Positions 1 through 34,638 of a stretch of DNA of 34,638 bases are shown here, piece after piece. The number at the start of each line of letters is the position of its first letter. The stretch's first letter is position 1. Source of the DNA: a virus; the IMG/VR virus record IMGVR_UViG_3300032069_000866, positions 1 through 34,638 of that record; one strand, written 5' to 3'. Position numbers and translations under genes: made by a program. The notes beneath the pieces are model-generated. The model saw only the letters and a program-made list of their open reading frames with translations, was not told the origin of the DNA and did not search any database.

Positions 1-618
1 ATGGCGGGCTGTCGGGCGATCACTCTCGGGGAGTTCGGCGAGATACTGTCGGCATGCGGGGAATACCTGCGCCCTCTGGTGGCGCGCCGCTCCGCGGCGA
101 TCTTCGTCGTGATGTACTACACGGGCATCCGCATCAGCGAGTGCGTCAGCCTGTCGGTCGGGGATGTTAGCAGCGGCGGCGAGGCGGGCGATTGGCTCTG
201 CGTCCGGAGATGCCACGTCAAGGGCAAGACCCATGGGCGCGAGGTCCCGCTGCATCCGATCGCGCAGCAGGAGATCCACGGGTGGCTCGATTTCGCGGGC
301 CTGCGGGAGGCGCCCCGCGACGATTGGCTCTTTCCCGGTGTCAGCCGCGGCGCGAACCGGCGCTTCAACTTCGCGGTGCACGTCACGGACGTCAGCGTGC
401 GGTACACTCTCACCGGTCTGGCGCAGAGACTGCACCTGGGAGGCAGAGTGAGCACCCACAGCTTCAGGCACAGCTTCGCCGAGCGCTTCTTCCAGGAGAG
501 CGGCGAGAGGCTGCTGCTCACCATGGCCGCGTTGGACCACTCTGACATCAAGAGCACTCTCGCCTACCTGCGGCTGTCGCAGCGCGGCGTCAGGGACGTA
601 ATCATGCGGTTCGTGTGA
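1..618 (+). CDS. Tyrosine recombinase (phage integrase), catalytic domain only
   Basis: Site-specific recombinase that would cut and join DNA through a covalent 3'-phosphotyrosine, most likely for phage integration and excision. The 205 residues are nearly all catalytic domain. Visible residues are Arg44 in TGIRISE, Lys74 or Lys76 in the beta-hairpin, HxxR at His153 and Arg156 (THSFRHSF), His180 in ALDHS, and the nucleophile Tyr189 in TLAYLRL. The full R-K-H-R-H-Y set is present, so it should be active. There is no N-terminal SAM-like core-binding domain, so it is either a short FimB/FimE-sized recombinase or truncated by the window edge, since the ATG is base 1. It lies on the plus strand opposite the late genes and is followed at once by the membrane-protein gene. 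The family is clear; the role as this phage's integrase is inferred from position. Confidence 0.9.
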   Translation: MAGCRAITLGEFGEILSACGEYLRPLVARRSAAIFVVMYYTGIRISECVSLSVGDVSSGGEAGDWLCVRRCHVKGKTHGREVPLHPIAQQEIHGWLDFAGLREAPRDDWLFPGVSRGANRRFNFAVHVTDVSVRYTLTGLAQRLHLGGRVSTHSFRHSFAERFFQESGERLLLTMAALDHSDIKSTLAYLRLSQRGVRDVIMRFV

Positions 619-629
619 AGGAGGAGATC

Positions 630-1214
630 ATGAACAACCAGTCACCACCGATCAGCGCAAGCGCTGGATGTTGGACAGCGCTTATCATCTTTGGCCTGGT
701 GTTCCTCATCTTTTGGGGGATATCTGCTCCCTTTCGGGCTTGTGCACGGTTCAATGCTGAAGTGGCACGCATTCCGGTAAGGGCGCCAACTGCGGCTGAG
801 ATAGCCGCGAACCCGCCAGCATTATCCTTATCCAGAGCGCCCTCGCAGGCGGGGGGGCGGGTCGGCACAATCATGACCGTCGACTCCGATAGAGACGAAT
901 ACATTTACGGCTTCCTGAACATCATGGATGCATGGGCCAGCTATGGATGTGACGGGCGCGGCGGAGGAGTTTCGGCGGAAGAGACAAGGCTCTGGACGCA
1001 ACGTCAGCTCGCCGGTGAGGAGCAATGCTATTTTGTTCCTAAGGGCACACGCGTGAAGATCGTAATGGACGAAGTACCTGCGAGGCCGTCTCTTTGCCTC
1101 GTCGAGGTGCTCGAAGGACAGAAGATCACGAAGCTCGGCCGCGGCTGGGACGAGGAATCCAAGCCCATTTACGGCGGCAAGACGTTGTTCCTTCCTCGAT
1201 GCGATCTCTCTTAG
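630..1214 (+). CDS. Predicted single-pass membrane protein, function unknown
   Basis: A 194-residue protein that I do not recognise. A hydrophobic helix at residues about 14-35 (CWTALIIFGLVFLIFWGI) should anchor it in the inner membrane, with the remainder on one side. The soluble part contains a Cys-poor alpha/beta-looking segment (VGTIMTVDSDRDEYIYGF) and ends in FLPRCDLS. I chose the ATG at 630 because AAGGAGGAG at 618-626 is a near-perfect ribosome binding site ending three bases upstream; a GTG at 615 overlapping the recombinase stop is the alternative. It is probably co-transcribed with the recombinase. Its base composition is less GC-rich than the phage body, which suggests a separate origin. 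It could be a lysogenic-conversion or superinfection-exclusion gene by position, but nothing in the sequence shows that. Confidence 0.7.
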   Translation: MNNQSPPISASAGCWTALIIFGLVFLIFWGISAPFRACARFNAEVARIPVRAPTAAEIAANPPALSLSRAPSQAGGRVGTIMTVDSDRDEYIYGFLNIMDAWASYGCDGRGGGVSAEETRLWTQRQLAGEEQCYFVPKGTRVKIVMDEVPARPSLCLVEVLEGQKITKLGRGWDEESKPIYGGKTLFLPRCDLS

Positions 1215-1303
1215 TCCCACCAGCCGCTGAGCCGTCCCCAGTGGTAGAGCAGCCCCAGGGCCGCCAGGCCCGCGCAGAAGGCTATAGTCCGCCAGTCTCT
1301 CAC
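1211..1303 (-). CDS. Possible 30-residue membrane peptide
   Basis: A short minus-strand frame starting at GTG 1303 and ending at TAA 1211 encodes MRDWRTIAFCAGLAALGLLY followed by HWGRLSGWWD. The middle is one hydrophobic helix with charged or aromatic ends. Almost every third codon position is G or C, as in the flanking real genes, and no other frame here looks coding. It would be the last gene of the late operon, beyond the repeat-rich tail protein, and its stop overlaps by four bases the end of the convergent plus-strand gene. The GGGAGGGAAGGGG tract upstream is rather far from the GTG to be an ideal ribosome binding site. Tiny one-helix proteins are common in lysis regions, but function here is unknown. 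Confidence 0.4.
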   Translation of the reverse strand: MRDWRTIAFCAGLAALGLLYHWGRLSGWWD

Positions 1304-1380
1304 GAGCCGGTATCATACCCCTTCCCTCCCGGTTTCGCCCCGCCAGCGCCCCAGCATGAAGCGAGGGCCGCGCGGGTGCT

Positions 1381-2733
1381 TCACCCTTCGATCCGGGCGA
1401 CCGCATCGTTCATCGGCGGGAGGACGACCCGCACTTCGTTGCGAGGCAGATGCAGGCTGGCAGGGTTCAAGGGAAGCATCGCGCGGGCATCGTTTTCGGC
1501 GATCGTCGCCGTGACGGACGTGACGGCCGTCGAAGGGACTCCGCCATACCTCAGAACGACGGAAAGGACGGTGAGGACATAGGTTGCCGTCGCCGCTACC
1601 AGCTTCCGTGCCGCCCTGAGAGTGACTGCATTGCAGGTAAGTGTGAACCTCGCCGTCGCCGCTACCAGCTTCCGTGCCGCCCTGAGAGTGACTGCATTGC
1701 AGGTAAGTGTGAACCTCGCCGCAGCCGCCGCCAGCCGCCGTGCCGCCCTAAGCGTGGCCGCGTTCGCCGTCAGCGCGAAGCTCGCCGTGCCCGCCACCAG
1801 CCTGCGCGCCGCCCTAAGCGTGGCCGCGTTCGCCGTCAGCACGAAGCTCGCCGTGGCGGCGGCCAGCCTGCGTGCCGCCCTAAGCGTTGCCGCGTTCGCC
1901 GTCAGCGCGAAGCTCGCCGTGCCCGCCACCAGCCTGCGCGCCGCGCGCAGCGTCACCGCGTTGGCGGTAAGGGCGAAGCTCGGCGTGCCCGCCACCAGCC
2001 TACGCGCCGCCCTAAGCGTGGCCGCGTTCGCCGTCAGCGCGAACACGGCGGCATCGGCAGTCAAGGTGTACGGCGAGCCGCCTAGCGTATACGTGATGTA
2101 CAGGTAGGGGTCGCTGGTGAGATTGGTGTAGTCGGCGAATATCGCCGTCATTGATGCGGTCTTGGTAGATGCCCATGTCGGTGCGACGTTGTCCAGGTCA
2201 CCGCTGAGCCGCGTCCCCAATTTGGTTATCCCCGTCTTGCTGATCGCCGCCAACCCCAGCGCGTTCAGAACCCAGGAATTGTAATTCGAGGTGCTGAGCG
2301 AGCCCAGTGCGATATCCGTGTCGGCCATGCGGGTAGCAGGTATGCCGTCAATATCCCATTGTTCTTGATGATCTCCAGACGCAATCGCGGTATTGCTTGC
2401 GGGGGTAGTAGAAACAATACCGACCGATTGACTGAACTGATTGCTTACCGAAGAGACTCTAATGTTGATCGCAGCAGCCAGGATTGTTGCCGCAGAGGTG
2501 AGCGTATGGGTATCGAATAGAAAGAACCCGCGTCCAAACCGTTGCCATTGGTCGGTAGTTGATGTTGATTGGAATTGCGCTGCATAACTGCTTGAAGTGT
2601 CAGAATCTCCGCTTACACTACCCGCCTTCGCTCGATGCACCGCCCAAGAATCCGCGCCAGTCGTGCGGGTATAACCATCAACGCTTGTGCTTTCAGGATG
2701 GGGATCGGGGTAGACGGTGAGGTAGCTAGGCAT
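1381..2733 (-). CDS. Tail-fibre or virion surface protein with jelly-roll-like N-terminus and 22-residue repeats
   Basis: A 450-residue protein in two parts. Residues about 1-220 look like a secreted-type beta-sandwich domain, with the FFLFDT, ISKTG and DPYLYITYT segments typical of phage and adhesin DNRLRE-like modules. Residues about 225-400 are seven tandem units of 22 residues of the form FALTANAATLRAARRLVAGT. Repeats of the FTLTGNAATL kind are known from tail-associated proteins of many tailed phages; function there is poorly defined. The C-terminal 50 residues are unique and proline-rich. The start at 2733 is chosen because GAGGAATAAGG precedes the ATG, which overlaps the previous stop. 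The first 220 codons are clearly less GC-rich than the repeats, suggesting a swapped N-terminal domain. Host-surface contact is inferred from position after the tail genes. Confidence 0.7.
   Translation of the reverse strand: MPSYLTVYPDPHPESTSVDGYTRTTGADSWAVHRAKAGSVSGDSDTSSSYAAQFQSTSTTDQWQRFGRGFFLFDTHTLTSAATILAAAINIRVSSVSNQFSQSVGIVSTTPASNTAIASGDHQEQWDIDGIPATRMADTDIALGSLSTSNYNSWVLNALGLAAISKTGITKLGTRLSGDLDNVAPTWASTKTASMTAIFADYTNLTSDPYLYITYTLGGSPYTLTADAAVFALTANAATLRAARRLVAGTPSFALTANAVTLRAARRLVAGTASFALTANAATLRAARRLAAATASFVLTANAATLRAARRLVAGTASFALTANAATLRAARRLAAAAARFTLTCNAVTLRAARKLVAATARFTLTCNAVTLRAARKLVAATATYVLTVLSVVLRYGGVPSTAVTSVTATIAENDARAMLPLNPASLHLPRNEVRVVLPPMNDAVARIEG
1586..2047 (-). repeat. 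66-bp tandem repeat array inside the tail-protein gene
   Basis: Seven consecutive 66-bp units, in frame, encode the 22-residue repeat of the surrounding gene. Units at 1586-1651 and 1652-1717 appear identical base for base, while the remaining units differ at scattered positions. The array therefore grows by recent duplication at its 3' coding end. Long antisense and alternate-frame open stretches here are by-products of the GC-rich repeat. Confidence 0.9.
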
Positions 2734-3067
2734 CCTTATTCCTCACCGGCGCGTATGCCGCCAGCCCCGTCAGCGCCTTGGCGTGATCCTCGCAGTGCTC
2801 CGCCAGCGCCTCCAGGTCAGGATGCGGCTGCCCCGCGATCTTCCCGAAGTCCTTGTCCGTCAGCAGCCAGGTCGTGTTGTCCTTGGCGGTCGGGTCGCGT
2901 TTACCCATGCTCGCCGTGATGTGCGAGGTGGGAACGAAGCGCGACTCCTGCTTGCCCGCCAGCCCCTCCAGGACGTAATCGCCCACGGCGTAGCGCACGG
3001 ACACCTGCTTGATGTAGCCGTCCTCGCCGGTGATGAACCAGCACACGTGGTAGGCGCAGAGAGCCAT
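2726..3067 (-). CDS. Hypothetical phage protein, 113 residues
   Basis: I do not recognise this family. The protein opens with MALCAYHVCWFITGEDGYIK, has beta-rich segments (VRYAVGDYVLEG) and a C-terminal helix rich in Glu, His and Ala (HPDLEALAEHCEDHAKALTG). No signal peptide or membrane helix is evident. It sits between the two fibre-region genes: the upstream stop is two bases before its ATG and the downstream ATG overlaps its stop, so it is part of the same late transcript. No good ribosome binding site precedes it, which suggests translational coupling. A small structural or fibre-associated protein is likely from context only. Confidence 0.65.
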   Translation of the reverse strand: MALCAYHVCWFITGEDGYIKQVSVRYAVGDYVLEGLAGKQESRFVPTSHITASMGKRDPTAKDNTTWLLTDKDFGKIAGQPHPDLEALAEHCEDHAKALTGLAAYAPVRNKDA

Positions 3068-3068
3068 G

Positions 3069-3497
3069 CTATGTGTCCGTCAGGATGCCGCCGGTCTGAT
3101 CGGAGTCAACGGTCAGAGTCTCGGTGTCCGCCAGCGTGATGCTCGATCCGTAATCCCACCAGCAGATCAGCGCGTCGGTAGCCGACGTGTCGTTGTACAG
3201 GATCGCGTAGCGGAACGGCCCGATGCCGCCGGCGGTGGCGGTGAATACCAGGTCGTTGGCGACCAGCTTGTACACCCCGGCGGTCTGGCTGCTGGCGGTG
3301 ACGACCAGCGCCGAGCCGCCGGTCGTATAGCCGTTTGCGGCTGCCGGCGGCGGGTGGAGCGTGACGGGCTCGAAGACCGTCTGCGACACCGTGGGCAGTG
3401 TGTTGGTGAGCGCGATCCTGAGCGTGTCGGAGCCGAGGTTGTGCTTGCCCTCGGCCATGTCCTCGACGAAGCAGTAGAACTTAGTCGGTGTCGCCAT
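3069..3497 (-). CDS. Conserved phage structural protein of the MATPTKFY type
   Basis: A 142-residue protein. The opening MATPTKFYCFVEDMAEGKHN, the central NGYTTGG and GVYKLVANDLVFTA segments, and GPFRYAILYNDT followed by LICWWDYGS, match a family I recognise from many prophages and tailed phages. It is usually annotated as hypothetical or tail-fibre-associated and appears all-beta. AAGGAG lies just upstream of the ATG at 3497. It is in the fibre region, between a baseplate-like protein and an unknown gene, and is probably a virion component. Family membership is recalled from sequence pattern; the biochemical role is not established. Confidence 0.7.
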   Translation of the reverse strand: MATPTKFYCFVEDMAEGKHNLGSDTLRIALTNTLPTVSQTVFEPVTLHPPPAAANGYTTGGSALVVTASSQTAGVYKLVANDLVFTATAGGIGPFRYAILYNDTSATDALICWWDYGSSITLADTETLTVDSDQTGGILTDT

Positions 3498-3510
3498 TCA
3501 GATCTCCTTG

Positions 3511-3852
3511 CTAGATTCGTTTGACGATCTTGAAACGCAGATGCGAGGCGCTCGGGAAGTCATAGCGGACGCCGCCGACGAATGCCTCGAAGCGCATCTC
3601 GGCCCAGTTGCCGAGCCCCGTCCACCAGTTGACGCGGGCCGGCACCGGTGTCACCGTCACGACGCCCGCTTGGCCGTCGGATACGTCGAAGACCCCCGCA
3701 TCCGCGATCGTGCTGAGGACGTCGTCAAGGCCGCTGCCGCAATGCCGGTAGAGCCGTACTTCCGTGGCAGTCCGGAGGTCGAAAGGCGCATCGTCGCGGG
3801 TGAGATAGAAAGGAATCGGCTCTTGACTCCCTTCGCGTAGGATGTATGACAT
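3511..3852 (-). CDS. BppU-like small beta-sandwich protein (putative baseplate/fibre adaptor)
   Basis: A 113-residue protein starting at ATG 3852, preceded by GAGGAGCAG; the open frame upstream is antisense to the endolysin and is not used. The pattern PIPFYLTRDDAPFDLRTATE, then a strand ending in VTVTPVPARVN, then GNWAEMRFEAFVGG and a terminal YDFPSASHLRFKIV strand, resembles the N-terminal immunoglobulin-like domain of phage baseplate upper proteins (BppU_N), which links receptor-binding proteins to the baseplate. Assignment is by strand pattern, so moderate. It lies twelve bases after the endolysin stop, in the fibre region. Confidence 0.55.
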   Translation of the reverse strand: MSYILREGSQEPIPFYLTRDDAPFDLRTATEVRLYRHCGSGLDDVLSTIADAGVFDVSDGQAGVVTVTPVPARVNWWTGLGNWAEMRFEAFVGGVRYDFPSASHLRFKIVKRI

Positions 3853-3863
3853 GGGGCTGCTCC

Positions 3864-4676
3864 TCAGGCGCGCCTCGGCGCCATGTCGACGAAGACCATC
3901 TGGCTCAGCGGATAGCTGCCGGGCCGCACCGCGTCGAGCTGCATGGGAATCCACTTGCGCGGGCGCACGTTGCCCTCCCAGACGAAGGCAGTCTCGCCAT
4001 CGATGTGATCGAGCAGTGTCGTATGCTGACAGCCGGTCTTGCCTCCGAGCCGTAGCGCCAGGTCGCCGCGGCAGGGCTGCGCCATGAGGGCGTGCACCCG
4101 CTTCCCGCCCGCGCTGAAGCTGAAGGCGCGGGAAGGATGGATCAAGCGGCGGTGCTCATCCGCGTCGCGCGCGATCATGCTGCTGCTGTTCTTGTTGCTC
4201 CAGCGGATGATCGCGCCGAGCCCTAGGCGCTTGCAAGCCTGTGCGATGCACCACGTGCCGAAGCCGGCGCACCACTGGGCGGCCTGCCCCTCCCAGCCGA
4301 CATACTTCTTCACCCAGGGGCCGCGGTTGTTGCCGCCGATCTCGCGGGCGCCCGAGTAGGCCTCGGCGCGCGCGTAGACCATCGTGACCTCGCCGAGGTC
4401 CTTGAAGCGGCGACAGCCGAGCCAGGCCCACGTCTCGGGGCCGCAGGCGCCGTCGGCCTCGATGCCGGCGAGGATCTGGAAGGAGCGGGTGAGCGCCTTG
4501 ACGAACGGGGTGTAGATGGCGGGGACGGGGATTCCCTCGGCCAGCCAATCCTTCTCGGCGACGCCTTGGGCAGCGAGCAGACGGCTGAGGAGGCGCACCG
4601 CCCAGCCGGTGCTGCCTTCCTGAAGCGCTGGCGGGGCCTTGGGCAGTGAGAGAAGTTGCGCGATGGGGTCATACAT
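3864..4676 (-). CDS. Endolysin: peptidoglycan-binding domain plus CHAP-type amidase/peptidase
   Basis: A 270-residue lysis enzyme. Residues about 15-88 form a PG_binding_1 domain (LQEGSTGWAVRLL, ADGACGPETW). Residues about 105-240 form a CHAP-like papain-fold domain with GNNRGPWVKKYVG, the nucleophile Cys136 in WCAGF, His218 in CQHTT, and the acidic/amide site in WEGN (Glu234, Asn236). It should cleave peptide or amide bonds of the host cell wall from the cytoplasm once a holin opens the membrane, as it has no signal peptide. I chose ATG 4676 because AAGGAG precedes it and it overlaps the upstream stop by eight bases; an open extension to 4745 is out of keeping in composition. The holin-like and hydrolase genes upstream complete a lysis-type cluster. 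Confidence 0.85.
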   Translation of the reverse strand: MYDPIAQLLSLPKAPPALQEGSTGWAVRLLSRLLAAQGVAEKDWLAEGIPVPAIYTPFVKALTRSFQILAGIEADGACGPETWAWLGCRRFKDLGEVTMVYARAEAYSGAREIGGNNRGPWVKKYVGWEGQAAQWCAGFGTWCIAQACKRLGLGAIIRWSNKNSSSMIARDADEHRRLIHPSRAFSFSAGGKRVHALMAQPCRGDLALRLGGKTGCQHTTLLDHIDGETAFVWEGNVRPRKWIPMQLDAVRPGSYPLSQMVFVDMAPRRA

Positions 4677-4875
4677 AGGGGGTCTCCTTCTGGTGCGTGG
4701 TGAACGTGCCGGCGGGAACCTCTGCCAGGCGCCGCACTGCTTCATCCAGTACCGCCTGCTTCAGCGTCTCGAACTCGGCTTCCAGGAGCAGGCTGAGGCC
4801 GGGGCGGACTTCGCGCGCCGCCGCTTTGACCTTCCGTTCGAGATGGTGCATGCTGAGCCGTTTCAAGAAGTTCAT
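4669..4875 (-). CDS. Small hypothetical protein in the lysis cluster, 68 residues
   Basis: A short, charged, largely helical protein (MNFLKRLSMHHLERKVKAAA, then LEAEFETLKQAVLDEAVRRL) of no family I recognise. A consensus AGGAGG lies about six bases before the ATG, so translation should be efficient. Its last codons contain the ribosome binding site of the endolysin, and the stop overlaps the endolysin start by eight bases, so the two are coupled. There is no membrane segment, so it is not a holin by itself. A regulatory or accessory role in lysis is a guess from position. Confidence 0.65.
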   Translation of the reverse strand: MNFLKRLSMHHLERKVKAAAREVRPGLSLLLEAEFETLKQAVLDEAVRRLAEVPAGTFTTHQKETPYV

Positions 4876-4886
4876 CTTGGAGCCTC

Positions 4887-5525
4887 CTAGCTCTCGATCT
4901 CCGTCGCGTTGTCCCAGTCCAGGATGCGGCGCAGGCTCGCCAGCCGGTCTGGGCTGAACTTCCAGGGTTGGAGCGGCCCTTCCGCGAGATGGTCCCCGGC
5001 CCAGACGCGCTGCGTCAGTGGCAGCGCTCCCACGAATTGCAGCATGCTCGTGGCGGCCTCGGAACAGAACATCCGCCCCGGATGCGCCCAGCCCGCCAGG
5101 TTCACGCTCGCCGGGAAGAGCAACCCGGCGTAGTCGTACTCGTCCAGGCGGTGAAGGTCGAGCCAGCGCTGCATATCCTCATCCCGCACCTTCACGCTCT
5201 CGTAGAGGGGCAGGTAGAGGAGGGCTTTCGGATAGGCGGCCGCGCGCTTGCTGAGCTGCTTCAGGCCGGGGCCGCGTTGACCGGCGGTCCAACCCGCGGC
5301 GAGCACCTCTCCCGTGCTGCGGTTGACCACCGCCATCTCGACGTGCACGAGTTCCCAACAGCCGTCGTCGCGGTTGTTGACGCGGCGCTCGCGCAACGCG
5401 ATGAGGAGATTGCCCGCCCAGCCGGCCAGCTCCGCCTTGCCGGCGCGCACATCGGCGAGCGTCACCCGCGGGAATAGGATCAGGTCGCCGGTACGGATGC
5501 GGGGACGGAGCAAGTCGTATTTCAT
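4887..5525 (-). CDS. Permuted papain-fold cysteine hydrolase, YiiX/NlpC-P60 superfamily
   Basis: A 212-residue protein with the order of motifs seen in circularly permuted NlpC/P60-like enzymes. GDLILF comes first (residues 13-18), then a histidine-bearing strand ELVHVEMAVV, then the cysteine-bearing helix MFCSEAATSML. His and Cys in this order are the expected catalytic pair of the YiiX/YaeF group, which act on amide or thioester bonds. No signal peptide is seen. It sits between the holin/spanin-like gene and the endolysin, so either a second lysis enzyme or a virion-borne hydrolase is plausible. The ribosome binding site is GGGAGTAG upstream of ATG 5525. The fold call is from motif order; the substrate is unknown. 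Confidence 0.6.
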   Translation of the reverse strand: MKYDLLRPRIRTGDLILFPRVTLADVRAGKAELAGWAGNLLIALRERRVNNRDDGCWELVHVEMAVVNRSTGEVLAAGWTAGQRGPGLKQLSKRAAAYPKALLYLPLYESVKVRDEDMQRWLDLHRLDEYDYAGLLFPASVNLAGWAHPGRMFCSEAATSMLQFVGALPLTQRVWAGDHLAEGPLQPWKFSPDRLASLRRILDWDNATEIES

Positions 5526-5531
5526 CGCGGT

Positions 5532-5876
5532 CTACTCCCTTCCCAGCCGCGCCATCGCCTGCGCCAACATCGTGGTCAGCGCGTCGACCCGGTCGTGGAT
5601 TGCCCGCTGGCCCGTCGAGATGCGCTCCGCGAGTTGCAGGAGTTGCCCGCGGAACATTTCGCGGTCAGCACTGCGTATCCGCTCGTCATGCTTGAGCCAC
5701 TCGGGGTAGGCTTTCAGGCCGAGCCAAGCGAGGATCGCGATTGCCACGCCCTGGCTCACCGCCCAGACTACCCAGGCCGGTGCGGCGGCAGGCTGCACGG
5801 CGCCGTCGGCACTCGCCGCACCAAAGGCCGAGCATCCTATCGCCAGTCCGAGCAGTCCGAGATTGACCAGTTTCAC
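5532..5876 (-). CDS. Holin- or spanin-like membrane protein with C-terminal coiled coil
   Basis: A 114-residue protein starting at GTG 5876 behind a strong AAGGAGGAG. The first about 24 residues look like a signal peptide or membrane helix (LVNLGLLGLAIGC, a weak lipobox ending at Cys15). A second hydrophobic helix follows at about residues 34-53 (WVVWAVSQGVAIAILAWLGL). The rest is charged and helical, with heptad-like spacing (REMFRGQLLQLAERI, HDRVDALTTMLAQAM). That layout suits a phage holin with cytoplasmic tail, or a spanin-type envelope protein. It lies directly upstream of the two cysteine hydrolases, which supports a lysis role. Family assignment is not certain. Confidence 0.55.
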   Translation of the reverse strand: MKLVNLGLLGLAIGCSAFGAASADGAVQPAAAPAWVVWAVSQGVAIAILAWLGLKAYPEWLKHDERIRSADREMFRGQLLQLAERISTGQRAIHDRVDALTTMLAQAMARLGRE

Positions 5877-5889
5877 GTCGCTCCTCCTT

Positions 5890-7227
5890 CTACTCCGGCC
5901 ACCATTCGGCAGTCATATATTCCACGTCGATCTCCAGGGCGCGGTTCGCGTCGGTGTGCAGCGCGCCGTAGCCCGCGATGGTCACGCGCAGAGGCCCGGT
6001 CCAGCCGCTGACATCCACGAGCAACGTCACGTCGCTCCAACTCGTGGAAGGCGTTATCGCCACGCCCGTGCTGAGCGGCGTGCCTGCGGAGTCATGCACC
6101 GCGAGTTCAATCGCGTCGAAGTACGCCGCGTTGTTTACCTTGAGACGGGCCGAAACGCGCACGGTGTGACAAGCCGTCGTGCCGCCGTCACCGGGGAACA
6201 GTCGCGTTACCGCGCCGGCGACCACGTAGGATTGATTGCACTTCCCCGCGACGTAGAGACTCGTCCACGTGAAGGCGCAGTAGGAATCCGTCATAATTCC
6301 GGCGTCGCCGGAGGCGGCTGGTGTGTTGAAGGCACAGGTTTGAGTTGCCGTGACCGGCACGGCGGTGCCGCCGGCACCAGGCATTTTGCCGTAAGCCCAG
6401 CATTGAATACATCCTGCCGTCGCGTTCGCGCCGCCCGCCATCTGAAAGACCTGCTTACCCTGCGCGCAGAGGTCATGCACGGTGCCGGTGTCGGACTTCA
6501 TGTACTCGCGGCTGCCAGCGACTGGCGCAGGTCCGACGAACGCCCGCGCCTTGTCCGTGGGCGGCGACGCGGGTGTGCTCGACTGCTCGGCCAGGTCGGC
6601 CCAGGTCCCCAGTGCCGTGCGGGTGAACTTGCCGCCGTAGGCCACATTGTCGTTGCTGGCGATCTCGCCAGACACCCCGTAGCAGACGCCGTTGGCGGCG
6701 GTGCCTTCCCCTTTCACGCCGACTTCGGTAGTGCCGCTGGCGCTCGTCTGTCCATGTATGGCGAACGCCTGATCGGTGACGATCTGCACTTGGTCGTTCG
6801 CCGTCGCTGGGCTGAGCACTGTGCCGACTCGTTGCCAATAGTTCACCAGCGCCCCGAGCGCCGCGCCGATGGCCGCGAGGATCGTCTCAAGAACATGGCT
6901 GGCGAAGTGCGCAGCGGTATCGCGCACCCCCACCAGGTCCGCGCCACTCGGCGTACCGACGGCAGCCAATTCCGTCTCGGTCGGATAGCGCCCGTCATGA
7001 TCGGCATTCGTGGCGCTGGGCATGTCCCTCAACTCGGTGTGCGCCGCTTCCTGGCAACTCGTGTCCTCGCCCGGGCCGTCTCCGGGCATCGGGCTGGCGC
7101 CGAAATACGCCGCTGAGACTTCCGGCGCGGGCTCCCTGAGCTTCGCGTCGATACGCTCGTCCACCATGTCATGCAGCCCGGCGGTGAGGTGCGAGAGCGC
7201 CTGCCGTCGTAGGAATGGGTTAGCCAT
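5890..7227 (-). CDS. Tail fibre-like structural protein
   Basis: A 445-residue protein. The N-terminal about 60 residues are helical and charged and may attach to the tail. A helix (HFASHVLETILAAIGAALGA) follows near residue 110. The remainder is Gly/Ser/Thr/Ala-rich and beta-like, with features of fibre domains such as VGVKGEGTAANGVCYGVSGE. Seven or more cysteines in the C-terminal half are unusual for a fibre and may form a local cluster. The last about 110 residues look like a carbohydrate-binding-module-type jelly roll (VRVSARLKVNNAAYFDAIEL, SWSDVTLLVDVSGWTG). The start overlaps the hub gene stop by eight bases. Receptor binding is inferred from context and composition. Confidence 0.6.
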   Translation of the reverse strand: MANPFLRRQALSHLTAGLHDMVDERIDAKLREPAPEVSAAYFGASPMPGDGPGEDTSCQEAAHTELRDMPSATNADHDGRYPTETELAAVGTPSGADLVGVRDTAAHFASHVLETILAAIGAALGALVNYWQRVGTVLSPATANDQVQIVTDQAFAIHGQTSASGTTEVGVKGEGTAANGVCYGVSGEIASNDNVAYGGKFTRTALGTWADLAEQSSTPASPPTDKARAFVGPAPVAGSREYMKSDTGTVHDLCAQGKQVFQMAGGANATAGCIQCWAYGKMPGAGGTAVPVTATQTCAFNTPAASGDAGIMTDSYCAFTWTSLYVAGKCNQSYVVAGAVTRLFPGDGGTTACHTVRVSARLKVNNAAYFDAIELAVHDSAGTPLSTGVAITPSTSWSDVTLLVDVSGWTGPLRVTIAGYGALHTDANRALEIDVEYMTAEWWPE

Positions 7228-9316
7228 TGTCGAGCGCCTCCGCCAGGTAGTTGGCGCCGGAGATCTCCGCCCCCGTGTCCTTGAGCGTGAAGCTCTCGAC
7301 TAGGATCGATACCGTGGTGTTGTTCACCGCGTCGGCGATGATCACCGTCCATCCGCGCCGGATGCGCGGGTCGCAAACCGCCTCAAAGCTCACGCCGTCG
7401 AAGAGCCGCACGCTCTCGTCGAGCTCCCCCAGCGCCACGTCGCCCGCCAGCGTCTCCGGGTACTTGCTCCCGAGGTCGATGTACTTTGTGCGGTGGCGGC
7501 CGCCGAGCCGCGTCCAGAGGTCGGCGTGGTTGCGCTGCCACTGGTCGAGGCTGCCGTCGCCGTCCCAGTCGCGCGTGAACGTGTAGTACGTGGCGGGAGT
7601 GGCGTTGCCGTCGATCTCGTAGACGAGCCGGTAGGCGACCCGCGTGTTGATCGTGAGCTCGCTCAGTCCGATGCCCAGGCCGTGCGTGTCCACGACGGTG
7701 ATCTTGGCCGCCTGGCAGAGGACTTGGATGTACCGGCCGTAGCCGAAAACGATCTTGCTCTTCGGCACCTCGATCTGCGAGGACGGGGCATAACGGCCAT
7801 CCAGCGCCGGCGTGAGCATCTGCCAGGGGTCGGTAACGAGCTCGCGGACCATGAGCTTCAGCCCCGGCCAGAAGCCCGCGCGCAGCTCTGTCTGGTTGTT
7901 GCCCTGCGCGGCCCACTTGTTCTTGCTGCTCACCATCACCGCGTTCACGTACTCCACGTTCTGCGGCGCGAGCATGTCCACCTGCATCAGTTCATACCAG
8001 TGCACCGGGTCGTTGCCCGGCAAGTCGAAAGCCGTGAGGCAGGTGTTGCCGTCCCCGTCCCAGATGAACGGCGACTTATCCGCCCACGTCCCGCCCTCAT
8101 CGTCCAGGCCCCCCTGCCGGCTGCCCCACAGCACACCCGAGGCGAGCTCCGCGCCGACGGTGATCTCGACCTCCTTATCAGGGCCGCTCTGCGGCTGCGC
8201 CAGGATGTTGCGCGGGTACATGATGCTGCCGGTGGCCACCACGCGGCTGTACAGATCCCGCGTGCTGCGCACCAGCGCGACGCTCTTTGGGTGCACCAGC
8301 GTCGCGTCCTCGTTGCCGGCGGTCTTCTGTTCCATGAGCGCGCAGGTCCACTTCAGGGTCGCCGGCTCCCACCACAGCCGCAGATGTGGCGCCATGTCGC
8401 GCTGCACGTCGCGCAGCAGGTCGCCGCAGCGGCCCTCATAGCGCTTCGCTTGCGCCAGGTCCAGGCCCAGCCCGCCGCCGGGGAAGTCGATGTCGCCGTC
8501 CAGGGCGCCAATCCCGCCGCTGGCCTTGCTGCACTTCAGCGCCGCCTTGAGCAGCACCGTCACGTCGACGTCGGTCGCGCCCGTCGCGGCGGACTCCAGG
8601 TTGGCGTCCACATTGGAGAGGTAGTACGTGCGGCCGGTGGTGTCCTCCAGGATCGTCAGCGCCCCGGCGTTCCAGTCCACGCCCCAGTGCGTACTAGGCA
8701 CCCCCCCCTTGACGATTGGCGGGTCGGCCCCCGGCTCATCCACGCTGAGCAGGATGGCGCGCGGCGCCCAGGGCCGGCGCACCAGCTGCGTCGCCTGGTC
8801 GAATGCCGGGTCGATGCCGCCGCCGATCACCACGAAGCCGAAGATGTATGGCCCGAGCACGTCCGGATCGACCGGCGTCACCAGCCGGTAGGCGTCGTCC
8901 GCGACGATGGGCGTAGTGCTCGGTGCCAGCGCTACGGAGCAGTCGCACTCATCGAGCAGCACGTCCCAGTTGCTGGCCTGCAGGCTGAAGCCGAGGTCGG
9001 CAGGTTCGCAACTGTCGACACGCCCCTGGAACTTCACCTCGGTCTCGGCTCCGACATAGGCCGTCACGCGCGCCTCAGCGAAGAGTTGCGCGCGGTTCGT
9101 CTCGCTGCGCTCGTTGCTCAGTCCTTCCGCCCAGACGAGGCGGCAGCTGAGCGTGCTGGGTTTGTTATCCTGGTGCTCGATGCTGAGGCTGCCCGCCTCG
9201 TACTGGAACTCCAGCCAGGTATTGCTGCCGGTGAAATTGGTCTTGAGTTCCAACTTGAAAGCGGCGGTCTTCTCATACTTGAGAAGCTCGGTGTAGGCGG
9301 CGCCGGTGAATCCCAT
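7220..9316 (-). CDS. Putative tail hub/baseplate (tail-tip) protein
   Basis: A 698-residue protein immediately after the distal tail gene and before the fibre, the usual place of a hub or tail-associated protein. The N-terminus (FTGAAYTELLKYEKTAAFKL, then WLEFQYEAGSLSIEHQDNKP) and the segment FQGRVDSCEPADLGFSLQAS resemble the ring-forming domains of baseplate hub proteins, in which a short Ig- or OB-like region precedes elongated beta domains. The region near DWDGDGSLDQWQRN looks like a calcium-binding DxDxDG loop. No lysozyme or peptidase motif is seen. The long open frame on the opposite strand across this gene is a GC-skew shadow. Precise family not recognised. Confidence 0.6.
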   Translation of the reverse strand: MGFTGAAYTELLKYEKTAAFKLELKTNFTGSNTWLEFQYEAGSLSIEHQDNKPSTLSCRLVWAEGLSNERSETNRAQLFAEARVTAYVGAETEVKFQGRVDSCEPADLGFSLQASNWDVLLDECDCSVALAPSTTPIVADDAYRLVTPVDPDVLGPYIFGFVVIGGGIDPAFDQATQLVRRPWAPRAILLSVDEPGADPPIVKGGVPSTHWGVDWNAGALTILEDTTGRTYYLSNVDANLESAATGATDVDVTVLLKAALKCSKASGGIGALDGDIDFPGGGLGLDLAQAKRYEGRCGDLLRDVQRDMAPHLRLWWEPATLKWTCALMEQKTAGNEDATLVHPKSVALVRSTRDLYSRVVATGSIMYPRNILAQPQSGPDKEVEITVGAELASGVLWGSRQGGLDDEGGTWADKSPFIWDGDGNTCLTAFDLPGNDPVHWYELMQVDMLAPQNVEYVNAVMVSSKNKWAAQGNNQTELRAGFWPGLKLMVRELVTDPWQMLTPALDGRYAPSSQIEVPKSKIVFGYGRYIQVLCQAAKITVVDTHGLGIGLSELTINTRVAYRLVYEIDGNATPATYYTFTRDWDGDGSLDQWQRNHADLWTRLGGRHRTKYIDLGSKYPETLAGDVALGELDESVRLFDGVSFEAVCDPRIRRGWTVIIADAVNNTTVSILVESFTLKDTGAEISGANYLAEALDNG

Positions 9317-9868
9317 CTAGCGCCCTCCGTCCCATACAGCACTGCTCGCCACGCTGTCCCAGTTTGTGAAGTGCCCCTGGTCCGTGACGTTCATCTCCAG
9401 GGTGACGTAGGGCGGCAGCGAGTTGCCCACCGAGTTGAGCATGCCCAGCAGCTCCGGGGGCGCGGTGAAGGCGCGCCCCTTATAGCAGCGGTAGAGGTTC
9501 GCATTGGCGATGACCGTCTCCCCCGGCTGCGCGTGCGGCTTGACGATGCTCTTCGTGTAGATGTAGAGCTCCTGGCGGATCTCGTTGACGTAGTACTCTA
9601 GCCAGGCGCTAAGCCAGCGGCGTGTATCCGCCGCCTGGTTATTCAGCAGCGTGCCGTAGCGCGCCGGGAAGGTGATCGCCAGGCCGATCACGTACTGGCG
9701 GTAGACGGCGCTCGGCGGCTCGATCAGATGCGGGCGCCCCAGGCGGTCCGATACCTGCACGCCCGGCTCGCTGTACTTCGGCAAGACCGTCGCCATCTTC
9801 AGCGTCAGATAGTCGAGGTGATCGACGGTGGCGTTGCCCCAGATCCTCACCGCGCTGATCGCGCTCAT
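9317..9868 (-). CDS. Putative minor tail protein, 183 residues
   Basis: Start taken at ATG 9868 (MSAISAVRIWGNATVDHLDY); the open frame upstream to 9934 is translated heptanucleotide repeat (CHLSPVTCHL) and is probably not used. A weak GAGG precedes this ATG. The protein has mixed helix and strand with RRWLSAWLEYYVNEIRQELY in the middle and a beta-rich C-terminus (PPYVTLEMNVTDQ). It sits between the tape-measure region and the hub, the position of distal or minor tail proteins in long-tailed phages. I do not recognise a family, so role is inferred from gene order. Confidence 0.6.
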   Translation of the reverse strand: MSAISAVRIWGNATVDHLDYLTLKMATVLPKYSEPGVQVSDRLGRPHLIEPPSAVYRQYVIGLAITFPARYGTLLNNQAADTRRWLSAWLEYYVNEIRQELYIYTKSIVKPHAQPGETVIANANLYRCYKGRAFTAPPELLGMLNSVGNSLPPYVTLEMNVTDQGHFTNWDSVASSAVWDGGR

Positions 9869-9884
9869 GGCGAAACCTCGGAAT

Positions 9885-10030
9885 AGGTGACAGGTGACAG
9901 GTGACAGGTGACAGCAAAGCAGAAGCCCATCCACCTGTTCCCTGTTCCCTGTAACCTGTAATCTCTCTTCCTGTAACCTGTAACCTGTAACCTGTAACCT
10001 CTCTTCCTGTAACCTGTAACCTGTAACCTG
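9885..10030. repeat. Heptanucleotide arrays, two orientations (AGGTGAC and CCTGTAA)
   Basis: Four copies of AGGTGAC-type units at 9885-9914 are followed by CCTGTTC units (9932 onward) and two runs of CCTGTAA (9969-9997 and 10005-10030). The second set is close to the reverse complement of the first, so the DNA could fold into a long imperfect hairpin. The array fills the gap between the minor-tail gene at 9868 and the gene ending at 10035. No coding function is likely. Confidence 0.9.
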
Positions 10031-10034
10031 CTTC

Positions 10035-10649
10035 TCATCGGATTCCTGCTCCTTGATTGGCCAGGCGCAGGCGGCCCGTGACCATCGCCGTGACCACCTT
10101 TTCCGCGCCCGGCGTGAAGTTGATCTGCACCGCCACCCCCGGCGCGAAGCTGGCGCCGCCGGCCTGCGCGCGCAGCCCGAAGAGCCGGGAGGTGGGGCTC
10201 GCGGCGATGAGGTAGTTGAGGCTGTCGGGGATCACGCGCACGGCGTTGACGACTTCGACCTTCTGCACCTCGGCCCGCTTGCCGCCGAACTTCTTCACCA
10301 GCCCGTCGATGATGCCGCCCAGGAACCCGCTCACGAGACCGCCGAAGGGCCCCAGGCCCGGCATGACGGAGGAGATGATGCCCTTGAGCGCGTCTCCTAC
10401 CGCCCGCGCCAATGCCTCCTTGGCGCTCTGCCAGTCGCCGGTGATCAGCGCTTCTCCCGCCAGCCGCGCCGCCTCCTGGAGTCCGGACACGAAGCTCCCC
10501 AGCGCATCCTGCCCCGCCTGCTGGCCTGCCTCCTGCGCCTTCTGCTGCTCTTCTGCTCCGCCGGCGGTGGGGATGCCGAGCCCCTTGTACTTCTCACCGA
10601 AACCCCCTCCCAGGTACTCGCCGCCCGCTCGCAGCACGAAGGAGCGCAT
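10035..10649 (-). CDS. Probable C-terminal part of the tape measure, or separate tail protein
   Basis: A 204-residue open stretch from ATG 10649. It has an Ala/Gln/Glu-rich helix (AEEQQKAQEAGQQAG), a glycine-rich hydrophobic region (VMPGLGPFGGLVSGFLGGII) and a small beta domain (GVAVQINFTPGAEKVVTAMV) as often seen at the ends of tape measure proteins. It is in the same frame as the 1050-residue tape measure upstream, from which it is separated by a single TGA at 10752-10754 and 34 open codons. No convincing ribosome binding site precedes the ATG. It may therefore be the tail of a longer tape measure interrupted by a stop, or a separately translated protein. I cannot decide between these from sequence alone. 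Confidence 0.6.
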   Translation of the reverse strand: MRSFVLRAGGEYLGGGFGEKYKGLGIPTAGGAEEQQKAQEAGQQAGQDALGSFVSGLQEAARLAGEALITGDWQSAKEALARAVGDALKGIISSVMPGLGPFGGLVSGFLGGIIDGLVKKFGGKRAEVQKVEVVNAVRVIPDSLNYLIAASPTSRLFGLRAQAGGASFAPGVAVQINFTPGAEKVVTAMVTGRLRLANQGAGIR

Positions 10650-10751
10650 GCCGCTTAGATTGAACTCCGGGCCGCCAACCGTTTTCGTGCCGTAACCCTT
10701 TTCCCATCCTGCTCCCGGGCTCTCAGTAGACCACTGAGTCTGCGGCTCCCC

Positions 10752-13700
10752 TCAGGTGGGGCCTTCGCACGGCTTCATCCAGAAGTACTGCGTCGTTCCG
10801 CCGCCCGTCAGGGCCGGCGCGGCTCCCAAGGCGGCATATCCTGGCGCGCCTATGCTCCCAACGGCCACGGGTTCCGTGCCCACCGCTCCCGGCGGAATGA
10901 TTGCCGGAGCCGTTCCCTGGATTGCCGCTGCTGCTGCTGCCGCCGCAGCCGCAATCTGCGCAGCGCTGATTTGGCCCGCGGCGTTCATCAACGCGCTCGC
11001 CGCGGCCTGCAGGCAGCCAGCGGCGCCCCTCAGATCAGTGGCGGCCACGACGAGTTGTTCCGCGGCGACGAGCTGCACCTCAACGGCGGTTATCGCCTGT
11101 TCGCCTTGCGCCGCCCAATACTCATAAGCGGGGCCGAGTGCTGCCTCCATCTCCTTGGCGTAGGGCGCCATGCCTTCCTGGGCTTTGAGGCCGGTGACCA
11201 TATCCACGAGGCCCTTCATGGCCTCCAGCCCTTGCGCTACCAGCTGGGCTTCTTGAACGACCGCGCCCGGCTCCCGCGCCGCGAGCGCCTTGGCGTTCTG
11301 CTCTCTATACCGTTCCAGGTCTTCGCGCGCCCGGTCCTGCCGCCGCATCTCCGCGTCGTACTCGATCCCCACCGCTTCCAGCGTCGCGCCTTTCATTCTG
11401 GCGTGACTGGCCCGCAGGCTGGAATATGCATCTTCCAGGCCGCGCAGCGCCCCCCGCAGGCTGTCGACCTGCGCTGCCAGAGCGTTGAAGCGCTCCTCGG
11501 CGGTCTTCATCGCCGCCTTCAGCCCCTCGATGTGCTCGGTGCTGACGAGTTCCTTGGATGCCGCTTCCATTTTCGCGAAGATTTCGGGGTATTTCTGCTG
11601 CAACGCGGTGAAGTCCTGCGCGCTCAGGCTGGTCTTCAGCTTCTCGTACAGGCCCGCGAGCGTCTGGCGGTATTGAGTCTCCGCCTCAGTTAGCCGCGCC
11701 TGGCTGAGCGTCCCCTGCTGCACCATCTCGCGGTAGACGGCGAGCTTGCGGGTCATTTGGTCTATTTCGTCCTTGGCCGCGGCGAAGGCCTGCATTGTGG
11801 GATCGGCGGCGAGGCCGGCGGCGGTGAGCGCCATGCCGGCGGCGAGCTTGCCGATGGGCGGGCGGTAGCCGAAGCCCCAGTATCCGATGCCGCGCTCGCC
11901 CGCGCCGAACTGGTCCTGGTAGCCGATGCGCCCGCCGGCTGCCGCGCCCGTGGCGATGGCGACGTGTTCCGGGCCCCCGAGTGGGCCAAGCTTCCTGGCG
12001 AACAGCACATCGGCGGGACCGGCTTCGCCCGGCTTGATCTTCTGCCAGCCCGCCTTCTTCATCCAGTTGACGAGCTGGCCCGTGTTCTGGAAGTCAGTGG
12101 GAACGTCAAAGCCCCAGGAACGGAGATAGGCGCTGGTCGTAGCCGCGCAGAGGTTGTCCACGCCTCCGACGACACCCTTCGCGATCTCGACCGCCGCGCC
12201 GGTCATACCGGGTGCTTGGATGTACTTAACCGCCGCCTCGCGATAGGCTGCCTCCTGCTCGGCGGCATAGACGGGCGCCGTTGCCGCCACTTGGGCGTCA
12301 TGCTCTGCGATAGACTCATAGGCACCGGCGGGCTGCGGCTCCGGCAAGACGAGGTTTCTTCGCTCCTGCAGCATCGCGTCGTAGGCATTCCTGACGCGCT
12401 TGGCGGCGGCGGGATCGATGCTCTCCAATTCGCCGATCGCTTCCGGGACGCCCGCCATCTGCCGGCGAAGAATGCGGTTCATTAAGTCGGCTTCGGCTTC
12501 TCCGCCCCGGGGGCCTGCTCTCTGGGGCCATCCGAACGAAACGCCAGGTTCACCCCTACGAAGATCTCTGATGGTCGCGACGAGCACGGCCAGTTCCGCC
12601 GTCACGGCGGCGATCGGAGCGAGGCTGGCTCCTATCCCTGCCAAGCTTCTGCCCAGCGCGCCGACGCCCGCGGCGGCGCCGGTGAAGTTCAGGCGCACCA
12701 GATTCCCGAAGATCTGCACCATGGCGGCGCCCGGTCCGACCACCCCATTCATCACCAGCCCCATCCTGAAGAGGGCGGGGATCACCCTCGTGTCGATGAT
12801 CACGGCAGCAGCCTTGCAGTAGAAGGCGACCTTGATCAGCCAATCCACGAGTCTGACTAAGCCGCTGGCCCCCACCAGAACCGCAAGGATAAGACCCAAC
12901 GCTTTCAGTCCGAAGGCGAGCTTGTTCACGCTCTCGGCCAGCGCCTCCGGGTGTTCCTTGAGACGGGCGGCCAGCTGCGCCAGCTTTCCCGTGCCCGCGG
13001 TGACCAACGGCTCCAGCAGATCGCCCAGCGCTTTCGCACCCGCCTTCAGGCCGGCCATGAACTCCGGATCGGCGGTGAGACTGGCGAGCGCCTCCCTAAC
13101 GCTCTTCAGTATCCTCTTCCACTGATCGTTCACCTCCTGTCCGATAAGCGCGAGTCCAGGAGTCAGCGTATTCTTGAGTTCCTGGAGCATGCCGGCGGCT
13201 TTAGCGCGGTTCAGCTCCGTGGCTCCCGCGAAGGTGTCCCGGAAGATCCTCAGGATGGCCTCGCCCATCTGCTTGCTGGCGGCCTCGGTCGTGATCCCCG
13301 CTTCCTTGATGACCTGGCCCGTCTCGTCGAACTGGACGCCGTACTCCTTCAGCTCTTGCTTGCTGATGCCGAACCTGAGGAGCATCGGCGCGCGCAGGGC
13401 GCCGGCCTTGGCGCGCTCGTAGAACTCGGCGACCTCCTGCATTAGCATCGGCTCCTCGGCTGTGCTGAGGGCCGAGACGACGTCGCTGAAGATCTTCCAT
13501 TTGTCCGTCAGCCCGCTTACGGCCTCGCCTTGGAGCAGCAGGTACTTCGTGGCGTTGCCGATGTCCTCGATCTTCAGTGGGGAGGTGGCAGCGAACTTCA
13601 GCAGCTCGGCGGTGAGCTTGTCGGCTTCGGCCTTGCTCTTGAGCAAGGTCTCGAAGCCGCGGGTGAGACTGTCGACGGTGCTCAGGGCCTTTAGGCCTTC

Positions 13701-13904
13701 CCGCGCCACCAGAATGAAGCCGCCGGCAAGAGCGCCAAAACCGATTCCGGCGATGCGCTGCAGGCCGCGCAGACCCTGGTCGAACTTCTGCAAGCCGTCA
13801 TGGACTTGCTTAAATCCAGCTTCCAGCTTCTTGAGCTCGCCGACGGCGCCGGAGGTGCTCCCCGTGATGGTGAGCTTGGCCGTGAGGTTGCCGGCTGGGC
13901 TCAT
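10752..13904 (-). CDS. Tape measure protein with embedded NlpC/CHAP-like hydrolase domain
   Basis: A 1050-residue protein that would set tail length and be ejected ahead of the DNA. The N-terminus (AKLTITGSTSGAVGELKKLE, then GLQRIAGIGFGALAGGFILV) and long Ala-rich helices are typical. Hydrophobic helices follow at residues about 325-360 and 410-450. Residues about 580-690 form a papain-fold cell-wall hydrolase, with Cys in NLCAATTSAYL and His in PEHVAIATG, for local peptidoglycan opening. Residues about 720-900 are coiled coil. The C-terminus is poly-Ala, then a Pro/Gly-rich end. The ATG overlaps by four bases the stop of the upstream frame-shifted chaperone. It ends at a TGA after which the frame stays open into the next gene. 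Confidence 0.85.
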   Translation of the reverse strand: MSPAGNLTAKLTITGSTSGAVGELKKLEAGFKQVHDGLQKFDQGLRGLQRIAGIGFGALAGGFILVAREGLKALSTVDSLTRGFETLLKSKAEADKLTAELLKFAATSPLKIEDIGNATKYLLLQGEAVSGLTDKWKIFSDVVSALSTAEEPMLMQEVAEFYERAKAGALRAPMLLRFGISKQELKEYGVQFDETGQVIKEAGITTEAASKQMGEAILRIFRDTFAGATELNRAKAAGMLQELKNTLTPGLALIGQEVNDQWKRILKSVREALASLTADPEFMAGLKAGAKALGDLLEPLVTAGTGKLAQLAARLKEHPEALAESVNKLAFGLKALGLILAVLVGASGLVRLVDWLIKVAFYCKAAAVIIDTRVIPALFRMGLVMNGVVGPGAAMVQIFGNLVRLNFTGAAAGVGALGRSLAGIGASLAPIAAVTAELAVLVATIRDLRRGEPGVSFGWPQRAGPRGGEAEADLMNRILRRQMAGVPEAIGELESIDPAAAKRVRNAYDAMLQERRNLVLPEPQPAGAYESIAEHDAQVAATAPVYAAEQEAAYREAAVKYIQAPGMTGAAVEIAKGVVGGVDNLCAATTSAYLRSWGFDVPTDFQNTGQLVNWMKKAGWQKIKPGEAGPADVLFARKLGPLGGPEHVAIATGAAAGGRIGYQDQFGAGERGIGYWGFGYRPPIGKLAAGMALTAAGLAADPTMQAFAAAKDEIDQMTRKLAVYREMVQQGTLSQARLTEAETQYRQTLAGLYEKLKTSLSAQDFTALQQKYPEIFAKMEAASKELVSTEHIEGLKAAMKTAEERFNALAAQVDSLRGALRGLEDAYSSLRASHARMKGATLEAVGIEYDAEMRRQDRAREDLERYREQNAKALAAREPGAVVQEAQLVAQGLEAMKGLVDMVTGLKAQEGMAPYAKEMEAALGPAYEYWAAQGEQAITAVEVQLVAAEQLVVAATDLRGAAGCLQAAASALMNAAGQISAAQIAAAAAAAAAAIQGTAPAIIPPGAVGTEPVAVGSIGAPGYAALGAAPALTGGGTTQYFWMKPCEGPT

Positions 13905-14739
13905 TGCTCGCCCTCCCCCGCTTCACTGTAACCTGTCCCCTGTAACCCGTCGCCCTCTTGACTCAGGAATCTTTCGCCGCGTGGATGGTCCAGCGGGTAA
14001 TGCCAGCAGTCGAGCTCGGTGCGCAGCTCCGCCTCCACATCGGCGAGCCCGCTGCACCACTCGCACTCGCTCTTGCCGTTATCGTCCTGACCCGGGAGGG
14101 GCGGATTGGCATAGAACGAGTCGAGCTGCTCCTGCAGGGCTGTCACCGTCCGGCTGTGTTCGATCACGGCCATGCAGATCAGCATCTCCTCATGGCAGAG
14201 GGCCCTGGCCTGCTCGACGCCTCCCAGGGCGCCTGCCAACTCGACGAGCACTTCATGCAGGGCGGGCGGGTGCGAGGGAAGCTCGACTACTGGACGTCCG
14301 GCTTCGAGGGCTCGCTCCCGTCCGCGTTCGGCTTGCTCTGAAAGCCTGCCAGCGCGCCTTTCAGCGCGCCGGCGAAAAAACCGATGACCGCCTTCAGGTC
14401 CTGGATGTTGACTTGGAGGGCCAGAGCGGCGAGCTGCGCACCCTGGTCCCAGTCCAAGTCCAGTTTCTCAAGTTCGGCATAGCTGAGCCTCGTGCTGACG
14501 CAGGAGAGCCGGATCAGGAAGCTCGCCGAGCTCCTGAGCAGCGGGGCCGCACTGACCTCCGGGCTTTCCTCGCGGAACGCCTGGATGATTGCGTTCACGC
14601 TGACATCGAGCGTCTCCATGAGCTCGGGGAGCTTCATCCACGGCACCTTGCGGACGGTGAGGCCGAAGACCTGGGGCGGCTCGTAGGCCGCGATGGCGCT
14701 GCTCGCCTCGCCGATGCTGTTGATCTCGGTCTCGCTCAT
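13901..14739 (-). CDS. Tail assembly chaperone, -1 frameshift product (lambda GT-like)
   Basis: Predicted fusion of 279 residues: 122 from the upstream chaperone frame, then 157 read in the -1 frame after slipping at U UUU UUC (14380-14374). The -1 frame has no stop from 14374 to the TGA at 13903-13901. The extension is highly Arg/Glu-rich at first, then contains a Cys cluster (CEWCSGL, LDCWHYP) that could bind metal. In lambda and many siphoviruses such a longer chaperone is made in small amounts and, with the short form, loads the tape measure before tail tube assembly. The fusion ends four bases into the tape measure gene, the exact arrangement expected. An independent start at GTG 14251 is possible but lacks support. 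Confidence 0.8.
13924..13950. repeat. Short heptanucleotide array (CTGTAAC type)
   Basis: Imperfect units of CTGTAAC and CTGTCCC at the very end of the frame-shifted chaperone gene, just before the tape measure start. The last residues of the chaperone (GLQGTGYSEAG) are encoded by it, so those residues are probably not conserved. It is the same unit type as the array at 9969-10030. Confidence 0.7.
14287..14739 (-). CDS. Tail assembly chaperone, short form (lambda G-like)
   Basis: A 150-residue protein, starting at ATG 14739 with AGGAGCAGGAG upstream. It is helical and acidic, with a hydrophobic core (KLPELMETLDVSVNAIIQAF) and a Gly/Ala/Lys C-terminus (FFAGALKGALAGFQSK). Length, place between tail tube and tape measure, and the slippery site within its last 30 codons all fit the G-type tail chaperone, which binds the tape measure protein and helps recruit tube subunits. 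Sequence similarity to lambda G is not claimed. An open stretch upstream to 14790 is heptanucleotide repeat (CQLSAEPGAG) and unlikely to be translated. Confidence 0.8.
   Translation of the reverse strand: MSETEINSIGEASSAIAAYEPPQVFGLTVRKVPWMKLPELMETLDVSVNAIIQAFREESPEVSAAPLLRSSASFLIRLSCVSTRLSYAELEKLDLDWDQGAQLAALALQVNIQDLKAVIGFFAGALKGALAGFQSKPNADGSEPSKPDVQ
14348..14380 (-). promoter_or_regulatory. Programmed -1 ribosomal frameshift signal
   Basis: On the minus strand the zero-frame codons GGT TTT TTC contain the canonical heptamer T TTT TTC (14380-14374). Immediately after it, GCCGGCGCGCT and GGCGCGCTGGC can pair as an 11-bp stem with two G-U wobbles around a GAAA tetraloop (14373-14348). The stem starts with no spacer, so only its inner part may act when the ribosome is on the heptamer. 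Both elements plus the open -1 frame make a strong case for programmed frameshifting. Confidence 0.85.
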
Positions 14740-14762
14740 TGCTACTCCTGCTCCTGGTTCTG

Positions 14763-14793
14763 CTGACAACTGACAACTGGCAACTGGCAACTG
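14763..14793. repeat. Heptanucleotide array (CAACTGG/CAACTGA)
   Basis: Four and a half consecutive 7-bp units (CAACTGA, CAACTGG, CAACTGG, CAACTG) in the short gap between the tail tube gene and the G-like chaperone. It lies upstream of the chaperone ribosome binding site, so it does not seem to set translation start. Confidence 0.9.
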
Positions 14794-14800
14794 CCTCGCC

Positions 14801-16117
14801 CTAGACGCCCGCCGAGATATCGCTGCCGTAGAAGTTGAGGGCGCTCTTGAACTCCGGGCTGAACGCGGTGAAGCTGCCGATGGCGCCCTTGGTCAGGTTG
14901 AAGTTGGCAGGCAGGGTCACCTGTTTCGCGGTGTGGAAGCGGCGACCCGGCGCGGTGAGCAGGTCGTCGGGCAGCCGGCTGAAGTCCAGCTCCCAGAAGT
15001 CGATGATGCCGCCGACGGGCCTGCGGGCGTTGGCGTCCGCGACGTTGCCATGGAGGTTGTACAGTCTCACCGGCAAGAGGCGCTCACTGCTGGCGGCGGC
15101 GCCGAAGGGCTGCACGATGCTGGGGCTGAAGACGGCCCACGTGTTCACCCGGAAGCCCTTGCCGGAATGGCTCGCAGCTCCGGTTGCGGTGAGCGCGATG
15201 CTGCCCGTCGCCTTATCCCAGGTGTAGTCCGTCCCTGACGTCAGCACGTTGTACGTGCGGGTGCTGGTGACGATGCTGATGTGCTCCAGGTTCACTAGGT
15301 CGGCGAGCGCCGGTATGGTGCCGAACACATCGCTACCGGGACCGGCGAACGTGACCTCGCTCAAGCTGCTCTCCACTATGGCCGCGAGCTTGGCGCCGGC
15401 ATCCGTGATGTCGTCAGGACCCGCGAGTGCGCTCACGACCACGGCGAAATGCGTCGATCTGGGCTGCAGCGCAGTCGGGATGGGCGGCGTCCAGGCCACG
15501 TTCATGCCCTTAGATCCGGTCGCGGTGATCGGCGCGCTCGCACTCGGGGTGCCGTAGATGAATTGTCGGCCGCGCTTTTGCGTCGCGCCGAAAGGCAGCG
15601 CCAGGCTCAGGCCGCGGTGCTCGTCGGTGTCGGCGTAGACAGGGACCACCCAGACGTGGTAAGCGCCCGCGCCGAACGTGCCGGTGCCGCTTTCGGTGGG
15701 CGTGACGGCGGTCGGCACGGGGAAGACCTCGCTGAAGACCTGGGGCAGGCCGTAGGGCGTGATGTTGTAGTACTTCTCGGTCTGCTTGAGGCGCAGGATG
15801 TTGGCCGTCCGGCGCATCCGCGAAGAAATGTCCAGCGTCTGCGCCAGGCCCTGGCCGACGAAGAGGTCCTGGGCCAGCGGGCCCATGATCTCCTTGAGGC
15901 TGAACTGCACGGTGGCGCTGACTTTGCTCACCTCGCGGTCCACGACCTGGCTCTGGCCCATGATGACGTGCTCGAGGGTATCGTCCTCCATCGTGAAGCG
16001 GGCGTTCACGGCTTCCGTCTCGCCGAAGATCAGCTCGCCGTCGGTGAGTGGGATCGCGACGCGGCACTCGCCCCGGAAGACGAAGTCCTTGTCGAGCAGT
16101 TGATTGGATTGGCTCAT
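14801..16117 (-). CDS. Major tail tube protein with FN3/Ig-like insertion
   Basis: A 438-residue protein directly upstream of the tail chaperones, the usual place for the tail tube subunit of long-tailed phages. N-terminal residues about 1-140 (FRGECRVAIPLTDGELIF, EHVIMGQSQVVDREVSKVSA, FSLKEIMGPLAQDLFVGQ) and C-terminal residues about 290-438 look like a split tube fold with long beta strands. Between them, residues about 150-250 (GAYHVWVVPVYADTDEHRG, MNVAWTPPIPTALQPRSTHF) read as a fibronectin type III-like domain, likely displayed outside the tail. AGGAGG precedes the ATG. No contractile sheath gene is visible next to it, which favours a siphovirus. The tube role rests on position and fold pattern. 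Confidence 0.75.
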   Translation of the reverse strand: MSQSNQLLDKDFVFRGECRVAIPLTDGELIFGETEAVNARFTMEDDTLEHVIMGQSQVVDREVSKVSATVQFSLKEIMGPLAQDLFVGQGLAQTLDISSRMRRTANILRLKQTEKYYNITPYGLPQVFSEVFPVPTAVTPTESGTGTFGAGAYHVWVVPVYADTDEHRGLSLALPFGATQKRGRQFIYGTPSASAPITATGSKGMNVAWTPPIPTALQPRSTHFAVVVSALAGPDDITDAGAKLAAIVESSLSEVTFAGPGSDVFGTIPALADLVNLEHISIVTSTRTYNVLTSGTDYTWDKATGSIALTATGAASHSGKGFRVNTWAVFSPSIVQPFGAAASSERLLPVRLYNLHGNVADANARRPVGGIIDFWELDFSRLPDDLLTAPGRRFHTAKQVTLPANFNLTKGAIGSFTAFSPEFKSALNFYGSDISAGV

Positions 16118-16120
16118 TGC

Positions 16121-16417
16121 TTAGGCCTCCTTCTGTGTGTGGGCGAGAAACCCCGCCGAATCTGTCACGTTGCCCGCCTTCTGGTGGTGGGCGAACCACG
16201 CCGGGTCGAGGTCGATCCACTCGCCGGCGCGGAAGTTGTTAGGGGCATGGGCGAAGTCCCGCAGCACGTAGCACCGCACCGGCTTGCTCGGGCTGTGAGG
16301 CCGGGACGGCACTAGGGGCGCGGGTTTTACGCCGGGGGGCGGGTCCCCGGTGGACCCAACTTGTTTCAGTGAGGGCGGCGGATCGCCTGTCGCGCCGCCG
16401 GTCTTCTCTGGGGTCAT
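16121..16417 (-). CDS. Small hypothetical head-tail region protein, 98 residues
   Basis: Starts at ATG 16417 with AAGGAGA upstream; the long open extension to 16909 is an Arg-rich shadow of the neighbouring gene. The N-terminal half is low-complexity Pro/Gly/Thr with a twice-repeated TGDPPP motif. The C-terminal half (VRCYVLRDFAHAPNNFRAGE, then DLDPAWFAHHQKAGNVTD) resembles small Mu-type proteins that begin or end with an SH3-like strand pattern. Its ATG overlaps the previous stop by four bases. Function unknown; position suggests a small joining or accessory protein. Confidence 0.6.
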   Translation of the reverse strand: MTPEKTGGATGDPPPSLKQVGSTGDPPPGVKPAPLVPSRPHSPSKPVRCYVLRDFAHAPNNFRAGEWIDLDPAWFAHHQKAGNVTDSAGFLAHTQKEA

Positions 16418-16866
16418 TCCAGTCTCCTTGCGGTCAGATTGATCACGGCGACGTAGATGAGATCCTTGCCGCCCTTGTCGTTGTCGGCGCCGGCCCGCCC
16501 TACGAGCTGCGGGTCGATGTCCAGCTCCGCGCTCACGTCCCAGCCGTCGGCCAGCTCGGTCGAGTGCTCGAGGATCTCGGTCTTGATCGTATACGCCAGA
16601 TCGGCCAGGCCGAGCACGCCGGTCCTGGACTTCACGGCGCGGGACGTTAGGACCACAGCCATGCTCATAGCGGCCTCTTGGTTCTCCTGCTGCTCGGTAA
16701 TGCCCGCCACCAGGGTGGCGGCGGGGAATGCCGGCGGTCGCACATCGGCGATGCCGATCTCGATGCAGCGCAGGCCGAAGCGCGGCTTGAGCGTCGTCTC
16801 GTCGGTCAGCAGCGACTCGAGGGCGAGTAGCAGCAACGCGACGGGCGAGGTGTATGTCTCGGTCAT
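16414..16866 (-). CDS. Putative tail terminator/completion protein (Mu gp37- or gpU-like place)
   Basis: A 150-residue protein overlapping its neighbours by TGATG and ATGA. It begins with a helix (SPVALLLLALESLLTDETTL) followed by strands (RCIEIGIADVRPPAFPAATL, KDLIYVAVINLTARRLE). This helix-then-beta layout, and position between the virion morphogenesis protein and the tail tube gene, match tail terminator or minor tail proteins that cap the tube and join it to the head. No diagnostic motif is visible, so the role is from order and size. Confidence 0.55.
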   Translation of the reverse strand: MTETYTSPVALLLLALESLLTDETTLKPRFGLRCIEIGIADVRPPAFPAATLVAGITEQQENQEAAMSMAVVLTSRAVKSRTGVLGLADLAYTIKTEILEHSTELADGWDVSAELDIDPQLVGRAGADNDKGGKDLIYVAVINLTARRLE

Positions 16867-17450
16867 CAGAGGGCTCCCGCCGGGCTGAAGCCCGGGAGCA
16901 CCTTGGCAAGGTATGCCTGCACGACTTCGAGGATGGCGGGCATGTCGCGGTCGCCCAGCCCCAGGAACGGCCGCGGGCGGATGTTGATGTTCATGAAGAT
17001 CAGGCGGGCCCCGGGGGTCTGTCTGAGCACGAGTTTGCCTTGCGGCAGGCCCTTGTCCTTAGCGCCCGGCTCGGGTAGTATCCAGAAAGGCGCGGGCTTG
17101 CTGCCGGCGCCGCCGAACTGGTGGCGCGCGGCATAGGGCAGGGGGGACCCAACCTCGGTAGTCAGGTCATCCGGCTCGCGGTGCACGATGCTGCCCATCA
17201 GGCGCCCGGTATACGTCAACGGGATGTTCTTGCCGCCTTCCCATGCGGCGAAGATAGGGAGCTTGGGCGGCCACGCCTTACCCTCCGGGTCGCTGTGCGC
17301 CTGGAAGCGGCGCTTGGTCTGGCTGACCACCATCTTCCCAATCGCACTCATCAGGCCCTTGGGACTCTGTAGGTTCGCGACGAGGCGCTGGATGGCCTCG
17401 CCGATCTCCTCGAATCCCTGGGCTTCGACGCGGAGTGCGATCTGCGCCAT
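16866..17450 (-). CDS. Phage virion morphogenesis protein (Mu gpG / Phage_tail_S family)
   Basis: A 194-residue protein of a recognisable family. Typical segments are an N-terminal helix (EEIGEAIQRLVANLQSPKGL), the central MVVSQTKRRFQAHSDPEGKAWPPL-like region (here AWPPKLPIF), LTYTGRLMGSI, the PYAARHQFGG signature, and the C-terminal RPRPFLGLGDRD. In Mu-like and many other phages this protein acts in head-tail joining or tail completion. The ATG overlaps the upstream TAA (TAATG), so the two are translationally coupled. It supports the Mu-like origin of the head region. Confidence 0.85.
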   Translation of the reverse strand: MAQIALRVEAQGFEEIGEAIQRLVANLQSPKGLMSAIGKMVVSQTKRRFQAHSDPEGKAWPPKLPIFAAWEGGKNIPLTYTGRLMGSIVHREPDDLTTEVGSPLPYAARHQFGGAGSKPAPFWILPEPGAKDKGLPQGKLVLRQTPGARLIFMNINIRPRPFLGLGDRDMPAILEVVQAYLAKVLPGFSPAGAL

Positions 17451-17938
17451 TACCAGTCAGCCTCCATCTTGCTGCGCCGGTCCGGGTTCGCGGGGTCGCG
17501 GGCATAGGCCGGCGCTTCGTCTTCGGTCGTGGAGCTCATGAGCAGCTGGGGCTGCTCGGTGCCGCCGGCGGAGAGCTCGCCCTTGCGCATCTCCTTGAGG
17601 CGCGCGCGGGCGCTGTCGGCTCCTCGAATCCAGGGGTTGCGGGCCGGGTCGTGGCCGGCTCTGCGCCAGAGGGCTTCGAGGGCCATAGCCACGGCATAGC
17701 GGCGCAGGGCGTCCTGCACCGTCGCGTCTGTCGTCTTCACCCGGCCAGCGAGGTAGTCGTCCACCGACGCGGTCGCGTCGGTGATGATCTGCGCCAGCAG
17801 GGCGGCCACGCCGCTGTCGGTCCAGAAATCCGGGTCCTGCCAGCTCAGGTCAGGGTCGCTCAGCGCGTTGTCGACCAGCTGGGCCAGAAGCTCCTCGCTC
17901 TGGGCGTTACGGAGATCCGCGACGGTGCAGTATGCCAC
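17450..17938 (-). CDS. DUF1320 / Mu gp36-like head-completion connector
   Basis: A 162-residue protein opening with MAYCTVADLRNAQSEELLAQ, then an all-helical core with IITDATASVDDYLAGRV, RRYAVAMALEAL and a charged end. These are the marks of the Mu gp36 / DUF1320 family, related to the ring-forming adaptor proteins that sit below the portal. It should form part of the head-tail connector. It is located after the capsid region and just before the gpG-like gene, as in Mu. Its C-terminal about 40 residues (AGGTEQPQLLMSSTTEDEAP) look disordered. Confidence 0.85.
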   Translation of the reverse strand: MAYCTVADLRNAQSEELLAQLVDNALSDPDLSWQDPDFWTDSGVAALLAQIITDATASVDDYLAGRVKTTDATVQDALRRYAVAMALEALWRRAGHDPARNPWIRGADSARARLKEMRKGELSAGGTEQPQLLMSSTTEDEAPAYARDPANPDRRSKMEADW

Positions 17939-17940
17939 TG

Positions 17941-18723
17941 CTACTTACCCTCCAGCTCAGCGAGACGCGCCAAGGCCGCGTCTCTCACTTCCTGCTGCGC
18001 CTTGCGCGCGAGGTCGCGCAGCACGCCGACGTGCTCGCAGCGCTCGATGGCGGGGACGAGCTCGCCGAGCGTGAGCGCGTTGGGGTTGACTTCGACGCCG
18101 GCGGCGGTGACCGCCCGGATGGCGCGGCCGCCGCTGTACGTGAGGGCGAGGATGTCGCCGCCTGCCGGATGTTCCTTTTCAGGCAGGAGCAGGCCCAGGC
18201 GGCTCTTGGCTGCTTGTCTTACGGAGGGATGCGCGCTGTCCGCGGCGACGGTTTCGAGGATCGCTTTGTTCGAGCACCGGGCGACGGCGAACAGGGCGTC
18301 CGAGACGCTGCAGGCGTTGAGCGCGCGTAGCGTCCAGGGGCCGGTCCGCACCCAGACCGCATGGTCCAAGCGCTCGCGGATCACCGGGTAGCGGTGCTCA
18401 TTGAGGAGCGGCTCCTCGATCGGGAAGCCCGGCCACCATTGCTCCAACGGCTCCGCAGCTCCCTCCGCGCAGAGGCGTCGCTCGGGCTTATTGGGCACGA
18501 GGATGATGTCGCCGGGCGTCAAGACGCGAGATGCCAGCTGCCTGGCGGCAGTCACGACGATCGCTCCCTCGATGGGCGAGGGCGAATCGACGGGCGTTAG
18601 ATTCATGACGAGCGCGGGCTTGACCGTCATCGTCTCGTTGGCCGGAGAAGCCGGTGGAACCGGCGGCGGGGCCGGCTTAGCCAGCCCCGCCTTCTCAGTC
18701 GTTGTCGTTTTGGTTTTTGCCAT
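17941..18723 (-). CDS. Hypothetical protein after the major capsid gene, 260 residues
   Basis: Start at ATG 18723 behind AGGGAGA; the track upstream in the same frame is intergenic. The first about 60 residues are low-complexity Lys/Thr/Pro/Ala (MAKTKTTTTEK, PPPVPPASPA) and look disordered. Then a strand-rich region (IEGAIVVTAARQLASRVLTP) and an Ala/Leu helical region with several charged patches follow, ending in helices (ERCEHVGVLRDLARKAQQEV). The place between the capsid protein and the gp36-like protein corresponds to Mu gp35, a head-associated protein, but I see no clear similarity. Probably a virion accessory protein. Confidence 0.65.
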   Translation of the reverse strand: MAKTKTTTTEKAGLAKPAPPPVPPASPANETMTVKPALVMNLTPVDSPSPIEGAIVVTAARQLASRVLTPGDIILVPNKPERRLCAEGAAEPLEQWWPGFPIEEPLLNEHRYPVIRERLDHAVWVRTGPWTLRALNACSVSDALFAVARCSNKAILETVAADSAHPSVRQAAKSRLGLLLPEKEHPAGGDILALTYSGGRAIRAVTAAGVEVNPNALTLGELVPAIERCEHVGVLRDLARKAQQEVRDAALARLAELEGK

Positions 18724-18734
18724 GCTCAGTCTCC

Positions 18735-19637
18735 CTAGCTCGCGCCCGTGGAACCGAAGGCGCATTGCCACAAGCCATAGCCCATGTTGTAGCGGGCGCG
18801 GGCTCCGAAGAGGAAGGTGTCGCCCTTGAAGACGCTTTCGCTCGCGGGATCGGTGACCGAATCGAACTGCGGAGGAATGCGCTCCTGATAGATGAGCGGC
18901 CGCACCGGCTGCCCGGTGTCCAGCAGGAACCAGTAGTGGTCCGTCAGGCCCGGTAGGACCTTGAGCGTGAACATCTGATTCAGGGCGTTGCCGATCAGAG
19001 CCGTCCCGCTGATGGTGATTTCGCTGTTGAGCATGTTCCGCGCTGCGATCTCGTCCATGGCGGACACCACGAGCACGTTCGGCCGGATGCCGAGACGTTT
19101 GCCGCGATCATCCTTGAACTTGACCATCGCCGCGTAGGCGGCGGCGAGGTAGCCGCTGGCGTCCACTTTGTGGGTTTCGTTGTTGACCTGCGTGCCGCTG
19201 TCGCCCTCGGAGTGGGTCGCGCAGCAGAAGTACTGGCCGTCGTAGCAGGTCTGGGTGAAGGCGCCGTTGAGCAGGTCGGTGAGCAGCTCGTCGGGGTGCT
19301 GGGCGGCGCGCATGCCCAGACCGGCGATGCGCGGGCGGATCATGCCCAGCTGGTCGTCCTCGATCGCTTCGCGTTCGACCGGGACGGTCAGCTCCCACTT
19401 CTTGTTGATGATCTCGTAGTGGTAGTTGCGCAGCCCGGAGAACGTGCGCTCGCCAACCCACTCCCGCATGCCGGGGAGGGCGCCGAGCCAGCTATAATCC
19501 TCGCTCTTGTGAGTGCTCGGAACGACGGTGCAGAGGTCTTGATACTCCGCCGTCGTCTGCCCGAGCGTTTGGGTGAATAGGGCCCGGTATCCGGTCGTCA
19601 GGCCCGCCAGGAAGTCGGCTGTTACGATGCGTGCCAT
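18735..19637 (-). CDS. Major capsid protein, Mu gpT-like
   Basis: A 300-residue major head protein. The opening FLAGLTTGYRALFTQTLGQT, the WLGALPGMREWVGERTFSGL segment, YEIINKKWELTVPVEREAIE, GMIRPRIAGLGMRAAQHPDE and the late PNVLVVSAMDE are the signature of the Mu gpT major head subunit family, an HK97-like fold. No N-terminal scaffolding delta domain is present, in keeping with a separate protease/scaffold gene upstream. GGAGG precedes the ATG. It should be the most abundant head protein. The order protease, decoration, gpT-like capsid, gp36, gpG matches Mu-type head modules. Confidence 0.92.
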   Translation of the reverse strand: MARIVTADFLAGLTTGYRALFTQTLGQTTAEYQDLCTVVPSTHKSEDYSWLGALPGMREWVGERTFSGLRNYHYEIINKKWELTVPVEREAIEDDQLGMIRPRIAGLGMRAAQHPDELLTDLLNGAFTQTCYDGQYFCCATHSEGDSGTQVNNETHKVDASGYLAAAYAAMVKFKDDRGKRLGIRPNVLVVSAMDEIAARNMLNSEITISGTALIGNALNQMFTLKVLPGLTDHYWFLLDTGQPVRPLIYQERIPPQFDSVTDPASESVFKGDTFLFGARARYNMGYGLWQCAFGSTGAS

Positions 19638-19649
19638 TGGCGTGCCTCC

Positions 19650-20375
19650 TTAGTTGACCGCCCGGTCGATTCTGACCCAGACGAGGGACCCGTCCAGGGT
19701 TTCGAGGTCGCCGACGTAGTCGCCGCCGCCCGCCAGGTTGGTCTGCGCCAGCGCCTCGACCAGCCCTGTCCCGTCGTTGCCCGTCTTGTTGGCCACGCTC
19801 ACCAGGGCGTTGGCCTGGGCGTTCGCCGCGATCGCCGTGATGATGTCCGACGCGATCGTGCTGATGGCGCTGGTGGCGCGGGCCAGGTTGACCACGATCC
19901 GCGTCCCGCTGACCACGATGCTCAGGCTCGCGGTGGTTCCACCCGGGTCGACGTACTCGATCGTGATCAAGTTGCCGAGCGGGCCGAGCAACGGCGCCCT
20001 GGCCGTGAACGTCAGGTCGTTGTTCGTGTGGCCGGTGAGGTTCGTCGAGTAGTTGGCGACGGCCAGCACGAGCGTGTTGTCGTCGCTGACGCCGAGCGGC
20101 TGGCCGACGTTGGCCTGGGTGATGGTGCCCGTCTTGGCGAACTTGTGCAGGCCGCGCTTGAGTACGCGCACGACTTTGCTCCCGCCTGATGGGTTGACCA
20201 CCTCCTCGATGGCTATGCCGACGAAGAGGCCACCGCCGATACTCGCTTCCACGGCGTAGCCCGTGCCGTCGATCATCACTAAGCCGCCCTTGTAGATGGT
20301 GGTTGCGGACTTGACCGGGTAGGCGATAATCTCGCCCGGCTTCTCATCCCGTTGCGTGCTTGCCGGCAGCGCCAT
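19650..20375 (-). CDS. Capsid decoration/stabilisation protein, DUF2190-like with inserted domain
   Basis: A 241-residue protein. Residues 1-110 read as a lambda-D/DUF2190-like decoration domain (MALPASTQRDEKPGEIIAYP, IYKGGLVMIDGTGYAVE, FVGIAIEEVVNPSGGSKVVR, VRVLKRGLHKFA). Residues about 125-225 are an extra beta/alpha module (ITIEYVDPGGTTASLSIVVS, then ASDIITAIAANAQANALVSV) seen inserted in several phage structural proteins. The C-terminal strand (LVWVRIDRAVN) closes the first domain. AAGGAGGTG gives a very strong ribosome binding site, fitting a protein made in high amounts with the capsid. It follows the protease gene and precedes the capsid gene, as expected. Confidence 0.75.
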   Translation of the reverse strand: MALPASTQRDEKPGEIIAYPVKSATTIYKGGLVMIDGTGYAVEASIGGGLFVGIAIEEVVNPSGGSKVVRVLKRGLHKFAKTGTITQANVGQPLGVSDDNTLVLAVANYSTNLTGHTNNDLTFTARAPLLGPLGNLITIEYVDPGGTTASLSIVVSGTRIVVNLARATSAISTIASDIITAIAANAQANALVSVANKTGNDGTGLVEALAQTNLAGGGDYVGDLETLDGSLVWVRIDRAVN

Positions 20376-21563
20376 TTAGGCACCTCCTTGCTTCTGCGCC
20401 GTCAGGGTCTTCGGATCGAAGCCCGACGCCTTCAAGCCCTCTGCGAACTCGGGTGTCATGGCCGCCATGTCGAACTCGCCGGGGGCGGGCTTCGCGATCT
20501 CGCCGTAGTGGACTAGCGGCGGTCCCGCCTTGAGCGTCTTGACGACCTGATCCGTCGCCGCTGCGTTGCCGTGCACCGCGTCGAGGACGCCGCGCACGCT
20601 CTCCTCGTTGGCGGGCACGATGTAGCCCTCGCGCTTCAGGCCCGCGATGAGGCTGTCGATGGCGGCGACCTTGCTGCGCATGGCCTCGCTCGTCCTGTAT
20701 TCCTCGACTTCCGCGCTGAGCTTGCTGACTTGCTCGCTCAGCTTGCCCACGTCCGTCTCGAGGGTTTTCTCGTGCTGCGCCTTGTAATCGTCGCGCTCCT
20801 TGGTGAGCGCTTCGACCGAGGCGAGCAGCTTGTCGCGTTCCGCCGCCAGCGCCGTCGCATCCTCAGCCCCAGGCGGAGCCTGGGCCGGGGAGAGCGGCGC
20901 CTTTGGCGCGTTGCCTGTGCCTTGAGGGGGCATGGGCACCTCCGGGGGGGATTGATTACTGCGGGCATCGCCCGCGATAGTGAGGATGCGCTGGCCAGCC
21001 GCGGCGGCGGCCAGGGGATACGCATAATATTGAGGCTCGGGCTGGTTTTCATCCCGTTGATCAGGTTCGCGAGCGGGCATCGGCCCTAGCGCGGGGACGG
21101 CGGGACGATCCAGACCGAGGAATCCCAGTCCGGTCAGATAGCGCTCGAATTGCCCATAGAACTTCTTGCCCTCCAGGTACTGCGCGTCATGCCATTCCAT
21201 GCTTCGGGTGGGCCACTGGCCGCGGTCGATCTCATCCGCGAGCCAGTAGTCCATGATCGCGAGGTCCGCATAGAGCACGCCGGCGCGAGTGGAGAGCGCG
21301 ATAATCAGGCCCAACGCAGGGCCGAGAGCGCTCCAATTCCATAGACGGGGATGATCGCAATTGACGGTCGCGCAGGACCAAAACGGGTCGTAGTTCGCTA
21401 CGAGCTCGTCGAAATAAGGCTGATCGAACGTCACCGGCACCGGCGGCCAGGCGGGGGTGTACGTCCCCACTTTGCAGATGGGCACGCCGAGGTAGATCGC
21501 AGAACGCGGATCGAGCGGATAGTCAGCCGTGCCGTCGGCGGCGGCGGTGAGAATGCGTCTCAT
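20376..21563 (-). CDS. Head maturation protease/scaffold fusion, Mu gpI-like
   Basis: A 395-residue protein. Residues about 40-180 resemble the Mu I-type protease (PVTFDQPYFDELVANYDPFW, the CDHPRLW histidine, then TRSMEWHD with a candidate Ser). Residues about 195-220 are an Ala-rich linker, with Pro/Gln-rich sequence to about 235. Residues about 235-310 form a coiled coil (AAERDKLLASVEALTKERDD, KLSEQVSKLSAEVEEYRT) expected of the scaffold. The C-terminus (MTPEFAEGLKASGFDPKTLT) would contact the capsid. Mu makes the scaffold from an internal start of the protease gene; an internal start here is possible but not proved. ATGA overlap with the upstream gene and GAGGAGAAG as ribosome binding site. 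Confidence 0.8.
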   Translation of the reverse strand: MRRILTAAADGTADYPLDPRSAIYLGVPICKVGTYTPAWPPVPVTFDQPYFDELVANYDPFWSCATVNCDHPRLWNWSALGPALGLIIALSTRAGVLYADLAIMDYWLADEIDRGQWPTRSMEWHDAQYLEGKKFYGQFERYLTGLGFLGLDRPAVPALGPMPAREPDQRDENQPEPQYYAYPLAAAAAGQRILTIAGDARSNQSPPEVPMPPQGTGNAPKAPLSPAQAPPGAEDATALAAERDKLLASVEALTKERDDYKAQHEKTLETDVGKLSEQVSKLSAEVEEYRTSEAMRSKVAAIDSLIAGLKREGYIVPANEESVRGVLDAVHGNAAATDQVVKTLKAGPPLVHYGEIAKPAPGEFDMAAMTPEFAEGLKASGFDPKTLTAQKQGGA

Positions 21564-21769
21564 CGACTCTTCTCCTCAAATAGCTTCGTCAGTTGCACCA
21601 GAAGTTCTGAGGGCGTCAACTTGCCCGCATACCACGATTCCGCTAGTCGCCCAGCATCGCTCCGCCGGCGGCTGGCCTCGCGAATCCGTTCCTTGTCTGC
21701 CGCTTTCTGCTGTCTGCGCTGGCGGGCGCGGCGTTGGAAATCAGCTTCCCTGGTGCCGGGCGGTTTCAT
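21560..21769 (-). CDS. Small basic hypothetical protein, 69 residues
   Basis: A highly charged, helical, Arg/Lys-rich protein (QRRARQRRQQKAADKERIRE) ending in a leucine-rich helix (ELLVQLTKLFEEKSR). It is not recognised. It lies between the portal-MuF gene and the protease/scaffold gene, overlapping each by four bases, with GGAG before the ATG. It may be a head assembly accessory or nucleic-acid-binding protein; the sequence alone does not say. Confidence 0.6.
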   Translation of the reverse strand: MKPPGTREADFQRRARQRRQQKAADKERIREASRRRSDAGRLAESWYAGKLTPSELLVQLTKLFEEKSR

Positions 21770-24249
21770 CTGATCTGCTCCTCCAGGTTCTTGTATCGCT
21801 CATCGCTCGGCGCCCAGGCGCCGAACGGCGCGGCCACGCCCTTGCCGCCGGGTCCGGAGTACCATTCGGGTTGGTTCACCGGCGGCGCCGTCTGCGGCTT
21901 CACGCCTGACCTCTCCAGCATCCCGACTGTGACCGTGGCGATGCTCGACCCGCAGTTGAAGTGCAGGGGCGGGATATAGCTGCGCCAGGTAGGATCGTCC
22001 ACCGGCCAGACCTTGCCCGCCATCTCGACGCACGTCGGGAACTGAGGATCGGGGTTGATGAACTCGATGTACGGGAACAGCTCCTTGTCCGCCCAAACCT
22101 CGTCCATTTGCGCCGTGTTGTACGCCTTCGCCAGGTTCGTGTGGTAGATCGTCTCGACGTGCCAGGCGTGCAGCGCCGTCCCCTGCTCGACGTAGCGCGC
22201 CTCCAGGCGGTCGTAGAGGTAGTCGGCGAACTGCTGCACTGTCCAGCCCCAGTGCATCGCGTCCTGCATCGCGCCGCCGATGTGGCGCACGTCGGCCTCG
22301 CAGAGATCCCAGGCGGTGAAGCTGGCGTGGCGCCCGAGGGCGTCCAGCCTGTAGAACTCCTCCCAGGTCAGGCCCTCGTGCACCATGCGGGTGAACACGC
22401 TGAGAACCTCGCGCGGGATCATCCGCCGCGTCCCGAAGAGCGGCTCGATGAGCGGGTTCACGCGCGGCGCGTTCTCATCCGCTGCCCCGAGGATCGCCAT
22501 GTGCCCGGCGGCAGCGGCCTTGCCGGCGCTTTTTATCGCGCTCTCCCGGCCGACTAGATACCCGACGATCAGGTCGTCGTTGAGGCGGTCCCGCAGGCTG
22601 ATGCGCATCTCCTCCGGCAGCGCCCATTCATCCCAGGGCAGCTTCGCCGGGTCGCCGACGGGCTCGCCTGCCTTGAGGCTGAGCTTTCCGGCCTGCTCGA
22701 TGATCCAATCGCGGGTGAAGTCGGGTAGATCCGCCATGAACTTGGCGCAGGCGGATACTCCCCTCTGCATGAGGTCGGCGAGCGTCCGGCTGGGCAGTTG
22801 CCCCTCGCTGGCCGCCAGGCCATATACGCGCGCCCTGGCTGCGAAGTCCGCACTCATGACGGGGTGAGCATCGCGCCCGGCGAGAATCGCCTGCCCTGCC
22901 CCCTGGGTGAAGCCTGAGGGGGCGGCGAAGGGATTCGGCGCGGGTGCCGGCGGCATGAGCACGTCGTCCTCTGCTGTCCCGGCGGGAAGCTCGGGGCGGA
23001 TCAGGTTGCTCTCCGCGTAGACCTGCGCCTTGCTCAGCGGGAGACGCAGTTTGTTCAAGGCCATGTCGAACTTGTTCAGGTTCGCCGCCGCGTCCTCGGG
23101 GGCGTCCACGTCGATCTGATAGGTTGGGTAGACGCGCTGGCCGGGCGCGAAGTTGAGGTCGACGATCCAGCGCAGCAGCGCATTGACCGTCTGGCATAGC
23201 GCCTGCGCATCCTGGGCGATGATATCGCCGCGTACGAGCAGATGCACCTTGCCCAGCGAATACGACCCGGTGTCACTCTGCTGCGTCGTGAGCGTCTGGC
23301 CGAGCACCAGCTTGCTCTCGGCAGCATCGAGATACTCCAGGAACGTCTTGTATGAGGAGACGGTGCCCACGCGCTGCGCCTCGAAGAGGTCGACGGCGAC
23401 GCCCTCGGGGATCAGCAGCCCCGTCTGTTGCTGGATGCTGCGGATGATCTTGCGGTAGTTCTCTTTCTCGCTGTCGGTGGCCTGCGCGGGGTGCGTGAGC
23501 TTGACCGTCGGGCTCGCGTACTTTTCGTTGAACAGCTGCCACCAGAACAGCGCGTCGCGCTTGAAGAGGCTATGGAAGTACGTGCTGCTGGCCAGCCCGG
23601 TCCCGTACGGGTTCTCGTATTCGCCCAAGGGCGTGTGCACGATGAACGTTCGCTCCGGCACCTCGACGCCGTCGATCATCGCGTCCGGCGTCAGCAGGCG
23701 GAGCTCGCTATCGGCGTTGAAGAGGAACCGCCGCGGGTGGCGCTGCATCAGCTTCAGCGGCCGCACCGTCTCGCGGCTACCGCCTCCGGGCAGCTCCAGG
23801 CTGTCCAGCGTCCATAGCACCTCGTGCACGCTCAGTCCGAGGTAGATGGCGCCCTGCATCTGGCGCAGGTCGGTCTCCCAGCCTTCGAGGGCGTGGACCG
23901 CCGCCCGCGCCAGCTCGGCGCAGGCCATCCCCGCCGGCGTCTCGTTGCCCGGCTGGATGGCGCGCGGCGCCGCCAGCACCGCGCCGATGCGTTGCGCCAG
24001 CACGCTCTGGAGGTGCAGATCGCGGGTGCGGATCTCCTCGTACACGCCGTAGGGATATCGGTACTCGCCATGCTTGGCCTGGGCCCTCGCCAGCGTCACG
24101 TCGGGATTCGGCAGGATGTCCAGGTATTCGGCGCCCGTCTCATAGGTGTCGCGCTTGGAAGGCGCCACCTCGATTCGCAGTGCTGGGCGGGGCGCCGTCG
24201 CGGGGGCGCTCTGGGCCGCGAGGCTCTTCTGCCAGGGCCAGCGCATCAT
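21766..24249 (-). CDS. Portal protein fused to MuF head morphogenesis domain
   Basis: An 827-residue protein starting at ATG 24249, which overlaps the methyltransferase TGA. Residues about 30-480 are a DUF935/Mu gp29-type portal ([96 protein letters not shown]). Residues about 600-790 are a Phage_Mu_F domain ([20 protein letters not shown], then PIDDPTW-like and [10 protein letters not shown]). In Mu these are separate genes (gp29, gp30); here they are one open frame without stop. The portal ring forms the DNA entry vertex and the MuF part is thought to be carried into the head. An unused Arg-rich extension to 24462 is a shadow. Confidence 0.88.
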
Positions 24250-25787
24250 GCCGGCGCCTCGGTGGCGCGGCATTCCGTGGCCGCGGCGAACATGCCCTGC
24301 TGCGCGCACCGCTTGCGGGCGATGTCGCAGTAGTGCTCGTCCAATTCGATGCCGATCCAAGGCCGCCCCACGCGATTGCAGGCCACGCCCGTCGTGCCGC
24401 TGCCGAAGAAGGGGTCGAGCACCAGGCCGCCCGTAGGCGTCATGGTGAGCTTCGCCAGCCACTCCATGAGCGCCAGCGGCTTGACCGTGGGATGGTCGTT
24501 GCGATACCCGCGCTGCGACGTTTGCGAAGCGCGCGGCGATTCAAGACCAGCACTGCCAGGTTGACGCCCGGTGGTTTCGGCGGCAGAGCGCGTGTCCAGC
24601 GCGCCACACCCCGCGCTGCGCTCGGAGCTGCTCGCCTTGGCGGTGTAGAAGAACCGCGAGGCGCCGCCGGAATCGAACTGACCTCGGTTAAAGGATTGCT
24701 TCTCCTTATCCCAATTCTCTCCCGGCTGAAAGCGGTATGCCGTGTTCGTAGTCATGCCCATTTGGCCACTGATCACCCCGCTCGCCTCGTCCAGCAACGC
24801 GGCGGCTTCCTCGTCCAGCACCACGTTGGCGGGCCAGCGGCCTACATTCGTATCGAGAGGCTGACCTGGATAGGTGCGTCCCATTGCTCCAACTTCAGTC
24901 CGCCGGGGTATGAACGTTCCACTATGCAGTGTGTTGCACCGCGCCATGTCCGCCGCGTCCTTTGGCGCTGTCGGTATCCGCGTCCCGTCGATGTTCAGTC
25001 CCGCCACGCCATGCTTGAGCGCGTTGGCGGCGAACGTCGCTTCGCAGCGCTTGCGCGCCATGATGATCGGCTCCCAGGCGGGCTTGAGCGCCGTGCCCCA
25101 GCCGTCCCAGAGCTTCGCGGCGTCGGTGGCCGGGATTGACGTGCGGCAGTTGCGCTCGACGCCTTCAGGGTCGGTCATCCATGGCCGTATCCAGCCGGGA
25201 TGATGGCCTTCGCTGGTGCGAGTCCCGAGCTTCAGAGCGTTTGCCTGGCGCGGTCCGCGAACATCTCCGAGTTCCCGCGCCGCGCCCGCCGCCTTGTCTA
25301 TCGCCTTGCTGATGTCGAGGCTCTTCGGGAAGCCGCTGCCGTAGAGCCACATCAGGCAGTCGGTTATCTCCCAGCCCGCATCCTCGATGGCGCAGGCGAG
25401 CCGGTGCCAGGTGCGCGTACCGCCGAAGCACATCATCATGGCGCCGGGCTTGCAGACGCGCAGCAGCTCCGCCGCCCACGCCTGGCACCACGCTTGGTAC
25501 TCGCGGTCGCGGCGATGGTCGTAGTCCCCGGCGATCATCGCCGATCCTTCGCGCTGCCCGATGCAATCGATCTCTCGTTGCTTCTCAATGCGCTCCCGCC
25601 TGAAGCTATCCCACCCCTTGCCCATCATGCCCAGGCCGTACGGGGGATCAAGGAGGGCCGTGTCCACGAAGTTGTCCGGCCAGCCGCGCATGACTTCCAG
25701 GCAGTCCCCCTGGTAGACGCAGTTCGGCTCCGGCTGCGTGTTGCTGCCTTCTGCCATCTGCCTACTGCCAACCGCGAGACTCACCAC
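24246..25787 (-). CDS. Beta-class DNA methyltransferase (N6-adenine or N4-cytosine)
   Basis: A 513-residue modification enzyme using S-adenosylmethionine. The catalytic motif DPPY (residues 47-50, in [12 protein letters not shown]) comes first and the SAM-binding motif [12 protein letters not shown] near residue 465 comes last, the order of the beta class. [16 protein letters not shown] precedes motif I as usual. The large middle part (about residues 140-420) would hold the target-recognition region. No restriction endonuclease gene is next to it, so it most likely protects phage DNA. Start: GTG 25787 overlaps the terminase stop and has GGGAGGAG upstream; ATG 25757 is an alternative that drops ten repeat-encoded residues. 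Recognition sequence cannot be read from here. Confidence 0.88.
25744..25771. repeat. Heptanucleotide array (CTGCCNN)
   Basis: Four direct 7-bp units CTGCCTT, CTGCCAT, CTGCCTA and CTGCCAA. They encode the first residues of the methyltransferase ([10 protein letters not shown]) if the upstream GTG is used. The unit differs from those elsewhere but shares period and placement at a gene junction. Confidence 0.85.
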
Positions 25788-27391
25788 TCCTCCCCGATCC
25801 CGGCGCTCGCGCGCTCCACGCCGCTCGTCTCCGGCGCGCCGGCGGGATGGCGGTGCTCCAGGGCATCCTCGCAGGCCCCGCTCACGGCGTCGAGCAGATC
25901 GTCGTTGCGCCCCAGCGGGTACGTCTCCGCCTCATCGATGAGCGCCTGCTGAGTCGCATCTTCGAGATTGAACTTCACCTTGTCGTTGCCGACCAGGATG
26001 GCCCAGCTCTCCATGCGCTCGTGCTTGCCGCGCGTGCTGTTCACCGGCTCGACGCGCATCGCCCGTTCCTCCAGCACGCCCTGCGCCAGCCATACCTGGC
26101 AGGCGTTGCTCTCGATCCTCTGCTTCAGTGGGCGCCAGTCGTCGTATTCCTGATGGCAGGCGTCCACCTGCGCCCGGTAGGGGCCACGCAAGCGGTAGAG
26201 ACCGAGCAGGTACATCACCTCCGTGCGCGGGTCGATGCCGATGGTGGCGATCGCGCACCAGTCATTCGCATCCTGTTTCGCCCCTCCGGTGGGATCCACG
26301 CGCTGGACTACCAGCAGCCGCGCGCCGTTGTACTCCGTCCCGCCGTCGCTCGTGCGCGCCAGCAAGGCCCGGTTGTATCCGTTGCGCGTGAACTGCTCGC
26401 GGAAGAAGATGCGGTCGCTCTCCGCTTGCGGCTTCAGCAGCCGCTCGATGGCGTAGGCGCGCGGGCCATGCTCCCTTTCCAGCCGGCGGCATTCCTCGAA
26501 CGGGAACATCTCGGGCCAGTTCGGCTTCTGCTCGCTGTTCTCGACTGGTACCTCCGGCCCTTCCCAGCCCTTGCCATCTGGCGGCGGCTTGCGCAGCCAG
26601 CTCAGCAGGCAGTCATGGGAGAGATAGGTGCCGAGGAAGACCATCGAGGCGCCGGGTCCGAGACTGCCGATCACGTCCTCCTCGATCCACTGCCGCGCGT
26701 TGCGCATCTGTTCAGGCGAGCGCGCCATCTTGCGCGTCTGCGCGTCGTCGAGGATCACCAGGTCCGGGCGGTACCCCTCATAGGACTGTCCGCGGATGTT
26801 GCCCCCTAGCGGCATGCCCGCGATGCGGCAGCCGTTGCTCAGGATCACTTCCTTGTCGGTGTATGAGACCCATTGCCCCTTTTTGTCGCGCGCCGGCTTG
26901 AGGCCGGGGTAGTCCGCCATGAGACGGTCGTTCAACTCCAGCTCGCGTGTGACGTTCCGGACGCGCGTGAGGTATTCCTTCTCCTCGCTGGGCGCGCCGA
27001 TCACGACGATGTTGCGCCGCTGCTCCGTCGCCGCCGCATACAGAGATAGGATCTCCGTCCCGTAGGTGCTCTTCGCGAAGAGCCGGGCATAGGCTCCGGC
27101 CATCTGCGCGTTGGCGGTCGAAACCGCCCCGTAGAGCCGCGCCGTGAGCTCGTGGTGGAACCATGCCGGCGGCACGAAGAGCTTCAGCCGGTCATTCTGG
27201 CGGACCATGCGATGCTGGAAATACGTCAGCGCGAACCGCATCAGCGGGTCCCGCGCCATCTCGATGCGCGCCAGGTATGCCGCGCGCTCGAGCCGCTGCA
27301 GGTTCTCCCGCACCTCGACGTGGACCTGCGTCCGCATCTTTTCACCCGCAACTGGCAACTGGCAACCGGCAACTGCGCCCTTCTCAGGCAT
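25781..27391 (-). CDS. terL: Terminase large subunit
   Basis: A 536-residue packaging motor. The ATPase part shows an atypical Walker A around residues 103-110 (RLFAKSTYG), a Walker B DLVILDD (residues 210-216) and coupling motif FLGTYLSHD. The C-terminal nuclease part has [10 protein letters not shown] with Asp366 and Asp374 and a late GRNDDLLDA. It would cut concatemers and pump DNA through the portal. ATG 27391 overlaps the putative small-terminase stop and has GAGGTGG in place. The first 18 residues are encoded by a heptanucleotide array, so an inner ATG at 27337 (MRTQVHVEV) might be the ancestral start. Order TerS, TerL, methyltransferase, portal is normal for a packaging module. Confidence 0.92.
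27348..27375. repeat. Heptanucleotide array (GCAACTG)
   Basis: Four exact-period units GCAACTG, GCAACTG, GCAACCG, GCAACTG inside the first codons of the large terminase (reading [10 protein letters not shown]). Same unit as the arrays at 14763, 28819 and 33350. Confidence 0.9.
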
Positions 27392-28178
27392 TCGCCACCT
27401 CTATGCCGGCGCCATAACCGCGCAGCTCGGTGAGCAGATGCTCGCTGCGGCTCAACAGCGCCGCCGTCTCGTCTGCGGTCGGTGCCAGGTCGAGCGGTGT
27501 CTGCCGGGCGGCTTCCTCGACTACGGTGAGCATCAGCACGTCGCGCGCCAGCTTGACCGCGCCGATGAGGGTCGTCTGCATCGCCAGCAGGCCAGCGGCA
27601 AACCCGGCCCTCATCCGGCGCCGCGGCGCGCGCGGCTTGAACTCCGAACCGAACTCGATGATCTGCTGCTCCACCGTCTCGACGTGCTCGACCGAGGGGC
27701 AGAGGAAATAGTCGTCCAACAAGTCCTGCACCCGTCCCAGGTTCAGCGCTGCGCGCTTGACGATGGCGTGCAGCTGCTCGCCCGCCTCCGCGCCCCGCTC
27801 CTCCTGGAGCTCGCGCAGCCGGCGGCACGCCGCCTCCCGGAACGCCTGCACGTAGTCGGTGAAGCGGATGCCTCCCGGCAGGCGCGCGCGCGCGTGGTTC
27901 CTGCTGAGCGTGTCCGCGCGCAAGTCCACCGCCGGGTGCGCCGCGATGCTCTTCCAGGCTAGGTTCTCGGCATGGAGCTCCGCGGCGATGAGCCAGCGGT
28001 ATGGCAGGAGCTCGCGCTCGGAAAGTCCGAGGTTCGCGTAGACATCGGGCCAGGGGAGGGGCAGGCCTGGGAACCCGTCCTTTGGATCTACGCGGGGGCA
28101 GCGGAGCAGCAGCAGCCGGTCCGCGACCTCGCGGTGCTCCAGGGGCAGCGCTGCGGCCACGGCGCCTTCCGCGCTCAT
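27384..28178 (-). CDS. Putative terminase small subunit
   Basis: A 264-residue helical protein just upstream of the large terminase, which overlaps its last eight bases. The N-terminal region (VYANLGLSERELLPYRWLIA) could hold a winged or helix-turn-helix DNA-binding fold. A long helical region follows (FREAACRRLRELQEERGAEA, VETVEQQIIEFGSEF), compatible with oligomerisation, then a hydrophobic Ala/Leu helix and a charged end. It would recognise the packaging site and regulate the large subunit. I see no diagnostic motif; the call rests on place, size and helix content. The 377 bp upstream without a gene would be a fitting packaging site. Confidence 0.55.
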   Translation of the reverse strand: MSAEGAVAAALPLEHREVADRLLLLRCPRVDPKDGFPGLPLPWPDVYANLGLSERELLPYRWLIAAELHAENLAWKSIAAHPAVDLRADTLSRNHARARLPGGIRFTDYVQAFREAACRRLRELQEERGAEAGEQLHAIVKRAALNLGRVQDLLDDYFLCPSVEHVETVEQQIIEFGSEFKPRAPRRRMRAGFAAGLLAMQTTLIGAVKLARDVLMLTVVEEAARQTPLDLAPTADETAALLSRSEHLLTELRGYGAGIEVANA

Positions 28179-28232
28179 CGCGACCTCGCGGCGAAGGAGG
28201 GTGACAGTAAGGCGGCGACCAGAGGATCCCGG

Positions 28233-28264
28233 CCTGTTCCCTGTTCCCTGTAACCCGTAACCTG
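28233..28264. repeat. Heptanucleotide array (CCTGTTC/CCTGTAA)
   Basis: Units CCTGTTC, CCTGTTC, CCTGTAA, CCCGTAA, CCTG in the non-coding stretch upstream of the putative small terminase, the same units and order as at 9932-9961. Confidence 0.9.
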
Positions 28265-28316
28265 ACTTCGGGGGGCCCCAAACGGCGGATGAAGTATGGG
28301 TCTAATGCGGACTAGG

Positions 28317-28340
28317 GTAGAGCGGGCGCCCCTGCCCGCC
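28317..28340. repeat. REP-like palindrome, copy 1
   Basis: GTAG followed by AGCGGGCGCCCCTGCCCGCC: a 6-bp stem GCGGGC/GCCCGC around a GCCCCT loop. It keeps the GTAG-start and CCCCTGC centre of the copies near 33270 and 33315 but with another stem sequence, as expected of compensating changes. Confidence 0.65.
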
Positions 28341-28555
28341 TCCCTCTGTTTAGAAGAGGCGCGGCGGGACGAGCCTACCGGGATGGGGCCACCATCCAAC
28401 GAGAGGCCGGTCTCGCAAGTCGGCGGCTTACGGAGCGGGCCCGCCGCACCCCAAGGAGGAAGGCATAGGACTGCCATCGCTCAGCTTATACAGCATCTTG
28501 GGGACAGTTGGGGGATAAACCGCACAGATGCGGAATAACCGCAAAGTGGCCATCC

Positions 28556-28864
28556 TCAAGGCTGGAAGTCGGCCTGAAGGCTCAGCACTCGGTGCATCCA
28601 GTATTGGCAGCTACGCTCGGAGGGTGCCCAGGGGCCATGCTGCTCCTTCAGCGCCCTAGCGATCTGCGCCGCCGTGCAGTCGCGGTTGAAGCGGTCGGCA
28701 TAGATCTCATATACCGCCAGCAGCCGCTCGTCCCGCCGCGCCAGCTCCCGCCGCAGCGCCACGTCCCATTCCGGCAGCTTGCGGCCGCCGGGCCTCAGGT
28801 AGTCGTCAGCGGCGGCGCCTGGCAACTGGCAACTGGCAACCGGTAACTGGTTCTTCTGCCTCAT
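28556..28864 (-). CDS. Small HTH-like protein, possible regulator or packaging protein
   Basis: A 102-residue protein starting at ATG 28864 with GAGGAGCG upstream. Residues about 3-18 ([16 protein letters not shown]) are translated heptanucleotide repeat and look like an insertion. The rest is helical and charged (WDVALRRELARRDERLLAVY) and ends with CTAAQIARALKEQHGP, a sequence with the spacing of a helix-turn-helix recognition region. It may be a transcription regulator, or the true DNA-binding small terminase given its place upstream of the packaging genes. A sharp AT-rich regulatory stretch lies just upstream. I do not recognise a family. Confidence 0.65.
   Translation of the reverse strand: MRQKNQLPVASCQLPGAAADDYLRPGGRKLPEWDVALRRELARRDERLLAVYEIYADRFNRDCTAAQIARALKEQHGPWAPSERSCQYWMHRVLSLQADFQP
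28819..28850. repeat. Heptanucleotide array (CTGGCAA)
   Basis: Units CTGGCAA, CTGGCAA, CTGGCAA, CCGGTAA, CTGG within the first codons of the HTH-like gene, with the same unit as at 27348 and 14763. Confidence 0.9.
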
Positions 28865-29093
28865 CTCTCACGCTCCTCTTCAGCCCGCCGCTTCGCCCGC
28901 CGCTCAACCAATTCCTTATAACCTGTATAGTCCTTATGACACGATGACACCTTGTGACGCGTTATGTATATATTGCTTGTATGCGATTTAGGCGGTTATT
29001 GAAAGTCACTTAAGAGGGGGTAGTCGCACGCGCGGAAAACATGTGGAACGTGTCACAACGCGTCATCGTGTCACAAACGGGGAGGGGCGCGGG
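28865..29093. promoter_or_regulatory. Intergenic AT-rich region with iterons and inverted repeat, candidate origin/operator
   Basis: This 229-bp gap contains the most AT-rich stretch of the window (28964-29046, with TTATGTATATATTGCTTGTA). It is flanked by a 26-bp inverted repeat with three mismatches (28938-28963 and 29047-29072). The shared motif TTGTGAC recurs at 28952, 29050-29058, 29068-29076 (as GTCACAA) and at the primase stop at 29093. Minus-strand TATACA and TATAAGG boxes near 28915-28930 could serve a promoter for the genes downstream. The layout fits a phage replication origin beside the primase-helicase, or an operator for the late genes. Confidence 0.55.
28938..29072. repeat. 26-bp imperfect inverted repeat, arms 83 bp apart
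   Basis: Left arm 28938-28963 (GACACGATGACACC, then TTGTGACGCGTT) and right arm 29047-29072 (AACGTGTCACAACG, then CGTCATCGTGTC) match as inverted repeats at 23 of 26 positions. Too far apart to be a terminator; more likely paired protein-binding sites. Confidence 0.8.
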
Positions 29094-31586
29094 TCACAAC
29101 AGCGGCTCCGCTCCCGGAGTCGGGATGTAGCCTCCGGCGTTGATCGCGATTCCCAGCCACCAACGGCTCAGGCCGCTGCGGTAGCCGGTGGCATCGCGCG
29201 GCACGTTGTACTTCAGGCTCAGAAGATCCTTCATCCGCCGTCCGAAGCGCGTCTGACTGAGGCAATATGCGCCGCTCTCCTCGCAGTGCTGGACATAGGC
29301 CCGGTATAGTTCGGTGACGGTACATCGAGCCTGCGGCTCGAAGAGACACCGAGCATCTGTAAAGGGGCGGAGGGGGTCTTGCTCCTCGAAGTACTCCGCC
29401 GTGGCGGTCTGCACGCTCGGCGGCGGCGCCAGACCGGACTTACCGTCGGCGACGCGCTCGTAGTACTCCCGCAGGCCGTCCAGCGCCCAGTTCAGGATGC
29501 CGCTCAACTCCTCGCGGAGCGTGCGCTTGAGGAAGGGGTCTCGGTCCTCGATGGCGATCGTCACGCGGAAGGGGATCAGGAGCACCCGCCGGCGCATCGC
29601 CTCGTCCACGTTGCGTAGTTCCGGCATATGGTTAGTCACCACCACCGGGATGAACTCCGGCACGAACTCGAAGAAGTTGCCATGGGAGAAGCGCGCGGCG
29701 ATCTTCTCGCCGCCGGTCATTACCTTAACCAGGCTCTCCGCGAGCCGCTGCCCCTCCTCCGTCTCAGCCATGCTCACCAGCCGCGCGCCCTTGAGCCGCG
29801 CCAGCGCGAACACTTGGTTGTTGCTGCCGCCCTCCCTGGCCAGCACCGTCTCGCTGGTCGTGGTCGCCGCGTAGTCCCCCAGCAACTCGCTGATGGTTTC
29901 CAGGAACGTGCTCTTGCCGTTGGCGCCCGTGCCCCACAAGAAGGCGATCACCTGCTCGGGGTTGCCGCCGAACAGGCAGTACCCCGCCAGGCGCCGCATG
30001 AAGGCGATGAGCGCCTCATCCGCTCCGAAGATCTCGGAGAGAAACATCGTCCAGCGCTCGCAGGGCGCGGCCGGGTCAAAGACGACCGGGGCCAGCTTGG
30101 TGATGCGCTTGCCTGGATCATGGGGTAAAGGGGGTGAGGCCAGGCCCTCGGCGCTCAGGTTGAGGAGGTGGCTCTGCACGTTCAAGAGCAGCGGGTCGGC
30201 GTCCAACTCATCGGGCTCGACGGCCACGCGCCGGTCGGCGGCTGCCAGGCTGAGCAGCGCCTCCATGCGCTGGCCACCGAGCGTCTGGCTCGCCCAGTGG
30301 CAGCACAGTCCGCGCGCGTCCGCCGCCGGGACCTTCTGCGTCTCCTCGGTGCCGGCGGCCTTGGCGTTCACATCCTCGCCCCCGATGGCCAGGGCCTCGC
30401 CGCTCATCTGCCGGGCGCACTCCCGCGCCAGGTCCCGCGCGCGGCGCGTGGTGTCCAGCCGCCAGCGGCCCTCCGCCTCGACCCAGATGTACCAGCCGCC
30501 CAGCAGCTCGCAGCTGAGCACGCGCCCGCCGTTCAACTTCAGGAAGCGCTCGGCGTTGCCCTCGTCGGTAAGGTTGAGGAGAAGGCTCAGCTCGTAGCGG
30601 TATGGGTTGACCCCCGTGCGGCCCTTGACGGGCTCTCGCGGCCCACCGCTGACGGGTCCGGCCCCCCAGCCCCGATCAGGCGGATGGGCGGCGCGTCCGG
30701 CGCGTCCGAGCAGCCAGACGCTCCCCTGATTGAGCACCTTCTCCCCGAGCAGGCTTGAGAGCTCCTGCCAGCCCGCCACCGCCTGCCCCCGGCCCAGCTT
30801 GTCGTAGCTCGCCCGAAGCGCGCCCAAGCGGTTCTCGGCCTCGTCGTCGTGCGCGGCGCTGCAGAGCGCGGCCATCCAGGCTTCGGCGCGCTCGCGCGGC
30901 ATCCCGGCCTTGCTCCACCAGCCGCCGAGCAGCATTGCCAGCTCGTTTCGCGCGCCGATCCGCCAGTGGCGGCAGAGCAGTGCCAGGCCGGCCAACGTCT
31001 GCGCGGCGTCGAAGAGCGCCTTGGCCTCGATGCGCGGCGGCCGCATCTCCGCGCCCTTGGCCCACTGCACGAGCTCGCCCTTATCCGCACAATCCAGCTC
31101 CGGCGTGCCCGGATGTAGGCTCGGCGGGACCATCGTCTGGCCGCCCGTATAGCGCACCTCGATGAGGGTGACTTTCTTCGGCGGTTTGCCCGGTTCCGGT
31201 TCCTCGTCAGGAATGATTTGATACCGCTTGGTTCCGGAGATGCGGCCCGGCTGTGGCGGGATCTCGCAGACATACCAGTAGTGGGAGAGCCCGGTCGACA
31301 GCCGGCCGTGCCGCATAGGGGTTGGGGGGAGGAGGTGCGGCGCCAGGCGCACCGCCGCCGGATCGTCGAGATCGACGTCGACGAGGTGCCCGCTGGCCTC
31401 GCCCAGGATCAGCCCTAGGTTATCGCCCGGCCGGAAAGCCTGCTCGATGTCGTCCTCGGCCAGGCGCAGGTTCGGCCAGTCGGCGACGCGGGGCGCTTTG
31501 TCCGTCAGCGGGATGGGAAACCAGCCGTGCCGCCGGTATTCAGCGGCGGCGCTGAGGATGAGCTTGTAGTGCTCTTGTTGGTTCAC
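29094..31586 (-). CDS. Bifunctional primase-polymerase / SF3 (D5-like) helicase
   Basis: An 830-residue replication protein. Residues about 5-190 are a prim-pol domain (AAEYRRHGWFPIPLTDKAPR, the acidic VDVDLDDP, SGLSHYWYVCE-type region with GLSHYWYV). A middle linker follows. Residues about 470-720 are the D5_N plus superfamily 3 helicase, with Walker A GTGANGKST (about residue 552), MAETEEGQRLAESLVKVM and the VVVTNHMPE sensor, then MRRRVLLIPF. A C-terminal winged-helix-like end (ALYRAYVQHCE-type, here TELYRAYVQHCEESGAYCLS) follows. It would prime and unwind phage DNA. Start is GTG 31586 with GAGGAGAC upstream. The iteron region beyond its stop may be its origin. Confidence 0.9.
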   Translation of the reverse strand: MNQQEHYKLILSAAAEYRRHGWFPIPLTDKAPRVADWPNLRLAEDDIEQAFRPGDNLGLILGEASGHLVDVDLDDPAAVRLAPHLLPPTPMRHGRLSTGLSHYWYVCEIPPQPGRISGTKRYQIIPDEEPEPGKPPKKVTLIEVRYTGGQTMVPPSLHPGTPELDCADKGELVQWAKGAEMRPPRIEAKALFDAAQTLAGLALLCRHWRIGARNELAMLLGGWWSKAGMPRERAEAWMAALCSAAHDDEAENRLGALRASYDKLGRGQAVAGWQELSSLLGEKVLNQGSVWLLGRAGRAAHPPDRGWGAGPVSGGPREPVKGRTGVNPYRYELSLLLNLTDEGNAERFLKLNGGRVLSCELLGGWYIWVEAEGRWRLDTTRRARDLARECARQMSGEALAIGGEDVNAKAAGTEETQKVPAADARGLCCHWASQTLGGQRMEALLSLAAADRRVAVEPDELDADPLLLNVQSHLLNLSAEGLASPPLPHDPGKRITKLAPVVFDPAAPCERWTMFLSEIFGADEALIAFMRRLAGYCLFGGNPEQVIAFLWGTGANGKSTFLETISELLGDYAATTTSETVLAREGGSNNQVFALARLKGARLVSMAETEEGQRLAESLVKVMTGGEKIAARFSHGNFFEFVPEFIPVVVTNHMPELRNVDEAMRRRVLLIPFRVTIAIEDRDPFLKRTLREELSGILNWALDGLREYYERVADGKSGLAPPPSVQTATAEYFEEQDPLRPFTDARCLFEPQARCTVTELYRAYVQHCEESGAYCLSQTRFGRRMKDLLSLKYNVPRDATGYRSGLSRWWLGIAINAGGYIPTPGAEPLL

Positions 31587-31613
31587 GTCTCCTCAGTGCG
31601 GGGAGGATTCCTC

Positions 31614-31639
31614 GTAGGGGTGGGTCCCAGCGCCCGCCC
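31614..31639. repeat. REP-like palindrome, diverged copy 2
   Basis: GTAGGGGTGGGTCCCAGCG then CCCGCCC matches the copies near 33270 at 21 of 26 positions. It keeps a 7-bp stem (GGGTGGG with CCCGCCC, one wobble). It lies just past the end of the DUF5131 remnant, upstream of the primase. Confidence 0.6.
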
Positions 31640-31643
31640 GCAT

Positions 31644-31839
31644 TTAGATGGCGATGTCAAAGGGCAATGCCGCCCCGGTTTGACTGCCACAGGGCGCATG
31701 CAGGGCGGCGTTGAGTAGGTCTATGAAGCGCTCGATTTCCTCCCGTGGCGGCTCTATGCTGTATGGACCCGACCGGCGAGCAGCCCGTCACAGGGTTCCA
31801 TGTCTTGTCCGTCCATTCCGTGAGGCTGTCGCCGCTCAT
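31644..31839 (-). pseudogene. Remnant of a DUF5131 (phage Gp37/Gp68-like) gene
   Basis: From ATG 31839 the first 25 residues (SLTEWTDKTWNPVTGCSPV) match the conserved start of DUF5131 proteins, normally about 250 residues long and containing a further Cys cluster after WNPVTGC. Similarity then stops. After about 31758 the coding-like frame becomes the +1 frame, with YSIEPPREEIERFIDLLNAA to a TAA at 31644. This suggests that a deletion removed the middle and shifted the frame. Whether the second part belongs to the same ancestral gene is unclear. The ATG overlaps the upstream stop, so it may still be translated as a short peptide. Confidence 0.6.
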
Positions 31840-32072
31840 AGCTCGCTCCAGAGCGTGATGCGCTCGCGGCCGACGTGCACCTCGTGCACCGGCCGCAGCT
31901 TACGCTTGATATAGCCTCCGTCCCAATCAGCCTTCGCGAACCCGTAGACCTCGATGCTGCTCTGCGTGCGCGCGCCGGCGGCGATGGGCGTCTCGCGGCT
32001 GATGGTCCCCGCGGTCAACTCCGCCAGCACGATGTCCACCAGCCGCCCCACCGTCAGATCCTTGCGGCTCAT
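31836..32072 (-). CDS. Small hypothetical early protein, 78 residues
   Basis: A protein of unknown family (MSRKDLTVGRLVDIVLAELT, then PIAAGARTQSSIEVYGFAKA, DGGYIKRKLRPVHEVHVG). The N-terminus is helical and the C-terminus beta-rich. It overlaps both neighbours by four bases (ATGA) in the early operon, so it is clearly read with them. No membrane segment or known motif. Confidence 0.65.
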   Translation of the reverse strand: MSRKDLTVGRLVDIVLAELTAGTISRETPIAAGARTQSSIEVYGFAKADWDGGYIKRKLRPVHEVHVGRERITLWSEL

Positions 32073-32812
32073 CGCATCAGCACCAGACTGCAGGCCTGGA
32101 GGAGTTCGCGCAACGCTGGCTCATATATCGACTTGACTAGTTGCCGCGGCGGGAATCCGTCCGGCATGCAGGCGGCTTGAAGTGCGTTGATAGCAGCGGC
32201 GAGGCGAGAATCCAGCCTCTCCAGCGGCGAGGGCAGCAACGGCGGGGATTTGACATCGAGGACCGGCAGAGGCGCTGGGAGTTCTTCAGGAACCTGAAAG
32301 CCGTGGCGCATGAGAGTAGCCCTTAGTGCCTCCTCAACCGTGGTAATCTCGGGCAGGATGCCCATGAGAGCAGCCCTTAGTGCCTCCTCAACCGTGGTAA
32401 TCTCGGGCAGGATGCCCGCTCCACGGACATGGAGCGGGAAGCCCTCATATAGGCCGTATGAGAAGGTTTCGTGGCCGTCCTCGTAGCGCCACTTGGTGAC
32501 CCGCGCTACCCGCTGCGGCCCGAGTATGTAGTCGGTGGCTATCTGTGAGGCGAGTTTGAATTCGGGCAAGATGAGTGGCTCACAGGCGAAGCCATCCTCG
32601 ATCAGTTGATCCTCGATAGAGCGCTCGTCGCGATCTATGTGGGAAGGATTATCCCAGCACTGGCCGCATCGGCGGCATTGCAACGCGGGCGGATCGAAGC
32701 CTTCTTCGACCGGCGGGGTAAGGCGATCCCGAAAGTCGAGGTCGAAGGGCTCGACATGCCCATCGCGGCCGCAGGCCGGGCAATGCGACTCGTAATACCA
32801 GAGATCAACCAC
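32069..32812 (-). CDS. Zinc-ribbon-like hypothetical protein with an 18-residue tandem duplication
   Basis: A 247-residue protein starting at GTG 32812 with AAGGAGG upstream. Four cysteines in two pairs (Cys11/Cys14 in CPAC, Cys46/Cys49 in CRRC, plus Cys52) suggest a zinc ribbon at the N-terminus. Residues about 133-168 contain ILPEITTVEEALRAALMG twice in a row with one change, from a 54-bp near-exact tandem duplication. The C-terminal 80 residues are helical (LDSRLAAAINALQAACMP). It is less GC-rich than the structural genes. Function unknown; metal binding is inferred from the cysteines. Confidence 0.65.
   Translation of the reverse strand: MVDLWYYESHCPACGRDGHVEPFDLDFRDRLTPPVEEGFDPPALQCRRCGQCWDNPSHIDRDERSIEDQLIEDGFACEPLILPEFKLASQIATDYILGPQRVARVTKWRYEDGHETFSYGLYEGFPLHVRGAGILPEITTVEEALRAALMGILPEITTVEEALRATLMRHGFQVPEELPAPLPVLDVKSPPLLPSPLERLDSRLAAAINALQAACMPDGFPPRQLVKSIYEPALRELLQACSLVLMR
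32309..32416. repeat. 54-bp tandem duplication inside a gene
   Basis: Copies at 32309-32362 and 32363-32416 differ at one base (AGTAGC versus AGCAGC). The period is a multiple of three, so the frame is kept and the protein gains 18 residues. The near identity shows a recent event. Confidence 0.92.
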
Positions 32813-32930
32813 TTGATTCCTCCTTGCGATCCCGGTCGCTCTCCAGGGCGGGTCGGATGTAGTGCTTCCAGAGGCGCCGCTCGACTCTTAGCAAGCCGTG
32901 ATATCCCGGCCGGCGCAGCTGGCGGCTCAT
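32805..32930 (-). CDS. 41-residue basic early protein
   Basis: From ATG 32930, overlapping the upstream TGA (ATGA), to TGA 32805: MSRQLRRPGYHGLLRVERRL then WKHYIRPALESDRDRKEESSG in order. It is strongly basic and helical. The stop overlaps the next gene's GTG, and its codons contain that gene's AAGGAGG. A longer open frame extending upstream to 33356 is the shadow of the neighbour. Overlaps on both sides support a real small gene. Function unknown. Confidence 0.55.
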   Translation of the reverse strand: MSRQLRRPGYHGLLRVERRLWKHYIRPALESDRDRKEESSG

Positions 32931-33385
32931 GCCTTCCGACCCTCTCCGCGGAGCACCGAGGCATTGCGCTGCAACTCCAGCAGCCGGTTCGCTGGCATAC
33001 CGTTGTTGCGCGCCATCAGCAGCTCCACCTCGGCACGCAGCAGCACGTCTTGCTCCCACCTCGCCAGCGGTACCACCCAGACATGCGGCACGCTGTGCCC
33101 CGGCCCGCCGTTCTCCGTCTTGCCGCTCACCTTGCGGCAGGCGAATCCCAGGTTCCGCAAGTCCCGGCTGGCGATGCCCGTACGGCCATAAACCGCCACC
33201 ACGGGCCCAAGGCGCCGGTCGCTGCAACGGTGCAGCGTGAGCATCACCACGGCCTGGGATCTTGTAGGGGCGGACCCCTGCGTCCGCCCTGACTTCTCCG
33301 GCGTCTCCCCAGGGGCGGACCCCTGCGTCCGCCCGGCCTCCTCGTCCTGCTGGCAACTGGGAACCGGCAACTGGGAACTGCTCAT
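32927..33385 (-). CDS. Hypothetical early protein with repeat-encoded N-terminus
   Basis: Starts at ATG 33385, which overlaps the upstream TGA, with GAGGAA close before it. The first about 47 residues are encoded by a heptanucleotide array (QLPVPSCQQ) and two REP-like palindromes, which give GRTQGSAP twice. A normal-looking protein begins around MLTLHRCSDRRLGPVVAVYG (ATG 33244) and continues with ASRDLRNLGFACRKV, PHVWVVPLARWEQDVLLRAE and a C-terminal NNGMPANRLLELQRN. I do not recognise the family. The inner ATG lacks a good ribosome binding site, so the repeat-coded extension may truly be translated. DNA-binding is possible from the C-terminal helices but not shown. Confidence 0.6.
   Translation of the reverse strand: MSSSQLPVPSCQQDEEAGRTQGSAPGETPEKSGRTQGSAPTRSQAVVMLTLHRCSDRRLGPVVAVYGRTGIASRDLRNLGFACRKVSGKTENGGPGHSVPHVWVVPLARWEQDVLLRAEVELLMARNNGMPANRLLELQRNASVLRGEGRKA
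33267..33289. repeat. REP-like palindrome, copy 3
   Basis: GGGGCGGACCCCTGCGTCCG then CCC: a perfect 8-bp stem GGGCGGAC/GTCCGCCC around a CCCTGC loop. An identical copy is 45 bp away. Confidence 0.85.
33312..33334. repeat. REP-like palindrome, copy 4
   Basis: Identical in its 23-bp core to the copy at 33267-33289 and in the same orientation. Both are translated within the N-terminus of the gene ending at 32927. Confidence 0.85.
33350..33380. repeat. Heptanucleotide array (CTGGCAA/CTGGGAA)
   Basis: Units CTGGCAA, CTGGGAA, CCGGCAA, CTGGGAA, CTG lie immediately after the ATG at 33385 on the minus strand. Same type as at 27348 and 28819. Confidence 0.9.
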
Positions 33386-33693
33386 TTCCTCAGCCATCCC
33401 TTGCCGGGTATCTTCGCCGCCCGGCCCAGCGAGCGGAGCTCGATGAGGAGCGCCAGGAGCTCGCCATGTTGATAGATGCCGAGATGCCCGGCGTTGAGGT
33501 AGGCCAGGAGCCGGTCTAGGCCCTGCGGATAGCGCGGGCTGAGGTTGGCGCAGACGTGGTCGAGCAGCAGCTCGCGGCTGGCTCGCACGTGTCTCTGCTG
33601 TGCCCGCAACCGCTCCATCGCCATCGCTTCCTGGCCCGTCAGGTGATATTCATAGCGGCGCGGCGCGGGGGAGAGTCCGGGGATGACGCTCAC
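33382..33693 (-). CDS. Hypothetical early protein, 103 residues
   Basis: A helical protein of no recognised family (RYEYHLTGQEAMAMERLRAQ, RASRELLLDHVCANLSPRYP, LLAYLNAGHLGIYQHGELLA) ending in basic KGWLRK. Overlaps of four bases with both neighbours place it in the early operon. The absence of membrane or signal segments points to a cytoplasmic role; nothing more can be said. Confidence 0.65.
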   Translation of the reverse strand: MSVIPGLSPAPRRYEYHLTGQEAMAMERLRAQQRHVRASRELLLDHVCANLSPRYPQGLDRLLAYLNAGHLGIYQHGELLALLIELRSLGRAAKIPGKGWLRK

Positions 33694-34163
33694 GCGCTCA
33701 GCCCCTTGGAGATGACCGCGAGTTCCTCCCGCTCCTTGAGAAGGGCGGCGCGGCGCTCGTCGACGACGCCTAGTTGGCGGACGACTTCGGTCAGCCGTTG
33801 CTCGACCATCTGGCGCATCTTCTCGGTCACGCTCAACTTGACCCGCTTTCTCCGCTCGCCGAGGACCTTGAACGGCGTCCTCTCACGGCTTCCCGTGGCG
33901 TCCGCCGCCGGTTCCGTCGCCAAGGCGCGGATGAAGATCCGACCCTTGATCTCCGGCTCCATGACGATGTCGGCGAGGCGGGTTGTGTCGTGCTGAAAGC
34001 CGGTATCGTCGGCTCGTTCGAAGTTCGCCGCCCTCCCTGGCGATGCCTTCCGCTGGCAGCGCCAGACATACGGGCCGATCTCGATGCAGCGCTCGAGCTC
34101 GCACTCGCTCAGCAGCCGCAGGGCCTCGCGCCGCGATTTGATTTGCATCCCGCCCGGTTTCAT
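33690..34163 (-). CDS. Hypothetical early protein with C-terminal coiled coil, 157 residues
   Basis: Start at ATG 34163, overlapping the upstream TGA, with GGGAGGGGAAG in place. The N-terminus (KSRREALRLLSECELERCIE) and a central mixed region (YVWRCQRKASPGRA) are followed by a basic helix and a heptad-patterned C-terminus (MRQMVEQRLTEVVRQLGVVD, ERRAALLKEREELAV), likely a coiled coil. Not recognised. It may be a DNA-associated protein, but there is no clear motif. Confidence 0.65.
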   Translation of the reverse strand: MKPGGMQIKSRREALRLLSECELERCIEIGPYVWRCQRKASPGRAANFERADDTGFQHDTTRLADIVMEPEIKGRIFIRALATEPAADATGSRERTPFKVLGERRKRVKLSVTEKMRQMVEQRLTEVVRQLGVVDERRAALLKEREELAVISKGLSA

Positions 34164-34426
34164 GGCTTCCCCCTCCCATCCGGGCCGATCTCCTGGAGCG
34201 TGGTCGCGTTCACCAGCTTTGCCACCCGCACGTCGCGCAGCCGCCGTAGCGCATCGGTCTCAAGGTAGGGACTGCTGGGCCTCGTGCCGAATTCCATGAC
34301 GCGCTGCCAATAGCTCTCTCGTCCGTCGCCCTTCAGCCCTGAGGGGCAGGCCTCCTTACGGTACAGCGCCGAGCGGGTGACCACCAGCGCGCCTACCGGC
34401 AAGCCGTTCAGGATCGTGGGTCTCAT
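34160..34426 (-). CDS. Hypothetical early protein, 88 residues
   Basis: Taken from ATG 34426 (MRPTILNGLPVGALVVTRSA), which overlaps the upstream TGA as ATGA and has GGGAG before it; the longer open frame to 34450 is less likely. The protein is basic and mixed helix/strand with a LRRLRDVRVAKLVNATTL segment. Family not recognised. Overlaps on both sides support it being a real gene. Confidence 0.6.
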   Translation of the reverse strand: MRPTILNGLPVGALVVTRSALYRKEACPSGLKGDGRESYWQRVMEFGTRPSSPYLETDALRRLRDVRVAKLVNATTLQEIGPDGRGKP

Positions 34427-34638
34427 CTCGCAACTCCCAGCAGCAGGCAACCAGCCGCGAAGAAGCCGAACCCGGCGACGAGGAGGAAGAACGTTCGCCC
34501 CATGACGCAGCCGGCCTGCGCCGCCTTGGCGTCCCGCATCGCCGCTCTCGTAGGGATGTAGCCATGCTTCGCCCAGGCATCGCGCTTATAAGCCAGCCGG
34601 GCCTCCTTGAAATCCTTGTCCGTCCGCGGCGCGCTCAT
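34423..34638 (-). CDS. Small membrane protein, 71 residues, at the window edge
   Basis: The ATG is the last base triplet of the window, so a longer N-terminus or upstream context cannot be excluded. The first half is charged and helical (DKDFKEARLAYKRDAWAKHG); the second half is one hydrophobic helix (TFFLLVAGFGFFAAGCLLLG) ending in VAR. A C-terminal single-pass membrane protein in the early operon. Not recognised; superinfection or membrane-associated roles are only guesses. Confidence 0.55.
   Translation of the reverse strand: MSAPRTDKDFKEARLAYKRDAWAKHGYIPTRAAMRDAKAAQAGCVMGRTFFLLVAGFGFFAAGCLLLGVAR

Follow-up and report, generated by a model that had tools for sequence, protein, structure and literature searches.

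In this study, we report that the tail assembly chaperone gene of a probable siphovirus is very likely expressed by a programmed -1 frameshift of the lambda G/GT type, slippage and its efficiency being what we infer. The gene lies on the minus strand of the window, i.e. the whole 34,638-bp stretch of viral DNA that was analysed. This reading is well supported by conservation of the slippery heptamer, frame-specific selection, gene order, the second frame's lack of a ribosome binding site, and the occurrence of an identical slip site in Pseudomonas phages annotated with a gpG/gpGT pair. The case belongs to the known lambda G/GT class, and frameshifting is ordinary for tail chaperones. Its value is that the annotation of a 279-residue fusion is settled in a phage lineage whose chaperone escapes profile libraries.

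Inspection of the sequence placed the minus-strand heptamer T_TTT_TTC at positions 14380-14374, in the zero-frame codons GGT TTT TTC, exactly as the first-pass annotation had described it. It forms codons 121-122 of a 150-aa open reading frame that runs on the minus strand from the ATG at 14739 to the TAG at 14287. The -1 frame continues uninterrupted from the CGC at 14374 to a TGA at 13903-13901, which overlaps the tape measure ATG at 13904-13902. This extension (13901-14374, minus strand) comprises 157 codons and the TGA, giving a predicted fusion of 122 + 157 = 279 aa; the open frame, the overlap with the tape measure start and the fusion length claimed earlier were thus all reproduced. The T6 run of the heptamer is the sole A or T homopolymer of at least six in the 34,638 bp, both strands counted, and the codons at the slip site are rare in the record (TTT, 8% of Phe codons; GGT, 7% of Gly codons). 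Since the record, at 66% GC, holds many long out-of-frame open reading frames, the open -1 frame on its own proves little.

Profile matches identified the record as a virus contig with Mu-type head genes (Portal_Mu, Mu F and Mu gpT), which also encodes a tail-completion protein, a terminase, a DNA primase and a DNA methyltransferase, and carries a tyrosine-type integrase fragment at the contig edge. Since the proteins scanned include a tape measure but gave no match to a sheath protein, the phage is probably a siphovirus. The frame pair is located between a probable major tail protein (14801-16117, minus strand; weak match, E 2.4e-4, to phrog_807, major tail protein with Ig-like domain) and a tape measure protein of 1050 aa (10752-13904, minus strand; phrog_58, E 9.4e-7), a gene order as in the lambda G/GT type. 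Searches with Pfam and PHROGs profiles gave no credible match of the zero-frame product (G) or the -1 extension (T) to known tail chaperone families, and the Rfam and tRNA scans were empty. AlphaFold models built from two-sequence alignments (pLDDT 50 for G and 58 for T) were too poor for fold searches, G being predicted with low confidence as mostly helical. Because G and T lack detectable homology to known chaperones, we infer the chaperone label from position, size and frame arrangement.

Relatives were sought in viral records with protein and alignment queries and with a DNA pattern, and the only one recovered for G, T, the major tail protein and the tape measure was contig IMGVR_UViG_3300032053_000201. 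Searches of viral records with the head proteins yielded head relatives only, the phage collections contained no match to G, the major tail protein or the tape measure, and the plasmid collection gave no match to the major tail protein, the only query used there. The heptamer is identical in this relative and is located within a 40-nt identical block, in a gene whose upstream part has a dS of about 0.6. Identity to the relative is 87% for the major tail protein, 68% for G and 86% for the -1 frame. Beyond the zero-frame stop (108 gap-free codons), omega is 0.12 in the -1 frame and 5.4 and 3.0 in the other two frames, both of which carry stops; in the overlap region, the zero frame has an omega of 1.05 as against 0.33 for the -1 frame. 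Coding constraint changes frame at the slip site, and this substitution pattern makes the -1 frame convincing as coding sequence. The sequence results named beforehand as contrary to a frameshift, stops in the -1 frame before 14251 and loss of the heptamer, did not occur. A Cys cluster had also been pointed out in the fusion, and all five Cys of the T part (13901-14374), in LCHEEMLIC, CEWC and DCWH, are invariant in the relative; they may bind a metal.

The same comparison bears on a rival reading with no frameshift, in which the second frame would be a gene of its own, translated from its first possible start, the GTG at 14251, perhaps by ribosomes that reinitiate past the zero-frame stop at 14287. 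The GTG does open a 116-codon open reading frame 36 nt past that stop, but it has no Shine-Dalgarno sequence, its anti-Shine-Dalgarno pairing being +0.4 kcal/mol against -6.9 to -12.0 kcal/mol in the six genes used for comparison. Moreover, the -1 frame is constrained upstream of the GTG, in the overlap, and the heptamer in both phages would have to be a coincidence. Between the zero-frame stop and the GTG, the 12 codons differ from the relative by one change in 36 nt. An independent start at this GTG was rejected, as it has no ribosome binding site and lies downstream of sequence already under constraint, and we consider an independent gene highly improbable. Frameshifting is the simple explanation for the frame-specific selection, the conserved heptamer, the missing Shine-Dalgarno sequence and the constraint upstream of the GTG taken together. 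It is equally hard to credit that the fusion comes from slippage of RNA polymerase, instead of the ribosome, on the T6 run. The run is present and conserved, but its phase fits X_XXY_YYZ tandem tRNA slippage exactly, and a heteropolymeric C_CCT_TTC occupies the same place in other Mu-headed siphophages. A run of six is also short for slippage by bacterial RNA polymerase.

The heptamer of lambda, G_GGA_AAG, differs from that of the window phage, and profile searches found no sequence similarity between the two systems. The lambda G/GT logic that the first-pass annotation had seen in the two frames is well supported by heptamer conservation, frame-specific selection and gene order. In lambda, where G lies between the major tail and tape measure genes, a -1 shift close to its end produces abundant G and scarce G-T; both proteins cover the tape measure, and the major tail protein is brought in by T (PMC5009743). 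In the ribosomal frameshift that we propose here, most ribosomes would make the 150-residue G-like protein. On U_UUU_UUC, the tRNA-Phe on UUU in the P site and on UUC in the A site would slip back by one base to UUU UUU, and a minority of ribosomes would make the 279-residue G-T fusion, whose C-terminal part is encoded in the -1 frame only. In E. coli, UUY codons in the A site are prone to shifting (PMC4066793). If the proteins act as gpG and gpGT do in lambda, the tape measure would be covered by many copies of G and few of G-T, and the T part would recruit the major tail subunit.

Two further elements were considered. Phage Mu has related head genes and a chaperone frameshift before its tape measure, but it shifts by -2 (PMC5009743); in the window phage and its relative alike, the +1/-2 frame is closed three codons past the site, which rejects a Mu-type shift. 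The other was an upstream stimulator, taken as a Shine-Dalgarno-like sequence 6-17 nt upstream of the heptamer. The sequence AAGGCGGT lies upstream of the heptamer and is kept in the relative, but the pairing of its 22-nt stretch (-7.9 kcal/mol) is not clearly above background, 7% of positions pairing as well.

Mu-headed phages were reached through a related major head protein, and their loci were surveyed mechanically for in-frame heptamers, a survey that includes chance hits and gives a picture, not a count. Many of these loci have a slippery heptamer with a -1 frame leading into a long open reading frame, mostly at A_AAA_AAG and A_AAT_TTG. The Pseudomonas Casadabanviruses Cline, JBD24, MP48, LPB1 and JBDs5 have the codons GGT TTT TTC in the corresponding position, with the same GGTTTTTTC as the window phage, and a -1 frame that reaches the tape measure; the records of LPB1 and MP48 already annotate a -1 frameshift or gpGT. 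These phages resemble the window phage in having Mu-type head genes, a major tail protein of the Ig-like type, the slip codons after about 120 codons and a -1 frame that extends to the tape measure start. They differ in that their G and T proteins are not detectably homologous to those of the window phage (hhalign comparisons were not significant), the T part is 85-86 codons long as against 157, and the site has no strong hairpin. Casadabanviruses are transposable phages, whereas the window phage has the fragment of a tyrosine integrase. Stenotrophomonas phage Bhz63 also has the slip site T_TTT_TTC. In the Beetreviruses B3 and JBD67, the -1 frame of the chaperone can be reached at the same position, but through a different heptamer, C_CCT_TTC, and the second frame is not annotated as a fusion in their records. 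The slip site GGUUUUUUC therefore turns up again in chaperone genes of Mu-headed siphophages whose proteins there show no detectable similarity to those studied here, and the site can guide to the gene better than protein similarity.

Two side observations concern records of other phages. Those of Cline (site at 12680-12686) and JBD24 (3324) annotate the zero-frame chaperone only, leaving out the -1 extension that runs up to the tape measure start. The second concerns the siphovirus-like contig IMGVR_UViG_3300048577_000011, retrieved with a DNA pattern derived from the slip site of the window itself, in which VIGFF is encoded with a GGTTTTTTC / GTCATCGGTTTTTTCGCC slip site at 7937 and the -1 frame ends 4 nt before a 740-codon open reading frame; no similarity was detected between its proteins and those of the window.

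The first-pass annotation had called the site textbook and had described a hairpin that follows it. An 11-bp stem with two wobbles (G-U and U-G) and a GAAA tetraloop was indeed found directly 3' of the heptamer (14373-14348, minus strand), with the spacer of 0 nt that had been remarked upon. By stability, this 26-nt stem (-22.6 kcal/mol) is among the top 0.02% of all 26-mers in the record. When the nine residues encoded there are recoded synonymously, 1.2% of the variants fold as stably as the native sequence, the 27-nt stretch having -24.3 kcal/mol against a mean of -15.7 kcal/mol for the variants. The stability is due in part to the encoded peptide repeat AGALKGALA, which gives a direct repeat of GGCGCGCTG with a self-complementary core.

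These figures favour the hairpin as a genuine stimulator of a real frameshift, pausing ribosomes at the heptamer or acting at the mRNA entrance through its upper half once the lower half has melted. Published stimulators usually start 5-9 nt after the heptamer (PMC5009743; PMC4066793), and the published rule places the stem start 4-10 nt after the motif (PMC4066793). The hairpin falls outside this rule as it stands, but the residual stem could qualify: once the first 4-5 nt have melted, 6-7 pairs rich in G+C are left (-9.0 to -12.4 kcal/mol). In the gap-free alignment with the relative, however, four of the 11 pairs are lost, namely 1-26 (G/G), 2-25 (C/A), 5-22 (A/C) and 10-17 (C/A), and none is compensated. 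What is left is one uninterrupted run of four pairs, and the 26-nt fold of the relative has an average value of -6.5 kcal/mol. Two G-to-A changes in the relative's stem turn Gly into Asp in the zero frame and keep Arg in the -1 frame, where they are silent, so coding accounts for them. Nor does such a stem follow the identical slip site of the Casadabanviruses, whose downstream folds are weak (-7.5 to -12.0 kcal/mol over 33 nt). The hairpin was therefore rejected as a conserved stimulator, and of the textbook description the slip site and the two-frame logic stand while the hairpin does not. It is probably either incidental or a modifier confined to this lineage; the latter is possible because the G+C-rich stem of 6-7 bp would outlast melting of the first 4-5 nt, and a genuine stimulatory role in the window phage is unlikely. 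A striking hairpin beside a slip site can thus fail in the nearest relative, which calls for caution.

A different stimulator could be a longer stem common to both phages, which starts 3-7 nt after the heptamer and closes about 60 nt downstream (candidate at 14309-14370, minus strand). In the RNAalifold consensus fold of the two sequences, 18 pairs are intact in both, among them two changed on both sides (G-C to A-U) and one with a G-U change. The stem starts 3 nt past the heptamer; when 7 nt are masked to mimic the ribosome, it starts 7 nt past it, and both sequences form the same outer stem (-21.6 and -20.0 kcal/mol). Other mask lengths give different folds, though, and the energy alone is ordinary, 17-28% of controls being as low; energy together with two compensations is matched by 1.6% of column shuffles and by 0.3-0.5% of real aligned windows. 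As it comes from two sequences and a post-hoc choice, this stem with its compensatory pairs is suggestive and a lead only, and we regard it as an improbable stimulator. More doubtful still is the idea that the flush hairpin and the longer stem are mutually exclusive and that the bases covered by the ribosome choose between them, which would set the fusion ratio; we know of no description of such a fold choice for tail chaperones.

Some further differences between the two phages, and features common to them, were observed. The centre of the tape measure (about residues 420-670) could not be aligned between the window (10752-13904) and the relative (5821-8949), and both ends are 86% identical, a pattern that suggests a cassette swap. 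Clusters of short tandem units (CTGTAACC, GGTGACAG, CTGGCAAC/CTGACAAC) are located in intergenic gaps or reach gene ends in both phages, at 9886-10029, 13926-13948, 14763-14792, 27352-27367 and 28819-28841 in the window and at 4063, 14863 and 15691 in the relative IMGVR_UViG_3300032053_000201. One of these clusters occupies the gap that separates G from the major tail protein gene, and another is found at the end of the -1 frame.
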